A DNA stretch of 64,000 nucleotides, taken from positions 2,503,501 through 2,567,500 of the forward strand of contig NZ_CP020814.1 in the NCBI RefSeq assembly GCF_002109385.1. The letters run 5' to 3'. Made by a program: the position numbers and the translations under genes. Below are positions 1-64,000 of the stretch, one piece after another (position 1 is the first letter of the stretch; the number at the start of each line of letters is the position of its first letter). The DNA is from Halalkalibacter krulwichiae. GTDB taxonomy: Bacteria > Bacillota > Bacilli > Bacillales > Bacillaceae_D. Below the pieces are notes generated by a model. It was not told the DNA's origin, did no database searches, and worked only from the letters and a program-made list of their open reading frames with translations.

Positions 1-31
1 TTCATCGACAACTTTTTAAAAAACACGAAAG

Positions 32-61
32 AAAACCCCGAAGTATAAACTCCAGGGTTTT
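32..61 (-). terminator. Intrinsic terminator of sspN
   Basis: A 13-bp stem (including a G-T pair) with a TTAT loop ends in a T run on the minus strand. It lies a few bases after the expected sspN stop, which supports that stop rather than the longer frame read from the raw sequence. Confidence 0.75.
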
Positions 62-66
62 TCGTA

Positions 67-206
67 TTATCCTTTTGGGGAATATAATCAGGTTGCTCAT
101 TACTTTTTTGGGCCATTTTCTTTCCGTTATTTGCCTTTGATTTGACAGGTTGCATTCCAAGATGATCTGGACGGAATTGTGCGAAATGTGACTTTGTACT
201 TTTCAT
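67..206 (-). CDS. sspN: Small acid-soluble spore protein N (one-base frameshift at its end)
   Basis: Minor spore-core protein made in the forespore. The first 43 or so residues match the SspN pattern: FRPDHLG, then QP, then NNGKKM. The start is the ATG at 206, behind a GGAGGGG ribosome site. As written, the frame stays open past the terminator to the window edge. One extra A in the AAAA run at 73-76 would give the usual Q-K-G-stop ending at 67 and a 46-residue protein, close to the family's 48. I therefore read the shift as a sequence error. In B. subtilis sspN is followed by tlp, which would lie outside this window. Confidence 0.75.
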
Positions 207-254
207 AAGTAACCCCTCCCTCAATAATAGGTTACCTCTAAAAAGCCATCTTAT

Positions 255-395
255 TCATAGCTCAATTTGTTTTACTGCAGAACGTCTTTTTTCCCACCGT
301 TCTTCGATGCGATCCAGTGCTTCTTTATCATTCATTAACTTCTCCCGATTTTCTCTAACTAATTCCTCAAATGACAATTTTCTGACTCTTCTCAA
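255..395 (-). CDS. FbpB-like small basic protein
   Basis: A 46-residue basic peptide starting at TTG 395, eight bases after an AAAGGAG ribosome site. It begins MRRVRKLSFEELVRENREKL and continues NDKEALDRIEERWEKR. This matches the FbpB (Fur-regulated basic protein) family of Bacillus, whose B. subtilis member helps the FsrA small RNA during iron limitation. I see no clear Fur box upstream, so iron control is only inferred from the family. The leader contains a 17-bp direct repeat and an inverted repeat around the ribosome site. Confidence 0.6.
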   Translation of the reverse strand: MRRVRKLSFEELVRENREKLMNDKEALDRIEERWEKRRSAVKQIEL

Positions 396-400
396 GACAA

Positions 401-457
401 ACACTCCTTTGTTTTTATACAATTATTGACGAAAAGGAGTGTTTTTATACAATTATT
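401..457. repeat. 17-bp direct repeat with flanking 10-bp inverted repeat
   Basis: GTTTTTATACAATTATT occurs at 411-427 and again at 441-457, a 30-base period. ACACTCCTTT (401-410) and AAAGGAGTGT (433-442) form an inverted repeat. The unit sits between the DUF421 gene and the fbpB-like gene and includes the latter's ribosome site. Confidence 0.7.
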
Positions 458-1154
458 TTGGGCTGACGTAAATTTGACCAGATTCGTCTATCGTCATTAA
501 GAAAATCTGTTTAGGATTAGCAAAACCTCGTTGATGAACTTGTTCTCGTAACCAATCGAGTGTGCCAAATTTCTTCACATTAGCCTCTATGATTTGTCCA
601 TCTTCAATCAACACAGATGTGTACCCTTTAGAGGGCACATTTTTTTGCATGTCATTTAAAGTTACTGTTTCATAACTTGATTTCTTAATAACACTTATTG
701 CTCCGTTCATTTCTAAAATTGCATAATCGACTTCAGATAGATCGCTCGCACTATTTTGACGTAGATCCATTAAAAAAGCTTCCAGCGTTATTTTGGCTTT
801 TCTTAGTTCCTTATGCAATATTTTTCCATGCTTCATTAGAATGATCGGTTCATCCTCTATGATACGGCGGAAACGTGGTGTTTTAAGAGCCAAAACTGAC
901 AAAGAAAGATGTAGACCGGCTGTCATTGCAGCCGCAGCTGCAGGACCAGCAAGAGGCAATTCACCATCCGTTAATGGTTCACCTAAAATGTCTCCAATTA
1001 CAACTCCAAATATAAAATCTAAAGCATCAATGGAACTCATCGAACGCTGACCTAACACTTTCACAATTAAAAATATATAAACATATACAATCGTAGCACG
1101 AATCATGAATGCATAAACTGGTAAATTTTCAGCCCCTTGCCAAAAATCAAACAA
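453..1154 (-). CDS. DUF421 membrane protein (YetF/YrbG type)
   Basis: A 233-residue protein with about three N-terminal membrane segments (roughly residues 12-35, 45-62, 68-90) followed by a soluble DUF421 domain. Recognisable features are VLGQRSMSSIDALDFI near residue 35, the EPIILMKHGKI strand near 102 and DLRQN near 130. Proteins of this family sit in the membrane of spore formers and some are made in the forespore; the biochemical role is unknown. The start is TTG 1154, chosen because GAGGAGG lies nine bases upstream. The last bases overlap the second copy of the direct repeat at 441-457. Confidence 0.8.
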   Translation of the reverse strand: MFDFWQGAENLPVYAFMIRATIVYVYIFLIVKVLGQRSMSSIDALDFIFGVVIGDILGEPLTDGELPLAGPAAAAAMTAGLHLSLSVLALKTPRFRRIIEDEPIILMKHGKILHKELRKAKITLEAFLMDLRQNSASDLSEVDYAILEMNGAISVIKKSSYETVTLNDMQKNVPSKGYTSVLIEDGQIIEANVKKFGTLDWLREQVHQRGFANPKQIFLMTIDESGQIYVSPK

Positions 1155-1265
1155 TTGGACTTCCTCCTCTTATAAATTCTTAAAACAACGACCAGAAGAG
1201 TGAGTATAAAGAATCATTTACTCACCCTGTCTTTTCGTACACATTCTGGTGTTGATTATTTAATG

Positions 1266-1409
1266 TTAGGAGTGATTATTTCGATTCATTTTTTCAGCTT
1301 CACGCTCAGCATAAGATTCAAATTCAGTTTCTGGATGATTTGTTTTACCATATTTTTTTGCATTGTTATTACGTTGAGCATTTGCATTTCCCTTTTTTTG
1401 TCGTCCCAT
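1266..1409 (-). CDS. Small hydrophilic protein, spore-protein-like
   Basis: A 47-residue, Asn/Lys/Glu-rich peptide: MGRQKKGNANAQRNNNAKKY, then GKTNHPETEFESYAEREAEK. ATG 1409 follows GAGAGGGAAATTAA. Composition and the TEFESYAE stretch recall gamma-type small acid-soluble spore proteins, and it lies among ssp genes, but I do not recognise a named family. Role inferred only from composition and neighbours. Confidence 0.5.
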   Translation of the reverse strand: MGRQKKGNANAQRNNNAKKYGKTNHPETEFESYAEREAEKMNRNNHS

Positions 1410-1518
1410 TTAATTTCCCTCTCTTTCCTAAATTATCTTTTCTAGAATGTGTACCTTTATCAGTTATATAAGTGAGAGTTAATGGAAATATGGTATGTGA
1501 AATTATTATTTGAAATGC

Positions 1519-1557
1519 AAAAGAGGTCTTCTTTCTTTAAGAAAGAAGACCTCTTTT
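1519..1557 (-). terminator. Terminator of acnA
   Basis: A perfect 17-bp stem with the 5-base loop TTTAA begins about 7 bases after the aconitase stop codon. Confidence 0.85.
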
Positions 1558-1563
1558 CGTATA

Positions 1564-4278
1564 TTAATTAGCAAGCTTATTACGAAGTACCATTTGTAAG
1601 ATACCACCGTGACGGTAGTAATCCATTTCAACTTCACTATCAAAGCGAGCGATAACTTCAAATTCTGTTTGCTTACCATCTTTATCAGTTGCAGTTACTT
1701 TAACAAGATCACGTGGCTTCACATCGTCTGTAATAGCAACAGAGATTGACTCTTCACCCGTTAATCCAAGAGATTCAGCGCTATCGCCTTCCTTGAATTG
1801 AAGTGGAAGAACACCCATAAGAACAAGGTTACTACGGTGAATACGCTCATAACTTTCAGCGATAACTGTTTTAATGCCAAGAAGGTTTGTTCCTTTAGCT
1901 GCCCAGTCACGCGAGCTTCCCATACCGTAATCTTTACCTGCTAGAATTGCTAAGCCTGTATCTTGCTCTTTGTATTTCATTGCAGCATCGTAAATAGACA
2001 TTACTTCGCCAGTTGGCCAGTAAGTTGTATACCCACCTTCTGTACCAGGAGCGATTTGGTTACGAATACGAATGTTTGCAAATGTACCTCTCATCATTAC
2101 TTCGTGGTTACCACGACGTGAACCATAAGAGTTGAAATCTTTCGGCTCTACCCCTTTAGAAATTAAATATTTCCCAGCTGGAGTATCTTTACCAATTGCA
2201 CCTGCAGGTGAAATATGGTCAGTTGTCACTGTATCGCCGAACTTACCAATCACACGAAGGCTAGCTAAAGGCTTAATATCTTCTGGATTTGGAGATAAGT
2301 TCTCAAAGAATGTTGGGTTCGCGATGTAAGTAGAATCTTCATCCCACTTATAAAGAGCGTCATCCGTTGTTTCAATTTGATTCCAACGAGGATTGCTCGC
2401 AAATACATTCTCATACTCACGACGGAACAATTCAGGCGTAACAGTTTCGTGAACAACTTTAGCAATCTCATCTGCTGTAGGCCAGATGTCATCGAAGTAT
2501 ACGTCCTTACCGTCTTTATCTTTACCTAGAGAATCGTTACGTAGGTCGATATCAACCGTTCCAGCTAATGCATAAGCAACTACAAGCGGTGGAGATGCAA
2601 GATAGTTTGCTTTAACTAGTGGGTGGATACGTCCTTCAAAGTTACGGTTTCCAGAAAGAACTGACGTTACTGTTAAGTCGTTGGCAGCAACCGCTTCTTC
2701 GATTTCATCTTCTAACGGACCAGAGTTACCGATACATGTTGTACAGCCGTATCCAACAATGTTGAATCCAAGTTTCTCCATGTATGGTAATAAACCAGAG
2801 TCTGTTAAGTATCCTGTTACAACTTTTGAACCAGGTGCTAATGATGTTTTAACAAATTCAGGTACTTCAAGACCTAATTCAACTGCTTTCTTCGCAACAA
2901 GACCAGCTCCGATTAATACGTAAGGGTTAGAAGTGTTTGTACAGCTCGTGATCGCAGCAATTGCAATTGACCCCGTTTTCATAACTGTTTCACGGCCATC
3001 ATTAAATTTAACTGAAACTTCCTTATCAAATTCATCTTCTGATAATCCTAAACCTTGAGTTCCTTGTGGTGCAACAACTGCATCACGGAAAGATTTTTGC
3101 ATGTCAGTAAGGCGAACTAAATCTTGTGGACGTTTCGGACCAGAAAGATTCGCTTCGATTTCAGAAAGGTCAATTTCAACTACGTCTGTATATGTTGGAT
3201 CAGGAGTTTCTCCTGGTACATAGAACAAGTCGTTAGCTTTTGAGTATTCTTCAACAAGCTTAATTTGATCTTCAGAACGTCCTGTTAAACGCATGTAGTT
3301 TAACGCTTCTACATCTACTGGGAAGAATCCGCAAGTTGCACCGTATTCAGGAGCCATGTTTGAGATCGTTGCACGATCTGCTAGTGGCATTTCTGCTAAA
3401 CCAGGGCCGAAGAACTCTACGAATTTACCTACAACTTTTTTCTCACGTAAAACTTGAGTAACTTTTAATGCTACATCAGTAGCTGTCGTTCCACTTGGTA
3501 ACTTACCTGTGAATTTCACTCCAATAACTTCTGGTACTGGGAAGTATGAAGGTTGTCCAAGCATTCCTGCTTCCGCTTCAATACCACCAACACCCCAGCC
3601 AAGAACACCGATACCGTTGATCATTGTAGTGTGAGAATCTGTCCCAACTAGAGTATCAGGGAATGCTACTGTTTCACCATCTTGCTCAATTGCATGAACA
3701 ACATTAGCAATGTACTCCAAGTTAACTTGGTGAACAATTCCTGTTGCTGGTGGTACAGCACGATAGTTATCGAAAGCCTTTTTCGCCCAGCTAAGGAATT
3801 GATAACGCTCTTCGTTACGTTGGAATTCTAAGTTCATGTTGAAATCTAATGAATCTAAAGTACCAGCTTTATCAACTTGTACCGAGTGGTCGATAACAAG
3901 ATCAACTGGAATTTCAGGATTGATTTGATCTGGGTTTCCTCCCAAGTCTGCCATTGCTTTACGTAAAGAAGCAAGGTCTACAACTGCAGGTACACCCGTG
4001 AAATCTTGTAGAATGACACGAGAAGGCTTGAATGGAACATCAATCTCTTTTAATTCGTTTGTTCCCCACTTCGCTAAGTTTTCTACATGTTCTTCTTTGA
4101 TGACATAACCATCATATTGACGAAGTACTGATTCTAGTAATACCTTAATTGAATATGGTAGATTTGTTACTTTCCCTAAACCAGCATTTTCTAATGCCTT
4201 TAATGAATAGTAATTAACGGTCTTCCCATCCAGAGAAAAGGATGACTTTGCTTTGAATACATCTGTTTTAGTTGACAT
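1564..4278 (-). CDS. acnA: Aconitate hydratase A
   Basis: Isomerises citrate to isocitrate in the TCA cycle and in Bacillus also binds RNA when its cluster is lost. The 904-residue length is normal for AcnA/CitB. The [4Fe-4S] ligands are visible in [11 protein letters not shown] and [11 protein letters not shown], and the C-terminal swivel domain carries the substrate-binding [10 protein letters not shown] and [11 protein letters not shown] chose ATG 4278 (MSTKTDVF) over an upstream start because GAAGGAGGGG precedes it. Nearby ssp genes match the B. subtilis citB neighbourhood. A cre-like sequence lies about 95 bases upstream, fitting carbon repression. Confidence 0.97.
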
Positions 4279-4341
4279 ATGTAAAAACCCCTCCTTCACA
4301 AGACTATAATACCTCAAACTGTCAGATTTGTCTAAACAGAC

Positions 4342-4386
4342 CGACTAGCCAGTCGATCAGAAGCACCATAGTAAGCGCTTTTATAG
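4342..4386. promoter_or_regulatory. Possible cre-like site and dyad upstream of acnA
   Basis: GTAAGCGCTTTTAT (4371-4384) holds the AAGCGCTT core of a CcpA site but ends imperfectly. CGACT/AGTCG (4342-4355) is a small dyad next to it. Control of aconitase by CcpA and CcpC is known in B. subtilis; the assignment here is inference. Confidence 0.35.
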
Positions 4387-4563
4387 TTAGCAATAACAGT
4401 CCCCTTATTAGAATAGCAAAATTTGTCTAAAGAATAAATATATTTTTTACTCCTTTGCAAAAAAACTTTACATCCGCCTGATCAGACCTACTTTATTCAT
4501 AGAGATCTACTTGAATAATCTTATTGAACTGGACAAAAATTATAACCAATAGGAGGTGTTGAA

Positions 4564-4692
4564 ATGGCTAAACGATCACATCAAAAAGATAAACGCATTA
4601 TCGAAGGCGAACAATTTCAAGAAGGAACGGTAAATGAACCACTTACTGAAATGGAACGTCAAAACAATAAAAAAACAAAGAAACGCCACTAA
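4564..4692 (+). CDS. sspO: Small acid-soluble spore protein O
   Basis: A 42-residue spore-core protein starting at ATG 4564 behind AGGAGGTG. It reads MAKRSHQKDKRIIEGEQFQE and ends in NEPLTEMERQNNKK plus a basic tail, the SspO (formerly CotK) signature. It is divergent from acnA and followed by a terminator, as in B. subtilis. Expression in the forespore is expected from the family. Confidence 0.9.
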   Translation: MAKRSHQKDKRIIEGEQFQEGTVNEPLTEMERQNNKKTKKRH

Positions 4693-4700
4693 TGAACAAA

Positions 4701-4736
4701 GACTCAAAAGGTTAAATCCTACTAACCTTTTGAGTC
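4701..4736. terminator. Bidirectional terminator after sspO
   Basis: A 13-bp stem, GACTCAAAAGGTT paired with AACCTTTTGAGTC, sits between two convergent small genes. Confidence 0.8.
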
Positions 4737-4740
4737 TAGC

Positions 4741-4866
4741 TTACTCCCCTTGCTTTTTCACTTGTAAATCTGCCTCGTGCGAATTAATATTCCCTAAAGC
4801 TTTTTGTGCTAACTCAACCGCAGTTCGATCTGGCTTCATCACCCAATTTTTTCGTGTTTTTTTCAC
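4741..4866 (-). CDS. Small hypothetical protein between sspO and sspP
   Basis: A 41-residue ORF starting at GTG 4866, seven bases after GGAGGGG. It begins MKKTRKNWVMKPDRTAVELA and continues with QKALGNINSHEADLQ. No family is recognised. The good ribosome site, the convergent terminator shared with sspO and coding-like composition support it as real; a spore role is only a guess from position. Confidence 0.5.
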   Translation of the reverse strand: MKKTRKNWVMKPDRTAVELAQKALGNINSHEADLQVKKQGE

Positions 4867-4971
4867 TACATTACCCCTCCATCCAACTCTCAATTATGTT
4901 ATTACGAGGCATCGAATTTATACGTATAGTGTTTTTATATTCAGCCATACTACAGTCGAGGAGGGATTCAA

Positions 4972-5109
4972 ATGACAGAACGTAATACTTTTAAAGACCA
5001 ACGTAGAAATCAACCTAAAAATGCACATAATGGGCAACCACAGCCTCTAAGTGGTTCTAAAAAAGTAAAGAAACATAACCATGTTGGACAAACGGACGGA
5101 GAAGGTTGA
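4972..5109 (+). CDS. sspP: Small acid-soluble spore protein P
   Basis: A 45-residue protein starting at ATG 4972 after GAGGAGGGATTCAA. The core [18 protein letters not shown] is the SspP (formerly CotL) signature. In B. subtilis sspP and sspO are adjacent; here a small opposite-strand ORF separates them. Confidence 0.9.
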
Positions 5110-5126
5110 CGTTCGTCATGATAAAA

Positions 5127-5160
5127 AAGGCTGTCACAACGAATAGGAAATGACAGCCTT
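5127..5160. terminator. Terminator between sspP and the thioesterase
   Basis: A 10-bp stem, AAGGCTGTCA with TGACAGCCTT, serves two convergent genes. Confidence 0.8.
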
Positions 5161-5164
5161 ACAA

Positions 5165-5662
5165 TTATTTATTTCCCATTTCCCTTTCAGCACGCAGTTG
5201 CCTCCGCTTTCTTCTTTGTTCAAAGCGTTCCTCAGCTGTGTTATAATGCCACTTTTCTTCTTCTGTTTCTGGAATAACAGCAGGAACCGGTGTCGGTTTC
5301 CCATTCTGATCGAGAGCAACAAATGTTAAATAAGATGTAGCGGTTAAACGTCGTTCTCCTGTAACTAAATCTTCAGCTTCAACTTGTACGAAGACTTCCA
5401 TTGACGTTTTTCTAGTAGATGAAACAAATCCCTCTACACATATAGCCTCACCCGTTTTAATTGGTGAAATAAAATCTAGACTATCACTCGAAGCTGTAAC
5501 CACCATCGCTCTAGCATGCCTCATCGCAGAAATGCTTGCAACCTTATCTACGTAGGCCATCACATTTCCTCCAAAAATCGTTCCATGAAAATTTGTATCC
5601 GGAGGTAAAACGATATCCGTTAACACCGTCCTTGACTTTGATGCAACTTTTCCATCCTTCAA
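5165..5662 (-). CDS. Acyl-CoA thioesterase (YkhA/YciA hot-dog family)
   Basis: A 165-residue hot-dog fold protein that should hydrolyse acyl-CoA to free acid and CoA in the cytoplasm. The family core is seen as LPPDTNFHGTIFGGNVMAYVD (about residues 19-39) and TASSDSLDFISPI, with a charged C-terminal tail typical of the YkhA type. The start is TTG 5662, one base after the selA stop, with its ribosome site AGGAG inside the end of selA. It is therefore probably co-transcribed and translationally coupled with selA. I know no reason for a thioesterase in selenocysteine synthesis, so the pairing may be incidental. Confidence 0.85.
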   Translation of the reverse strand: MKDGKVASKSRTVLTDIVLPPDTNFHGTIFGGNVMAYVDKVASISAMRHARAMVVTASSDSLDFISPIKTGEAICVEGFVSSTRKTSMEVFVQVEAEDLVTGERRLTATSYLTFVALDQNGKPTPVPAVIPETEEEKWHYNTAEERFEQRRKRRQLRAEREMGNK

Positions 5663-5663
5663 G

Positions 5664-7066
5664 CTATTTCAACTCCTGTTCAATTTCAATAAACCTGTTA
5701 AGTAAATCTGGAAATTCATCCTCTTCAACTGTGCGGAAATCAAGGGCAAATTGCTCTTGAATGATTCGACCAACCACAGCTGGATTTCCGTTTCTTAATT
5801 TATCATGTAATTGCTGTGCTTTTATTTTACTGTTTGAGATAAGCAACAGTGTAGTTTTCAGCTCTACCTCTGGCATTGTCCCGCCACCGACCTGAGAGAC
5901 ACTTTCTTTTTGGTCCGTTAGCCAAAATGGAGATAAGTTGGTTTCAAACGTCTTGATTTTCGTATTGATTTCTTCCCATGTCTGTTTAATTGCTTTTAAA
6001 GTAGGTAACGTTTTTGGAGCTTGTCCTGTTGCAAAAGCTTTTAGGGTTGCTTCAAGAGCGGCTAGTGTCATCTTATCAACCCGAAGCACACGAGCTAATT
6101 GATGCTTCTTTAAAAGATCAATCCACTTTTTCTTCCCTGCAATTATGCCTGCTTGTGGTCCCCTAATAGTTTGTCACCACTAAATGTGACTATATCAACT
6201 CCACGTTGCAAGGCTTCTGCTACGGTCGGTTCATTACCAATACCATCAAGCTTCAGATCATAAATGGCGCCACTCCCCAAATCCTCATATAGGATGAGAT
6301 CATGTTGTTTGGCTAAAGGTTCTAGTTGAGTGATTTCGACTTCTTTTGTAAAACCAATAATTTTAAAATTACTTGTATGAACCTTCATGATCATAGCTGT
6401 TTCTTCAGAAATTGCATGTTCATAATCATACAAATGTGTCTTATTTGTTGTACCTACTTCTACTAATTTTGCACCACTTTCTTCCATAATCGATGAGACA
6501 CGAAAGGAACCGCCGATTTCTACGAGTTCCCCCCTTGATACAATCACTTCTCTTTCCTTTGCGAGCGCCTTTAACACAAGGTATACTGCTGCTGCATTAT
6601 TATTGACTACCATAGCCGCTTCAGCACCAGTTGTTTCTCTAACGATTTCTTCAATAAGTTCATGTCTAGAACCACGCTGTCCTTTATCTAGATTATATTC
6701 AAGATTTGAGTAAGAGCGTGCCGTCTCCACAACTTGCCGAATCGCATCTGAGCTAAGCCTCGCTCGACCAAAGTTAGTATGCAAAACAGTTCCCGTGCCG
6801 TTAATAACACGTCTTATTTTTGTGCTAGTATATTCATTTAGACGCTCTTCTAAACTGTCGAAAATAGCAACATCCAAACCAACAACTTCTAAGTTCTCTA
6901 TATCTAACAGGTCAGCCAAGATACCTTTTCTAATATCTTGAACAGCTTCCTTTAACCAATCGGTCAGTTTTTCCTGCGAAATAGCGTGTTGTTCATGCAA
7001 GCTTATAAAACGTTTATCTTGTTGGAGCTCATGAATAGCTGGAAGCTGTCTTAAAATAGTATGCAA
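5664..7066 (-). CDS. selA: L-seryl-tRNA(Sec) selenium transferase (one-base frameshift)
   Basis: PLP enzyme that turns seryl-tRNA(Sec) into selenocysteinyl-tRNA(Sec) with selenophosphate. The PLP lysine lies in FSGDKLLG. The frame breaks right after it, where the sequence gives GGGG; a fifth G restores the expected GGPQAGIIAGKKKW and an approximately 467-residue protein of normal length. I read this as a sequence deletion. An upstream GTG at 7078 is possible, but TTG 7066 sits eight bases after AAGGGTGG and gives the typical N-terminus MHTILRQLPAIHELQ. A hairpin (7076-7096) contains that ribosome site. The thioesterase follows directly. Confidence 0.93.
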
Positions 7067-7075
7067 ATTTTGTAC

Positions 7076-7096
7076 CACCCTTCTTCAACTAGGGTG
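7076..7096 (-). promoter_or_regulatory. Hairpin over the selA ribosome-binding site
   Basis: On the transcribed strand CACCCT and AGGGTG can form a 6-bp stem with a 9-base loop. The 3' arm overlaps the AAGGGTGG ribosome site used by the TTG start, so translation of selA could be modulated. Function is inferred. Confidence 0.4.
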
Positions 7097-7181
7097 ATAA
7101 TACAATATGGACAAATTCATAAACTTCGTGAACCCTGGTCCAGATTATTCGATGACACCCTATATTTATTCACAATAATCA

Positions 7182-7400
7182 TCATTTTAATGATTTCTTT
7201 TCATCAAGAAACGTTCCATCTACTTTCTTAGAGTAAATTCTTCTGTCATTAACAGTCACGTTACAAACTCTACCACTGCTCGTATTGAGCATAACTTCCT
7301 TTATTTCTTCTCAAAAATGATCGGGATTTCGTCCGTGAAACATTCGGCCTTTGGTGCAAAGTTTCACATCGTGCAAATCGATTGAGACTTTGTACTCCAT
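7182..7400 (-). CDS. Candidate small selenoprotein with in-frame TGA upstream of selA
   Basis: A 73-codon frame starting at ATG 7400, ten bases after AAAGGAG. Codon 30 is TGA (7311-7313) and the same frame then stays open for another 42 codons to TGA 7182. The first part reads MEYKVSIDLHDVKLC, then NPDHF before the TGA; after it come EEIKEVMLNTSS and RVCNVTVNDRRIY. Both halves look like coding sequence. A promoter-like TTGCAT-17-TACAAT stands upstream. A 5-bp hairpin (TGCTC/GAGCA) begins 20 bases after the TGA, within the spacing seen for bacterial SECIS, but its AATAC loop lacks the usual early G. Sec, a TGG-to-TGA change, or a real stop remain possible. No family recognised. Confidence 0.45.
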
Positions 7401-7434
7401 CCGATTCAAACTCCTTTACTTTATTTTCACATCT

Positions 7435-7463
7435 ATTGTAGGATAATACGAGTAAGGATGCAA
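7435..7463 (-). promoter_or_regulatory. Promoter of the small TGA-containing gene / selA
   Basis: TTGCAT (7458-7463) and TACAAT (7435-7440) are spaced by 17 bases on the minus strand, 35 bases before ATG 7400. It fits a sigma-A promoter. Confidence 0.5.
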
Positions 7464-7524
7464 AAAAATTGATACGAATAGGCACACTATACACGTTGTG
7501 ATGTTTAAATAGGAGGTGTCCTCA

Positions 7525-8574
7525 TTGGACAAAAGAGAGCAAATCCGCTTAACTTCATTCTCAACAAAAGCTGGTTGAGGATGCAAAATTGGTCCTGAAG
7601 ACCTGACGCAAGTTTTGCGTCACTTACCCAAACAAACGCATGACCCTAATTTACTTGTAGGTTTAGATACATCAGATGATGCCGGTGCATATCGTCTTAC
7701 TGATGATCTTGCGATGATTCAAACAGTTGATTATTTTACCCCAGTTGTCGACGACGCCTATATGTTTGGACAAATCGCTGCAGCTAATGCCCTGAGCGAT
7801 GTATATGCAATGGGAGGAAAACCGAAGACAGTGATGAATATAGTTGGTTTCCCAATTAAAAAGCTACCTCCTGAAATCTTAGCTGACATATTACGTGGCG
7901 CAGCAGATAAGACAAAAGAAGCTGGTGCAATTATCGTCGGTGGTCATTCAATTGATGATCAAGAGCCTAAGTTTGGTTTATCTGTAACGGGTCTTGCCCA
8001 CCCTGATCGTATATTTAAAAATGTTGGAGCTAAACCTGGAGATATCTTGATTTTAACGAAACCAATTGGAGTTGGAATTTTAACAACAGGAATCAAGCGT
8101 GAAGCTGTTACATCTGAGCAAGAAAAAGCTGTAACTGAAACAATGGCTTTATTGAACAAGCAGGCAGCTGAAAAGTTAGAAGGATTGCACCCGAATGCGG
8201 TGACAGATGTAACTGGGTTTGGATTGCTAGGTCATAGTTACGAAATGGCTAAAGGCAGTGATGTAACATTTGAACTTGTTCTTGACCAAATCCCACTGCT
8301 TGAAGGTACAAGGGAACTTGCTGAAAAGGGGATTGTACCAGGTGGATCAAAAGCTAACGAGCGCTGGCTTGATGGTTGTGTTGACTACGCTGAGACAATT
8401 ACAGACGTTGAAAAAGCCATTCTTTGCGATGCGATCACATCCGGAGGCTTACTGATCAGTTTACCAGCTAATGAAGCAGAGGATTACGTCCACTCAATGA
8501 ATCAAGACGGAGCACACGCATCAATCATTGGAAAAGTAGTAACTAAACAGAACAAATCTATTAGTGTTAAGTAA
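7525..8574 (+). CDS. selD: Selenide, water dikinase (selenoprotein form)
   Basis: Makes selenophosphate from selenide and ATP, the selenium donor for SelA. Reading starts at TTG 7525 after AGGAGGTG and gives 349 residues. Codon 18 is TGA (7576-7578) in the context KAG-TGA-GCK, exactly where E. coli SelD has Cys17 in GAGCGCK, so it encodes selenocysteine. The rest matches the family: DPNLLVG, MGGKP, GGHSIDDQEP, DVTGFGLLGH and DAITSGGLL. A SECIS-like hairpin follows the TGA. An automatic call would start at an internal TTG near 7615 and lose the active-site region. Divergent from selA. Confidence 0.95.
7604..7622 (+). promoter_or_regulatory. Bacterial SECIS element of selD
   Basis: TGACGCAA and TTGCGTCA form a perfect 8-bp stem with a GTT loop. 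It starts 26 bases after the TGA and its loop begins with G, meeting the known bacterial SECIS rules on spacing, stem length and an early loop G. SelB is expected to bind it. Confidence 0.85.
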
Positions 8575-8629
8575 AATCAAAAAACACGAATCTGCATAGC
8601 TAAATAGGCATTAATTACGATAAAAAATG

Positions 8630-8670
8630 ACACCCCGTTTGTTGACTTTAACAATCGGGGTGTTTTTTTT
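8630..8670 (+). terminator. Terminator of selD
   Basis: ACACCCCG pairs with CGGGGTGT and is followed by a run of Ts. Confidence 0.85.
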
Positions 8671-8712
8671 AGGTTAAAAATTGAGGCAGCAGCAAGATAC
8701 AGACGAAGAAAA

Positions 8713-8749
8713 GGCACGAAGAACAGTTGGTTTCTGTTTACTCCGTGCC
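8713..8749 (-). terminator. Terminator after the coiled-coil membrane gene
   Basis: GGCACG pairs with CGTGCC, with further pairing inside (AACAG/CTGTT). A short T run follows on the minus strand. Confidence 0.6.
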
Positions 8750-8798
8750 CTTAATTTAAACTTTACAAATTTGATAAAGCAACCTAAAGTAGCTCCCT

Positions 8799-9527
8799 TT
8801 ACTTATTTTGAAGTGTTTTTACTAACGCTTTATATCCCGAGCGGGTTAAATTATATTCCTCATCAACGTAATTCCCTTTTAGCAAGGCTTGAACAGTTTG
8901 TTCTGAAAGCGATGAAGAGATGACCAATTGTACCTCTTTATTAAGTGATGCCATGTTTGCATGCTCTAATTTGTCTGATTCGATTGAAGCTGCAATTTCT
9001 TTCATTGGGTCCGCTTTGACGAAATACTTCTTTGTCTCGAGCACAGCTTGTTGCAACTTACCTTTAACAATCAATAAATCTTGAACGAGATCTGAGCGTT
9101 CAGACTCTTTTTGTTTAATTCGTTCACGGTAAGTTTGCTTCTCTAAGTCATTTAATTCGGCTTTCGTAAACAATTCCTCTAACATTTGAGTTCGATCTAA
9201 ATCAATCTTCTCAAGTTGTTGCTCTTTTTCTGTAACAGTCTTCTCAAAAATTTGAGTTTGCTGATCTTCAATTTTTTCTTCAACTACAAGGTTCTGCTCT
9301 TGTTGCGGTATTCCTTTTAATTGGTTGATTTTACGATTTAAATAATAAGTTGCTCCAATTAAAAACAAAACAACAAACGACCGAAAAAACACCTCACTCT
9401 GAACGACGTTGTATATCACCACAACACTTAATGCAATGCAAACAAGTAAAATTCCCTTATTTATTATTGAATTTGAATTAAATACATTTGTTATCTTCTT
9501 CCTTACCTGTTTTTGTTTTTGACGCAT
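8799..9527 (-). CDS. Membrane-anchored coiled-coil protein of unknown function
   Basis: A 242-residue protein starting at ATG 9527 behind AAAAGGAG. The N-terminus is very basic (MRQKQKQVRKK). Two hydrophobic segments follow (about residues 25-40 and 46-62), then a long Glu/Lys/Gln-rich coiled coil (about 75-170) and a compact C-terminal part ending in NLTRSGYKALVKTL. I recognise no family. It lies just downstream of the phosphonate-type transporter genes but behind their terminator, so it is probably its own unit. Its place inside the selenium locus is noted without inferring a role. Confidence 0.7.
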   Translation of the reverse strand: MRQKQKQVRKKITNVFNSNSIINKGILLVCIALSVVVIYNVVQSEVFFRSFVVLFLIGATYYLNRKINQLKGIPQQEQNLVVEEKIEDQQTQIFEKTVTEKEQQLEKIDLDRTQMLEELFTKAELNDLEKQTYRERIKQKESERSDLVQDLLIVKGKLQQAVLETKKYFVKADPMKEIAASIESDKLEHANMASLNKEVQLVISSSLSEQTVQALLKGNYVDEEYNLTRSGYKALVKTLQNK

Positions 9528-9648
9528 AGGTTTACTCCTTTTATCTGCTGACAGATTTTATGATCAAACGATATTTTATCATAAACATCCTGTGACAAAG
9601 GATCTATTTTTTGTCCCGATTTAGTTTTATTTAAGAGCATATACAAAA

Positions 9649-9680
9649 ACAAGCAATAAATCATCTGATTTATTGCTTGT
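9649..9680 (-). terminator. Terminator of the selB-GT-ABC transporter gene run
   Basis: A perfect 15-bp stem, ACAAGCAATAAATCA with TGATTTATTGCTTGT, has a 2-base centre and a TTTTTG tail on the minus strand. Confidence 0.85.
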
Positions 9681-9701
9681 CCTATGATAGTGACGGACGA
9701 T

Positions 9702-10436
9702 TTACTGGTAAATTTCAGCAAAAATACGTTCATCTATTTCCTCTGGCTTCCCATCAAAAACGACTCTTCCATCACGCAATCCAATAATTCGGGTAGCGAA
9801 TTCTTTTGCTAAATGAACATCATGAACATTTATGATCGAAAGTAGTTCTCTTTCTTCATGTATTTTTTTTAACAATCCAAAGATTCTTCTTGAGGTTGTT
9901 GGGTCTAAACTAGCAACAGGCTCATCTCCTAATAAAAGCTTCGGATCTTGTAGCAGCGCTCTTGCAATACCAACTCGCTGTTTTTGGCCACCACTTAAAG
10001 CCTCCACTCGCTTATTGGCATGATGCTCTAACCCGACTTCTTCAAGAGCCAATAGGCCGCGACTTTTTTCAGATTCAGAGAAAAGCCCAAGTAAATTTTT
10101 ATAAGCAGGCCTTCTCCCAAACGAACCGGTTAGTGTATTTTGAAAGACGGTCATTCGAGGAATTAAGTTAAAATGTTGAAAAATCATTACCATCTCTGAT
10201 CGGATTTTTCTCATTTCTCCTTCTGGTAACGTTGTAAGTTCCATCCCTTCCCACTTAACCTGTCCAGAAGTTGGCTCGTGAAGGCGATTTATTGATCGAA
10301 TAAAAGTCGATTTTCCTGCACCACTCTTTCCTAGAATACAGACAAAATCGCCTTTTTCAAGGGTGAGGGAAATATGGTCAAGAGCATTTTCACTAGATCG
10401 TGGGTATTGCACAACTAAATCTTTTATATTAAGCAT
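9702..10436 (-). CDS. Phosphonate-type (PhnC family) ABC transporter ATPase
   Basis: A 244-residue cytoplasmic ATPase that should power the adjacent permease. Walker A is GKSGAGKST (about residues 36-44), the signature is LSGGQKQR and Walker B is LLLGDEPVASLDP. The PhnC-type ending RIIGLRDGRVVFDG is present. It begins nine bases after the permease stop and is the last gene before a terminator. Close PhnC relatives import phosphonate, phosphite or other oxyanions. Because the set lies in one run with selB and a glycosyltransferase, a selenium compound is a plausible substrate, by inference only. Confidence 0.9.
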   Translation of the reverse strand: MLNIKDLVVQYPRSSENALDHISLTLEKGDFVCILGKSGAGKSTFIRSINRLHEPTSGQVKWEGMELTTLPEGEMRKIRSEMVMIFQHFNLIPRMTVFQNTLTGSFGRRPAYKNLLGLFSESEKSRGLLALEEVGLEHHANKRVEALSGGQKQRVGIARALLQDPKLLLGDEPVASLDPTTSRRIFGLLKKIHEERELLSIINVHDVHLAKEFATRIIGLRDGRVVFDGKPEEIDERIFAEIYQ

Positions 10437-10445
10437 AATTTCCCC

Positions 10446-11207
10446 CTATATGACTGTTGCCCGAATTCGTGCCCCTACAAAGTCAACGACAATAACCAAA
10501 ATCATAATTAGAATAATGTCAAGTGCAACTGCGGTATAGTAAAAGCTTTGAAAATGATTAAACAACTGTTGACCAATACCTCCACCACCAATAAATCCTA
10601 AAATTAATGAAGTACGTATTGCTACTTCAAATCGATAGAAATATTGCGACAATACGTTTGGCCAAATTTGAGGTATGATTGAGAAAATTTGTGCAACCCA
10701 TTTGGTTGCCCCAACAGATCGCATCGCTTCTTGAGGACCATGATCAGCAGATTCAATTAGCTCTGAAATTAATTTCCCTAATACACCTATATTATGAAGG
10801 ATAATCGCAAGGACAGCAGCAAAAGGGCCTAATCCAAAAGCGGAGACAAAAATTAACCCAAACACAATTTCAGGTATAGAACGGAGTGCACTTAAGCTCC
10901 CTCTAACTGTTCCATACATCGTTTTCGTACCACTGGTATTTTTCGCCGCAAGGAAACTAAGAGGTAAAGCGACAAGTAACGCAAGAAATGTCCCCAAAAA
11001 GGCCATCGCTAATGTCACGAGGCTATGATACGCCATCATCGGAAAAAGGGACCACTCAACAGGAAAAAAGCGAGTGGTCACCATATCTATTATATTTCCG
11101 ATTTGCGTAAGCTTCCTCCACTGGAAATCGGTCATATCCATACTCCACCAGAGTGCAACTAAGATGAGTAGAATATAAGCAATGTAGCGCCTACGAAACC
11201 AAACCAT
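10446..11207 (-). CDS. Phosphonate-type (PhnE family) ABC transporter permease
   Basis: A 253-residue inner-membrane permease with about six membrane segments. The region RSVGATKWVAQIFSIIPQIW is the loop that contacts the ATPase in this family. Members normally act as a dimer with a PhnC ATPase and a PhnD lipoprotein, both adjacent here. It starts nine bases after the binding-protein stop, so the genes are closely coupled. The substrate cannot be read from the sequence. Confidence 0.9.
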   Translation of the reverse strand: MVWFRRRYIAYILLILVALWWSMDMTDFQWRKLTQIGNIIDMVTTRFFPVEWSLFPMMAYHSLVTLAMAFLGTFLALLVALPLSFLAAKNTSGTKTMYGTVRGSLSALRSIPEIVFGLIFVSAFGLGPFAAVLAIILHNIGVLGKLISELIESADHGPQEAMRSVGATKWVAQIFSIIPQIWPNVLSQYFYRFEVAIRTSLILGFIGGGGIGQQLFNHFQSFYYTAVALDIILIMILVIVVDFVGARIRATVI

Positions 11208-11216
11208 ATGAGACCC

Positions 11217-12164
11217 CTATTCCAGTGTCAGCATATCGAATTCTCGAGCTGCTTCTAATACATCTGCATATTGACTATCATCAGCTTCTACAAATCGAGT
11301 TGCTCCACCAAAAATGCGAAGAATGGCTTCGTCCTCAATTTCTGCAAACGCAAGCTGCAAATCTTCAATGAGGGTATCACTTGTTTGAGCTGGAACAACC
11401 CATGGATACTGATACAATTGTTCAGATTGCCAAAGCACTTTAATATCATCTCGAAGCGTTCCATCGTTTTCTTCATCAGTCTGCATTAATGCTTCTAGAA
11501 TCGCGCTGTCAACTGCACCTGCGTCTACTATTTGATCCTGGACAAGTGTCGTTACAATATCATGAGAACCTGCAAACTGAATTTGGTTAAATTCATGCTT
11601 GTCTTCACTTTCATAATAGCCTAATTGACGCAAATGCAACCCTGGTATTAAATGTCCTGATGTTGAAGAAATACTAGCAAACGCTAAATCGACTTCTGCT
11701 CTGTCCTCAAGTAAATCATCTAAATCTTCCCACTCACTGTCCGCATGTGTAATGATGTAAGAATAGTAAAAAGGACTTCCGTCTACTTCTTGAGTAATAA
11801 TAGCCTTTGCTCCACTTTGCTCATGAGCTATTAAGTACGTAAGAGGACCTAAAAACGCTAAATCAATATGATTATAATTTATTGCTTCTACAACAGCATT
11901 GTAATTAGGGTATTGTTCAACGATAACATCACGTTCTAAACGTTCTGTTAAATGTGTTTCTAAATTATCTAACCCTTGTTGCATTTCACCCATTGACTGC
12001 GAAGGAATCACGGCAATTTTAAACTCGCCATCTTCTTGCTCAGTAACAGGCGCTTCCGTTTCCTCATCAACTGTTGGCGACTGTACAACTTCATCAGGGT
12101 CATCCGCTGCACCACAGCCACTTAATGCAACAAGCATTCCTAATGATATCAACCATTTTTTCAT
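11217..12164 (-). CDS. PhnD-like solute-binding lipoprotein
   Basis: A 315-residue lipoprotein binding the substrate outside the cell. ATG 12164 follows GGTGGAGAG. The signal MKKWLISLGMLVALSGC ends in a lipobox with the lipidated Cys near residue 17, followed by an acidic linker. The mature part has the PhnD fold pattern: AVIPSQSMGEMQQGLDNLET, then LAFLGPLTYLIA, and SISSTSGHLIPG near residue 150, the oxyanion-binding segment in the family. It lies 75 bases after the glycosyltransferase and leads the transporter genes. Phosphonate, phosphite or a selenium species could be the ligand. Confidence 0.9.
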   Translation of the reverse strand: MKKWLISLGMLVALSGCGAADDPDEVVQSPTVDEETEAPVTEQEDGEFKIAVIPSQSMGEMQQGLDNLETHLTERLERDVIVEQYPNYNAVVEAINYNHIDLAFLGPLTYLIAHEQSGAKAIITQEVDGSPFYYSYIITHADSEWEDLDDLLEDRAEVDLAFASISSTSGHLIPGLHLRQLGYYESEDKHEFNQIQFAGSHDIVTTLVQDQIVDAGAVDSAILEALMQTDEENDGTLRDDIKVLWQSEQLYQYPWVVPAQTSDTLIEDLQLAFAEIEDEAILRIFGGATRFVEADDSQYADVLEAAREFDMLTLE

Positions 12165-12239
12165 ATACTCTCCACCTTTTGCTTTCTTTTTTAAAGTAAA
12201 ATTTACCACTATTCGTTTTAAGATGTAAAGTAACTTGTC

Positions 12240-13271
12240 TTAAGATAAACAGTGCGTATACACTTCTAAATATTGTTCCATCTCTTTCTCAAGAGAATGA
12301 TGTTCTCTAACATACCTTGCAGCATGTTGACAGATGTCATTTCTTTTTTCAATCGATTTAACAATCTTCACTAACTTATGTGTAAATTCAGCTGGGTTCT
12401 CAAATAACACACCTGTCTTGAAATCTTCAATGACACTCGCGTTTCCAGCGTTATTTCTCGCAAAGACCATTTTACCAAGTGACATTGCCTCAAGGACGGC
12501 AGCTGACTGACCTTCAGAAATCGAAGTATTTAAAACATAATCAGCTTTCTCGTATATGCCAACCATTTCTTCAATAGGAATTTCCTTTAAATAATGAAAC
12601 CACTTGTGCTGTTTTTCTTTCATTAAGACATCTTTATACAGACTGTCATCAAGGGCTGGTCCAACAAGATAGAAAGCTAAATCAGGCCAGATGTTTTGCA
12701 AACTTTGCAACTCGTCCCATAAATAAAAAATATCTTTAACAGGTCGTAACCCGGCAGGCAAAAGAAATGTTGGAAAACCATCTAACTCATCTGTTTCAAC
12801 TTCACTTTTGGGTAGTTCAACACTTTGAGGTATAACGAAAATTCGATCTTGAAGCTTGTCATTCGCCTCTATAATTTTTCGCTTGCCATCGTTACTAAAT
12901 ACGGTGATTCCACAAGATTTATCAGCAACTGCATTCATCAGTTTTGCTGCTTCAGGATCCTTTAAATCTTCGTTCACATCCGTTCCACCAGACGTTAGAA
13001 TATAAGGCTTGTTAATGACTAAATGAGGAAGGTGTGTAAACCATTCTGCAAATCGTTTCAAGTGCAAAATATGATAAAGATCAGCTCTAAGGAAATGATC
13101 TTCCCACTTTTCATTCCACTCTTGTTCCTCATACGCAAAGACCCATACGGTAATACCCCAATCTTTAAGTCCTTTAACAATTCGCTTAGCAGTCGTCGCG
13201 TTCCCACGATTTTGCTCATAATAAGGAGTAAAAAACAAAATGCTAGGTTGATTAACTGAGCCAATTTTCAA
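12240..13271 (-). CDS. Glycosyltransferase resembling selenosugar synthase SenB
   Basis: A 343-residue GT-B glycosyltransferase (GT4-like). The start TTG 13271 lies inside selB, overlapping its end by 20 bases, so the two are translationally coupled. Features in order: NRGNATTAKRI (21-31), SGGTDVNED (94-102), VIPQSVELP (146-154), LPAGLRPVKD (171-180), VGPALDD (203-209) and EGQSAAVLEAMSLGKMVF (253-270) with the acidic E near the donor site. From memory, the GN-x-TA, GTD, IYQS and LR-x-VKD patterns resemble SenB, which joins selenophosphate to a UDP sugar in selenoneine synthesis. I see no SenA partner here. A generic GT4 enzyme is the alternative. Confidence 0.75.
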   Translation of the reverse strand: MKIGSVNQPSILFFTPYYEQNRGNATTAKRIVKGLKDWGITVWVFAYEEQEWNEKWEDHFLRADLYHILHLKRFAEWFTHLPHLVINKPYILTSGGTDVNEDLKDPEAAKLMNAVADKSCGITVFSNDGKRKIIEANDKLQDRIFVIPQSVELPKSEVETDELDGFPTFLLPAGLRPVKDIFYLWDELQSLQNIWPDLAFYLVGPALDDSLYKDVLMKEKQHKWFHYLKEIPIEEMVGIYEKADYVLNTSISEGQSAAVLEAMSLGKMVFARNNAGNASVIEDFKTGVLFENPAEFTHKLVKIVKSIEKRNDICQHAARYVREHHSLEKEMEQYLEVYTHCLS

Positions 13272-15153
13272 TTTCAGTCACTCTCCATTTCCGATCTTGC
13301 TCCTTACGAACCGTTAACCCTAACTGATCTAACTTTTCGAGAAACGGTACTAAATATTTTCTTGATAAACCCGTGATCTCTTTTGCTTCTTTCAATGTGA
13401 ATGTATCATTTGTTTGTTCATACAAGCTTTTGACCGCTTTAGTGAATGGGTCCGTGTGAATAGAAAGCTTTTCATCAATTTGATAAAGATACTTTTGCTG
13501 ATGAAAATAAAACACTAGTTCTTCATGCAATTCTTTCGGTATTTGTTGGTTCGCCAAATGCTCTTGTAACGCCGTTACCTTTAGTCCTTCTTCTCTAATT
13601 ATCTTTAACACTTGAGCAACACGCTTTTCCCACTTCGCTGGTGGATGCGGAAAGTGTCTAGAACTCGCAACAAATGGACCATAAACAACCAAGTTACGAT
13701 TTGTCTCTAGTTCCAATATCCATTCAACAAGACGTTTTGGATAAGTCGGTTCATATGTTTGAATAATCTCGGCTTTCTTCATTCCTTGACGAAGTGGAAA
13801 TTTAGCATGATAACGCTCTAAATCAGCTTGAATGAACTCTTTAAGTGACTCCAAAACCTGTTCACTAGTAACTTCACCAGAAGGCAATGTTATAAACTTA
13901 TCCCGCTCATTTAATAGGTGGACTAATTCCTCTTCTGAGAGATTAATTTCTTTACTTAAAGCTTTCACTGTTATCATTTTCTTATCCGTTATAAGCTGGA
14001 AAACTCTTTCTTCTGGGGTTGCAACCATTTTTTCTTTGAGATTTGAAACCGTCTCTTGTCCAAATCGATATTTCTTTCCATTAGGATCAATAACGAAGCC
14101 CCCACCTATTGTTTCGGTTGGAGTTGGACGTCTAATAATAAAACGATCTCCACGTCTTGTAACAACCGGTTCGTTTAAGCGGAGCTGGCAAACGACTTCT
14201 ACATTTCCATCTACCAATTCATTTCGATCAAAGAAAACAATTTTCCCATATACTTCCGAGGTCCCAATATGTAATTTAACTGCGCCTCGCTGCTTAATAT
14301 CATAACGAAGCTTAGACACAGTAGTAAGAGCTACATCAATCGTCTGTGTTGTTTCATAGAATCCACTAGCAACCAGGACATCTCCCCGCTTGATTTCCTC
14401 TTTCGAAACACCGCCAACATTGATAGCAACCCGCTGACCAGCGCGTCCTGATTCACGAGGTTGATGATGCACTTGTAACTGTCTAGCTCTGACCCGAATT
14501 TTTTGCGGCAATAGCTCAAGTGTTGCACCTTCATTCACTGTACCTTCATAGACCGTCCCGCGTACAATAGTACCTTGTCCATGTACAGTAAATACTTGAT
14601 CTATTGGCAGTCGGAAAGCGCCGCTAGCATCACGGCTCGCACGACCTTCTAACTCTTTTATAATTCCTTTTTTAAGATCCTCGATCCCTATTTGCTTGAG
14701 ACTATCTACAAAGAAAAGTGGGCTTTCTTCTAAAAAAGTCCCCTCAACACTTTCTCTAATATCGAGCTCAACTAACTCCTGCATTTCTTTATCAATACGA
14801 TCTATTTTAGTTACGACAATAAGACCATTCTCAATTCCTAATAGTCGAAGAATATCCATATGCTCACGCGTCTGCGGCATAACTCCTTCATCACCAGCCA
14901 CAACTAACATTACTAAGTCAATACCCGCGACACCAGCAATCATTTGCCGAATAAAACGCTCATGACCGGGAACATCAATTAATGAAACTTCCATATCCTC
15001 ATTTAACTTTAACGGTGCATAGCCAAGCTCAATCGAAATATTCCTCTCTTTCTCTTCCTTTAATCGGTCTGTATCGATATTTGTTAACACCTTTGTTAAA
15101 GTTGTTTTGCCATGGTCTATATGGCCTGCCATCCCAATTGTATAATGATTCAT
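13252..15153 (-). CDS. selB: Selenocysteine-specific elongation factor
   Basis: GTPase that brings selenocysteinyl-tRNA to UGA codons with a SECIS. The N-terminus has G1 [23 protein letters not shown] (G3) and VVTKIDRID (G4), then beta-barrel domains. The C-terminal third has the repeated winged-helix domains that bind the SECIS, ending [20 protein letters not shown]. At 633 residues it has normal length. I chose ATG 15153, but a TTG or GTG 3-6 bases upstream is also possible. It heads a run with a glycosyltransferase and an ABC importer and has a good promoter 40-70 bases upstream. Confidence 0.96.
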
Positions 15154-15194
15154 CACCAATTTTCCCTTCTATTCACCATTAATCACATTGTTTT

Positions 15195-15223
15195 ATCATA
15201 CTATATCAGGATTATCGAGACAA
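15195..15223 (-). promoter_or_regulatory. Promoter of selB
   Basis: TTGTCT (15218-15223) and TATGAT (15195-15200) are spaced by 17 bases on the minus strand, about 40 bases before the selB start. Confidence 0.55.
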
Positions 15224-15236
15224 AAGAAAAAGTCGA

Positions 15237-15299
15237 AGGTAGTTTCTCAGAGGCCGCCATGTAAACAATTATCTAGTATAGGTTAAAAAGAAACTACCT
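15237..15299 (-). other. Alternative hairpin overlapping the upstream terminator
   Basis: AGGTAGTTTCT (15237-15247) is complementary to AGAAACTACCT (15289-15299). The second arm shares six bases with the terminator hairpin at 15294-15328, so the two structures exclude each other. Confidence 0.5.
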
Positions 15300-15328
15300 G
15301 TTTTTCACCTCAAATGAAAAACAGGTAG
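15294..15328 (-). terminator. Terminator between the small membrane gene and selB
   Basis: A 14-bp stem, CTACCTGTTTTTCA with TGAAAAACAGGTAG, is followed by TTTCTTTTT on the minus strand. Confidence 0.8.
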
Positions 15329-15381
15329 CGAGTGAACATTCTATAGTAGGCTGAAACGCTTGATATCTTCGTAAATACCTA

Positions 15382-15693
15382 TCAAGGTGCAAAGGGAACA
15401 AAGTAACGAAACATTATACTAATAAAAGAAAAAGCTGAAATGGTTGCCATACAGATGATGTGCGAAAGCAAATAAATCCATTTCCTCTTTCCTGATATGT
15501 ATAATGAAAAGACAAAACCAATTAAAGGAGTTACTAACAAAAAGAACAAACTAAAAGTTATCAACGCATTACCAATAGTTAAGAAAAATGTAGAATTGGA
15601 GTCACCAAACGATAAAAAGCTAATCAAAGCAACAAAAAGAGCGACAGAAGAAACTAACGTTACGAGTGCGATTTTCAAAGCATATTTTCTCAT
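15382..15693 (-). CDS. Small membrane protein of unknown function
   Basis: A 103-residue protein starting at ATG 15693 after AAGGGGG. It has three hydrophobic segments (about residues 7-28, 37-66 and 74-96) separated by a short basic loop SGKRKW. No family is recognised. It lies between the hut operon and selB, ends in its own terminator and is probably monocistronic. Confidence 0.65.
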   Translation of the reverse strand: MRKYALKIALVTLVSSVALFVALISFLSFGDSNSTFFLTIGNALITFSLFFLLVTPLIGFVFSLYISGKRKWIYLLSHIICMATISAFSFISIMFRYFVPFAP

Positions 15694-15884
15694 TAAAAAC
15701 TACCCCCTTAACACCATTTATTATTAGCCAACTACAAACATGTTTCACGACATTATAAATCTATTAATTCACTATATGAAATATCCTTTTATTTGTAAAA
15801 TATAAAAATTAAAAAAAGATGTTACAGTCGATTTCCTTTTGTAACATCTCCTCCATATTAAACTAACTGCCACGTATTGTATGA

Positions 15885-17171
<1,287 letters not shown>

Positions 17172-17190
17172 TCATTCCCCCTTAATGGTT

Positions 17191-18848
17191 CTATTTATTC
17201 ATTGGGATGACAATCCCTTTCTCTTTTGCGACCTTCTGCGCGAGCTCATAACCAGCGTCTGCATGACGAATGACCCCCATCCCTGGATCTGTAGTCAGGA
17301 CACGTTCTAACCTTTCTTCTGCTAAATCTGTACCATCTGCAACAACAACCATCCCTGCATGTAGCGAATAACCCATACCAACACCCCCCCGTGGTGAACA
17401 GAAACCCAACTTGCACCAGCGGATGTATTAACTAAAGCATTTAGGATCGCCCAATCTCCTACTGCATCACTCCCATCTAGCATCGCCTCTGTCTCACGAT
17501 TTGGTGAAGCAACGGAACCACAATCCAAATGATCACGTCCAATAACGATCGGTGCCTTTAACTCCCCTTTTTTGACAAGCTCGTTGATCGCCATCCCCAT
17601 TTTCTTTCGCTCACCATAGCCTAACCAGCAAATTCGTGCTGGCAAACCTTGAAACGACACTTTCTCTTGTGCCATTTCAATCCAGCGAAGGAGCGCTTTG
17701 TTTTCAGGAAATAGCTCTTTAATTAATTGATCAGTACGATAGATGTCTTCTGGATCACCCGATAAGGCTACCCAACGAAAAGGTCCTTTTCCTTCACAAA
17801 ACAATGGACGAATATAAGCTGGGACAAAACCTGGGAAAGAAAATGCATCTTTTACTCCCTCGTCTTTGGCAACTTGACGAATGTTATTACCGTAATCGAA
17901 TACAATTGAGCCTTTTCTTTGTAAAATCAGCATCGCTTCTACATGCTTTTTCATGCTTTGACATGATAGTTGCACATATCGATTTGGATCATCTTCCCGA
18001 AGTTTGCCTGCCTCTTTTAAAGAGAAACCCTCAGGTACGTATCCGTTCAGAGGATCATGCGCACTCGTTTGATCTGTTACAATATCAATATGAACTCCAC
18101 GGGCAATTATTTCATGATAAATAGCTGCAGCATTGCCAACTAAACCAATAGATAATGACTCCCCTTTCACCCTTGCACCTTGTGCCCACGCTAACGCATC
18201 ATCTAGAGAGTCTGTAATTCGGTCACAGTATTTTGTGTCAATTCGCTTCTCAATTCGCTCACGGTCGACATCAACGGCAATCACAACACCGCCGTTCATT
18301 GTGACTGCTAGTGGTTGAGCGCCGCCCATTCCCCCAAGGCCTGCCGTAAGTGTCAAAGTTCCAGCTAGACTATTACCAAAGTGCTGTCGAGCAATCTCAG
18401 CAAATGTTTCATAGGTTCCTTGTAAGATGCCTTGTGTTCCAATGTAGATCCAACTTCCTGCTGTCATCTGCCCATACATCATTAGTCCTTCTTTGTCGAG
18501 CTTATTAAAATGTTCCCAATTTGCCCACTTTGGGACTAAAACTGAATTAGATAACAAAACGCGTGGTACATGACGATGTGTCTTAAACATACCAACTGGT
18601 TTTCCTGATTGGATGAGCAATGTTTCATCCGCTTCTAATTGCTTTAAAGCTTTAACAATCGCATCAAATGATTCCCAATTTCTCGCTGCCTTTCCAATTC
18701 CACCATAAACGATTAAATCTTCTGGTTTTTCAGCGACCTCAGGATCAAGATTATTGCAGAGCATCCTTAGAACCGCTTCTTGCTCCCAACCTTTGCATTC
18801 TTTTTCTGTTCCTTTTTTTGCTTGAATCATGCTTTTATTAAACTTCAT
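17191..18848 (-). CDS. hutU: Urocanate hydratase (one-base frameshift)
   Basis: Second step of histidine breakdown, hydrating urocanate to imidazolonepropionate with tightly bound NAD. Family sequences are clear: [19 protein letters not shown], the glycine-rich [14 protein letters not shown] and the C-terminal [15 protein letters not shown]. The frame breaks in a run of seven Gs (17384-17390 on the plus strand); eight Gs give the expected [12 protein letters not shown] and a 552-residue enzyme of normal length. I treat it as intact with a sequence deletion. It lies between hutH and hutI. Confidence 0.94.
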
Positions 18849-18860
18849 CGCACTCTCTCC

Positions 18861-20381
18861 TTATAATTGAATTTCATCTTTCGTTTTTTCATGAAACAAG
18901 AATAAATCTTCTTTCAACCAATGATTAAGAGTTTCTATATCTTTTGAGAAAACTCTGTCATTTGTTATCGATGGAACTTGCTTCCGTGCTATTTCTAAAA
19001 ACTGTTTAGTCGAAGAAGCCAGCTTATTCGTTCCTCTTATTTCCATCGCTTGCATTGCACAAATTGCTTCAATCGACAAGACACGGCGAACATTTGAAAT
19101 AATTTGATATGCATGTCTCGAACCAATCGTTCCCATGCTGACATGGTCTTCTTGATTAGCTGATGATGGAATTGAATCGACACTGGCCGGATGAGCTAGT
19201 GTCTTATTCTCTGAAACAAGTGATGCTGCTGCATATTGCATAATCATTGCACCCGATTGCAAACCAGGCTTTGGACTTAAAAATGGTGGTAAATCATTCA
19301 GTTGTGGATTGACAAGTCGTTCAATTCTCCGTTCAGAGATATTGGCTAATTCTGCCATCGCAATCTTAAGAAAGTCCATTGCAAAAGCTATCGGCTGACC
19401 ATGAAAATTTCCTCCCGATAACACTTTTTCGCCATCATTGAAAATAAGAGGGTTATCGGTTGCTGCATTCATTTCAATTTCTAGCTTTTCTTTGACATAA
19501 TTGAGTGTTTGCCAAGTAGCACCGTGCACTTGCGGAATGCAACGAATCGAGTAAGCATCTTGTACTCTCATTTCACCTTGCTTCGTCGTTAATTTGCTAT
19601 CGGCTAGATACATCCGTATCCGTTTAGCCACTTCGACTTGCTCCTTATAACCTCTTGCAAGATGAATATCCTCATCAAACGCATCAATAATTCCGCGTAA
19701 TCCTTCAATTGTCATCGCCGCAATTATTTCCGCTTGATATGCTAGTTTTTCTGCCTCTAAGAAAGCTACTACTCCCATCGCTGTCATCGCTTGCGTTCCG
19801 TTGATAAGAGCTAAGCCTTCTTTAGCTGACAATGTAATTGGGAAGAGACCTTCTCTCGTTAAAGCGTCAATAGCAGACGTTCTCTTCCCGCGATAATAAA
19901 CCTCTCCCTCTCCAATTAGTACGAGTGCTAAATGTGAGAGAGGTGCTAGGTCACCACTCGCACCAAGCGAACCTTGCTGTGGTATCACAGGGTGAATTTC
20001 CTTATTAATGAGATCTAATAACCTTTCGACAACAATGGGTCTGACCCCTGAAAACCCTTTCAGCAATGCATTCGCTCGAAGCAGTACCATAGCCCTTGAG
20101 ACAACCTCTGGAAAAGGATCTCCTACCCCACACGCATGCGACCTTATTAAATTTAATTGCAACTCTTCCACATTTTTTTTGTCAATGAACACATCACTAA
20201 ACTTCCCGAAGCCCGTTGTAATCCCGTATACAATTCGGCCTTCCGCAACGATCTTCTCGACAGCTTTTCTACTCGCTTCTACTTTTTTCAGGCTTTCGTG
20301 TGAAGCCATTACTTGTTCTTTATCGTAAAGGACTTTTTTTACTTCCGTTAGATTTAACGTTTGACCATTTAAAGTAACCAT
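18861..20381 (-). CDS. hutH: Histidine ammonia-lyase
   Basis: First step of histidine breakdown, releasing ammonia to give urocanate. The enzyme uses the MIO group formed from Ala-Ser-Gly, seen in [14 protein letters not shown] (about residues 139-152). Other marks are the N-terminal YGITTGFG and the [11 protein letters not shown] segment. The length of 506 is typical. ATG 20381 follows AAAGGAG. A terminator structure stands between hutP and this gene, the usual place for HutP control. Confidence 0.97.
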
Positions 20382-20429
20382 TGCTTTTCTCCTTTCATCT
20401 CTTTAATAAGATAAAGAGGCAATAGAAAA

Positions 20430-20478
20430 GGGGACTATATCCATGAAATCAATTTTTTGATTTCAAGATATAGCCCCC
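20430..20478 (-). promoter_or_regulatory. HutP-controlled terminator in the hut leader
   Basis: A long hairpin (outer arms GGGGACTATATC and GATATAGCCCCC, inner arms TGAAATCA/TGATTTCA) ends in a TTTTCT tail between hutP and hutH. In B. subtilis HutP with histidine and Mg2+ binds NAG repeats here and prevents termination. TAG triplets lie just upstream of and within the 5' arm. The mechanism is assigned by homology. Confidence 0.7.
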
Positions 20479-20502
20479 TATTCACTAAATAACTATGGGC
20501 AG

Positions 20503-20946
20503 TTATATATGATTAATGCCTAACCCTATTGCCTCGTGCTCCGAACCTTTCACAGGTGCTCCGATTGTTCCATATAAAGACACCGCAAGCCAATCTCCTT
20601 CATGCTCGTTCTCGTATGGATTTCCTCTTAGTACAGCAAAGGTTAAACCAACTGTTCGATGGACTGAGCCTAATTGCACTTGACCTCTAGTAACCCCGTG
20701 TAATGCCTCTATAATGGCATGGTACAAAGCATGTGACTCCCGATAAACATCTGTTTTAATTATTTGATTTTTCTTAGCTGCCGTTTCAATTGCTGCTACT
20801 ACTTTATGGGCTTCCATTGAACCAACTTTACCAAGACAAGCCTTCCAATTAGACTTTTCAAGCTTAGAAAGCTGATGTAAAGGATCCTCTGAAAGCAACA
20901 AAAGTATTGCATGTCGACCAATTCGACGATCTTTATCTAATCCCAT
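20503..20946 (-). CDS. hutP: HutP antiterminator of the hut operon
   Basis: A 147-residue RNA-binding regulator. The core [16 protein letters not shown] and [25 protein letters not shown] at the C-terminus match HutP, including histidine- and metal-binding His residues. It binds the nascent leader when histidine is present and allows transcription into hutH. It is the first gene of the operon, 120 bases before hutH, with a cre site about 60 bases upstream. The ribosome site before ATG 20946 is weak. Confidence 0.93.
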
Positions 20947-21004
20947 TTACCAACAACTCTTTCACGTTACTAATAAAAATCTAATGTCTACTAACTACTT
21001 TAAT

Positions 21005-21018
21005 TGTAAGCGCTTTAA
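21005..21018 (-). promoter_or_regulatory. cre (CcpA) site of the hut operon
   Basis: TGTAAGCGCTTTAA is close to the CcpA consensus and stands about 60 bases before hutP. Carbon repression of hut is known in B. subtilis. Confidence 0.65.
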
Positions 21019-21084
21019 TGATTTGTGTCAACAAATTTTTCCAATTAAATATGGTAAATGAAATTTTAGTTATAAGTATCCTTC

Positions 21085-21113
21085 TTGAAATAATCATTTG
21101 AACAAGGTATAAT
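21085..21113 (+). promoter_or_regulatory. Promoter of the selenocysteine tRNA
   Basis: TTGAAA (21085-21090) and a consensus TATAAT (21108-21113) are 17 bases apart, 15 bases before the tRNA 5' end. Confidence 0.8.
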
Positions 21114-21127
21114 ACTCTTTGTCACAT

Positions 21128-21224
21128 GGGGCTGGCTGCGACACTGGTGTTCGTCATGGTCTTCAAAACCACTCGGGAGGCGCGTGCCGTCTCCGGTAGG
21201 TTCGATTCCTACACAGTCCCGCCA
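21128..21224 (+). tRNA. selC: tRNA-Sec (anticodon UCA)
   Basis: A 97-base tRNA including the encoded CCA. The anticodon loop CTTCAAA between TGGT and ACCA gives UCA, which reads UGA. A long variable arm (GGAGGCG with the complementary CGTCTCC) and the T arm GTAGG-TTCGATT-CCTAC are clear. The acceptor pairs GGGGCTG with CAGTCCC, with discriminator G. Long variable arm plus UCA identify selenocysteine tRNA. It has its own promoter, about 6 kb from selB. Confidence 0.95.
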
Positions 21225-21407
21225 AAATCTTTTCGCGTCAGAGTTCGTTAAGATTGGCTCTCAAGAGTTTAATTAAATATAAATGACAAAGTCCAACACA
21301 GTTTTATAAGAACACTATTAGAACCTGTAGTCACCTAAATAGGGGGCTATTTTTTATATGCTTTAATTTAAATAAATAGATATATGAAAAAATTGTAAGT
21401 AACACAT

Positions 21408-21438
21408 AATAAAACTCGTCAGTTAGACGAGCTTTATT
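21408..21438 (-). terminator. Terminator of the MurE-like gene
   Basis: AATAAAACTCGTC pairs with GACGAGCTTTATT around a 5-base loop. Confidence 0.75.
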
Positions 21439-21483
21439 ATTTCCTCTTTCATTCAAAATACTTTTTTACAAACTCATATTCTT

Positions 21484-22923
21484 TTAACTCAATACGTTTA
21501 CGATTGTTTCTCTGTCGTTACGTGTTTGATAACGGTACTCTTCTTGATAATTTTCCGAACCTTTTCCCGTAATGATCATACCATCTCCTTCTTTTAAAAG
21601 AGATAGTACATATACTATCGCTTCCGTTCTATCGTCCATAACAACAATATTTTCGTATGGCTTGCTTAGCTCTCTTAATTCTGCCAACATCAGTTCGTTA
21701 CCTGTCCCATTTAAATCATCCAATGTTAGAAATACATAGTCGCTAAGGCTTTGACTGATTTGAACCATCATTTTTCTTTTGGAACAATCTCTCTTCCCCC
21801 TAAAACCAAAAATATGATACAAATTTCGTGCTGTGCATTCTTTTGCTGTATTTAACGCGTACTGAAGACCATCAGGAGTATGCGCATAATCTAAGAATGC
21901 CTTTGCACCATTTGGTATTGTTACTTCTTCAAACCTTCCAGGGACGCCTTCAAATGTTTCTAATGCCTCTATTACTTCTTCTGGAGAAAGACCTATCTCT
22001 CTTGCACATATATAACTACCTATCGCATTATAAACATTGTGTTCACCTTGGATGTTCATTTTAATGACATATTCTTTCTCATTGTCATCAATCACTAAGT
22101 TTACATCAGGAACAGTACTATAAGATTTTAAATAAATTGGTTCTCCGCCCTTAGATTGTCCAAATGAAACCGATGGAACCAACTCTTCAGCTAACTCTTC
22201 ATGCAATCTCTCTCCCCAAGAACAATAGGTCCCAACGATCCCTTTGCCTTGATCCTTTAGACATTGAAATATTTTTTTCTTAGTTTGATAATAGTCTTCC
22301 AGATCTTTGTGGTAATCTAGATGCTCATGACTTAAATTCGTAAAGAGTGCATAATCAAACATGGAACCATGTACACGATATTGATCTAAACCGTGTGATG
22401 AAACTTCCATTACGACATATTCATCTTCACTTTCATGAAGCATTTCTTGTAGCAAAATCGCATCCGGAGTAGTTAAATTAGATTCTCTCATTTCTCCATT
22501 TATCACATATTCAACTGTTCCTAATCTTGCAACCGATTTTCCATTATGCTCCAAAATATGATGTAACAAATAAGAAGTTGTCGTTTTTCCATTTGTTCCT
22601 GTAATACCAATCATTTTATGTTTGTTGTGAGGCTTGTCGTAGAAATGATTTACCAATATTAACAATGCCTTTCTTGAATTATCCACTTTGAAATAAGGAA
22701 CCGTCACTATCTCCTTGAGGTTCTTTTCCCCAATAATCGCTACAGCTCCATTTTTAATTGCAGACTGAATGAATTTGTGACCATCTGCTTCATATCCTGA
22801 AATGGCAACAAATAAGTTCCCATCTTTTATTTTTCTTGAATCGAGTTGAATTCCCGTTATGTCGATATCCTCGTCACATTGTTTTTTTAAGGGTTTTAAC
22901 AAATCATTTAACGTTTTATTCAT
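21484..22923 (-). CDS. MurE-like Mur ligase without the DNPR motif
   Basis: A 479-residue ATP-dependent ligase of the MurE type. The N-terminal domain has ITGIQLDSRKIKDG, the ATP loop is GITGTNGKTTTSYLL (about 105-119), then TTPDA, EVSSHGLDQ and the C-terminal GFRGKRDCSKR and GKGSENYQ. True MurE enzymes adding diaminopimelate carry DNPR; here the same place reads TLDDLNGTGNE. So a different amino acid, or a different acceptor, is likely. It stands alone, outside any cell-division cluster, next to yjiH and arginase genes. It is probably a second, specialised ligase, not the housekeeping MurE. Confidence 0.85.
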   Translation of the reverse strand: MNKTLNDLLKPLKKQCDEDIDITGIQLDSRKIKDGNLFVAISGYEADGHKFIQSAIKNGAVAIIGEKNLKEIVTVPYFKVDNSRKALLILVNHFYDKPHNKHKMIGITGTNGKTTTSYLLHHILEHNGKSVARLGTVEYVINGEMRESNLTTPDAILLQEMLHESEDEYVVMEVSSHGLDQYRVHGSMFDYALFTNLSHEHLDYHKDLEDYYQTKKKIFQCLKDQGKGIVGTYCSWGERLHEELAEELVPSVSFGQSKGGEPIYLKSYSTVPDVNLVIDDNEKEYVIKMNIQGEHNVYNAIGSYICAREIGLSPEEVIEALETFEGVPGRFEEVTIPNGAKAFLDYAHTPDGLQYALNTAKECTARNLYHIFGFRGKRDCSKRKMMVQISQSLSDYVFLTLDDLNGTGNELMLAELRELSKPYENIVVMDDRTEAIVYVLSLLKEGDGMIITGKGSENYQEEYRYQTRNDRETIVNVLS

Positions 22924-23077
22924 GTATTTTCACCCTCGGTAATCGTAATAATAGTAGCTTTATTAATGTGTACAGTTAACGATTAATTTACTCGAGAGTA
23001 ACAATTTAATTGACAACAAAATATAAAGGTGAAATGTTGCACTATTCGCTTTAGAAACATTTAGATCAAACGAAAAA

Positions 23078-23110
23078 TAAGCGAACGAAAGATCTCCTTA
23101 AGCTCGCTTA
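23078..23110 (-). terminator. Terminator of the YjiH-family gene
   Basis: TAAGCGA pairs with TCGCTTA, followed by TTTTT on the minus strand, 16 bases after the stop. Confidence 0.65.
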
Positions 23111-23125
23111 CTCTTTCATTTTCAA

Positions 23126-24508
23126 TTAAAAAATAAGGTGTGCAATTCCTACAATGATCGGCAAAGTAATAAGAGTTCTAATGAGAAAGATTAAGATAAG
23201 ATCAGTAAACTTTACTGGCAATCTTGAAGCTAGAATTAATCCGCCGATTTCTGACATGTAAATTAATTGCGTGACAGATACACAAGCAATGATAAATCTT
23301 GTTAGATCACTTTCAATTCCACTGCCTATAACTGCAGGCAAAAACATATCAGCAAAACCAACGACCATTGTTTGCGCTGCTGCATGAGCCTCAGGCACTT
23401 GCAGTAAAGTAAGGATTGGGACAAATGGAGCACTTACAATAGCAAACAGTGACGTATGTTCAGCTAGAATGAGCGCCGTTGTACCAATCGCCATAATAAC
23501 TGGTAATACAGTAAACCACATATCCAATACGTTTTTTAAGCCACCTTTAAAAGTACTAGCTGCACTATTATTTTGGTGAGCTCTTTTCAAAGCTTTTGAT
23601 AAGCCATATGAAAATGGATTTTGTCCTTTTAATGAGTTTTCATCAAACCTTGCTTTGTTTTCAGTAACATATGTATCTGACTTTCGAGATAGTGGTGGAA
23701 TTCTCGGCAGAATAATGGCAGCCGTAATCCCTGCTACAACAATCGTAAAATAGAATGCAAGAAATAAATGTTCTAAATCCATATAAGTTAAGATTACGAT
23801 ACTAAATGTAATCGAGACTACAGAAAAAGTCGTACAAATGACCGCCGCTTCTCTCTTCGTATAAAAACCTTCTTCGTATTGTTTATTTGTTAGTAACACA
23901 CCAATTGTTCCATCTCCCATCCAAGAAGCTAAACAATCAATAGAAGAACGGCCAGGAAGCGTAAATAACGGTCTCATAATTTTATTGAAAAGTACACCAA
24001 ATAGTTCCAATAAACCAAAATTTAATAGCAACGGTAGAAATAATCCAGCAAATAAAAAGATTGTAAATAGTAAAGGAAGAAGTTCATATAATAATAATCC
24101 ACCTGTATCCTCCGACCACACCACTTCAGGACCTACTTGAAGCAAAGTCATAACCGCGAACATAAATCCAATTATTCTAACTAACAACCAGATAGGATGA
24201 ACAAGGAACAATCCTTTTAAAAAACTACTCTTAATCAAAAAATTAGGTTTCCATATCGTTGCGGCACAGGACATCATGATAATAAATGCTAAAATGGTTG
24301 TTAAGATCAAAGGTAAAGTTTCTATTAATAGACCTTCCAACAGCTTGGCCATAAAAGCTACAGGTATTGTTATACGACCATCTATTTGGATTGGTATCAT
24401 AAACAAACCTATACCTAGCAAGGAAGGTATAAGAAATAATAAGTAGTCTTTTAAATCATTACTTTTTTCTTCTTCATGTTTTTTTACTTTTACCTCTTCT
24501 AATGCCAT
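23126..24508 (-). CDS. YjiH-family membrane protein (nucleoside-recognition/Gate domains)
   Basis: A 460-residue membrane protein with about ten hydrophobic segments and a charged cytoplasmic N-terminus. The motif LPGRSSIDCLASWMGDGTIG (around 195-214) and a second Gate-like region near 370-400 (QTMVVGFADMFLPAVIG) are characteristic. The family is uncharacterised, but often lies near amino-acid catabolic genes. It starts about 33 bases after the arginase stop and is probably its operon partner, so arginine, ornithine or a product could be transported. That role is inference. Confidence 0.8.
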   Translation of the reverse strand: MALEEVKVKKHEEEKSNDLKDYLLFLIPSLLGIGLFMIPIQIDGRITIPVAFMAKLLEGLLIETLPLILTTILAFIIMMSCAATIWKPNFLIKSSFLKGLFLVHPIWLLVRIIGFMFAVMTLLQVGPEVVWSEDTGGLLLYELLPLLFTIFLFAGLFLPLLLNFGLLELFGVLFNKIMRPLFTLPGRSSIDCLASWMGDGTIGVLLTNKQYEEGFYTKREAAVICTTFSVVSITFSIVILTYMDLEHLFLAFYFTIVVAGITAAIILPRIPPLSRKSDTYVTENKARFDENSLKGQNPFSYGLSKALKRAHQNNSAASTFKGGLKNVLDMWFTVLPVIMAIGTTALILAEHTSLFAIVSAPFVPILTLLQVPEAHAAAQTMVVGFADMFLPAVIGSGIESDLTRFIIACVSVTQLIYMSEIGGLILASRLPVKFTDLILIFLIRTLITLPIIVGIAHLIF

Positions 24509-24541
24509 TAAACATCCCCCTTAGTATCTTAATTTACAAGA

Positions 24542-25446
24542 TTAAAGTAATTTCTTTCCTAATAAGGATGTAACTAAAGCAACCGCCACATCAGCTGTTT
24601 GATTTCTATTATCTAGAATTGGGTTTATTTCTACAAATTCTGCAGAGGTAATTAATTCTGATTCAGCTAACAATTCTAGTGCTAATTGACTTTCCCTATA
24701 TGAAATTCCACCAAGTACAGGTGTTCCTACTCCAGGCGCTTCTAATGGATCAATTCCATCTAAGTCAAAACTTAAATGTACTCCATCTGTACGACTAGCT
24801 AGATAATCGATCGTTTCTTCAATGACCCTCGTCATTCCAAGTCGATCTATTTCATGCATTGTATAAACTTTTATCCCTTTTTCCTTAATTAATTGTCTTT
24901 CCCCATCATCTATTGAACGAGCACCAATAATGACAATATTTTCAGGATTTATTTTTGGTATAATATCCCCTATCTCTGTCAACCTCTCATGTCCGACTCC
25001 TATGTTAACAGCTAAAGGCATTCCATGGATATTACCAGATGGAGACGTCTTATCTGTGTTTAAATCAGGATGTGCATCATACCAAATGACCCCAAGATTG
25101 TTATAACATTTTCTAATACCTGCAATTGAACCAATACTTATACTATGGTCCCCCCTAGAATTAGCGGGAAACTTTGCTCAGATTCTATGTTTTCAACACC
25201 TTTACACAGTTCTTTGCTAACTTTAATAACTTCCTCCAAGTTTCTTAATTGACCTGCTTCTTTTTCACTAGCAGCTGGGCGATTGATTGGAATATCGCCA
25301 TAGTCTTTCACGTCGTAACCTAATGATTCGATTTCTTCAATTAACCCAGCATACCTCATCGCACTTGGTCCCATATCGACTCCACGGCGCTTTTGTCCTA
25401 AGTCCATAGGTACACCTATTATTGATACTTTATCAAATTTTTTCAT
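24542..25446 (-). CDS. rocF: Arginase (one-base frameshift)
   Basis: Hydrolyses arginine to ornithine and urea. The N-terminus [20 protein letters not shown] and the Mn2+ motifs [14 protein letters not shown] and SFDLDGIDP match RocF. The frame breaks in a run of six Gs (25150-25155 plus strand); seven Gs restore [11 protein letters not shown] and a 301-residue enzyme of normal length. Most arginases have DAHGDLN; the Pro here is unusual but keeps all ligands. A sigma-54-type promoter lies just upstream, as for roc genes of B. subtilis, and a YjiH transporter-like gene follows. Confidence 0.94.
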
Positions 25447-25496
25447 AGTTACTACACTCCTCAGAAATTAAAGTGACTTACGTGTAATAATACGAA

Positions 25497-25512
25497 TGCA
25501 ATAACTATGCCA
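25497..25512 (-). promoter_or_regulatory. Sigma-54 (SigL) promoter of rocF
   Basis: TGGCATAGTTATTGCA on the minus strand fits the -24/-12 consensus TGGCAC-N5-TTGCA with one mismatch. It lies about 50 bases before the rocF ATG. B. subtilis roc operons use SigL with RocR. I could not find a clear activator site. Confidence 0.7.
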
Positions 25513-25849
25513 AAGCCGAAACATACAAAACGCTATGAAATCTATTTATATAAACTGAATCGCAATAAAAATATTAGTCTAATAGGCAAAAAACCTATCT
25601 ATTTGTCAATTTTTTTGACTATTAGATAGGTTTTTTAACAAATATTGATATTAAAGAGCTGTGCATTTGACACAAACCATTTCAATACAGTGGAGAAACT
25701 TAAAATTTATGTATAACGTCACTTTGTTATTCATTTATCCTTTCTCCTCAATTAATTCCCAACCTAAAAAAGAAACACATTTTATTTATGTGTTCCTGTG
25801 GGGTTATCGATTTTACACTTTTATAATGCAAAATAGATAAGGGTATATT
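25513..25849. terminator. Intergenic stretch with two terminators
   Basis: 25771-25796 (GAAACACAT/ATGTGTTCC, then a T run on the minus strand) ends the GDSL gene. 25588-25636 is a larger stem with AAAAAACCTATCTA and TAGATAGGTTTTTT arms. No gene was seen in this stretch. Confidence 0.7.
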
Positions 25850-26470
25850 CTACTTTAATAATCCTTCAACCGCTTTAAGCCACGTTTTAGCCATTAACAT
25901 ATTTCCGATTGAACTCATATGAACACTATCAGTTGTCAACTGATGTGTTGAACCAGATTGTAAAAAAATAATAAACGCTTGATGAGTCGGGATAACAGTT
26001 GCTTTAAAATGATCAGCCAGCTCATTTACAATTTTCACATAATCTATTAACAATTTATTCCCTGTTGAATCAATTTGCTCACCAATGATTGTTGGTTCCA
26101 TGAGTATGATCTTTGCATTCGTTTGTTCTTGTACTTTTGTTACTAAATCTATGTAATGACTTTTAAATAATTCTGGTGTTACTTGTTCTAGGTCGGGACG
26201 GTCAAGTTGTCTCCAAACATCATTAATTCCTATTGAAATAGATACAAAATCAGGCTTATGGTTGAGTACATCTTCTTGCCATCTTGCTACAAGGTCGGTA
26301 ATGCGATTCCCACTTATTCCAACATTTACAAACTGAAAAGGTATAGCAGGATAAGATGCTAGTAAATAATCACGCACAAGACGTACATAACCAGTCCCTA
26401 GTCCTTCCTGATCTTCTAATCTGCCACAATCTGTGATGCTATCTCCAATAAATAATATCTTCACTTTCAA
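25850..26470 (-). CDS. GDSL-family (SGNH) hydrolase/esterase
   Basis: A 206-residue esterase. The catalytic Ser is in IGDSITDCGR (block I), block III GISGNRITD and GINDVW hold the Gly and Asn, and DSVHMSSIG gives the Asp-His pair near residue 182. No signal peptide, so it is cytoplasmic. The start is TTG 26470 behind GAGAGGATG, which overlaps the stop of a 40-residue ORF. Sugar-ester deacetylation is common for such enzymes, but the substrate is unknown. Confidence 0.88.
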   Translation of the reverse strand: MKVKILFIGDSITDCGRLEDQEGLGTGYVRLVRDYLLASYPAIPFQFVNVGISGNRITDLVARWQEDVLNHKPDFVSISIGINDVWRQLDRPDLEQVTPELFKSHYIDLVTKVQEQTNAKIILMEPTIIGEQIDSTGNKLLIDYVKIVNELADHFKATVIPTHQAFIIFLQSGSTHQLTTDSVHMSSIGNMLMAKTWLKAVEGLLK

Positions 26471-26484
26471 TTATGAACATCCTC

Positions 26485-26607
26485 TCATTCATAGACTTTT
26501 TTCTCCTGTTCAAATTTTTCAACTCTTTGATTACTAACCATCAATACATTAGCCAATAAGACAATGCAACTGGCCAAATTCTTAATTAGCTTTGATAACT
26601 TCAACAA
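26485..26607 (-). CDS. Possible 40-residue membrane peptide upstream of the GDSL gene
   Basis: A short frame starting at TTG 26607: LLKLSKLIKNLASCIVLLAN, then VLMVSNQRVEKFEQEKK. It has one hydrophobic helix and a charged tail. Its TGA stop lies inside the ribosome-binding region of the GDSL gene, so the two may be coupled. The AAAGGA ribosome site is close to the start. No family recognised. Confidence 0.35.
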   Translation of the reverse strand: MLKLSKLIKNLASCIVLLANVLMVSNQRVEKFEQEKKVYE

Positions 26608-26714
26608 TTCCTTTCCTTTCTCCTTCTTCACTAATATAGATGACTTAAACAAAATCGCAAGCCAAGCTTCATAACTAGTGTTGAAAATCTAATTTACTAG
26701 AGAAAGCCATAATT

Positions 26715-26746
26715 AAAGGGAACTTCGAATAACAGAAGTTCCCTTT
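26715..26746 (-). terminator. Terminator of the MmpL-partner gene
   Basis: AAAGGGAACTTC pairs with GAAGTTCCCTTT around an 8-base loop. Confidence 0.8.
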
Positions 26747-26782
26747 AGTATCAATTATATGTCTTTTGTTAAAACTTTATTT

Positions 26783-28606
26783 TCACGAAAACAAATCCTT
26801 TAACCGACCCCAAAATCCCTTTTCTTCTTCAATGACTTCTTCCATCGTTTCTTGCTCTTCTTTTTTAACACTCTCCGTTTTAATGACAAATTGAACAGAA
26901 TTCACTTTTTCATTTTCGCCAGAAACAAAAGAAATAGCCTCAAAATCAGATTTATCATATTCAGAAATCATCTTATCGATTTCTTCTTGGATCTGTTCCG
27001 GTAAATCATTTGTTGATTTATAAAGTTCGCCTGTACCATCGAGGAGTTGCCCTACTCCATCTTCTAACTCTGTCGTACCTCCATTTAATTGGACGATGCC
27101 TGAATGTAGCTCATGATATGAACTTGATAATGTATCAACACCATTCGTATATTTAATTAAGCCACCATGAAACTGTTCGTAATTGGCAGCAAGCGCTGCA
27201 AGTCCTTCTTGTAGTTGAGTCAAACCATCTAATCCATCCATGCCTTCTAATGAAGATGAAAGCCCTTGGGCAATTGAAGTAAGGGTCGTTGCCATCTCCA
27301 TACTCGCTCCACTTACTTCACCTAATGTCGTATCAACTACTTGCAAGCCTTCTTTTACAGCCGAGTATGTGCCTTTAGCAACACGTGCAGCGGAATACGT
27401 TTCAACTAACTGATCGAGTACGGCAGGATCCGCACCACTGCTGTATAAATCGTTTATTTCATTTTCTGAAACGTTATATTCAGGAATATTTCTCATTGCC
27501 TCATCCAATGTGGTGAGCACGATTGAATAATTCTCTTGAAGGAGAGATAATCCATTTGCTGTTTCGGTAAGACCATCTGCAATTTGCGACAACCCTTTTG
27601 GGAGCTCACTTAATTCGCTCAAGTCAAGTTCGTTGTCGTTTTTCGATATATTTTTCGTGATTGTGGAAAGTGCATCATTAATTGAACTAGATGCCTTAAT
27701 AAGCTCACTAGAAGCTCCAGTCATTTCTGACATTCCATTTTTATACTGCTCAGAACCATTTCGCAAGCTAATAACGCCATCATTTAATTCAGAGACACCA
27801 CTCTTTAGGTCAGCCACTCCATCATTAATCTCTTTTATCGCGTCGGTTAACGACTTCATATCCTCTGTCATTTTTTCAGCATCAGGTGCATCAATTGACA
27901 TAGATGATGGTAGAGCCGCTATCTCAATACCTTCAAATTCAAAGTCCCTCACATCCGCTGTAACAGCAAAGTTTCCTTCTTGTTCAGGCAGCACAGTGAA
28001 CGTAATTTGCTTATCCGTCCCAGCGTTAGCAATTACTCCATCAGAAGCCTCAATATTTTGGTAGAATTCCGAATCGAGAGTTAAAGAGATTTGCAATAAA
28101 TAGTTATCGAAAAATATAGTCTCCCCTTGCTCATTTCGGGACGTATTTATAGTAATCTCTAAATGACCATTTTCACCTACATTTTCAGCTGGATTCATTT
28201 CCTTCCCATCTAAGAAGTAAACAATTTCAAGGTCCCATGGGAGTTCTAATTCATTCGTGTTTCCTTGATAGTAAAACTTACCTTTTGACGCCTCGATATA
28301 GACTTTATCGTCAGTCTGAGTTAGATCAGACAAATCGGTTAAGTTTTTCAAACTATTGTACGAACCATAATCGATTATAGTCCCAGCTTGTGTCACATCT
28401 AAAGTATTCACTACGTAAATTTCATTTAATTGACCATTAGCCTGCAAAGTTGCATAGACAACTTCATCTTTTGATGAGATCTTCCCATCCGTTTGTTCAT
28501 TTACTTTCTCTTCTGTTGAAACTGACTTTTGTGAAGCATCAGCAAGAAATGAAGGTAAGATTAGCATCATTGCTAGCGGAACGATCAATATTCGTTTTTT
28601 TCTCAT
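26783..28606 (-). CDS. Secreted heptad-repeat partner of the MmpL exporter (YhgE-like repeats)
   Basis: A 607-residue exported protein. The start MRKKRILIV (ATG 28606) is eight bases after AAGGAG and gives a signal peptide ending near SFLADASQ. A beta-rich part to about residue 235 is followed by a long region of Leu-x-x-Gly heptads (for example INDGVADLKSGVSELNDG and LNGGTTELEDGVGQLLDG) and an acidic C-terminus ending RLKDLFS. Such repeats occur in YhgE/Pip-type proteins that pair with RND exporters. It follows the exporter by two bases, so they probably form one complex. Confidence 0.75.
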   Translation of the reverse strand: MRKKRILIVPLAMMLILPSFLADASQKSVSTEEKVNEQTDGKISSKDEVVYATLQANGQLNEIYVVNTLDVTQAGTIIDYGSYNSLKNLTDLSDLTQTDDKVYIEASKGKFYYQGNTNELELPWDLEIVYFLDGKEMNPAENVGENGHLEITINTSRNEQGETIFFDNYLLQISLTLDSEFYQNIEASDGVIANAGTDKQITFTVLPEQEGNFAVTADVRDFEFEGIEIAALPSSMSIDAPDAEKMTEDMKSLTDAIKEINDGVADLKSGVSELNDGVISLRNGSEQYKNGMSEMTGASSELIKASSSINDALSTITKNISKNDNELDLSELSELPKGLSQIADGLTETANGLSLLQENYSIVLTTLDEAMRNIPEYNVSENEINDLYSSGADPAVLDQLVETYSAARVAKGTYSAVKEGLQVVDTTLGEVSGASMEMATTLTSIAQGLSSSLEGMDGLDGLTQLQEGLAALAANYEQFHGGLIKYTNGVDTLSSSYHELHSGIVQLNGGTTELEDGVGQLLDGTGELYKSTNDLPEQIQEEIDKMISEYDKSDFEAISFVSGENEKVNSVQFVIKTESVKKEEQETMEEVIEEEKGFWGRLKDLFS

Positions 28607-28608
28607 CA

Positions 28609-30669
28609 TCATTTCTCCTTATAAAAGTTTGCTTTATATGTTGATTTTCCAATAATCTTATCCATTATTAATAACAAGGCTGGTAAGAAACAGACGACCA
28701 TGACAAAAGCTAATAAAGCTCCTCTTCCAAGCAACAATCCGATAGAGGAAACAATTGGATTAGATGACGTAATCCATAAAATAAAGCCTATGCTCGAAAG
28801 AATGGCAGCTGAAATTGATATAGAAAACGTTTTTTCATCCAAAGTTTTTTTGACTGCTTGCATCGCAGTCATTTCTTTACGATACTCCTTGTATGCCTCT
28901 GTAAATAAAATGGCATAATCTACTGTTGCAGCAAGCTGTACTGTACTAATGATCAAATACCCAACGAATACTAATGAAGTATCCGTAAAATAAGGAACCG
29001 ATAAATTAATCCAAACAGCAGACTGTATCGTTAAAAGTAACACAACAGGGATGGAAATTGATTTAAACGTAATAAATAATACGATTGCTATCGTCACAAC
29101 AGTCAACACATTCACAACCGTGTTATCACGTTGCACTGTATTTTTAATATCATATAATGTAACACTTTCTCCTAGGCTAAGCGTCTCATCCCCATAATAA
29201 TCCGAAGCTATATTCTGAACCTTTTCAACTATTGAAAATGGAAGATCTCCTTCTTTCGCAGCATTAGTGTTTATAATAATCCGACTATAGTTTTCCGAGA
29301 AAAATTCATTTGTTATGGATTTATCCAGATACTCTGGCGGGATGACATGACCAACTGCACTAACGTAAGAAATAACACTTGTAACATGATCAAGCTCCTG
29401 TATATCCCGAACCAGTTCAGTTTCTTTAGCCAGATCACCTTTAGGAACTAGTATTACGATTGGTGTTAATTCTCCAAAAGCTTCCTCGATTATGAGGAAA
29501 TCACTACCTGCTCTAGTTGTTTCTGGTTGGTCTCCAAGACCATACGTAAAAGTCGTGTTGCTTTGTGCTAAAAAGGTAGGAATAAGGATAGCAAAAACGA
29601 TGATTAAACTTGGAATTCTAAGCTTAATGACATGGTTTCCAAACCCTTTAAAACTTGGAACAAAATTTTTGTGAGTAGTTTTATCCATCCATTTATAAAA
29701 AACCAACGTTAAAGCTGGTAAAAACACCATCACACTAACAAAACTTAATAAGATCCCTTTCACTAAATTCAATCCAAGGTCAGATCCAATTTCAAAGTTC
29801 ATTAACATTAAAGCTGTAAAACCAAAAAAGGTAGTTGCTGCACTAGCCGTTATAGCAGGAAAAGACTTCTTCATCGCCAGCTGCATTGCCTCGTTGGGAC
29901 TATTTGTTTTCTTCCGATACTCATGGAAACTATGCAGAAGAAAAATAGCATAATCTAACGATACCGCGAGTTGCAAAATCGGAGCAACTGATTGAGTAAC
30001 AAAGGAAACTTCTCCAATCAATATGTTCGTCCCCATATTGATCAACACGGAAACACCTATAGCTGTCAGGAAAAACAAAGGTTCTACCCACGAAGTAGTT
30101 GATATAACTAAAATAAAAATGATAATAGGAACGAGTAGTGCTGCTGCATAAAAAGACTCTGTTCCAGCCATTTTCTGTGAGGTAGCTGTATCTAGTGCTT
30201 CACCAGCAACTGCATCATCCTCACCAATTAATTCATAGATGGCATCAGTTGCTGTAACTTCGCTTCCTTGGTCAATACTTAAAGAAAACAAGGCATTACC
30301 ATCTTTATAATAGGATTCAATCATTTCTTGATCGACCATTTCTAATGGAATTGTTAAATCCATCACATTATCAAGCCAAGTGATATCCGATACTCCTTTA
30401 ATAGAAGCCAACTCTTCTTTATACATAAGTGCTTCCTGTACCGATATATCATGAATCATAACCCTTGTATTAGGAATAGAAGCGGTAAATTCCGTTTCCA
30501 TAACTTCTAGAGCTTGTGTAGATTGAGCCTCATCTGGTAGATAATCTACCATATTGTAATTAACAGAAACAAAAAATTGCGCTACTGCTGAAATGATTGC
30601 AATTAGCACAAAAGTAAATACAATTAGCTTTTTATGTTTTAGAATTCTAGCTGCGATGCCAATATCCAT
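28609..30669 (-). CDS. MMPL/RND-family exporter
   Basis: A 686-residue inner-membrane transporter with the RND duplication: two sets of about six membrane helices, each preceded by a large outer loop. The proton-relay type motif LAVSLDYAIFLLHSFHEYRK (about residues 233-252) and its repeat AATVDYAILFTEAYKEYR are clear. Substrates of this family are often lipids or drugs. The gene is divergent from a TetR regulator and shares an operon with the heptad-repeat protein. Confidence 0.9.
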   Translation of the reverse strand: MDIGIAARILKHKKLIVFTFVLIAIISAVAQFFVSVNYNMVDYLPDEAQSTQALEVMETEFTASIPNTRVMIHDISVQEALMYKEELASIKGVSDITWLDNVMDLTIPLEMVDQEMIESYYKDGNALFSLSIDQGSEVTATDAIYELIGEDDAVAGEALDTATSQKMAGTESFYAAALLVPIIIFILVISTTSWVEPLFFLTAIGVSVLINMGTNILIGEVSFVTQSVAPILQLAVSLDYAIFLLHSFHEYRKKTNSPNEAMQLAMKKSFPAITASAATTFFGFTALMLMNFEIGSDLGLNLVKGILLSFVSVMVFLPALTLVFYKWMDKTTHKNFVPSFKGFGNHVIKLRIPSLIIVFAILIPTFLAQSNTTFTYGLGDQPETTRAGSDFLIIEEAFGELTPIVILVPKGDLAKETELVRDIQELDHVTSVISYVSAVGHVIPPEYLDKSITNEFFSENYSRIIINTNAAKEGDLPFSIVEKVQNIASDYYGDETLSLGESVTLYDIKNTVQRDNTVVNVLTVVTIAIVLFITFKSISIPVVLLLTIQSAVWINLSVPYFTDTSLVFVGYLIISTVQLAATVDYAILFTEAYKEYRKEMTAMQAVKKTLDEKTFSISISAAILSSIGFILWITSSNPIVSSIGLLLGRGALLAFVMVVCFLPALLLIMDKIIGKSTYKANFYKEK

Positions 30670-30706
30670 TCACCCTCTCTTGCGTTACACGCATTTTCAC
30701 CTTACT

Positions 30707-30735
30707 ATTATATAAACACAGTGTTGTTTATTCAA
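30707..30735 (-). promoter_or_regulatory. MmpL promoter with a TetR-type operator in its spacer
   Basis: TTGAAT (30730-30735) and TATAAT (30707-30712) are 17 bases apart on the minus strand. The dyad AACAC-A-GTGTT (30715-30725) lies between them, an effective position for repression. Confidence 0.6.
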
Positions 30736-30825
30736 CGAACAGTTTCTTATCATTCGTCTAATTGACAACAGATTAGCAAGTTATGTTGGATATCTTTTTA
30801 AAATTCTCAAAAAGGATGTTTTATA

Positions 30826-31392
30826 TTGGTTACAAAAATGGACAGACGTAAAAAATATACCCGTATGGTGTTAAAAAACAGCCTAATGACATTATTAAAG
30901 AAAAAACAAATATCTGCGATAACGGTAAAAGAAATCTGTGAAATCGCCGACATTAACCGATCCACTTTCTATTCTCATTACTTAGACCACTATGACCTAC
31001 TCTATAAAATTGAAGAAGAAATTATTGAAGATATGTATAAGACACTAAGTTCATATAACTTTACGAAAGAAGAAGAAACATTACAAATGACCAAAAAAAT
31101 ACTAGAGTATATTGCTTCTAATTATGAGATTTGTCAAACGCTCTTAGGTGAACATGGTGACAGAAGTTTCGAGAAGCGAATCATGGGAATTACTCAACAA
31201 TTTACAATGAAAAACTGGACAACCTTTAACGATATTGATCCAAAAGCATCAGAATACATTAGTTTATTTATTGTAAGTGGAAGCATTCATGCTATTAAAA
31301 GTTGGTTAGACAATGGTATGGATCAATCTCCAACCGAAATGGCCGAAATGATCATAAACTTTACAAATAAAGGGCTCCCTTCTCTCTACTAA
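30826..31392 (+). CDS. TetR-family regulator
   Basis: A 188-residue regulator with an N-terminal helix-turn-helix (ITVKEICEIADINRSTFYSHYLDHYDLL, here about 32-58) and a C-terminal ligand domain of the type called TetR_C_33 in Bacillus. It starts at TTG 30826, seven bases after AAAGGATG. Divergent from the MmpL exporter, whose promoter holds a matching dyad, so it is probably the local repressor. Confidence 0.85.
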   Translation: MVTKMDRRKKYTRMVLKNSLMTLLKKKQISAITVKEICEIADINRSTFYSHYLDHYDLLYKIEEEIIEDMYKTLSSYNFTKEEETLQMTKKILEYIASNYEICQTLLGEHGDRSFEKRIMGITQQFTMKNWTTFNDIDPKASEYISLFIVSGSIHAIKSWLDNGMDQSPTEMAEMIINFTNKGLPSLY

Positions 31393-31397
31393 ACCGA

Positions 31398-31440
31398 ACA
31401 CCTCTCCATTATTGAAAATTGGAGGGTGTTTTCTTTTTTG
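31398..31440 (+). terminator. Terminator of the TetR gene
   Basis: ACACCTCTCCA pairs with TGGAGGGTGTT (a G-T pair included), then TTTCTTTTTT. Confidence 0.8.
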
Positions 31441-31504
31441 TAGAATGATACCATGATAAATTGCAAATAATGAGATCGTTCCTATTTATTGAAGAGGTGA
31501 GACC

Positions 31505-32182
31505 TTGATTAAGTTAAAGAACATATTATACATGATTTCCCTTATCCCCCTTCTTTCCTTGTACTATCCCTTAACAGCACAAGCTGACGTCACACCTTTC
31601 TGTGATATTGTCATTGACGTTGGCCATGGTGGGATTGACGGAGGCACGAGCGCAAATGGCATTTTAGAGAAGGACCTTAACTTAGCTGTAGGAATCAAAT
31701 TGTTTAATGAATTAAACAAAAAGTCCTTTAATGTTGGGATTACAAGAATCGATGATTTTACTTTAAGTGATGATAGTCCTTTTCCAACACTTAGCAGACA
31801 TTTGCGAGATTTAAAACAGCGGAAGTTAATTGCTGACGAACTCAACCCACAAATGTTTCTCAGCCTCCATGTAAATTGGTCCAAAAATAAAACACTACGC
31901 GGGCCTTTGATTATTTACCAAGTGACCGAAAAGAGTTACCAACTAGCTAATCTTATTCAAGATCAATTAAATGATTATTATGGCGTGAAAAAGTATCCTC
32001 AAAAAGGGAATCCTTACTTTCTCATGAAGCACTTAGAAATGCCTTCAATTATAGTGGAGTTAGGGTACATTAGTAATTATAAGGATTTTCAAATCTTAAC
32101 TGAGGAATCTACTCAAGATGAGCTCGCAATGTCGATCGTTCGAGCAATTGAAGAATATATGTTGCTTTATCCCGCAGAATGA
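31505..32182 (+). CDS. N-acetylmuramoyl-L-alanine amidase (Amidase_3, CwlD-like)
   Basis: A 225-residue exported cell-wall hydrolase that cuts the bond between muramic acid and the peptide. A signal peptide ends near TAQADVT. The zinc ligands are seen in DVGHGGIDGG (His about 42), E at EKDLNLAV and LSLHVNWS (His about 121), with the catalytic Glu in IIVELGYISN. It starts at TTG 31505 behind GAGGTGAG. Size and layout resemble CwlD, which makes muramic lactam in the spore cortex, but that is not proven. Confidence 0.85.
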   Translation: MIKLKNILYMISLIPLLSLYYPLTAQADVTPFCDIVIDVGHGGIDGGTSANGILEKDLNLAVGIKLFNELNKKSFNVGITRIDDFTLSDDSPFPTLSRHLRDLKQRKLIADELNPQMFLSLHVNWSKNKTLRGPLIIYQVTEKSYQLANLIQDQLNDYYGVKKYPQKGNPYFLMKHLEMPSIIVELGYISNYKDFQILTEESTQDELAMSIVRAIEEYMLLYPAE

Positions 32183-32300
32183 GGTTCTTACAATGTTGAT
32201 TTTGAGTAATTTATAGGTTGCTTGTCGAATATGATAGGGGCTTCGCATGCAAACCTTAAAGAATAAACAACTTTTGCATTTCCAGCAAATACACCTTCTA

Positions 32301-32330
32301 CCTGAGAAAACTAATTCTCATTTTCTCAGG
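32301..32330 (+). terminator. Hairpin downstream of the amidase
   Basis: CCTGAGAAAA pairs with TTTTCTCAGG around a 10-base loop. The T run is weak, so it may be a terminator or a stabilising stem. Confidence 0.45.
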
Positions 32331-32428
32331 TTCAGCTCTTGCTAGAGGAAGAAAGAATAATAAAATGGTTAAACTCATATAGTCAATTGTAATAATACAC
32401 CTTACGATGACGAAATGAGGGTTGAAGT

Positions 32429-32932
32429 ATGATCAATTTTGCTTCCTTTCGCGGAATAATTACGATGATCAGTGATTTTGTTACAGGACAAAACGGACCA
32501 AACGAAGGTTGCTTCAAAATTATCTCAGTTAATAACGGCAACGGAGCCACGGTTCACTTTGTCGTTTCTCCTTCTACTTACTTTGTTGATCATATTACGG
32601 TGCAAGTAGGCGATTTGATAACTGGCTATTATGATGCAGATGCACCTGTACCTCTTATATATCCTCCACAATATCAAGCACTTGTGATCGTTCAAGATAA
32701 CCCTTACCAAAATGTCAAAGTAGACTATTTTAATAATCAGTTAATAAGCAGTGACGGGCTTTTACAAGTTAATTTGTCGCCATACACCCAAATAGTCCTG
32801 ACCAATTCACAATCTTTTTCCCGTTCCCCAGCAAACAGAAACTTAATTGTTTTATATGGGCCATCTACAAAAAGCATCCCTGCACAAACAACACCATCAA
32901 CCATTATTGTCATGTGTTTGTCTAACCCATAG
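32429..32932 (+). CDS. Conserved-looking hypothetical protein
   Basis: A 167-residue soluble protein starting at ATG 32429 after GAGGGTTGAAG. It is rich in beta-type residues and aromatic, Asn and Pro positions (for example YYDADAPVPLIYPPQYQALV). No signal peptide or membrane segment is clear. I recognise no family. A terminator follows at 32983, so it is probably monocistronic. Confidence 0.65.
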   Translation: MINFASFRGIITMISDFVTGQNGPNEGCFKIISVNNGNGATVHFVVSPSTYFVDHITVQVGDLITGYYDADAPVPLIYPPQYQALVIVQDNPYQNVKVDYFNNQLISSDGLLQVNLSPYTQIVLTNSQSFSRSPANRNLIVLYGPSTKSIPAQTTPSTIIVMCLSNP

Positions 32933-32982
32933 TAAACTTGCTAATTTATATCTCGGTTCTCGCTCTCTTTCACTTAATTAAG

Positions 32983-33008
32983 TAGATGACCTCAATTGGG
33001 GTCATCTA
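32983..33008 (+). terminator. Terminator of the 32.4-kb hypothetical gene
   Basis: TAGATGACC pairs with GGTCATCTA around an 8-base loop. Beyond it, to 33,230, I saw only a ribosome-like site on the minus strand with an ORF of about ten codons, too short to call. Confidence 0.65.
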
Positions 33009-33232
33009 CAAATCCTCTTTTAAGCTTAATTCTCTATAGAAGTAGCCATTCACCATTCACGATAACCACCACTCCTTTCTAGTTTACATAATAAAAATAA
33101 AGTAAACTGGAATTTTTACCTTGTCTGAATTTTTGTAAATATAAATTTATTTATGATCTACTCCTATATTTCGTTTCTCTAAAGTGTTACAATCTATAAA
33201 AAAGATAAAGAGATAGTATGGGGGATTACATT

Positions 33233-34201
33233 ATGAGTGGAATACGTTCTTTTAGTCAATTTGTAAGTAAATATTTTGCGGTCATTGTTATCGCTATTAG
33301 TGTGATTGCTTATTTGTCACCTAATACATTCACCTGGATTGCACCGCATATTACATTGTTACTTGGGATTATTATGTTTGGAATGGGTTTGACGTTAAAA
33401 GTAACTGATTTTAGCGTCGCCTTTAAGAAGCCCATTCCAGTTATTATCGGGGTTATTGCACAATTTGTGATTATGCCGCTTGTAGCTTTTGGATTAGCGA
33501 TCGCCTTAAATTTACCACCTGAGTTAGCAGCTGGACTTGTATTAGTCGGGGCATGCCCTGGAGGAACAGCATCAAATGTCATGGTGTACTTAGCAAAAGG
33601 AGATGTCCCAGTTTCCGTTGCAATGACTTCCATTTCAACATTACTTGCACCGATCCTTACTCCTTTTATTTTATTTATTTTGGCAGATCAATGGTTACCT
33701 GTTGATGCAGGGGCGATGTTTACTTCTATTATTAAAGTCATTATTATTCCAATTGCCTTAGGAATTCTTTTAAGAAGACTAATGCCCAATTTTGTTGATA
33801 AAAGCACTGCCGCTCTGCCACTAGTTTCAATTGCTGCAATTCTTGCGATCGTATCAGCTGTTGTAGGTGCAAACAAAGAAAACATTGCTACAACTGGTTT
33901 GTTACTTTTCATTGCTGTAATGCTTCATAACTCAATTGGATTGTTATTAGGTTATGTTACAGCAAAACTTGTTGGTCTAGATGAAGCGAAACGAAGAGCA
34001 ATCTCTATTGAAGTTGGTATGCAAAACTCTGGATTAGGTGCATCACTTGCTACCGTTCATTTTTCACCGTTAGCTGCTTTGCCAAGTGCATTATTCTCTG
34101 TATGGCACAACATTTCTGGACCGCTTCTTGTAACCCTTTGGGGCTGGATTGACAGTAAAAAAGGTAAGGTAGATGTCGATACGAAGACAACTTCTCTCTA
34201 G
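33233..34201 (+). CDS. Bile acid:sodium symporter (BASS) family transporter
   Basis: A 322-residue membrane transporter with about ten helices. Family regions include LVGACPGGTASNVMVYLAKGD (about 104-124), which contains the sodium-site pattern, and IEVGMQNSGLGASLA near residue 260. I start at ATG 33233 because GGGGGA lies seven bases upstream; an ATG 15 bases earlier has a weaker site. It resembles YocS of B. subtilis. The substrate (organic acid, keto acid) is not evident. A terminator follows. Confidence 0.88.
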   Translation: MSGIRSFSQFVSKYFAVIVIAISVIAYLSPNTFTWIAPHITLLLGIIMFGMGLTLKVTDFSVAFKKPIPVIIGVIAQFVIMPLVAFGLAIALNLPPELAAGLVLVGACPGGTASNVMVYLAKGDVPVSVAMTSISTLLAPILTPFILFILADQWLPVDAGAMFTSIIKVIIIPIALGILLRRLMPNFVDKSTAALPLVSIAAILAIVSAVVGANKENIATTGLLLFIAVMLHNSIGLLLGYVTAKLVGLDEAKRRAISIEVGMQNSGLGASLATVHFSPLAALPSALFSVWHNISGPLLVTLWGWIDSKKGKVDVDTKTTSL

Positions 34202-34213
34202 GAAAAAAATGTA

Positions 34214-34256
34214 AAAACCCAACAAAGCTGTCATTTGATATGCTCTGTTGGGTTTT
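34214..34256 (+). terminator. Terminator of the BASS transporter
   Basis: AAAACCCAACA pairs with TGTTGGGTTTT. Confidence 0.8.
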
Positions 34257-34317
34257 ATCATTCAAAGTATTTCAAACTAGAAAATGAGATAAATCATTCA
34301 ATAATGATCACAAATAC

Positions 34318-34881
34318 TTAATCATTCAATACTTTATCCATCACCGATTTCGTTTTTGGTCCGAAAATTCCATCATTCGCTAAATCAGGAAAGCGTTGTT
34401 GAAACTTAATTACTGCCGCTCTCGTTTGCGGTCCATAAACACCATCAACAGAAAGATTATAGCTCATATCGCTTAAGCCTTTTTGTAGTGCTTTAACCGC
34501 CTCCCCGCGACTCCCCATTTTTAAAGTACCTTCTGCAAATCCAAATGAATTAACCTCTTTCGAAAGTGCGGCATGAGTTTTAGAACCATATACTCCGTCA
34601 TTTGCTAGCTCACTTTTTGATTTCTGAAAGGCGAGAACGGCTGTTTTTGTATTAGGTCCAAAGATTCCATCCTCTGTTAGCTCCGCCCCCATTGCTTTAT
34701 TTAAAGCACGTTGCATAATTTTTACATTTTCTCCCTTTGCCCCTTCTTTAAGAACGACTGAGGTCGAAAGGTCAAAAATTGAATAATTTATACTTTCTTG
34801 CGCTCCTACTCCTGCAGGTATACCGACTAATAAAACTGACGCCGTAAGAACTGTTGCCGTTAACATTTTCCATTTATTCAT
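34318..34881 (-). CDS. Secreted protein with two peptidoglycan-binding domains
   Basis: A 187-residue exported protein. I start at ATG 34881 (MNKWKM), which has GGGAG nine bases upstream and yields a signal peptide ending near VGAQES. Two PG_binding_1 repeats fill the rest: one ending DGVYGSKTHAALS and one ending DGIFGPKTKSVM, with the repeated DGxxGPxT motif. No catalytic domain is present, so it is a wall-binding protein, not an enzyme. Monocistronic by spacing. Confidence 0.85.
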   Translation of the reverse strand: MNKWKMLTATVLTASVLLVGIPAGVGAQESINYSIFDLSTSVVLKEGAKGENVKIMQRALNKAMGAELTEDGIFGPNTKTAVLAFQKSKSELANDGVYGSKTHAALSKEVNSFGFAEGTLKMGSRGEAVKALQKGLSDMSYNLSVDGVYGPQTRAAVIKFQQRFPDLANDGIFGPKTKSVMDKVLND

Positions 34882-35027
34882 TTTATCCATCTCCCTAGTT
34901 TTTATAATTCGATAATAAAACGAGAGATTGGTTTTGATCGTTACAAATAAATAAAATATTTTCTTCAACCTAAAGAAATTGAATTAGCGAGCAAGGAAAG
35001 TCCCTTCTCACTACTTTCCATCATTTC

Positions 35028-36071
35028 TCAAGACAGAAACATATAGCTTGTCGTTCGACGATAGCCTTCACCTTTAGGAAGAATGCAAGATGTGAAATGA
35101 GGATGATGAATAGAATCAGGTGGCTCTTGCGTTTCTAAACAGAGCCCTAAATACTTTTGTGCGGGAACTCCTCTTATTTCAAAATCAGTCGCCATTTGAT
35201 TACTCGAATATAATACAACACACTCATTATCTGTCTTCACTGTTAGTATACGACCACTAATCTCATCCTTTAATTCAATTTCCTTTTGTTTATCTCCTTT
35301 TAAAAGGAAGGGATGATCGTATCCATTTCCTACCAATTGAATTTGCTCATGAGAAGAACCAATTCCACTTTCTATCAATCGTCCATCGCGAAAATCAAAC
35401 GGAGTGTTTTCAACAGACAACACTTCACCAGTTGGCAACAAATCTTCTCCAAGTTCTAAAAATTCTTCACTTTTTAACGTTAAATGATGATTTAAAATAT
35501 TCCTTTTTAAATTTCCACTTAAATTAAAGTAAGTATGATTTGTTAAATTTACTAATGTTGTTTGGTCGCTTTCAGCAAAATAACTAATTGTTAATTCATT
35601 GGTATTAGTTAGTGTGTACTTCACTTTCACGTCTAAATTTCCTGGATACCCTCCCTCTCCGTCTATACTTCGATATGAAAACTCAACTCCTACTTCATGT
35701 TCTGTTTCAAAAGGAGTGGATGACCAAATTTGATGGCTAAACCCATCTCCTCCTCCATGAAGATGGTTATCTCCCTCATTTTTTTCTAAATCAAAGCTTC
35801 TTCCCTCTAATTCAAAATGACCACCTTTAATTCGGCCAGCAACTCTTCCGACAACTGTTCCAAAATAAGGAGAATGATTCTCATAATCTTCAATCGTATC
35901 GAAACCTAAAACAATATTTTCTAACACTCCGTTTTGATCAGGAGTTATTATTTTTGTGATGATACATCCATAATTAATACAAGAGACTTCCAATCCATTT
36001 TCGCCTTTCATTGTATAAGACGTGATGGTATTTCCATGTAGTTCACCAAATTTTTCTTGAGTAATTTTCAT
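35028..36071 (-). CDS. galM: Aldose 1-epimerase
   Basis: A 347-residue mutarotase converting alpha- and beta-anomers of sugars such as galactose. The catalytic pattern LVNLTNHTYFNLSGN (His near residue 174) and NHLHGGGDGFSHQIW are clear, and the C-terminal Glu appears in GLCLETQEPPDS. ATG 36071 has AAGGAG seven bases upstream. No gal operon accompanies it here, so the partner pathway is unknown. Confidence 0.92.
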   Translation of the reverse strand: MKITQEKFGELHGNTITSYTMKGENGLEVSCINYGCIITKIITPDQNGVLENIVLGFDTIEDYENHSPYFGTVVGRVAGRIKGGHFELEGRSFDLEKNEGDNHLHGGGDGFSHQIWSSTPFETEHEVGVEFSYRSIDGEGGYPGNLDVKVKYTLTNTNELTISYFAESDQTTLVNLTNHTYFNLSGNLKRNILNHHLTLKSEEFLELGEDLLPTGEVLSVENTPFDFRDGRLIESGIGSSHEQIQLVGNGYDHPFLLKGDKQKEIELKDEISGRILTVKTDNECVVLYSSNQMATDFEIRGVPAQKYLGLCLETQEPPDSIHHPHFTSCILPKGEGYRRTTSYMFLS

Positions 36072-36256
36072 CATACAGCTCCTTTTATGTAGTAAATAAT
36101 CCTATAAAGATGGTAGCATGTTCATTGTAATATACATAAGTAGAAAATGGTAAATACCATTAGATTATTTTATTAATAAACCTTATTAAACTCTCTTTAC
36201 TACAAAACTTTTTGAACCTACCAGTTTTTAAAAAGACCATCAGAATATTAAAAACA

Positions 36257-36286
36257 CCTTAATCTCTATTGACAATGAGATTAAGG
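36257..36286 (-). terminator. Terminator after the 36.3-kb gene
   Basis: CCTTAATCTC pairs with GAGATTAAGG just after the corrected stop codon. Confidence 0.7.
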
Positions 36287-36301
36287 CTTTATACTTCGCT
36301 T

Positions 36302-36747
36302 TTAAGAGCATGTAAACGATTCGATTTGACGTAAGCTCACACCGAAATATACCCATCTAAAACCATTCCATCTAAAACCCGAGATAGATCTACGTCCAAC
36401 AAATGTTGGATAGTACCAAAATTGCTGACGATTTCGTAGCCAAACATAAGTAAATCGGAACAAACATCTTCTAATACTCCCTGGATCAATTGCGAAAGCT
36501 TGAGCTTGTTGTGACTGCGCCGGAACAAAAGCTGGTGGTGGTGCACTTGGCGGACCTGCTCCTGGACCTTGACCTGGCGGTGAACCTTGAGGGGGCCTGG
36601 TGGCTGAATACCTGCTCCTGCTCCTGGTGGCGGGAACATCGGACCAAACTGTCTTTCATAATAAGGTAAGTAACTATCGTTCTCTTCTTGGAATGGAATA
36701 GAGTAAAAGTTACCGAATTGACTAGAATTATCATAATTTGAATACAT
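36302..36747 (-). CDS. Bacillus-type proline-rich protein with aromatic C-terminal domain (one-base frameshift)
   Basis: A 148-residue protein after correction. ATG 36747 (MYSNYDNSSQ) follows AAAAGGAGTG. The N-terminal half is rich in Pro and Gly (PPPGAGAGIQPPG). The sequence breaks at a run of five Gs (36591-36595, plus strand); one more base gives the in-frame AQAFAIDPGSIRRC and then LFRFTYVWLRN, YPTFVGRRSI and ending ESFTCS. This aromatic C-terminal domain is common in Bacillus proteins loosely called transporters, though no membrane helices are present. Surface or spore location is possible. Function unknown. Confidence 0.65.
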
Positions 36748-36837
36748 ACAAACACTCCTTTTCATTTTTATATACCACCATATTCACAACCCTTGGGCAC
36801 ATCAACTTGTACATGTAAATTAGACATTTTTAGAATG

Positions 36838-36868
36838 CAAAAAAACAATCGTCTTAAGTAACGATTGC
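36838..36868 (-). terminator. Terminator of the Zur-box operon
   Basis: CAATCGT pairs with ACGATTG, and a run of seven or more Ts follows on the minus strand. Confidence 0.75.
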
Positions 36869-36958
36869 TCCGTTGTAGGAAATTGAAATAAAAGCTAAAT
36901 AAAAAAAGATAAAAATAAGGCTGTGTTTTCTTAAGTCAATTGCCAAACTTTCTCTTCG

Positions 36959-37923
36959 TTAACTTCGGCACATACATAAATTAAAAAACGATCTCGCTAA
37001 ACTAAATAATACAAAAGATAGCCAAACTCCATGGTTTTGACAAACATTCAAAGTGCTAGTACAGACACAACAAGCGCTAACACAACGGAGTCCCTGATCG
37101 GACCAGCCTCTGTTGCACCTGAGAGAATGCCTTCTAAATTGAAGCGCCCAAAAACCAAAGAAAGGAAATATCATCATCCAGAAAATAAAGGCTAAAGCTG
37201 TTACCTTTACTTCTGAAATGTTTGTAAAGAAAGAAACAATTATCTCTCCAAAAAGTACCATGCATAATAACAATACTATAGCTGAAACAAATCCCCATTG
37301 TGCTGATAAAATAAATGACCGTTTATATAAAGATAATTGGTTTCCACCCACAGCTCTCCCAACAAGAATACTTGGTGCATTGGCAAAGCCACCTAACAAG
37401 TAGGCCATGATATAGTGAATCTGCAATAATATCGTAGTTACTGCAAGCGTAACTTCTCCCATACTGTCACCCGTTGCAGTGAACATAACAGTCATTGTAA
37501 GTAAACAAATAGTCCGCAAGAATAAGTCTCGGTTAACTTTCCACATTTTTTAGTGACACAGGATCAATCAACACCTGTACGCTTAAGATCTTTATAATAA
37601 TTACTCTTAGTACGAAAAATAACCCATCCACCGAAAATTACAGCCGAAAGGCATAAGCTACTCCACTTACCCAAACCCAAAACCTATAACAATAACGATA
37701 TCTAACACGTAGGAAGCCTAGCAACCAGTACAGCGTATTAAATATCACCGTACCTATCGCTACTCCACCAATTGTTGCAGGATCAGGCATCCTTCCGACA
37801 ACAGCCGTATCAACTGCATCTAAAATGGGGGTGGAAACGCCCGAAATATGAGCGGAATAGCTAGTAATAAATATTTTCGATGGCTATCTTTTGTATCTTG
37901 ATCGATGCTGCCTCTGCCTTCAT
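36959..37923 (-). pseudogene. Degraded MATE-family exporter
   Basis: Pieces of a MATE efflux protein in several frames. The N-terminal part shows RKYLLLAIPL, then TPILDAVDTAVVGRMPDPAT and NTLYWLLGFLRV; the middle shows IGFGFG and VSGVAYA; the last 195 codons show RTICLLTMTVMFTATGDSMG and ILVGRAVGGN. Between GFLRV and the middle piece some 80-100 residues are missing, and at least three frame breaks remain. Single-base sequence errors cannot explain the missing segment. It starts 18 bases after the last ABC gene, so it was probably the exporter of that operon. Confidence 0.85.
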
Positions 37924-37941
37924 AACTTTTCCCTTCTCAAC

Positions 37942-38712
37942 TTATTCAGTTTGAGCTGCTTGAATTAATGCCTTTGTATAAGGGTGGCGCTCCTTTTGGT
38001 AAAGGTCTTTTATGTTGAATTGATCAACCATTACACCTTTTTTTAAGACAATCACTCTTTGACATATAAACGTGACCGCTCTTAAATCATGCGAAATAAA
38101 CAATATCGCCATATTCGATCGTTTCTGAAGGTCTTTCAGCAAATGTAAAATCTGAACTTGAAGCATAACATCTAAACTTGCAGTAGGCTCATCACAAATT
38201 AACAGTTCTGGTTCAATACTGATAGCTCTAGCAATATTGACTCTCTGCTTTTGTCCACCACTTAAGCTTCCTGGATTCCGATAGGCCAGCTGCTTTTCTA
38301 ACCCAACGCTTTGTAGTAACTTTTCTGCAACGTTTTTTTTTGAAAGTCCTTTTAATTGGATGAAAGAAGGTGTAACTTCCTTATAATTATCTAGAGGTTC
38401 TGTTACGCTTTTCCAAATCGGGAGTTTAGGATTTAAAGTATTTGAAGAATCTTGGAAAATCATCTGAACCTTCTTTCTAAATTGACGTAATTGAGTCGGT
38501 TTCTTTGGAGGGATTACGTTACCATTGAAAGTAATCAGACCTTGTTGATAAGGCTCTAAGCCAAGCAAGACTCTCGCTAATGTACTTTTGCCACTGCCAC
38601 TTTCTCCGACAATTCCTACACACTCTCCTTTCTCCAATTGAAAAGAGAGGTCTTTTAATACTTTCATGTTCTTAAAAAATTGTTTAGATACATTTTGTAC
38701 GAGTAAAGTCAT
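37942..38712 (-). CDS. Oligopeptide/nickel-type ABC ATPase (NikE/OppF/CntF-like)
   Basis: A 256-residue ATPase. Walker A GESGSGKST (about 35-43), signature LSGGQKQRVNIARA and Walker B LLICDEPTASLD are present, with the C-terminal RHPYTKAL motif of the OppF type. It overlaps the preceding ATPase by four bases (ATGA), so it is coupled. With two permeases, a binding protein and two Zur boxes upstream, it probably energises uptake of a metal or metal-chelate complex. Confidence 0.9.
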   Translation of the reverse strand: MTLLVQNVSKQFFKNMKVLKDLSFQLEKGECVGIVGESGSGKSTLARVLLGLEPYQQGLITFNGNVIPPKKPTQLRQFRKKVQMIFQDSSNTLNPKLPIWKSVTEPLDNYKEVTPSFIQLKGLSKKNVAEKLLQSVGLEKQLAYRNPGSLSGGQKQRVNIARAISIEPELLICDEPTASLDVMLQVQILHLLKDLQKRSNMAILFISHDLRAVTFICQRVIVLKKGVMVDQFNIKDLYQKERHPYTKALIQAAQTE

Positions 38713-39527
38713 ATCGTAACCAACCTCTCCTTTTTAATTGATGGATCTTCAGGCAAAGCAAGTAAACAAGAACAAAGCTTTTTTGTATAAGGATGCTTAT
38801 GATGACAACGAATTTCTTCTGGTAAACCTTCTTCTACGATCTCACCCTGCTGCATGACATACATACGATCAGTCCATTTATACGCCTTGGTCAAATCATG
38901 TGTAATCATTAGCACAGAACAGCCAGTTTCATTTCGAAGTTGATCAAGATAATGTAACACTTTTTCACCATTAAGTACGTCCAATGCCGTCGTTATTTCG
39001 TCACAAATGAGTAAAGCTGGTTTTAATGCTAACGCCATTGCAATAGCAGCACGTTGAACCTGTCCACCACTAAGTTGGAATGAATAACTTTGATAAACCC
39101 GTTTTGAATCTAATCCCATTATATGAAGAGACTGTATAGCTAGATCTTGTGCCTCTTTTTTTCTGATTTTTTGATGCGCACATATTGTTTCTACAATTTG
39201 CTTCCCGATTTTTATATAAGGAGTAAAGCTACTTCGATAGTCTTGAAAGATATAACCAATTTCATTTCCAAGTTTCTTTCGATGTGTCCTTGAAGTCCAT
39301 TTTGATATATCTTCATTTTTGAATAAGATTTGACCTTTTGCCTTCAAATCTTGTGAGAGAAGCCTCATTATCGCTTTCGCTGTCAAACTTTTGCCACTGC
39401 CACTTTCTCCAATTAGCCCGACGATTTCTCCTTTCTTTATTTCTAAATGAACCTTTTTCAAAAGGTGGCTTTCTTCTGAACGATTTATAATCTTTAAATC
39501 TTGAATTGATAGTAATAGTTCATTCAC
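38709..39527 (-). CDS. Oligopeptide/nickel-type ABC ATPase (NikD/OppD/CntD-like)
   Basis: A 272-residue ATPase partner. Walker A is GESGSGKSLTAKAIM, signature LSGGQVQRAAIA and Walker B LLICDEITTALDV. The C-terminus carries HPYTKKLCSCLLALP, the iron-sulfur-like or structural tail of this type. It follows the permease by eleven bases and overlaps the next ATPase. Together they form a heterodimeric motor, as in Nik, Opp and Cnt importers. Confidence 0.9.
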   Translation of the reverse strand: MNELLLSIQDLKIINRSEESHLLKKVHLEIKKGEIVGLIGESGSGKSLTAKAIMRLLSQDLKAKGQILFKNEDISKWTSRTHRKKLGNEIGYIFQDYRSSFTPYIKIGKQIVETICAHQKIRKKEAQDLAIQSLHIMGLDSKRVYQSYSFQLSGGQVQRAAIAMALALKPALLICDEITTALDVLNGEKVLHYLDQLRNETGCSVLMITHDLTKAYKWTDRMYVMQQGEIVEEGLPEEIRCHHKHPYTKKLCSCLLALPEDPSIKKERLVTI

Positions 39528-39538
39528 AGACCTTCCTC

Positions 39539-40372
39539 CTAATTACGGATGTCAAAGTAGCTCTTCAACCCATCGCCAAGCAGGTTACAACATAGAACTG
39601 TAATCATAATTGCCAACCCTGGGTAAATCATTAAAGTAGGTTCAACTTGAAAATAGGTACGACCATCATTTAGCATTGCTCCCCATTCTGGAAGGGGTGG
39701 CTGCGCACCTAGACCAATATAAGATAATGCAGAAATAAGCAGAATAACTTTACCAACATCAATTGTAGCCATGACAATTATATCTGGTATTATTTGCGGC
39801 ACTATGTGCATTCGAATGGTTTTAAGTGAGCTCGAATAGGAAATCTTTGATACTTGTACATACTCTTTTTCTTTTTCAGCAAGAACTAACCCGCGGACAA
39901 CACGTGCATAAACGATCCACCTTACCAAAACAATTGCAATGACAATATTCGTTAAGCTTGGCCCCAAGATGCCAGCTATGGCAATCGCCAAAATAAAATC
40001 TGGAAAAGCAAGAACACCATCAATCACCCGCATAAAAAAAGCATCTATTCTACCGCCTAAATAACCTGAAAAAAGACCTATTGGAATACCTATCATAACG
40101 GCCATTACTATCGCAACTATCCCCAGTCCTATCGTGAGCTTTGCACCGTAAACGATTCGAGAAAAGACATCCCGTCCTAATTGATCGGTACCGAGCCAAT
40201 GAATCAATGATGCACCTTGGAGCCGATTATTCATATCGATTTGGAAGGGATCATGACGTATAAGCGATTCACCAAAGAACATTATGCATACAAGTACGAT
40301 TGCCAATATGAGTCCTATACTCATGTTTGGATTAGTAATGAAACGCCTACTTTTTATTATCGTTGTATCCAT
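39539..40372 (-). CDS. ABC permease (NikC/OppC/CntC-like)
   Basis: A 277-residue membrane permease. The N-terminal cytosolic part has RHDPFQIDMNNRLQG and LGTDQLGRDVFSRIVYGAKL, the OppC signature, then about five helices with the EKEYVQVSKISYS coupling loop. Its ATG overlaps the stop codon of the preceding permease by one base, so the two are made in equal amount. Confidence 0.9.
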   Translation of the reverse strand: MDTTIIKSRRFITNPNMSIGLILAIVLVCIMFFGESLIRHDPFQIDMNNRLQGASLIHWLGTDQLGRDVFSRIVYGAKLTIGLGIVAIVMAVMIGIPIGLFSGYLGGRIDAFFMRVIDGVLAFPDFILAIAIAGILGPSLTNIVIAIVLVRWIVYARVVRGLVLAEKEKEYVQVSKISYSSSLKTIRMHIVPQIIPDIIVMATIDVGKVILLISALSYIGLGAQPPLPEWGAMLNDGRTYFQVEPTLMIYPGLAIMITVLCCNLLGDGLKSYFDIRN

Positions 40373-41322
40373 TAGCTTACTTCCTTTCCTTGATGAATTT
40401 GGGGATTTATAATGCTATATAGTAAATCCACAATAAGATTACAAGTAATTACTAATAGACCAACAACCATAATGTACCCTTGGATAACGGGATAATCTCG
40501 CTGCATAACTGCATCTACAATCAACTCTCCCATGCCTGGCCATGAAAACAGAATCTCAATAACAGTAACCCCACCTAGCAAACTACTAATACTCAACCCA
40601 AACATCGTTACGAATGGTATAAGACTTCCTCTTAGGGCATGAAAAACAAGAATTCTTCCAGGCCTTAACCCCCTTGCTTTTGCCGCTTCTATGTAAGAAC
40701 TTTGTAATGTTGCGACTAAGCGTTCACGAAGTAACTTAATATACATAGGAGCCATTGCAACACCAAGTGTAATGGAAGGCAATACAAAATGGGCCCATGT
40801 TCCTTTTCCCATAACCGGTAGCCAATTGAATTTTAATGAAAAAACATAAATCAACAACAATCCAAGCCAAAAACTAGGAATGGAGGCCCCTAACATCGCC
40901 ACCCATCTGCTTAAATAGTCTGGCCATCGCCCTTCAAAAACAGCTCCCAGTATTCCAAGTGGAACGGAAATGATTAATAGAACGACTAAACCTCCTACCG
41001 CTAAGGAAATGGTTGCTGGCAATCTGTTCATAATCATTTCGAACACGGGTTTTTTCGCAACGATGGATTCCCCGAGATCCATTTGAACAGCCCTCAATAA
41101 CCAATCTTTATATTGGGAGATGATCGGTTGATCAAAGCCATATTCCCCAAGCAACCTTTCTTCTTCCGTAGTTGTCGAAATAATATCGTCTACTTTTAAA
41201 ATTGATCTTATTGGGTCACCAGGAGTCACCTTCATTAACAAAAAGGTTAGAAAAGAAAGAACCAAAATCATGATTATTAATTGAATCATTCTCGACCCTA
41301 TAATAGACAAAATACTTCTCAT
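40372..41322 (-). CDS. ABC permease (NikB/OppB/CntB-like)
   Basis: A 316-residue permease starting, by my choice, at ATG 41322 (MRSILSIIG) with AGGTGA upstream; a longer frame of 347 codons exists. The early segment FLLMKVTPGDPIRS and the loop YIEAAKARGLRPGRILVFHAL are typical of OppB/NikB. It heads the membrane part of the importer and follows the binding-protein gene by about 120 bases. Confidence 0.88.
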   Translation of the reverse strand: MRSILSIIGSRMIQLIIMILVLSFLTFLLMKVTPGDPIRSILKVDDIISTTTEEERLLGEYGFDQPIISQYKDWLLRAVQMDLGESIVAKKPVFEMIMNRLPATISLAVGGLVVLLIISVPLGILGAVFEGRWPDYLSRWVAMLGASIPSFWLGLLLIYVFSLKFNWLPVMGKGTWAHFVLPSITLGVAMAPMYIKLLRERLVATLQSSYIEAAKARGLRPGRILVFHALRGSLIPFVTMFGLSISSLLGGVTVIEILFSWPGMGELIVDAVMQRDYPVIQGYIMVVGLLVITCNLIVDLLYSIINPQIHQGKEVS

Positions 41323-41445
41323 GTTTGTTTGATCACCTGCCCCCTTAAAAAAATCACAAGAAAATGAAAGTATCAAAGACACTTTCATCTCTTTATATTT
41401 GAATTTGAAATTCAATCTATCTATTTATTCATTCACCTAGTTCAA

Positions 41446-42995
41446 TCAATTGTCTGCACTCACATCCATCTCATTAGTAATGAGATAATATTCTTCAGGT
41501 CCTGGACTCCAGTTTTTTACACGTTCATTCACTCCTACAATAATGTGAGGGTATAAAATAAATGATTGAGGTAACTCCTTTTGAATAATAGATACTGCTT
41601 GTTTTTGTAAAGCAATTCTCTCCTTCATGTCTGATGTAACATTTAACTGTCCTGTTATTTCATTTAATTCGGGTATATTAATTCCCCCTGGATTTAATGA
41701 ACCGTCAGGTAAATATGCAACATTTAGAAAATACCCGCCGTCTCCCTAGGGGCTGTTAAGTTTGAGTATGTGACTATATCCCATTGATCTTGTTGATCCC
41801 ACAAATAACTATCAATATTTTCAACTGTCACAATATTGATCGTAACCCCTATTGCGGCAGCTTCTGCTTGTAAGTATTGTGCCATTAACGGTAGTTCTGG
41901 ACGCCCTTGAAAAGTCGCTAACGTTAACTCGAGAATCTTTCCGTCTTTTTCAAGCTTGCCATTTTCGTTTTGTTTATAGCCAGCTTCATGTAACAATTGC
42001 TCTGCTTGAGCTGGATCATAAAGTTGCGGCTCTTCATTACTTGAAAATTCAAAATTCAAATTGAATGGTCCATTCGCGGCAGTTGCATGACCATTCATGA
42101 TTTCACTCACTGCAACAGGACGATTCACTAGTAAATCAATTGCTTTACGAACATTTTTATCCTGTAGAGTAGGTTTTAGAGCATTATAAAGAATAAAGTG
42201 AACACGTAAACTAGGAACTGATTCAACTCGTAGTTGATCGCTTTCTTCAATAGGTGCTAACGTTTCTGGAGGTAAATGATAAGCAATATCCGCTTCACCT
42301 GATTGCAAGGCTAGAGCTCGAACATTTCCATCAGAGTTGAATTTCACTGTTACTTCATCAATATTGGCAACACCATCCCAATAATCATCATAGCTTTCAA
42401 GCTGTATTTCAGCTTCTGTTTTAAAGTCCACAACTTTAAATGGACCAGTTGCAATAGGTCTTTCACTACTATTTTCTGTATCAGCTTTAATAATAGACGT
42501 ATTTGTATGTACAAGTTCAGATAGAAAAGAGGGATACTCTTCTGTTGTAACAAATGTAATCTCTTGCCCTTCGGCTTCCATCGATTCAATTTTTAAATTT
42601 GACGAAATGGCATTGTTAACTTTGATCAGTCGTTCGAACGAAGCTTTTACAGCTTTCCCATCAACCTTTGTTCCATCGTGAAAAGTAACTCCTTCCCTTA
42701 TCGTAAACGTCCAGGTTTTCTCATCTATTTGCTTCCACGATTCTGCGACCCATGGCTTGATCGCTAAATCCTCATCCACCTTTACGAGCGTTTCTGCAAT
42801 CCCTGCTCGTACTCCCATCCAATCTTGATGAGGATCAATGGTTGCAGATGCAAAACTAAACAATAGAGTGATAGACTTAACGTCCGAAGAAGTAGATTCA
42901 GGATGTGAGACTGTTTCATTTTTATTATTGCAACCTACCATCATCATTAGAATAGTCGCAACAAGTAAATATAAAATTACATGCTTATTGAACAT
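41446..42995 (-). CDS. Nickel/peptide-type solute-binding lipoprotein (one-base frameshift)
   Basis: About 516 residues after correction, the size of NikA, OppA or CntA proteins. ATG 42995 has AAGGAG eight bases upstream. The signal ends in MMMVGCNN, a lipobox. Family core sequence is seen as WVAESWKQIDEKTWTFTIRE, FHDGTKVDGKAVKASFERL and IAYHLPPETLAP. The frame breaks at the GGG of 41743-41747; one extra G gives PRGDGGYFLN and joins a good C-terminus ending NWSPGPEEYYLITNEMDVSA. Two Zur-box sequences lie upstream, so a zinc-chelate ligand is likely. Confidence 0.85.
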
Positions 42996-43082
42996 CCATT
43001 TAGCTCCTTTTTTATAATGAGTAAGCCTTTTGTAATGTATGGCCAATGGCTTATCATTAGAAAAGTCTTACAAGTACAAAAG

Positions 43083-43097
43083 TCGTAATAATTACGA
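43083..43097. promoter_or_regulatory. Zur box 1
   Basis: TCGTAATAATTACGA is a perfect 7-1-7 inverted repeat, with AT-rich flanks, matching the B. subtilis Zur consensus. It lies 88 bases before the binding-protein start. Confidence 0.9.
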
Positions 43098-43148
43098 TTT
43101 ACAAACGCTACCTACCTCCTTGCCTATAAATATCGTACGACGCCAATT

Positions 43149-43163
43149 TCGTAATGATTACTA
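43149..43163. promoter_or_regulatory. Zur box 2 (one mismatch in the dyad)
   Basis: TCGTAATGATTACTA repeats the Zur half-sites, with one base off symmetry, 52 bases from box 1. The stretch between them includes a strong AAGGAGG sequence (minus strand) without a usable ORF. Confidence 0.7.
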
Positions 43164-43582
43164 TTTGCATTCATTTAATATAATAGATGTTTTATTGTCC
43201 GTCAATACACTTTTGTTGCCTTTCTGGAAAATTGACATTTAATAAAAGTCAACACAAACTTTGTCATCTCTTATATTACACGCTTTCCCTTTCATATTGA
43301 TTATTTCTTTCGCTCTATACAAATATTTACTAACCTCTCAAAAGCAAGTAAGGCTTAAACACCTTCTTCTCGGGATGTTAATATTGTTAAAATGCACCCC
43401 TATTCATCAATAGAGGTGCATGAAGACATAGTAACCGTAATTAACCTATCTTCACTCCTCTTTCTATGACCTGTAGGTTTTAATTAGAGGTAGATATCTT
43501 CTGACTTAGGTTCATTACTTCATTTACTTTTTTTCATCGTTTCTTTATCAATCAATTGAAGTTATCATTTTCCCGCTCTTTC
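43164..43582. other. Intergenic stretch with one hairpin
   Basis: No gene was seen. A hairpin at 43392-43421 (ATGCACCCCTAT paired with ATAGAGGTGCAT) could end the yhjD-like gene or another transcript. Confidence 0.4.
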
Positions 43583-43927
43583 TTACTTATTAAGATAACT
43601 CATCACATACTTCTGCACATCGTTTTTCATTAGGTGGGGAAACAAGTGAATTTCTCTCTCATATCCACGACAGTATAAAAGGTAAAGGCATGTATTATTT
43701 TGCTTTCCTTTATCTATGACTTTCATTCCTTTCCTATGCATTTCTAACTTCAATCGTCCAATATCCATTCCTACTTTATTAATAGCCCCTTCAACCAACA
43801 ATAAATATGGTTCTTTAAATTTCAAACCTGCGTTACTAATTCGTCTTAAATCACTTTCTAGAACTTTGCGGGCTAAAGGCAAGTAGATAAAGCGAAATGC
43901 TAAGGCAGTATCTTCATTCGTAATCAA
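43583..43927 (-). CDS. YhjD-like protein
   Basis: A 114-residue soluble protein, start TTG 43927 chosen because AGAAGGTGA lies eight bases upstream. IYLPLARKVLESDLRRI near the N-terminus, GMDIGRLKLEMHRKGMKVID in the middle and the C-terminal MKNDVQKYVMSYL resemble B. subtilis YhjD, whose function is unknown. It stands alone. Confidence 0.65.
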   Translation of the reverse strand: MITNEDTALAFRFIYLPLARKVLESDLRRISNAGLKFKEPYLLLVEGAINKVGMDIGRLKLEMHRKGMKVIDKGKQNNTCLYLLYCRGYEREIHLFPHLMKNDVQKYVMSYLNK

Positions 43928-44119
43928 TTGGATCACCTTCTGTATATTTTCTTACATTATATAGGAACATTTGTTCTGTTTTCAAGTTTATAACACATTT
44001 TTATGTAAGAAAGAAGTAAGAAAGCAGTCACACTATCTTTTTTATTTACCTTCATTGTTTGACTCGATTGATTCTGCGGTTTATTTAGAATTGCCCTTGA
44101 CCATCCATCAAGCTTTTTC

Positions 44120-44162
44120 AAAAAAAAAGAAGTCTTACCCTATTTTATTTAAGGGCTAGACT
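44120..44162 (-). terminator. Terminator of the TetR gene at 44.2 kb
   Basis: AGTCT and CCC pair with GGG and AGACT; nine Ts follow on the minus strand. Confidence 0.75.
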
Positions 44163-44181
44163 CCTCTTTTTCATCACTGTT

Positions 44182-44805
44182 TTACTTAATTACTGTTTCA
44201 AGCATAGGTAACATTAATTTATCAATAATTTGTTCGATATATTCTTTATTAAACGGTTTATGAACACCAAAAGAACGATAAATGAACAAAGCAGGTCCTA
44301 AATCGGAAAGCAATTCTAAATCTTTCGTATTAAGATGGTGGCCTTCTTTTAAAAAAGGTGAAATGATCGTTTTAATCGCTTTTTGATGACGACGGTTTAT
44401 ATCAATATGCAGCTTCTCCTCCAACTCTTTGTTATGAGCCATCGCTGCTCCAATAGCTGAAAGCGCATGCTGATGAACCTTTTGTTCATGTTGAAAACTA
44501 ATACAAATCAGTTGAATCAATTGTTCTCGTAGACCTTGGCTTCTATCTACTCTTTCTAACAATGTTTCATTTGGATTGATTAACGATGCAGCATCAATAA
44601 CTAGATCTACTTTCGAAGACCATCTACGATAGATCGTAGCTTTTCCTACTTTCGCATAGTTAGCTACCGCTTCAATCGTCAAAGCGTCATAGCCTGTTTG
44701 TGCTAGCAAATCCAAAGTGGCTTCTAAGATTACTTTGTTGCGTGACAAGTCTAGAGGCCTACCACGTTTTGATTGATCTTTCTTTACAGATTTCTCTACC
44801 TGCAC
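44182..44805 (-). CDS. TetR-family regulator of the MFS pump
   Basis: A 207-residue regulator. GTG 44805 has GGAGGGA seven bases upstream and is preferred over an earlier in-frame start. The helix-turn-helix spans LTIEAVANYAKVGKATIYRRW (about 39-59). A TetR_C-type C-terminal domain follows. It is divergent from a DHA2-type efflux gene, whose promoter contains a fitting dyad, so it is very likely its repressor. Confidence 0.88.
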   Translation of the reverse strand: MQVEKSVKKDQSKRGRPLDLSRNKVILEATLDLLAQTGYDALTIEAVANYAKVGKATIYRRWSSKVDLVIDAASLINPNETLLERVDRSQGLREQLIQLICISFQHEQKVHQHALSAIGAAMAHNKELEEKLHIDINRRHQKAIKTIISPFLKEGHHLNTKDLELLSDLGPALFIYRSFGVHKPFNKEYIEQIIDKLMLPMLETVIK

Positions 44806-44883
44806 ATAAATCCCTCCATACTTACTTCCGTTCACGTCTACACTTTAATAATAACATAACATTCTAATTTTTTCTTTTTAAAT

Positions 44884-44921
44884 ACGATACCGTTGCGTTT
44901 CGTTAATGCAAGTGATAATAT
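44884..44921 (+). promoter_or_regulatory. MFS promoter with TetR-type operator
   Basis: TTGCGT (44893-44898) and TAATAT (44916-44921) are 17 bases apart. The dyad ACGAxAC-N6-GTxTCGT (44884-44903) overlaps the -35 element. Confidence 0.5.
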
Positions 44922-44970
44922 AAATTGCACGACATCGTACCGAAATTATTTAGAACAAGGGGGAAGTTAA

Positions 44971-46431
44971 ATGGCTCTTACAGCAATAGAACAGCCAACT
45001 AATTCCAATCACAAATCAGATATAAAAGTACTGCCACTACTTGCAGTCCTATTATCTGGTGCTTTTGTCGCTATATTAAGCGAAACTATATTAAACGTTG
45101 CCTTGAATGCGATAATGGTAGATTATGCGGTTGCTTCAAGTACTGCCCAATGGCTTGTCACTGGATATATGCTTGTCATAGGGACACTGATTCCAATCTC
45201 CGCTTATTTTATGCAACGATTTACAACACGCCAACTGTTTATAACTGCTATGTCGTTATTCACAATTGGAACAATCATTTCTGGAGTTAGCCCAGTATTT
45301 TCTATCCTACTTGTTGGTAGATTAACGCAAGCGGTCGGAACAGCGATCATGATTCCACTTTTAACAAACATCATCCTAACAGTGATTCCAATTGAGCGAC
45401 GTGGTGCGGCAATGGGCATGTTAGGATTAGTAATTATGTTTGCGCCAGCGATTGGTCCTACTGTATCTGGATTGATTGTAGAAAACCTAACATGGCGTTG
45501 GTTATTCTATTTAATTACACCAATCTCTTTATTATCATTATTATTTGGCATAAAAGTCTTACAAAATGTGTCTGAAACAACTCGACCGAAACTCGATCTT
45601 TTATCTTTTCTCTTCTCTACAGTCGGTTTTGGAGGAATCGTCTTTGGCTTTAGTGCTGCCGGAAAGGGAGATGCATCTTTTTCTGATCCACTAGTTGCTT
45701 CAGCATTAATCATCGGTTTTAGCTCTCTACTTCTTTTCAGTTGGCGCCAATTGAAGCTTGAGACACCATTACTTGATATCCGCGTATTCCGTTATCCGAT
45801 GTTCTTAATCGGACTGCTAATGGTGATGCTAGTAATGATGACGATGTTCGCAATGATGCTCGTCATGCCAATCTATATGCAAGGGGCCTTATTATTTAGT
45901 GCTGTTACAGCTGGCCTTATTATGCTTCCAGGAGGTCTTTTAAATGGTGCAATGTCTCCTTTTATGGGACGTCTGTTTGACAAACTAGGCCCTCGTCCTT
46001 TATTAATTCCTGGAACGATCATCCTTGCAATCATTGTCTTCACCTATCGATTCACCACTCCAGGGATCGCCGTTGAATTTGTCGTTATACAGCAAATGAT
46101 TCTAATGGCAGCTGTTGCGATGATTATGATGCCTGCACAAACGAATGGATTAAATCAACTACCTGTTCAGCTCTATCCACATGGAACAGCGATTATGAAT
46201 ACACTCATGCAGGTCTCAGGTGCTATCGGAGCGGCACTATTCATTTCCGTAATGGAAAATGGACAACAGAAATATCTCTCCAATTTAGGAATTGACAATC
46301 CGACAGCCGAACAAGCAATTGAAGCGTTAACTTATGGCTCTCAACAGTCATTTTCCACTGGCTTCATCCTTGCCTGTGTTGCCATTGTTCTTTCTCTATT
46401 TGTATATCGAAGTACTCAAGTTGCGAAGTAA
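44971..46431 (+). CDS. MFS multidrug efflux transporter (DHA2, 14-helix type)
   Basis: A 486-residue drug:proton antiporter. Motif A variants appear in loop 2-3, motif C as GLVIMFAPAIGPTVSGLIVENLTWRWLFYLITPI (recognised by its central GPTVSG and WRW), and MRDR-type MNTLMQVSGAIGAALF near residue 412. ATG 44971 follows AAGGGGGAAG. Divergent TetR gene and operator suggest drug-inducible expression. Confidence 0.92.
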   Translation: MALTAIEQPTNSNHKSDIKVLPLLAVLLSGAFVAILSETILNVALNAIMVDYAVASSTAQWLVTGYMLVIGTLIPISAYFMQRFTTRQLFITAMSLFTIGTIISGVSPVFSILLVGRLTQAVGTAIMIPLLTNIILTVIPIERRGAAMGMLGLVIMFAPAIGPTVSGLIVENLTWRWLFYLITPISLLSLLFGIKVLQNVSETTRPKLDLLSFLFSTVGFGGIVFGFSAAGKGDASFSDPLVASALIIGFSSLLLFSWRQLKLETPLLDIRVFRYPMFLIGLLMVMLVMMTMFAMMLVMPIYMQGALLFSAVTAGLIMLPGGLLNGAMSPFMGRLFDKLGPRPLLIPGTIILAIIVFTYRFTTPGIAVEFVVIQQMILMAAVAMIMMPAQTNGLNQLPVQLYPHGTAIMNTLMQVSGAIGAALFISVMENGQQKYLSNLGIDNPTAEQAIEALTYGSQQSFSTGFILACVAIVLSLFVYRSTQVAK

Positions 46432-46679
46432 TATGATTGAAAAAGCAAAGCTAAATAAAGTGAATCCTTTGTAAGTACACTTTATAAAACGATGCCATTT
46501 TTCAGTTGCATTTATTCCTTTCATATATGAATGTAATTCGTTAGAAAAACTTTTTTGTACAAGCTACTAACATTCAATATATATAACTCATTTTTAAGGT
46601 TTCTAGTACAGCTACCGCACCGATCATCTCCTCACTTGAATAGATTAATATAAACTTATTAATAAAGGAGATGAGCTTC

Positions 46680-47890
46680 ATGGCTACAATGAAGCAACTA
46701 ATCGTTGGCTTTAAGCCCAGGACAAGAAGGTCTGATTGTTTGAAGTTACACAAGAAGATGAAGACTAGACTTATTAATGAAATTAAAGAAATGGGGATAC
46801 ATGTTGTCACAGTACCAAATAACGAGTTGAGATCGTGCCTTTCCAATTATGCCTCCTCTCGAGATGTCCTATTTGTAGAGGAAGATCACCTGATCCAAGT
46901 TGAACCGGTTACGAATACGACAGCATTATCTTCATTGGAAAAAGTAAGAAGCACTGTTGCTACGAACGATCCATTATTAGAAAGCCAATGGGGATTAGCA
47001 ATTGTTAACGCACAAGGAGCATGGGAGTTGGCACGTGTTTCTCCTATCTCAGCTAGGATTGCTATTCTTGATACAGGTGTTAATCATGATCATCCAGACT
47101 TGAGGGAAAGATAGTTCATGAAGCTAACTTCTCAAACTCGCAAACAGCGCGAGATGTTTATGGACATGGCACTCATGTGGCAGGCATTGCTGCAACCGTA
47201 ACGAACAACGAAAACGGAATCGCAGGGATGAGTTATAATTCGGCTGCTATTATGAATATAAAAGTTTTAGGAGACTCAGGAGGCGGGACGCTCAGTAATG
47301 TCGCCGAGGGAATCATTTACGCCACAAATCAAGGAGCTCATGTCATCAACCTGAGTCTAGGTTCACAGACTAGTAACGAAACGCTTAGAAGTGCGATTAA
47401 TTATGCATATAATAATGGAGTATTACTTGTAGGGGCAGCAGGCAATAACGGTGCAGACACCCCACATTTTCCAGCAGCATTTGAACAAGTACTCGCGGTA
47501 GCCGCCGTAAACCAAAGCAATGAAATTGCACCATTCTCTAACTATGGGCCCTGGGTGGAAGTGGCTGCACCAGGGAATGAGATTCTATCAACCTTTCCTC
47601 AACAGACAGGAGAACCTATGACGGGCTATAGAGTGGCATCAGGTACGTCACAAGCCGCTCCTTTTATTAGTGGGCTAGCAGGTTTAATTAAAGCGACGAA
47701 CCCCGTCTTAACGAATGGGCAAATCAGATCGATCATTCAGCGCTCTGCAATTAGAACCATTTCAGGAGGAACAATTCGTTTTGGAAGAATCGATGCTATG
47801 AGAGCCATTCAGCTCACTCGAGATGCTATAAGTCAACGGCAAATACACAACTTTCCACCTGTATGGTTGAATACTAAAAACGCTAACTGA
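46680..47890 (+). CDS. S8 subtilisin-like protease without signal peptide (one-base frameshift)
   Basis: A 403-residue serine protease after correction. ATG 46680 follows AAAGGAGATG. The first 110 residues are an inhibitor-like prodomain (MATMKQLIVGFKPRTRRS). The catalytic Asp is in ILDTGVNHDHPDL, His in YGHGTHVAGIA and Ser in SGTSQAAPFISG. The frame breaks at the GGG in TTGAGGGAAA (47101-47109); a fourth G gives DLRGKIVHEAN and joins both halves. No signal peptide is seen, so it may be intracellular or released by another route. Confidence 0.88.
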
Positions 47891-47910
47891 AGAAACAATC
47901 TTAAACAATT

Positions 47911-47945
47911 AGGAGATTTCCATATAAATGGAAGTCTTCTGTTTT
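47911..47945 (+). terminator. Terminator of the protease
   Basis: AGGAGATTTCCAT pairs with ATGGAAGTCTTCT (with G-T pairs), then TTTT. From here to 48,130 I saw no gene. Confidence 0.6.
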
Positions 47946-48137
47946 AAATGGAACCATCGAACGTCAACTCCTAACACTCGAATAAAAAATGGTATATGTT
48001 AACGGATGAACAGATTTTTTTCACTTCACACTCGTTACAACAATTCTCCTTATTCGACGGTTTAGGATCCGAGCATTTTTAGGAAAGAGCACAATGCTCT
48101 AGAGACTTTCTTTTAAGATTAAAAAGATACTTAAAAA

Positions 48138-48164
48138 AAGGCCATTACGTTGACGTAAGGCCTT
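48138..48164 (-). terminator. Terminator of the CAP-domain gene
   Basis: AAGGCC and TTACG pair with CGTAA and GGCCTT around TTGA, with one bulged base, and a T-rich tail. Confidence 0.65.
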
Positions 48165-48225
48165 AAGAAATAAACGACTTCTTTAGTTTAAAGTTTTTTC
48201 TATAAGTAATCTTTCAACACTTTAA

Positions 48226-48894
48226 TTAATCTTTAAATAGCTGGACAAACATTTTTCCGTATGGTCCACCTTCAACGATACCGATCCCTACTTCACCAAA
48301 CTCCGAACTGAGAATATTCGCTCTATGGCCATCAGAATTCATTAATGCTTGATGTGCTGCTTCCACTGTCTGATTTCCTGCTAGATTTTCTCCAGCTGTG
48401 CGATAGCTTACATTAAATTGAGTTAACATATCAAAAGGTGATCCGTATGTTGGCGATTGATGGGAAAAGTATTGATTATCAATCATATCTTGTGCTTTCA
48501 CTCTAGCAACTTCCGTTAATTGTTCATTAACTTCTAAAGGAGATAAGCCCTGCTCAACTCTTTCTTGATTAACTAGATCAATCATTTGCTGTTCTTCTTG
48601 TGTTACATCTGTTTGCTGCTCTTCATCTGTTACAGGCTTCTCTATCTGGCTCGTAGAACCAGCTTCAGATTCAGCTTCCTCAACAACAACCTCACCTTGT
48701 TTGTTTTTCAGTTCATTAAATTGGTTTACATATGATTGAAATAATTCGTTATACCATTTTTCTACTTTCTCTTGATCAAAATCACTCACATGAAATGTTT
48801 TAACTTGAATTTTTTCACTTGCTTCAACTTGTCCACTGAAATTTACAGCAACTAAAGAAGAAACAAGAAAAGCTGTTACGACTAATTTTTTCAT
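48226..48894 (-). CDS. Secreted CAP-domain protein (YkwD family)
   Basis: A 222-residue exported protein. ATG 48894 (MKKLVVTAF) follows TTAGGAGGG and gives a signal peptide ending near GQVEASEK. An acidic, low-complexity middle (about 75-105) leads to a CAP/SCP domain (IDLVNQERVEQGLSPLEVN, FSHQSPTYGSPFDML, AGENLAGNQTVEAA, GHRANILSSEFGEVGIG). Bacillus CAP proteins are common in spores and walls; their activity is largely unknown. An upstream in-frame start was rejected for lack of a ribosome site. Confidence 0.88.
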   Translation of the reverse strand: MKKLVVTAFLVSSLVAVNFSGQVEASEKIQVKTFHVSDFDQEKVEKWYNELFQSYVNQFNELKNKQGEVVVEEAESEAGSTSQIEKPVTDEEQQTDVTQEEQQMIDLVNQERVEQGLSPLEVNEQLTEVARVKAQDMIDNQYFSHQSPTYGSPFDMLTQFNVSYRTAGENLAGNQTVEAAHQALMNSDGHRANILSSEFGEVGIGIVEGGPYGKMFVQLFKD

Positions 48895-49224
48895 TTTTTT
48901 CCCTCCTAAGGAATGTTTTGTTGATGACACTTCTCTTAAAATGTAACATGTATGCATCATCATCTCATTGGAAAAAAATTCATTAAGAGGAAATAAAGAA
49001 ACTGTTCCTTTTCACTATTTATCTTGTCCGAAACTGCTATTAGTACTGGAATAACTACCTTATAAACCATTCACTTCTACTAGTTTATCATTTCCAATTT
49101 TGATAAATAGTCGTTAATCTTATAGATTTATTGACAGTTCGTAATAATCTTGTAAAAAGAGGTCGTAAGCACTGGTATAATCAAGAAAACTCAATTGATT
49201 CTATTTAGTTACATAACAAGTTCT

Positions 49225-49791
49225 TCAATTCATATCATTAATCATTGATTCAATCATTTCGTATGACATAGGTCCAATCATTTTATTTTGAATGATTCCT
49301 TGAGTATCAATCATGTAAGTTGTTGGAATTGAATAAGCTTGATACATTGCTCCAATGTCACCATCTACATCTAAAAATACTGGAAAGGTTAACTTAAACT
49401 CATCATATACAAATGGTGTAACGTCTTTCGAATTTCTCTCTTGAGTTGTTAGATTTACAGCTAATATTGTCACTCCCTCATCTTTATAGCGCTCATAAAA
49501 ATCTTGCATGTGCGGCATTTCTGCACGACAAGGCGGGCACCACGTTGCCCACAAGTTTAGAATGACCTTCTCTCCTTTGAAGTCAGAAAGTTTTAATGAT
49601 TGACCCTCTATCGTCTCTAATTCAAAGTCCGGGGCCAGATTACCTTGCTTAATTCCTACTTCTAGGCCTTCTATCGTTATTTCGGTAATAAAATCTTTTG
49701 AAGGTTCTCGTCTTTGATCTATAATTCCCCATCCAATTAAGCCAATTAGAAATAAGATCACAATAAAATTCTTCTTATTTTTCAACTTCAA
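49225..49791 (-). CDS. Membrane-anchored thiol-disulfide oxidoreductase (TlpA/ResA family)
   Basis: A 188-residue thioredoxin-fold protein held by one N-terminal helix (FIVILFLIGLIGWGII), active outside the membrane. The active site is WATWCPPCRAEMPHM (Cys near 84 and 87) and the cis-Pro motif is SIPTTYMID. TTG 49791 follows AAGGAAGG. It lies 50 bases after a Lgt-like membrane protein gene, suggesting a pair. Likely targets are extracellular cysteine proteins or cytochrome c apoproteins. Confidence 0.9.
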   Translation of the reverse strand: MKLKNKKNFIVILFLIGLIGWGIIDQRREPSKDFITEITIEGLEVGIKQGNLAPDFELETIEGQSLKLSDFKGEKVILNLWATWCPPCRAEMPHMQDFYERYKDEGVTILAVNLTTQERNSKDVTPFVYDEFKLTFPVFLDVDGDIGAMYQAYSIPTTYMIDTQGIIQNKMIGPMSYEMIESMINDMN

Positions 49792-49841
49792 TCGCCCTTC
49801 CTTTTAAAATAAAATAAAAAACCTTGCTCCAATAACAGAAA

Positions 49842-50495
49842 TTAATGCTTCTCATTAATTTTGAATTGCAAAACCAATAGAAAAAGTGCCACTAAGATAA
49901 AGAAAATTTGAATAGAATTAAAGCCGAAATAAATAGCTGTAGAATGAGCAAAAAACTGTAAAAAGAGTTGTCCTAAACTGTAAATGAACATGACTGTTAA
50001 GATCTTCTCTGATTGAAACTCCTTGCTCTTAAGCAAGAGAACGATCAATAGAGTCGACAAAAAAACTTGTCCAGAATAATAGAAGACATTATCTGCCAAT
50101 AAAGGAATAACATAAACGTTCACAGTCGCTAGCCATCCAATCAGCAAGAGCTCGGCATAGTATTGAAATTTAACGTTTTGCTTAGAGGATTGAACGTAAA
50201 TATAGATTAGTCCAATAACAATTCCAAGCAAGATTCCCCTAAAACCACCATCAAAATAGATAATTCCAACTGGATAAGAAAGGGCATATGATGGATAAAA
50301 CAGAACATAACTTATCTTCCAAACAATAAATCCGTAAAATACTCCATTAAAAATCACTTCTAACAATAATTTTCTATGAAAATTTGTTTTCCTCAAACGA
50401 ACACTTATTAATACATATGCAGCTAAAAGTGATAATCCAATAACAATCCACCTTATCGGGATACGAAAAGGTCCTAACATAACAAAATCTTCCAT
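49842..50495 (-). CDS. Lgt-like polytopic membrane protein
   Basis: A 217-residue membrane protein with about seven hydrophobic segments. ATG 50495 (MEDFVMLGPF) follows AAGGGGGATAG. The N-terminal LGPFRIPIRWIVIGLSLLAA and later YFDGGFRGILLGIVIG resemble prolipoprotein diacylglyceryl transferase, but the catalytic HGG-type and RxGNxxNxE motifs of Lgt are missing. It therefore is likely a distant relative with another job. It is followed by the TlpA-like gene, and both could handle redox or lipoprotein maturation. Confidence 0.65.
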   Translation of the reverse strand: MEDFVMLGPFRIPIRWIVIGLSLLAAYVLISVRLRKTNFHRKLLLEVIFNGVFYGFIVWKISYVLFYPSYALSYPVGIIYFDGGFRGILLGIVIGLIYIYVQSSKQNVKFQYYAELLLIGWLATVNVYVIPLLADNVFYYSGQVFLSTLLIVLLLKSKEFQSEKILTVMFIYSLGQLFLQFFAHSTAIYFGFNSIQIFFILVALFLLVLQFKINEKH

Positions 50496-50605
50496 ACCTA
50501 TCCCCCTTCTAAAAATTTTGAACACCACAAAAATAAAAGACGAAAACCGGTAATTTTCGTCTCATGATTCTCATCTTACTAAAAGTCATGTACGATAACT
50601 CACAT

Positions 50606-50782
50606 TTAGAAAATTGAAAGGACAACACCCGTTATCGTATAAAGAATAAAAATAGCTCCTACCAGGAACCAAAGGTATACAGCAGGTCATATAGGCGAAC
50701 TTGTTTTTCCTATTTTACCTTCTGTATCTTCCTTGACACTTCACTGGTTATTTGTACAGTTTTTTTCATTTTCATTAATCAT
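50606..50782 (-). CDS. 58-codon frame with two in-frame TGA codons (small membrane protein)
   Basis: ATG 50782 stands eight bases after a perfect GAAAGGAGG. The frame runs 58 codons to TAA 50606, broken only by TGA at codons 14 (50741-50743) and 32 (50687-50689). The text is MINENEKNCTNNQ, TGA, SVKEDTEGKIGKTSSPI, TGA, PAVYLWFLVGAIF, then ILYTITGVVLSIF. The last 26 codons form a clean membrane helix. Trp would suit both TGA sites, so TGG-to-TGA changes (error or decay) are likely; Sec is less likely, as I find no convincing SECIS after either codon. Confidence 0.4.
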
Positions 50783-50961
50783 TTAAATAACCTCCTTTCT
50801 TCTATACTCTATTAGGTATATTTTATACATATAAGGGTATATAGTCAATCGACACTCATTTCGTAATCATAATGTTCAAACTTATAATTGGAATCCATTA
50901 CCTCTTTTCAATACGTTTTGTTTGTCTTATAATTGCCTGTTGAAAGGAGGAAAAAAATACA

Positions 50962-51876
50962 ATGACTAGACAAGTCAAACAATATATTTTTTTCGATTTT
51001 GAGATGCTCTGTTCAAAAGATGGAATGAGTTTTGAATCAATGGAAGCAATTCGCTTAGGAGCAGTGAAATACGATTTAGCCACAGAAGAAATTACTACTT
51101 TTGACCGATATATTAAACCAGTTTCAACTAAGCCTTTAAGTAATTTCTGTAAAGAGCTAACTGGAATTCGTGACGAGGATTTAGTTACAGAAGCTTCTTT
51201 CGATATAGTTTTCCAAGAATTTCTCACTTGGATAGGTGGTGTAAAAAAATCCCGCTTTTTTTCTTGGTCACCAAGTGATTTATCTCGTTTAAAGATAGAT
51301 GCAAAAGCACACAACATTTCATGTAAAACGATAAAGAAAATTGAAATGAGATATGTTGATTTTCAAGAAATCTTTACGAAACGCGTATCAAAAACGAATG
51401 CATCTGTTGAATCTGCCTTGCAATTATACGGTTTACATTTCATCGGAGCAAAGCATAATCCGATGTACGATGCCTTCAATACATTGCGAATCTATTTAAC
51501 TTTCTTACATCAACCTCTAGCAACCGATTTAATTATGCTTAGAACTTTCATTTTTGAAGATGGTGATTTGTTAATAGAACGAATCAATACAGAGCTTCAT
51601 CAAAAGCTTAGCGAAGACCTTTCTTCTCTTTTTTCACAAGGTGATGTTTACAAAATGAAAGACGCTACTAAACTAGTTAAAAAGGCAAGAAATCTTGTAA
51701 AGAAATACAATAATATCTTAATTAACCGTTCAAAATTATTTAATAAAGAAAACTTAACATTAGTCGAACATTTAATCGAATTCTATCAAGAACTCGTACA
51801 TGTTTATGAAGAGCACAGAAAATACTCTTCTAAAATTATCATTCTTGATCAATCATTTTCACATTCAATAAGTTAA
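50962..51876 (+). CDS. DEDDh 3'-5' exonuclease family protein
   Basis: A 304-residue protein with an RNase T/DnaQ-like fold in the first 200 residues. Visible acidic residues are IFFDFEML (D, E of motif I), a motif II region near WSPSDLSRL, and KHNPMYDAFNTLRIYL (H and D of motif III). The ~100-residue C-terminal part is Lys/Leu-rich and coiled. KapD-like relatives in Bacillus are shorter. Nucleic acid processing is likely, exact substrate unknown. ATG follows AAGGAGGAAAAAAATACA. Confidence 0.8.
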   Translation: MTRQVKQYIFFDFEMLCSKDGMSFESMEAIRLGAVKYDLATEEITTFDRYIKPVSTKPLSNFCKELTGIRDEDLVTEASFDIVFQEFLTWIGGVKKSRFFSWSPSDLSRLKIDAKAHNISCKTIKKIEMRYVDFQEIFTKRVSKTNASVESALQLYGLHFIGAKHNPMYDAFNTLRIYLTFLHQPLATDLIMLRTFIFEDGDLLIERINTELHQKLSEDLSSLFSQGDVYKMKDATKLVKKARNLVKKYNNILINRSKLFNKENLTLVEHLIEFYQELVHVYEEHRKYSSKIIILDQSFSHSIS

Positions 51877-51954
51877 AAAACTCGAAGCGAGGATGAAAAT
51901 CTTCCTTCATACATAAAAAAAGTAAATAAAAAAACACCGCTTCAATACGGCGTC

Positions 51955-52131
51955 TTAATGAACTAGTAAGTGACGATATTCTATACAACATTGGGCGCAA
52001 CCATTCCATGAATATACCTCTATTTGTTTTTCCAGGCATTTGGAACATATTGTACTTTCACAGTAAGGACATTCTTTTTGAACACTTCCTTCTTTACAAC
52101 TTCCACAGTCAGCACAACGATTCACCGCCAT
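51955..52131 (-). CDS. Small cysteine-rich protein (likely zinc-binding)
   Basis: A 58-residue protein: MAVNRCADCGSCKEG, then VQKECPYCESTICSKCLEKQ and WNGCAQCCIEYRHLLVH. Ten cysteines form four CxxC-type pairs, enough for two zinc sites, or an iron-sulfur site. ATG 52131 follows GGGAGGGATTGT, a good ribosome site. No family is recognised. It is convergent with the exonuclease. Confidence 0.65.
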   Translation of the reverse strand: MAVNRCADCGSCKEGSVQKECPYCESTICSKCLEKQIEVYSWNGCAQCCIEYRHLLVH

Positions 52132-52296
52132 ACAATCCCTCCCTATCTAATGAAATATATGGGAAAGTGCAACATAAAAGACCTAAGCGCTAGTCGAAAT
52201 ATTTTAATTGATCCATCTCTATTTCTCTTTTTAATCTTATGTTTAGTTAATTATTCACCTGTCAAAGCTACTAAGAAAAAGGTTTAAGGAGGTTAT

Positions 52297-52719
52297 ATGT
52301 TTTCTTTAAGAGGAGATGCACATAAATTTTACTTAAAACTGAAAAAAGAAGCTGAACGCGGTATTGATATAAGCAAAAAGAAAGAAATACAAGAATTAGA
52401 CCAGATTCGCCGTTTTTATAAAGGCATTGATACAACACTATTAATAAATATTAACTATTGGATTAGGAAAGAGAAAAGTGGATCAGGATTAATCCCTATT
52501 CTTATTACAGCTATACCTTGGATTCTCTTTATATTTAGTAAACAAGTTCAGGCTATCTTTCATCATGATGATCATTACTTATGGTTAGTTGTTGTCCTCC
52601 TATACATTTTTGCCGTCACTCTTAGTGTCGTTATTCATTTTAAAGAGCGTGCATGGGCAACTCTACACGCTCAAATCATTGAAGATATATTGACAATCAG
52701 AAAGCAACTAGAAAAGTGA
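52297..52719 (+). CDS. Membrane protein of unknown function
   Basis: A 140-residue protein starting at ATG 52297 after AAGGAGGTTAT. The N-terminal 60 residues are charged (FYLKLKKEAERGIDISKKKE); two membrane segments follow (about 66-82 and 93-112), then a short cytoplasmic tail ILTIRKQLEK. No family recognised. It sits between the cysteine-rich gene and methionine gamma-lyase and may be alone. Confidence 0.65.
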   Translation: MFSLRGDAHKFYLKLKKEAERGIDISKKKEIQELDQIRRFYKGIDTTLLININYWIRKEKSGSGLIPILITAIPWILFIFSKQVQAIFHHDDHYLWLVVVLLYIFAVTLSVVIHFKERAWATLHAQIIEDILTIRKQLEK

Positions 52720-52738
52720 AAGTCCAACTCTAAAGCAT

Positions 52739-53929
52739 TCATGTAATATCATTTAATGCTTGCTCTAAATCAGCCCATATATCTTCCCATGCCTCTAAGC
52801 CAACAGATAAGCGGAGCAATTGATCAGAGATGTCCATTTCTTCTCGAACACTCTTAGGAACAACCGCATGTGTCATAGATGCCGGGTGTTGAATTAAGCT
52901 TTCAGGATCACCTAAACTAACAGCAATTTTGATTAACTGCAAACGATTAACCACTTTTACAGTGTCTTCAAACGTTCCTTTGACTTCAAAAGAAATTAGG
53001 CCTCCTCCTTTTTTCATTTGTCTTTGCATAATCGCATAATCGCTTTGTTGCTTTTGCCCAGGATAATATACGGCTTTGATTTTGGGATGAAACCTTAATT
53101 TATCGGCAAGTTGCTCTGCGGAATCACAATGGCGGTCCATTCGTATAGCTAATGTTTTTAATCCTCGTATTAAAAGCCACGCATCAAAAGGAGAAAGAAT
53201 TCCACCTAAATCCTTTTGAGTCGATTTCCTAATTTCATTAACAGTCTCTTCTTTTCCTACAATGACTCCAGCGACTACATCACCATGCCCCCCAATATAC
53301 TTCGTAGCACTATGAACAACCAAATCACAGCCAATTGATAGAGGTTGTTGCAAATAAGGTGTAGAGAAAGTGTTGTCGACAATGACAGTTATACCTTTTT
53401 CTTTTGCAATGCTCGTAACTAATTGCAAATCGATTAATTTCATCGTCGGATTGATTGGTGTTTCGATATAAATGCATGTTGTTTCATCTTGGATATTAGC
53501 TATAATTTCTTCTTTTGTTTGCAGCGTAGAAAACGTGTAATTAATACTATATTTTTCCTTTAACATATCAAGCAGACCGAATGTACAGCCATATACTCCT
53601 TTTGAACACAATATATGATCATTTGCTTTTGTCGTACTCATAATAGAGGCTGATACAGCTGCCATACCAGAAGAAAAGGCCAAAGCTCTTTCACCCTCTT
53701 CTAGATTTGCCATTTTTTCCTCCAATATCGAAACAGTAGGATTAGCCAGTCTAGAATAGATATAACCATCTTCTTGACCAGCAAATCGACCGGCTCCTTG
53801 TTCAATTGAAGAAAACGTAAATGTTGATGTTTGGTAAATGGGTGGACTTAAACTATCAAAATGTTGCTTAGGATTATAGCCAGAGTGAATAACCTTCGTT
53901 TCAAAACGTGTTTTATGATCCATTTTCAT
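52739..53929 (-). CDS. megL: Methionine gamma-lyase (PLP, Cys/Met metabolism family)
   Basis: A 396-residue PLP enzyme of the trans-sulfuration family. The PLP lysine is in VVHSATKYIGGHGDVVAG (Lys near 206). The segment SKGVYGCTFGLLDM holds the cysteine that distinguishes methionine gamma-lyase from cystathionine enzymes, so release of methanethiol, ammonia and 2-oxobutyrate from methionine is likely. A cre sequence stands 15 bases upstream, so carbon repression is probable. The related mdeA-type and cystathionine gamma-synthase activities cannot be excluded. It would also act on selenomethionine, which is worth noting in a selenium-using strain. Confidence 0.85.
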   Translation of the reverse strand: MKMDHKTRFETKVIHSGYNPKQHFDSLSPPIYQTSTFTFSSIEQGAGRFAGQEDGYIYSRLANPTVSILEEKMANLEEGERALAFSSGMAAVSASIMSTTKANDHILCSKGVYGCTFGLLDMLKEKYSINYTFSTLQTKEEIIANIQDETTCIYIETPINPTMKLIDLQLVTSIAKEKGITVIVDNTFSTPYLQQPLSIGCDLVVHSATKYIGGHGDVVAGVIVGKEETVNEIRKSTQKDLGGILSPFDAWLLIRGLKTLAIRMDRHCDSAEQLADKLRFHPKIKAVYYPGQKQQSDYAIMQRQMKKGGGLISFEVKGTFEDTVKVVNRLQLIKIAVSLGDPESLIQHPASMTHAVVPKSVREEMDISDQLLRLSVGLEAWEDIWADLEQALNDIT

Positions 53930-53944
53930 CCTTCACTCCCTTCA

Positions 53945-53959
53945 GGTAAGCGCTTTCTA
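53945..53959 (-). promoter_or_regulatory. cre site of megL
   Basis: TAGAAAGCGCTTACC on the minus strand matches the CcpA consensus core and lies directly upstream of the ribosome-binding region. Confidence 0.65.
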
Positions 53960-53998
53960 TATTGTTTCCATTTTAACTGCAATAAAGAAGACTTCCAA

Positions 53999-54094
53999 TC
54001 AAATTGCTTCAAGAATTAAGATAATGATTGCAGCAATTGCAGAGCCAATGACACCTGCTGTTAATAAAGGCTTCAACAAATTGAATCTAGTCAT
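53999..54094 (-). CDS. 31-residue membrane peptide
   Basis: MTRFNLLKPLLTAGVIGSAI followed by AAIIILILEAI. It is a single hydrophobic helix with a basic start. ATG 54094 is about six bases after GGGGGAAGGG. It is divergent by spacing and not part of a known family; such peptides are common in Bacillus. Its stop lies 40 bases upstream of the cre site of megL. Confidence 0.5.
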   Translation of the reverse strand: MTRFNLLKPLLTAGVIGSAIAAIIILILEAI

Positions 54095-54290
54095 ATTTGC
54101 CCTTCCCCCTTATGCTCCATATATTGCTTCCTATTAATTTATATGTACAACTCTCATGTATTAAAACAACTATTGAATGATTTCGGAAAAGTCGATCCGA
54201 CCGTATCTCCTATTACCAATTTTTAAAATTGATTGAGGTTCTTTTAATCTGTTAAAATAGATAGATATTTCTAGTTAAGGAGGACTCTTA

Positions 54291-54656
54291 TTGTTTAAAG
54301 GGAAAGCGTTTTGCGAAGCGCATATACAATTATTTTCTAAAAAAGGTGATCCGGAAGATCGCTTGTTGCAGCGAGTTAAGGCAATTTCTACTTACATGAG
54401 CCCAACGGTGAGAGTAACACACGTAACAACTCTGCAATCGAAACTAGATGAATATGGTAATCCAATGAAATCATTATCGGTTCGAGCAGAAGTGCTTGTT
54501 AAGTATGATCCATATATTACTCATTTAAATGATTATAGAGTAAAAGCATGCACAATTTTACGTGATCAACTTCCACGAGCAGGTGCAATTATGGCTCATT
54601 CCATTGATACATATAGCCCTTTAAGAGAACATGGATTCACTAGTGGAAGCCGTTAA
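54291..54656 (+). CDS. Hypothetical protein
   Basis: A 121-residue soluble protein starting at TTG 54291 behind AAGGAGG. Visible stretches: FCEAHIQLFSKKGDPEDRLL, SVRAEVLVKYDPYITH and RAGAIMAHSIDTYSP. No motif or membrane segment gives a function. Good ribosome site and coding composition support it as real. Confidence 0.6.
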   Translation: MFKGKAFCEAHIQLFSKKGDPEDRLLQRVKAISTYMSPTVRVTHVTTLQSKLDEYGNPMKSLSVRAEVLVKYDPYITHLNDYRVKACTILRDQLPRAGAIMAHSIDTYSPLREHGFTSGSR

Positions 54657-54791
54657 TATTATATAACGGTTCTTTTAAGAATTGAGTGCCTATTATCTCT
54701 TTATTCTTTTCATATATTTCCTTGGCACTGCGCACTCATACTCCGCATTCGCATAAGATATAGCATCTTTACATGAACGGAGAGATGAGTT

Positions 54792-55010
54792 ATGGCGAAA
54801 AAAACAAACAAGAAAAAAGCAACTCCTAAAATTTCAGCGAATGAAAAGTATCAATTTACAATGAGAATGGTTACTTCTGACACATGCTTCTCTTGTAAGA
54901 GCCAATGCGCCAGAGGACTCGATTATTTAGAAAAAATGAGCACACCTGGTGCAATCGGAAAAGGAGTACCGTGTATTCTAACAAAGGGGCGGGCAGTCGG
55001 AAAAAGATAA
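54792..55010 (+). CDS. Small Cys-containing basic protein
   Basis: A 72-residue protein beginning MAKKTNKKKATPKISANEKY with a CFSCKSQCARG cluster (about 38-48) and one further Cys near the end (VPCILTKGRAVGKR). A zinc site is possible. It is preceded by GGAGAGATGAGTT and followed by a strong terminator. No named family recognised. Confidence 0.6.
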   Translation: MAKKTNKKKATPKISANEKYQFTMRMVTSDTCFSCKSQCARGLDYLEKMSTPGAIGKGVPCILTKGRAVGKR

Positions 55011-55020
55011 GCTTCAACAT

Positions 55021-55047
55021 ACAGGCGTTGCATACAGCAACGCCTGT
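55021..55047 (+). terminator. Terminator of the 54.8-kb gene
   Basis: ACAGGCGTTGC pairs perfectly with GCAACGCCTGT. Confidence 0.85.
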
Positions 55048-55100
55048 TTCTGTTTCAGTTTCTTGCTGCTCTCTCCATCAAAGGATCCTTTATTCTTCAT

Positions 55101-55307
55101 CTAGGCTCTTGGTGCGCTTTCAAATCCAATTGCTTTATGTGTGCCATCACAGAATGGCTTATTTTTTGATGCACCACATCGACACAAAGAGAAAGTAGGT
55201 TTTGTTGTAAATACATTTCCTTCTCCATCAACAAGCTCAATATCTCCTTTAACTCGAAACGAACCATTGTCATTAACTTTAATAACGACTTTTTGCTTTT
55301 CATTCAT
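55101..55307 (-). CDS. CDGSH-type iron-sulfur protein
   Basis: A 68-residue protein. The cluster motif C-x-C-x2-S-x3-P-x-C-D-G-T-H is seen in LCRCGASKNKPFCDGTH (about 41-57), which ligates a [2Fe-2S] cluster through three Cys and one His. A short beta N-terminus precedes it. Bacillus members are cytoplasmic; redox or iron roles are suspected. Directly upstream of the alpha/beta hydrolase. Confidence 0.85.
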   Translation of the reverse strand: MNEKQKVVIKVNDNGSFRVKGDIELVDGEGNVFTTKPTFSLCRCGASKNKPFCDGTHKAIGFESAPRA

Positions 55308-55327
55308 TTAGGTCACCCCTATATATA

Positions 55328-56272
55328 TTATTCATTTTTTGCCACTTTATATAACTGTTTATTAATCCATTCACAAAGATGTTTGATTACCTCATGATTG
55401 TTCATTTCATTTAGCATTTCGTGTCGTCCCTTATGATAAAATCGGTAATCAACGTGATTAAGATGATGCCTTTTCAATTGATCTATTACCTTTTTTATTC
55501 CTTTTGTATGTTCTCCAACAGGATCATCTGCTCCACTAAAAAAGTAAAATGGCAATGTTTTATTTATTTTTTCTACTTCAGAATCTAGATGAATTAAATC
55601 AAGCCCTTTTAATACATCATAAAACAAGCCAATTGTCGGGATAAAGCCGCATTTAGGATCATCGATGTATTTTCTAACTTCATTTTGATTAGTTGACAAC
55701 CAATCAAAATCGGTCATTTTAGGTGAGATTTTTTTATTGTAATTCTGAAAGATTAAACGATTGATTAAGTGTCCCTCTGACTTTTTACTTCGTTTTTTCA
55801 TTTGCTTTTCAGCGATTTTCACTAACGTTTTCCCTTTATAACCAGGATGTCCACCTGTCCCTGATAACAAAACTCCATCAACACACCCATCATATCGTTG
55901 GACAAAACGCCGGACAAAAAAGGATCCCATGCTGTGACCTAATAAAAATACAGGGAGGTCCGGATGGTTAAGGTGAATAAATTCATTAATTTCTTTTAAA
56001 TCTGTAACAGCTCTTTCAAACCCGTTTTCATCTGACAAATGACCAAGTAGTCCGTTTCTCTCCACTGTTCTTCCATGACCGCGGTGATCATGTGCGTACA
56101 CAATCATTTTGCAAGCTGCTAATTGCTCAGCAGTGCGTTGATAACGTTCACTATGCTCTGCCATCCCATGCGCTAGCTGGATAATTGCTTTTGGTGCAAT
56201 CGTTTCATCTTGCCAACTCCAAAGATACACTTCATGCCCATCTGATAGCGGAATCCAACTTTCTCGTTTCAT
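55328..56272 (-). CDS. Alpha/beta hydrolase (lysophospholipase-like)
   Basis: A 314-residue soluble hydrolase. ATG 56272 (MKRESWIPL) follows GAAAGGGGG. The oxyanion segment is LAHGMAEHSERY, the nucleophile elbow GHSMGSFFVRR (Ser near 112) and the catalytic Asp and His are in GADDPVG and KGRHEMLNE. Family members act on monoglycerides or lysophospholipids. A terminator separates it from the PAP2 gene. Confidence 0.85.
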   Translation of the reverse strand: MKRESWIPLSDGHEVYLWSWQDETIAPKAIIQLAHGMAEHSERYQRTAEQLAACKMIVYAHDHRGHGRTVERNGLLGHLSDENGFERAVTDLKEINEFIHLNHPDLPVFLLGHSMGSFFVRRFVQRYDGCVDGVLLSGTGGHPGYKGKTLVKIAEKQMKKRSKKSEGHLINRLIFQNYNKKISPKMTDFDWLSTNQNEVRKYIDDPKCGFIPTIGLFYDVLKGLDLIHLDSEVEKINKTLPFYFFSGADDPVGEHTKGIKKVIDQLKRHHLNHVDYRFYHKGRHEMLNEMNNHEVIKHLCEWINKQLYKVAKNE

Positions 56273-56293
56273 AACATGCCCCCTTTCGAAGAA

Positions 56294-56322
56294 AAAGAGA
56301 TCACTTATTAAGTGATCTCTTT
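56294..56322 (-). terminator. Terminator of the PAP2 gene
   Basis: A 13-bp perfect stem, AAAGAGATCACTT with AAGTGATCTCTTT, ends in TTC-rich sequence on the minus strand. Confidence 0.8.
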
Positions 56323-56349
56323 GATGTCTCATTCTATTCATATCTTCAC

Positions 56350-57255
56350 TTACACAGAAACATTCCCTTTCATCAACTGAATATCTTTATTGGTTTCATA
56401 TATTCCTAACTTTACAAACATATAAGGCGCACCGAGCAGCCCCCACAAACCTATACAACTATAGCGAATAAAGTCAAAAACAATGTGTTCAGGGAATATA
56501 AATTTCAATCCAATCTGAAGTGCAAATAAACCAATGATTCCAATAGCGTAAGCACTTATTTTCTTTACTGTCCGATTACTAATTAGCATATTGACCTTCT
56601 GCCCTTCAATCAAATAACCAATTCCTGCCCCTAATAAAAAGCCTGCATATTTTGCTCCTTCCTCTTCTGGGAAAAAGGCTACAAAGAATAAAGGTATAAG
56701 TATAGCTAATGACCATTGTGCTTTTGCAGGGATAGTGGAAAGAAAATGCTGAATGCGAATAGCCACTATTAAAATAAAAACAGCTATCATGATTCCTGCG
56801 ATAACATCCGTTGGCCAGTGTAGGCCCGTATATATCCTCGAAAACGAGATGAGAAGAATTAAACAGACGGCAAAGACCCAAAAAGTTGGACGCGATATTA
56901 AATAAGCCAAATATCCCCACAAAGTGGTTGAGCCTTGTGCGTGTCCGCTTGGAAAGGAATCATTCGGGTAATGACTCCCTACTTCAGCAGAGGAAATAAA
57001 AAGCGAATGAACACCTTCGACTCCAATCGGACGCTGAATCGCATATGTAATTTTTAAGAAAGCATTAATTGTTACAGAAACTAAAAAGATATAAAATAGT
57101 CGAAAACCAGCTTGCTTTTGTACACACCAGTAGATAATGGGAACAATTAAAAAATAAAATTCCTCATTGCCCAAAAAGGTTAAGATTGCTGCAATGCTGT
57201 CTAACATAGGGTGTTGATTCTCGGTAAGCGTTCTTAGAAACTCTGCTTGATTCAT
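56350..57255 (-). CDS. PAP2-family membrane phosphatase
   Basis: A 301-residue integral membrane phosphatase with about seven helices. The three active-site motifs are visible: KITYAIQRP (motif 1), FPSGHAQGS (motif 2) and SRIYTGLHWPTDVIAG (motif 3). Substrates are lipid phosphates such as undecaprenyl diphosphate or phosphatidylglycerol phosphate. The gene is probably alone, ended by a terminator. Confidence 0.9.
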   Translation of the reverse strand: MNQAEFLRTLTENQHPMLDSIAAILTFLGNEEFYFLIVPIIYWCVQKQAGFRLFYIFLVSVTINAFLKITYAIQRPIGVEGVHSLFISSAEVGSHYPNDSFPSGHAQGSTTLWGYLAYLISRPTFWVFAVCLILLISFSRIYTGLHWPTDVIAGIMIAVFILIVAIRIQHFLSTIPAKAQWSLAILIPLFFVAFFPEEEGAKYAGFLLGAGIGYLIEGQKVNMLISNRTVKKISAYAIGIIGLFALQIGLKFIFPEHIVFDFIRYSCIGLWGLLGAPYMFVKLGIYETNKDIQLMKGNVSV

Positions 57256-57433
57256 ATAAATCCTCCAAAAAAAATAAAATAAGATCCATTATTAGTTCTA
57301 TATAAAAAAGAAGAACCCTTCCTCCCTACAAAATTGGTCGAATTTTGTATCATAACTAATTAAATTAACAATCACCATTTCTTTCTTCAAGCATACGTAT
57401 AAGGTGTAGCAATTTAGCAGAGGAGGAATTTCA

Positions 57434-57523
57434 ATGTCTCACTTTACAGGAGCTAATAGCTTTATTCTGATTGTCGTGTTATTCATTTTGCTAGTAATTG
57501 TAGGGTCTGCCTATATTGCATAG
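57434..57523 (+). CDS. yjcZ: YjcZ-family sporulation peptide
   Basis: A 29-residue peptide, MSHFTGANSFILIVVLFILL then VIVGSAYIA, typical of YjcZ: short polar start and one glycine-ended hydrophobic helix. ATG 57434 follows AGGAGGAATTTCA. Such peptides are made in the sporulating cell. A terminator follows at once. Confidence 0.85.
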   Translation: MSHFTGANSFILIVVLFILLVIVGSAYIA

Positions 57524-57533
57524 AGGTTCAAAA

Positions 57534-57570
57534 CGCCCACTCCTAAAAATCACAATAGGAGCGGGCGTTT
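57534..57570 (+). terminator. Terminator of yjcZ
   Basis: CGCCC plus CTCCTA pair with TAGGAG plus GGGCG, then TTT. Confidence 0.8.
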
Positions 57571-57595
57571 CCCCTTATTACATTTCATTAAAAAA

Positions 57596-57626
57596 CAAGT
57601 ACCCATTTACCAAGAACAGGTACTTG
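57596..57626 (-). terminator. Terminator of the 57.7-kb gene
   Basis: CAAGTACC pairs with GGTACTTG; a T run follows on the minus strand. Confidence 0.6.
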
Positions 57627-57679
57627 CCTTAAAAAATATATACCCTATCTGTATGAACAAACCTTCATTATTATCACTA

Positions 57680-57874
57680 TTATTTTGTCCATCCTGGCTC
57701 ATATGTATAAATTGTTTGTCCTCCATGCTGTGCATTCCCTCGAAAGTCGATGGCATCTTCCTGTTGTAAAAGTATGACACGAAATGTATGGAAGTCTGCT
57801 TTTGATACGAGATATGATTCAATTTCTTTATTCCGTAGCTGTTGCAAGAGTAGAGATACTTCTTCTTTTTCCAT
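57680..57874 (-). CDS. Small conserved-looking hypothetical protein
   Basis: A 64-residue soluble protein: MEKEEVSLLLQQLRNKEIES, then a beta-rich FHTFRVILLQQ and IYTYEPGWTK. ATG 57874 follows GGAAGAAAAAA. It may be a relative of small Bacillus abortive-infection-like or degradation-tag proteins, but I cannot place it. Overlapping longer frames on the same strand look less like coding. Confidence 0.5.
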   Translation of the reverse strand: MEKEEVSLLLQQLRNKEIESYLVSKADFHTFRVILLQQEDAIDFRGNAQHGGQTIYTYEPGWTK

Positions 57875-57980
57875 TTTTTTCTTCCTTTCAATAAAATAAG
57901 TAGAGATGATTGATCATTAAGACAACTCATAGTACGATCAATGTATTAATTTATTTTAACAAAGAGTTGGAGGGCTTCCT

Positions 57981-58376
57981 ATGGTTACATACAAAGTAAA
58001 TGAACGAATTACAGCAGAACAAATGGCTGATCTGTTCAAGGACTCTGGAATAAAGCGGCCTATAGATGACTTACCAAGGCTAGAAAAGATGATAGACCAA
58101 GCAGATTTATTAATCACAGCATGGGAAAATGATGAATTAATAGGTCTTGCTCGCTCTCTCACAGATTTTTCTTATTGCTGTTATTTGTCTGATCTTGCTG
58201 TTCGCTTTAACTATCAAAAGCAAGGAGTCGGAAAGACACTTTTTGAACAAACTCACATTGCTATTGGCGAACAATGTAATCTTGTTCTCCTCTCAGCACC
58301 AGATGCGATCGATTATTACCCTAAAATAGGGATGGATCAAGCAAATAACGCCTTTTTAATTAAAAGGAGCCAATAA
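57981..58376 (+). CDS. GNAT-family N-acetyltransferase
   Basis: A 131-residue acetyltransferase. Motif A, the acetyl-CoA binding strand and loop, is DLAVRFNYQKQGVGKTLFEQ (about 70-89), in the GNAT pattern of Q/R-x2-G-x-G. A compact domain with no extra part. Substrate unknown. ATG 57981 follows GTTGGAGGG. Confidence 0.88.
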   Translation: MVTYKVNERITAEQMADLFKDSGIKRPIDDLPRLEKMIDQADLLITAWENDELIGLARSLTDFSYCCYLSDLAVRFNYQKQGVGKTLFEQTHIAIGEQCNLVLLSAPDAIDYYPKIGMDQANNAFLIKRSQ

Positions 58377-58454
58377 TGAAGTGAAAAGAAACAGCCAAGA
58401 AAAAGGGGTGTGAAATCTCCTCACCCCCGATCATTAAGCACGTTTATAGCACTG

Positions 58455-59575
58455 TTACATCTGTTCCAATACATTTTTCGCTGGTACATATGGATAACTA
58501 AGATCAGTAGCGACTGCTTCATATGTGACTAAGCCAGCTCCTGTATTTAAACCAAGTTGTAAAGATTGATTTTCTAAAAGTGCCTGCTTCAACCCTTTAT
58601 TAGCTATTTGCAAAGCATAAGGGATTGTAACATTCGTTAGAGCAATCGTTGAAGTCCGTGGAACAGCTCCAGGCATGTTTGCGACAGCATAGTGAAAAAC
58701 ATCGTGCTTTCTGTATGTTGGCTCATCATGGGTTGTAATCCTGTCAACTGTTTCAAAAATACCACCTTGATCAATCGCAACATCGACTACAACAGAACCT
58801 GGTTTCATTGATTGGATCATTTCCTCTGTAACAAGTTTTGGTGCTTTGGCACCCGGGATCAATACAGCCCCAATGACTAAATCAGATTCTGCAACTGCAT
58901 CTGCAATATTGAGGGGTTAGACATTAATGTTTGAATATCTGTTCCATAAAGATCATCTAATTGGCGCAAACGATCCGGACTCAAGTCAATAATTGTCACA
59001 TCTGCTCCAAGCCCCATGGCAACTTTAGCAGCATTCGTCCCAACTACCCCACCACCAATTACCGTTACTTTTCCACGCTTAACACCCGGAACCCCTGATA
59101 AGAGAATCCCCTTACCACCTTTTGTCTTTTCTAGGAATTGTGCACCAATTTGTGCTGCCATTCTACCCGCAACTTCACTCATCGGTGTCAGCAATGGAAG
59201 TGTTCTTCCAACTTGAACAGTTTCATAAGCAATTGCGTTCACTTTTTTATCTACTAACGCTTTAGTTAACTCAGGTTCTGCCGCTAAATGCAAATAGGTG
59301 AATAAGATTAACCCTTCACGGAAATGCCGATATTCAGATGGAAGTGGCTCCTTTACTTTCATAACCATATCAGCTTTTTGCCATATAACAGAAGGATCAA
59401 CTTCTATTTCTGCTCCCGCTTGAATATAGGCAATATCATCGAATCCGCTACCTAATCCGGCATCTTGTTCCATTATTACTTGGTGTCCAGCTTGCACTAA
59501 TGTCATGACACTAGCAGGAGTCATTGCGACACGATTCTCATTGTTTTTAATTTCTTTTGGTACTCCAATTAACAT
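58455..59575 (-). CDS. ald: Alanine dehydrogenase (one-base frameshift)
   Basis: Oxidatively deaminates alanine to pyruvate with NAD+, needed for growth on alanine and for sporulation in Bacillus. [20 protein letters not shown] and the dinucleotide-binding [15 protein letters not shown] are classic. The frame breaks in GGGG (58913-58916, plus strand; CCCC on the gene strand); one more base gives [14 protein letters not shown] and a 373-residue enzyme of normal length. It is probably intact. The first ATG 59575 follows AAGGAGG. Confidence 0.93.
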
Positions 59576-59719
59576 GTCAAATCCTCCTTATTTATCCATC
59601 CTATTATTAATAGTATAGACACTTTATCTTCACTTGACATTGTTAACAAAACAAAACCTCATTAAAAACATTTGTGTATTTTCACAATAGCACCTGATTT
59701 TTTTCAACTATAAGCTGCG

Positions 59720-60139
59720 TTATATGTACATGACGATCTTCATTAAAAACATTGATAAAATAGAAATCATTAATAGGAAGCTATACAGACGTAATTTTGC
59801 TATTTCATCCTTTGCATCTTGATTTCCACCTAATCTCTCTAAAATAACTCGAACCATCTTAGCAGTCATTCCTAAAAATGCACTTAAAGCAAGCCAAATG
59901 AGGACAACAATCATAAACCAGATCGTAAACCATTGCGTTGTCATAAGAAAACCTGAGACAATCGCAATCACTACACCACCATGAGCAGCCCATATGACCT
60001 TTTTATAGATTTTCAATAAAAGTTGAAATCTACCAGGCTCGTCCAATAAACTCCCTTTGATTAAGAACGGAAAAGGAATTAATAAAAAGAATAAGACAGA
60101 GACAAGCATATGAAACGCATAACTAATTAAATAACTCAT
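59720..60139 (-). CDS. Small membrane protein, CcdC-cluster neighbour
   Basis: A 139-residue protein with four membrane helices (about 3-22, 45-68, 75-98, 118-136). ATG 60139 follows GAGGTGAA. There is a charged loop KLRLYSFLLMIS near the end. No family recognised with confidence. It is divergent from yneK. Confidence 0.65.
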   Translation of the reverse strand: MSYLISYAFHMLVSVLFFLLIPFPFLIKGSLLDEPGRFQLLLKIYKKVIWAAHGGVVIAIVSGFLMTTQWFTIWFMIVVLIWLALSAFLGMTAKMVRVILERLGGNQDAKDEIAKLRLYSFLLMISILSMFLMKIVMYI

Positions 60140-60262
60140 TTTTTATTCACCTCAACTATTAATCATACCATTCTATGACTTTTAATGGAATCTAGTTGTT
60201 CTGTTAGCGAGTTGAATACTTTTATGGTAGGATAATAAGGAAGAAAAGCAGAGGTGAGGATT

Positions 60263-60694
60263 ATGCCTACTTGGTTTATGTGGTTCATTGTCTTATGGAC
60301 TATTTTTTTAATAACGGTGATGTTCATTGGTGGCTATTTTATGTTTAGAAAGTTTCTAAAGCGGCTCCCTAAAGAAGACGGCAAATCAATTCTTGATTGG
60401 CAAGACTATTATATTGAAAAGACACTACACCTTTGGAAAGATGAACAGCGCGAATTATTAAATGATCTCGTAGAACCCGTTCCTGAACTATTTCGTGATG
60501 TAGCAAAAGGGAAAATAGCAGGCAAAATAGGTGAACTAGCTTATAATGACAAAATTGAGGAATTAACACTTGATTATATTATCCGCGGCTATATATTAGC
60601 TACGCCCAAGCGTGACCATAAATTCCTTAAGAAAAAGCTGAAAGAAAAAAACATTGACATGAGCCCGTATCAAGATTTACTAGAAACATCATAG
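60263..60694 (+). CDS. yneK: YneK-like protein (DUF2621)
   Basis: A 143-residue protein. The start at ATG 60263 has GAGGTG six bases upstream. One N-terminal helix (WFMWFIVLWTIFLITVMFIG) is followed by FRKFLKRLPKEDGKS and WQDYYIEKT, then a soluble domain ELVEPVPELFRDVAKGKIAG-like (here LVEPVPELFRDVAKGKIAG). I recall this from B. subtilis YneK, beside ccdC. Function unknown. Confidence 0.75.
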   Translation: MPTWFMWFIVLWTIFLITVMFIGGYFMFRKFLKRLPKEDGKSILDWQDYYIEKTLHLWKDEQRELLNDLVEPVPELFRDVAKGKIAGKIGELAYNDKIEELTLDYIIRGYILATPKRDHKFLKKKLKEKNIDMSPYQDLLETS

Positions 60695-60705
60695 GCAATA
60701 CAAAG

Positions 60706-60754
60706 AAAAGAGGTTGTAAAAAAGGGTTAATAAGGCCTTTTCTACAACCTCTTT
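60706..60754. terminator. Terminator between yneK and ccdC
   Basis: AAAAGAGGTTGTA pairs with TACAACCTCTTTT between convergent genes. Confidence 0.85.
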
Positions 60755-60774
60755 TCTGCTAAATCCTTCTATAC

Positions 60775-61281
60775 TTAAGGATTTAGCGTTACAGCATTGG
60801 ATTTCACCTTTGTTTGAAGTTCTTTTTCTATTTTTTTGAAACTGACATACATAGATATCCGCCATGGAATAATCATGCCATATGCAAGTAAAAAGAACAT
60901 ACCCGCTAGCTCTTCAATGTTAATAGCATCTCCAATGATTAATTTAAATAAAATTCTCGCAAGCAGTAAGCCAACTAATATAAAGGCAAATGCTTTTGAT
61001 CTTTTTAAATATATTTGCTGCTCTTTAATTTCAAATTTGGATGTTTTAATTAATAGAACAGAAAATATGATTCCGACCGCAACAGCTTCGATTACTTGTA
61101 TGAACGCCGGTCTTGCTGGCTCGTATAAAAACATTAAAAACCCAGTAGACATCGCGATTGGTGGAATAATAATCTTTCGTACAGAAGCTGGTTTCTTTGT
61201 TGCCCTTAATCGAAGGATAAGCGCAAAGGTTGCCATCACAACAGCTCCAATTGACGTGATCCAGACATAGATGTCGTTCAA
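60775..61281 (-). CDS. ccdC: CcdC-family membrane protein
   Basis: A 168-residue membrane protein (DUF1453) with about five helices. The early RLRATKKPASVRKIIIPPIAMSTGFLMF pattern (shown here by KKPASVRKIIIPP) and MIIPWRISMYVSFKKIEKEL near the C-terminus match CcdC/YneJ. TTG 61281 has AAAGGGG eight bases upstream; a GTG nine bases earlier is less likely. In B. subtilis ccdC lies beside yneK, as here, and near ccdA. Its role in cytochrome c maturation is not established. Confidence 0.8.
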   Translation of the reverse strand: MNDIYVWITSIGAVVMATFALILRLRATKKPASVRKIIIPPIAMSTGFLMFLYEPARPAFIQVIEAVAVGIIFSVLLIKTSKFEIKEQQIYLKRSKAFAFILVGLLLARILFKLIIGDAINIEELAGMFFLLAYGMIIPWRISMYVSFKKIEKELQTKVKSNAVTLNP

Positions 61282-61439
61282 GCTGTTCACCCCTTTCTCT
61301 TTTACGCGGTGAAGGTGTTTTCTCTATTAAAGATACAGGAAAGCTTATCCTCTTTCAATTAAATTACATTATAACTGTTTTATTTGAAATTCGAATCATG
61401 ACATCTTAGTGGAGGAACTATATGTAGATCATGCTAGAT

Positions 61440-61535
61440 CAAAAGACAAGGGTAAGGCTCCACAGTGCATTAGCACGAGGAGCCTCACCAGCTGTTCGCG
61501 GAAAGCGAATTGTATTCCGAAAGCGATACTAACAC
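61440..61535. repeat. Bacillus-type intergenic repeat remnant
   Basis: AAGGCTCC...GGAGCCT (stem with a long loop) followed by GCGGAAAGCGAATTGTATTC and CGAAAGCG. The pattern recalls a roughly 100-base intergenic repeat found in several alkaliphilic Bacillus genomes. The rest of 61,282-61,585 holds no gene I can support. Confidence 0.45.
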
Positions 61536-61585
61536 CTATTACGTTCAGTTTCTTTAATAAAAAAACTCATTTGTCCCAGCTTCTT

Positions 61586-63376
61586 TTACAGTTGAGCCTG
61601 TTCTAACTCAGCCCCTTTTTGAAGCAAATACATCTTATGATACAAACCTTTAAGTTGAAGGAGTTCCATATGAGTTCCCTTTTCCATAATCTCTCCTTTA
61701 TGAAGCACTATAATTTGATCGGCATCTTTGATCGTTGATAAACGATGAGCAATCGCAATCGTCGTACGACCATTAGCCATCCTTTTTAATGTATCTTGTA
61801 TCGCTTCTTCCGTCTCTGTATCGACATTCGCTGTTGCTTCATCTAGAATTAATACTTTGGGATTTGAAACAATCGTTCGAGCAAATGAAAGTAGTTGTCT
61901 TTGACCACTAGAAAAAGTCGATCCTCTTTCTGTCACCTCAGCTTGATAGGTATTAGGTAATTTTTCAATAAACTCATTCGCCCTGACAAATTGTGCCGCA
62001 TCTTTTAACTGTTGATCCGTTAAATGATCTCGGTTTAATCGAATATTACTAGAAATAGTACCGGTATAAAGAAAGGGATCTTGCAAAACGAGACCGATGT
62101 TCTCTCTTAATTCCTTATTAGAAAATGTTTCAAGTGGCTGACCATCGATCGTAATCTGTCCACGGTCGAGCTCGTAAAACCTCATTAATACATTAATAAT
62201 TGAACTTTTTCCACTACCAGTGTGACCAACTAACGCAACAGTCTCACCGTTTTTCACCGTGAATGAGATATTTCTCAAGACATCGCTCTTACCATCATAA
62301 GAAAAAGAAACATCCTTAAATTCAATCTCGCCGTTATGAATAGAAGGTGAGTACTCACCCTGCTGCAAAGGAGCATATTCTTTATAATCCATTAGTTTGA
62401 ATACACGTCCTCCTGAAACAATCGCCTGCTGAAACAATGACAAACGCATCATCATTTGATTGACCGGTTCAAAGAAACGATCTATATAATTGACAAAAGC
62501 ATATAATACACCGATTTCAACTGGACCAATAAAAGATGTGATCCCAAAAAAGCTTAAAATTAAAATGAGTGCCATAATTGAGATTAAATCAACTGCTGGT
62601 CTTAAAAGCAAACCATCGAGCTTCATCGTTTTCATACCAGCTTGTAAATGCTCTTCGTTTACCTCACTAAATTCTTTACGTAACCTACGCTCCTGACGAA
62701 ACATTTGTACAATGGACATTCCTTGAATTGTTTCATTCATCTTTGAATTTAACACACTTAATTTCTCACTCATATCCGCATACAAGCGCGAGCTAATTTT
62801 TCGATACCATTGCATCAGCCCAAAGATTAGCGGTAATAACACAATACAGAAAAGAGCCAGCGTTGGGTTCAAATAAAACATTGCAATAAAAATCCCAATT
62901 AAAAACAAGATATTTTGAACAAAATTCGCTAGTACTGTAAGGTAGAATTCCTTAATGGACTCTGTATCATTGGTGATTCTAGAAATTAATGCTCCAGCTG
63001 GTGTTTGATCAAAGAATTTTAATCCTTGACGTTCCACATTAGTAAACACATCCACCCGTAATTCTTGAACAAGTTTCAAGGAGATTTTTTGAAACATATA
63101 GGCTTGAAAGTAATTAATGACGACAGAGCTCAAATGCAAACCAATGTAAAAGATCGCTAACCATAATAACGGTTCGAATGGAAATTGACGTGGCGTTAAA
63201 TAATCATCAATAAAGATCTTAATTAAAATTGGACCTACCAGTTCAGCTGCTGTTGCAACAATTAGGAGAAAAAAGGCAACGAGTAATGATTTAATATGAT
63301 TTTTTGTATAACTAAGCAAACGTTTAAGTATCGTACGCTGCTCCTTATTCGTTAAAACTTGATCCTTATGTTGCAT
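61586..63376 (-). CDS. ABC exporter half-transporter (YheH-like)
   Basis: A 596-residue fusion of a six-helix membrane domain (about 1-320) and an ATPase. Walker A is GHTGSGKSSIINVL, signature TFSSGQRQLLSFAR, Walker B LILDEATANVDTETE and the H-loop AHRLSTI. ATG 63376 lies 11 bases inside the end of the preceding gene, so the two are coupled. It likely forms a heterodimer with the upstream YheI-like half. The canonical signature LSGGQ is changed to FSSGQ, as often in one half of such dimers. Confidence 0.9.
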   Translation of the reverse strand: MQHKDQVLTNKEQRTILKRLLSYTKNHIKSLLVAFFLLIVATAAELVGPILIKIFIDDYLTPRQFPFEPLLWLAIFYIGLHLSSVVINYFQAYMFQKISLKLVQELRVDVFTNVERQGLKFFDQTPAGALISRITNDTESIKEFYLTVLANFVQNILFLIGIFIAMFYLNPTLALFCIVLLPLIFGLMQWYRKISSRLYADMSEKLSVLNSKMNETIQGMSIVQMFRQERRLRKEFSEVNEEHLQAGMKTMKLDGLLLRPAVDLISIMALILILSFFGITSFIGPVEIGVLYAFVNYIDRFFEPVNQMMMRLSLFQQAIVSGGRVFKLMDYKEYAPLQQGEYSPSIHNGEIEFKDVSFSYDGKSDVLRNISFTVKNGETVALVGHTGSGKSSIINVLMRFYELDRGQITIDGQPLETFSNKELRENIGLVLQDPFLYTGTISSNIRLNRDHLTDQQLKDAAQFVRANEFIEKLPNTYQAEVTERGSTFSSGQRQLLSFARTIVSNPKVLILDEATANVDTETEEAIQDTLKRMANGRTTIAIAHRLSTIKDADQIIVLHKGEIMEKGTHMELLQLKGLYHKMYLLQKGAELEQAQL

Positions 63377-64000
63377 TACGCCGCCCTCCTTGTTCCACTA
63401 ACTCTTCTAACTGTTGATGTTCATACATTCTTTGATACCATCCTTCATTTTCCATTAAATCAGAATGTGTACCACGCTCAACAATTTTACCTTGATCAAG
63501 TACGAGAATAAGATCTGCATGCTTTATTGCACTTAAACGATGAGCTGTAATAATTGTCGTTTTGCCTGATCTATTTTGACGGAGAGCATCTAATATCGTC
63601 TCCTCAGTTTTCGCATCAACAGCCGAGAGAGAATCATCCAAAATTAAAATATTCGGATTAGGCAGAAGCGCTCGTGCAATCGAAATTCTTTGCTTTTGAC
63701 CGCCTGATAAAGTAACTCCACGTTCTCCTACAATCGTTGCATAACCTTCTGGAAAGCCAATAATATCATCATGGATGGAAGCTAGTTTACAACTATCAAT
63801 AACTTCATTCATGGACGCTTCCGGTTTTGCAAATGCTACATTATCGGCTATTGTAGCTGAAAACAAAAAGTGGTCTTGCGGCACATGTCCAAATGTCTTT
63901 TTTAAATCATCGAGTCGATACTCATGCACCTGTTTAGCTCCTATTTTGATAACGCCATTAGAAAGGTCATATTCACGTTGAAGTATTCGAATTAAGGTTG
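63366..64000 (-). CDS. ABC exporter half-transporter (YheI-like), C-terminal part only
   Basis: At least 211 residues of the ATPase domain; the N-terminal membrane domain lies beyond the window edge. Visible: Q-loop GHVPQDHFLFS, signature LSGGQKQRISIAR, Walker B ILILDDSLSAVDAKTEE (Asp where Glu is usual for catalysis, so this may be the degenerate site) and the H-loop TAHRLSAI. Coupled to the next half-transporter by an 11-base overlap. YheI/YheH of B. subtilis is a drug-induced multidrug pump. Confidence 0.9.
   Translation of the reverse strand, partial: TLIRILQREYDLSNGVIKIGAKQVHEYRLDDLKKTFGHVPQDHFLFSATIADNVAFAKPEASMNEVIDSCKLASIHDDIIGFPEGYATIVGERGVTLSGGQKQRISIARALLPNPNILILDDSLSAVDAKTEETILDALRQNRSGKTTIITAHRLSAIKHADLILVLDQGKIVERGTHSDLMENEGWYQRMYEHQQLEELVEQGGRRNAT

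Follow-up and report, generated by a model that had tools for sequence, protein, structure and literature searches.

In the bacillithiol pathway, BshB deacetylates after BshA has acted; MshA and MshB are the corresponding names in the mycothiol pathway. The glycosyltransferase SenB (TIGR04348; PDB 8JJN, 8K5U), whose genetic partner is selD (senC), prefers UDP-GlcNAc, and SenB-like genes are placed mainly in beta-proteobacteria in the accessible portion of PMC10891094. The GPMC family 4 glycosyltransferase (NF038229) belongs to Geobacter and Pelobacter. Related binding proteins are those of the PtxB and PhnD phosphite-phosphonate importers and the putative selenate binding protein TIGR04553. 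The accessible text of PMC5322559 names LysR_Se, YedE, YedF and DUF3343 as selenium candidates. As for uptake, a 2024 Methanococcus paper (PMC11097638) and a 2026 review (PMC13188914) state, in the portions available, that no specific selenium transporter was identified to the authors' knowledge and that no specific high-affinity selenium transport system was identified in prokaryotes, respectively.

The locus described here lies in a stretch of 64,000 nucleotides from Halalkalibacter krulwichiae, referred to as the window. Its GT4 glycosyltransferase resembles SenB in its GT-B fold, nine shared site residues and the company of selD, and differs from it in having a deacetylase partner, a tie to selenocysteine (Sec) decoding and a Bacillales host. 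Unlike the BshA/BshB and MshA/MshB systems, it is linked to selenium genes. The gene-company logic is the same as for the candidates of PMC5322559, and 14 of the 55 Bacillales loci have a LysR-type regulator in the block; the glycosyltransferase-selB pair and the importer are not among the candidates in the part of that paper available. No description of the module was found in the open-access literature, within a limited coverage. The original prediction was a selenium module in which a SenB-like enzyme may make a selenosugar and a transporter may import a selenium compound. Its tie to selenium holds within this bacterial order, membership of the SenB family does not, and the selenosugar and the transport are kept as proposals.

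Organization of the locus

Open reading frames and family profiles indicate that selB, the glycosyltransferase gene and a PhnD/PhnE/PhnC-type importer form a real block near selD and selA (Table 1). The selB gene is the single match above the cut-off in a profile search of the genome. As first noted, the glycosyltransferase gene overlaps the 3' end of selB by 20 bases (13252-13271); its start codon is TTG, a choice that agrees with the alignment of homologues P0004 and P0009. The binding-protein gene has two candidate starts, 12209 or 12164, and ends at 11217 on the minus strand; the N-terminus of the protein is of the lipoprotein type, as judged by eye.

Table 1. Features of the selenium locus and of associated genes in the window
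Feature	Position	Strand	Basis
selA, frameshifted in assembly	5664..7078	-	Two ORFs, 7078-6143 and 6089-5664, both TIGR00474
selD, selenophosphate synthetase, selenoprotein	7525..8574	+	TIGR00476 above cut-off; full reading with TGA as Sec
SECIS-like hairpin 3' of selD UGA	7570..7640	+	RNA fold -22.1 kcal/mol, z -2.8
Unassigned gene between phnC and selD	8799-9527		
Hairpin and T run 3' of phnC, probable terminator	9645..9679	-	Read by eye
PhnC-type ATPase	9702..10436	-	TIGR02315, 304.1 bits (cut-off 266.1)
PhnE-type permease	10446..11207	-	TIGR01097, 256.1 bits (cut-off 216.7)
PhnD/PtxB-type substrate-binding lipoprotein of ABC importer	11217..12164	-	TIGR01098, 163.7 bits (cut-off 112)
GT4 glycosyltransferase	12240..13271	-	NF038229, 239.6 bits (cut-off 400); SenB/BshA-like
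selB, selenocysteine-specific elongation factor	13252..15159	-	TIGR00475, 355 bits (cut-off 242)
tRNA-Sec (UCA)	21128..21224	+	ARAGORN; Rfam RF01852, 57.7 bits

The A+T-rich hairpin following phnC (9650-9679, about 13 pairs, then T5 on the minus strand) is probably a terminator, and is missing from the list produced by a G+C-based terminator scan of the window. One common terminator had been assigned to the block containing selA, selD and selB. The block was confirmed, but only selB-GT-phnD-phnE-phnC read towards this hairpin, and selA is separate.

The selD gene starts with TTG at 7525, and codon 18 of its reading frame is a UGA (7576-7578, AG-U-GCK). A reading from the first ORF start therefore leaves out the Sec residue, which had been overlooked previously. 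A search of the genome gave the same selD gene with one TGA. The frameshift in selA sits at a G run and is likely an assembly error, because hutU (17322-18848) is broken in the same way. The Sec-decoding set is complete, with selA (frameshifted in the assembly), selB, selD and tRNA-Sec all present in the window.

Linkage and distribution of the glycosyltransferase

The order selB-glycosyltransferase on one strand is found in 53 of 55 Bacillales loci, which is more than chance. A glycosyltransferase locus (L020) is also known from Alkalihalophilus pseudofirmus OF4. Co-occurrence was studied in 199 whole genomes of the order with a threshold of 200 bits or more, set after the score gap (203 to 102) had been seen. 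The glycosyltransferase is present in 51 of the 199 genomes, and all 51 contain selB, against a background of 96/199 (p = 5e-21); by genus, selB is present in 27/27 glycosyltransferase-bearing genera (p = 1e-11). In all 34 high-scoring genomes the gene directly adjoins selB on the same strand. The other 17 genomes, where it does not adjoin selB on one strand, still all possess selB, and in ten of them the glycosyltransferase gene is the first of an operon-like run GT-selD-SBP-PhnE-PhnC. In nine of these ten, the selD of the run is the sole selD found in the genome.

Linkage and, where there is none, co-occurrence tie both the glycosyltransferase and the importer to selenium use, and the link is strong within the order. 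Co-occurrence without linkage is more telling in this respect than linkage. The GT4 family is very large, and Pfam detects only general glycosyl-transferase group 1 domains in the window enzyme, as would suit an ordinary GT4 enzyme of the cell surface that operon drift has brought into the block. This explanation is nevertheless very unlikely given the presence of selB in 51/51 genomes, including the 17 unlinked ones, and the conserved deacetylase partner described below.

Relationship of the glycosyltransferase to SenB and BshA

The best-scoring named family is the GPMC glycosyltransferase, although its cut-off is not reached (Table 1). In second place among the named families comes SenB, both for the window enzyme and for each of the 14 relatives scanned, once in a tie. 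Assignment of the window enzyme to SenB by NCBIfam was rejected: TIGR04348 gives 66.3 bits against a cut-off of 300 (relatives, 65–97 bits), the EGGAHV motif is replaced by EGQSAAV, and the fold is tied with BshA. Across the family, the position of SenB H235 is occupied by S, A, T, N or I. The BshA model is also below its cut-off in the window enzyme (TIGR03999, 41.7 bits against 273.7). The nearest folds include the small-molecule GT4 enzymes BshA, SenB and MshA, with BshA and SenB equally close and 18–21% identity to SenB in structural alignment.

The part of the predicted SenB likeness that stood concerns the sugar site. SenB residues N20, T23, K158, E231 and E239, which matter at the sugar and phosphate site according to the available part of PMC10891094, are kept in 66–69 of 69 relatives, together with H58, D86, Q131 and R155. 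The equivalents in the window enzyme, mapped via a HMMER alignment, are N24, T27, K179, E253 and E261 and, for the other four, H70, D98, Q149 and R176. Equivalents of N20, T23 and Q131 occur in none of 14 other GT4 enzymes of the order, added as controls to a fixed alignment, in which three have gaps in place of N24, T27 and Q149 and a fourth has a gap in place of T27. These controls often share K179, E253 and E261, however (9, 13 and 14 of 14). The BshA sequences, inspected by eye, have neither the SenB-type N/T near the N-terminus nor the Q.

Deacetylase partner

A NodB-type deacetylase (PF01522) with no visible signal peptide, overlooked in the original prediction, is encoded in H. krulwichiae outside the window (G000:C1:2321873-2322460). 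This family, and not PIG-L as in the bacillithiol and mycothiol systems, is the partner in Bacillales. It occurs in 43 of the 51 genomes with the glycosyltransferase vs. 0 of 148 without it (p = 7e-36) and, within selB-containing genomes, in 43/51 vs. 0/45 (p = 2e-19). The threshold of 157 or more (next below, 148) was set after the score gaps had been seen; the G075 hit at 157 is a partial match, and without it the counts are 42/51 vs. 0/148. In all 26 selB-adjacent genomes with the deacetylase, a distance of 45 kb or more, or a contig boundary, separates its gene from that of the glycosyltransferase. In the ten GT-selD runs the deacetylase gene comes next in nine and lies further off in the tenth. 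It adjoins a second selD in genome G103 and is 1.7 kb from a second selD in G158.

Distant relatives of the glycosyltransferase likewise have deacetylase neighbours: of 17 loci in other Bacillota, nine contain a PIG-L/BshB1-like gene, and YdjC is found at loci L065 and L068. NodB, PIG-L/BshB1-like and YdjC are unrelated deacetylase families. The presence of a deacetylase partner argues for an N-acetylhexosamine product.

A BshA-like pathway with a selenium-free product is possible, if rather doubtful. The glycosyltransferase would transfer GlcNAc onto a carbon acceptor, the deacetylase would expose glucosamine, and the resulting thiol cofactor would reduce selenite, carry selenide or reduce selenoproteins. 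The BshA-like fold, tied with that of SenB, is consistent with this, as are the deacetylase partner (BshB1-like in other Bacillota), the wider family with no visible selenium link, and co-occurrence that follows Sec decoding rather than SelD alone. However, the operon-like run with selD in ten genomes, the two genomes whose deacetylase gene is beside or close to a second selD, the SenB-type N20/T23/Q131 set absent from the controls and BshA, and the rank of SenB among the named families all count against this pathway. Modification of a Sec-decoding macromolecule (tRNA-Sec, SelB or a selenoprotein) would suit the tight selB linkage and the confinement to Sec-decoding genomes in the order, but is most improbable, as the deacetylase and the near folds BshA, SenB and MshA point to a small acceptor and relatives exist with no visible selenium link.

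The importer and its binding protein

The three importer proteins exceed the cut-offs of their general models (Table 1). The window binding protein stays below those of PhnD (TIGR03431, 143.2 bits against 261.1) and TIGR04553 (129.3 bits against 250), and all 13 members of the set A4 match TIGR04553 at E 1e-20 or better. The window protein shares its protein family, the STSG motif and the PhnE and PhnC partners with the PtxB/PhnD and TIGR04553 proteins, and its best match among solved structures is the phosphite-binding protein PtxB. With a threshold of 405 bits or more (next, 172), set after the score gap had been seen, the binding protein was found in 51 genomes of the order, all of which possess selD (p = 1e-15). 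Three of the 51 lack selB; in the one checked, selD adjoins mnmH and the importer is about 27 kb away.

The predicted tie of the importer to selenium is thus supported by co-occurrence, partly unlinked, and the lipoprotein, PhnE and PhnC together are a probable candidate selenium importer. An ordinary phosphite or phosphonate importer that stands in the selenium block by chance would agree with the TIGR01098, PhnE and PhnC models and with the PtxB structure. It is unlikely, as the binding protein is confined to selD-bearing genomes even when unlinked or when selB is absent, and does not reach the PhnD model. This distribution makes the binding-protein family a directly testable candidate for a selenium transporter.

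Proposed pathway

Taken as a whole, the genes may constitute an adjunct to selenocysteine synthesis that supplies selenium and makes a selenium sugar, a reading which we consider about equally likely to be right or wrong. The PtxB-like importer would bring in a selenite-like, pyramidal oxyanion of selenium, or possibly some other selenium compound, and SelD, itself a selenoprotein, would turn intracellular selenide into selenophosphate. The GT4 enzyme would then act like SenB, with UDP-GlcNAc as GlcNAc donor and the selenium of selenophosphate as acceptor, giving 1-seleno-GlcNAc. Deacetylation by the NodB-type enzyme, analogous to the BshB step that follows BshA, would yield 1-seleno-glucosamine or a compound derived from it. 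Since, within the order, the glycosyltransferase and the deacetylase are confined to Sec-decoding genomes, the role of this product is probably in the selenocysteine branch, as a putative selenium buffer or selenol reductant.

We also suggest, with somewhat less than even confidence, that Sec-using Bacillales contain an undescribed low-molecular-weight selenol, seleno-glucosamine, released by a cytosolic NodB-type deacetylase, maybe extended like bacillithiol and fed by a dedicated PtxB-like importer, and that the recurrent pairing with unrelated deacetylases is the sign of a broader class of redox cofactors built on glucosamine. Seleno-glucosamine would buffer selenium for the selenocysteine machinery or reduce it. 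If so, the pathways of selenoneine and ovoselenol would be joined by a further selenometabolite pathway, that of the glycosyltransferase and the deacetylase, tied to selenocysteine use.

Relatives outside Bacillales

Clustering of relatives with common GT4 enzymes from genomes that do not use selenium, a possibility considered in the original prediction, is not seen within the order, whereas outside Bacillales the wider family was not seen to follow selenium genes, and in the Geobacter order it shows no association with selB. The GPMC system differs from the present one in its neighbours: neither its MBL-fold enzyme (NF038231; tblastn, E 1e-5) nor TIGR04442 was found in the window or in the 55 Bacillales loci. 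The MBL-fold neighbour is present at locus L063.

Gene content of the selB region

The genome of H. krulwichiae is a single contig of 4.61 Mb, of which the window covers bases 2503501–2567500. A profile search found the window selB to be the sole match above the family cut-off in the whole genome. The original prediction of a block joining selA, selD and selB to a glycosyltransferase (GT) and an importer was confirmed for selB, the overlapping GT and the importer genes, with corrections, among them that selD lies on the plus strand and carries a UGA, and that selA is frameshifted. The nearest named relatives of the GT are from Alkalihalobacillus and Halalkalibacter, which places this genome among the alkaliphilic Bacillaceae. 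The selA pieces cover positions 1–292 and 316–452 of the 455 in TIGR00474. The urocanase-like hutU (17322–18848) has a frameshifted end, likewise at a G run; homopolymer assembly errors are therefore likely in this genome, which suggests the same origin for the selA break.

Features of the selenium locus and the distant deacetylase gene (window positions unless marked)
Feature	Position	Strand	Remarks
selB	15159-13252	-	NCBIfam/family match
GT4 glycosyltransferase	13271-12240	-	20 bases common to selB
PhnD/PtxB-type binding lipoprotein	ends 11217	-	
PhnE	11207-10446	-	above family-model cut-off
PhnC	10436-9702	-	above family-model cut-off
A+T-rich hairpin and T run 3' of PhnC	9679-9645	-	
selD	7525-8574	+	in-frame UGA at codon 18, then hairpin
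selA	7078-5664	-	split by frameshift at G run (6089-6150)
tRNA-Sec	21128-21224		
Deacetylase	2321873-2322460 (genome)		~193 kb from GT, outside the window

Between selA and selD, a 71-residue frame with an in-frame TGA (7188–7400, minus strand) recalls by eye the end of SelW/Rdx; it has zero NCBIfam matches and may be a relic or nothing. The gene at 8799–9527, between phnC and selD, matches neither NCBIfam nor Pfam; a similar gene (cluster 19) occurs in 6 of 55 Bacillales loci, also just before selD.

Distribution of the glycosyltransferase in Bacillales

An alignment of 30 GT relatives, used to scan GTDB species genomes, gave 70 loci, 55 of them (L008–L062) from Bacillales. In 53 of the 55, selB is immediately followed by the GT, with both genes on one strand. 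The GT is located elsewhere in Mesobacillus harenae (L030) and in Bacillus sp. EB01 (L058), although both of these genomes encode selB and selD. Of the 55 loci, clustering assigned the binding protein to 44, PhnE also to 44, PhnC-like ATPases to 43, selD to 50 and selA to 46, counts affected by contigs that end early. A LysR-type regulator, which we liken to the LysR_Se regulator proposed in PMC5322559, stands inside the block in 14 loci.

The association was then counted in 199 whole genomes drawn evenly across the order. Thresholds were placed at visible score gaps (for the GT at least 200 bits, with a gap from 203 to 102), and genus-level counts are given because related genomes are not independent. 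The GT is present in 51 genomes, all of which possess selB, compared with 96 of 199 overall (p = 5e-21); at the genus level, 27 of 27 GT-bearing genera have selB (p = 1e-11). The GT immediately adjoins selB on the same strand in 34 of the 51. In the other 17 it is on another contig or 46–70 kb away (15 genomes), 5.5 kb away (G053) or divergent from selB (G176); these genomes also have selB, so linkage does not account for the association. Every one of the 96 selB-bearing genomes contains selD, and the GT is absent from the 18 genomes with selD and without selB, so it tracks Sec decoding rather than SelD alone. This restriction counts against the simple view that any genome with SelD makes a selenosugar.

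The importer

The window binding protein matches only the broad TIGR01098 model, falling below the cut-offs of PhnD and of the "putative selenate" TIGR04553. Among solved structures, those nearest to it belong to phosphite binders of the PtxB type (172 bits). Phosphite and selenite are both pyramidal oxyanions. With presence set at 405 bits or more (next score 172), the family occurs in 51 of the same 199 genomes, and every one of these 51 has selD (p = 1e-15). Among them, G137, G162 and G188 lack selB and have no sel genes beside the importer in the stretches L199, L200 and L201; in G162, selD stands beside mnmH (tRNA selenouridine synthase), about 27 kb from the importer. The importer thus tracks any use of selenium, and the GT tracks the use of Sec. 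The importer is likely one for selenium. According to PMC11097638 (2024) and a 2026 review (PMC13188914), no transporter dedicated to selenium is known.

A deacetylase partner

In 10 of the 17 genomes with the GT away from selB, the GT heads a run continuing with selD, the binding protein, PhnE and PhnC; in nine of these genomes no further selD was found. A deacetylase gene directly follows the run in nine of the ten and lies about 4 kb further in the tenth (L145), and the same deacetylase adjoins the GT in four more of the 17 genomes. The protein is NodB-type (PF01522), about 200 residues long, with no signal peptide visible by eye. Its DDGP and H-x3-H motifs are intact in 14 of 14 aligned sequences. 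Searching with these 14 gave high-scoring copies in 43 of 51 genomes with the GT versus 0 of 148 others (p = 7e-36), and versus 0 of 45 when only selB-bearing genomes are compared (p = 2e-19). Among the 26 selB-adjacent genomes having it, 18 carry the deacetylase on a separate contig; in the remaining 8, this genome included, at least 45 kb separate it from the GT. The GT and deacetylase may plausibly make a glucosamine selenosugar, a proposal with about an even chance of being right.

Deacetylase neighbours varied across the 20 stretches examined. A second selD adjoins the gene in G103 and is 1.7 kb away in G158, followed there by a NifS-like cysteine desulfurase. The second SelD at these loci (L178, 5707–6654, and L180), with a TGA, is about 42–43% identical to the window SelD. 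In L152, L153 and L154, of one genus, the GT adjoins a flavin reductase-like gene instead, and a divergent deacetylase (181–200 bits) is found elsewhere in the genome.

Relatives outside Bacillales

The GT family was found in 18 of 398 Bacillota genomes; all of the 18 except the present genome, 17 in number, lie outside Bacillales. In nine of the 17 loci (L256, L257, L258, L259, L261, L262, L264, L265 and L266) a PIG-L/BshB1-like deacetylase gene directly adjoins that of the relative (PF02585 confirmed in the three checked), forming an unnamed BshA/BshB-like pair. YdjC (PF04794) adjoins relatives in L065 and L068; the neighbour in L268–L271 shows no more than a weak likeness to deacetylases (24.6 bits in L268, no match in L270). 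In bacillithiol and mycothiol synthesis, an N-acetylhexosaminide is deacetylated after glycosyl transfer. By analogy, the repeated occurrence of the GT family beside de-N-acetylases of unrelated kinds points to an N-acetylhexosaminide as the GT product, which would later be deacetylated. The main rival to a selenosugar is a BshA-like thiol pathway serving selenium metabolism.

The selenium link is established for one order, Bacillales. In the Geobacter order the wider family occurs in 69 of 97 genomes with no selB association (selB in 63 of the 69 versus 25 of the 28 others, p = 0.71); of the six carriers without selB, selD occurs in four and is lacking in the other two. Within stretches of 3.5–18.5 kb around the GT of the 17 Bacillota, selA, selB and selD are not seen. 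Twelve genomes behind the scan loci were examined for selB and selD: those of the two Bacillales exceptions plus ten more, which range from Geobacter to Amycolatopsis. Nine encode both genes, and three small ones (1.1–1.2 Mb) encode neither. It may therefore be that the wider family makes several glucosamine-based products, its Bacillales branch being tied to selenium. The predicted selenosugar and selenium uptake are upheld in part and extended: a selenium importer is likely, and a GT and deacetylase that make a glucosamine selenosugar are plausible.

In a Geobacter GPMC cluster (L063, 7129–9915), the GT stands beside an MBL-fold enzyme, which also matches PhnP, and TIGR04442. In L266 (2836–5972), the selenium metabolism protein YedF (TIGR03527, 211.5 bits, cut-off 110) is encoded 0.6 kb from the GT of the GT/PIG-L pair.
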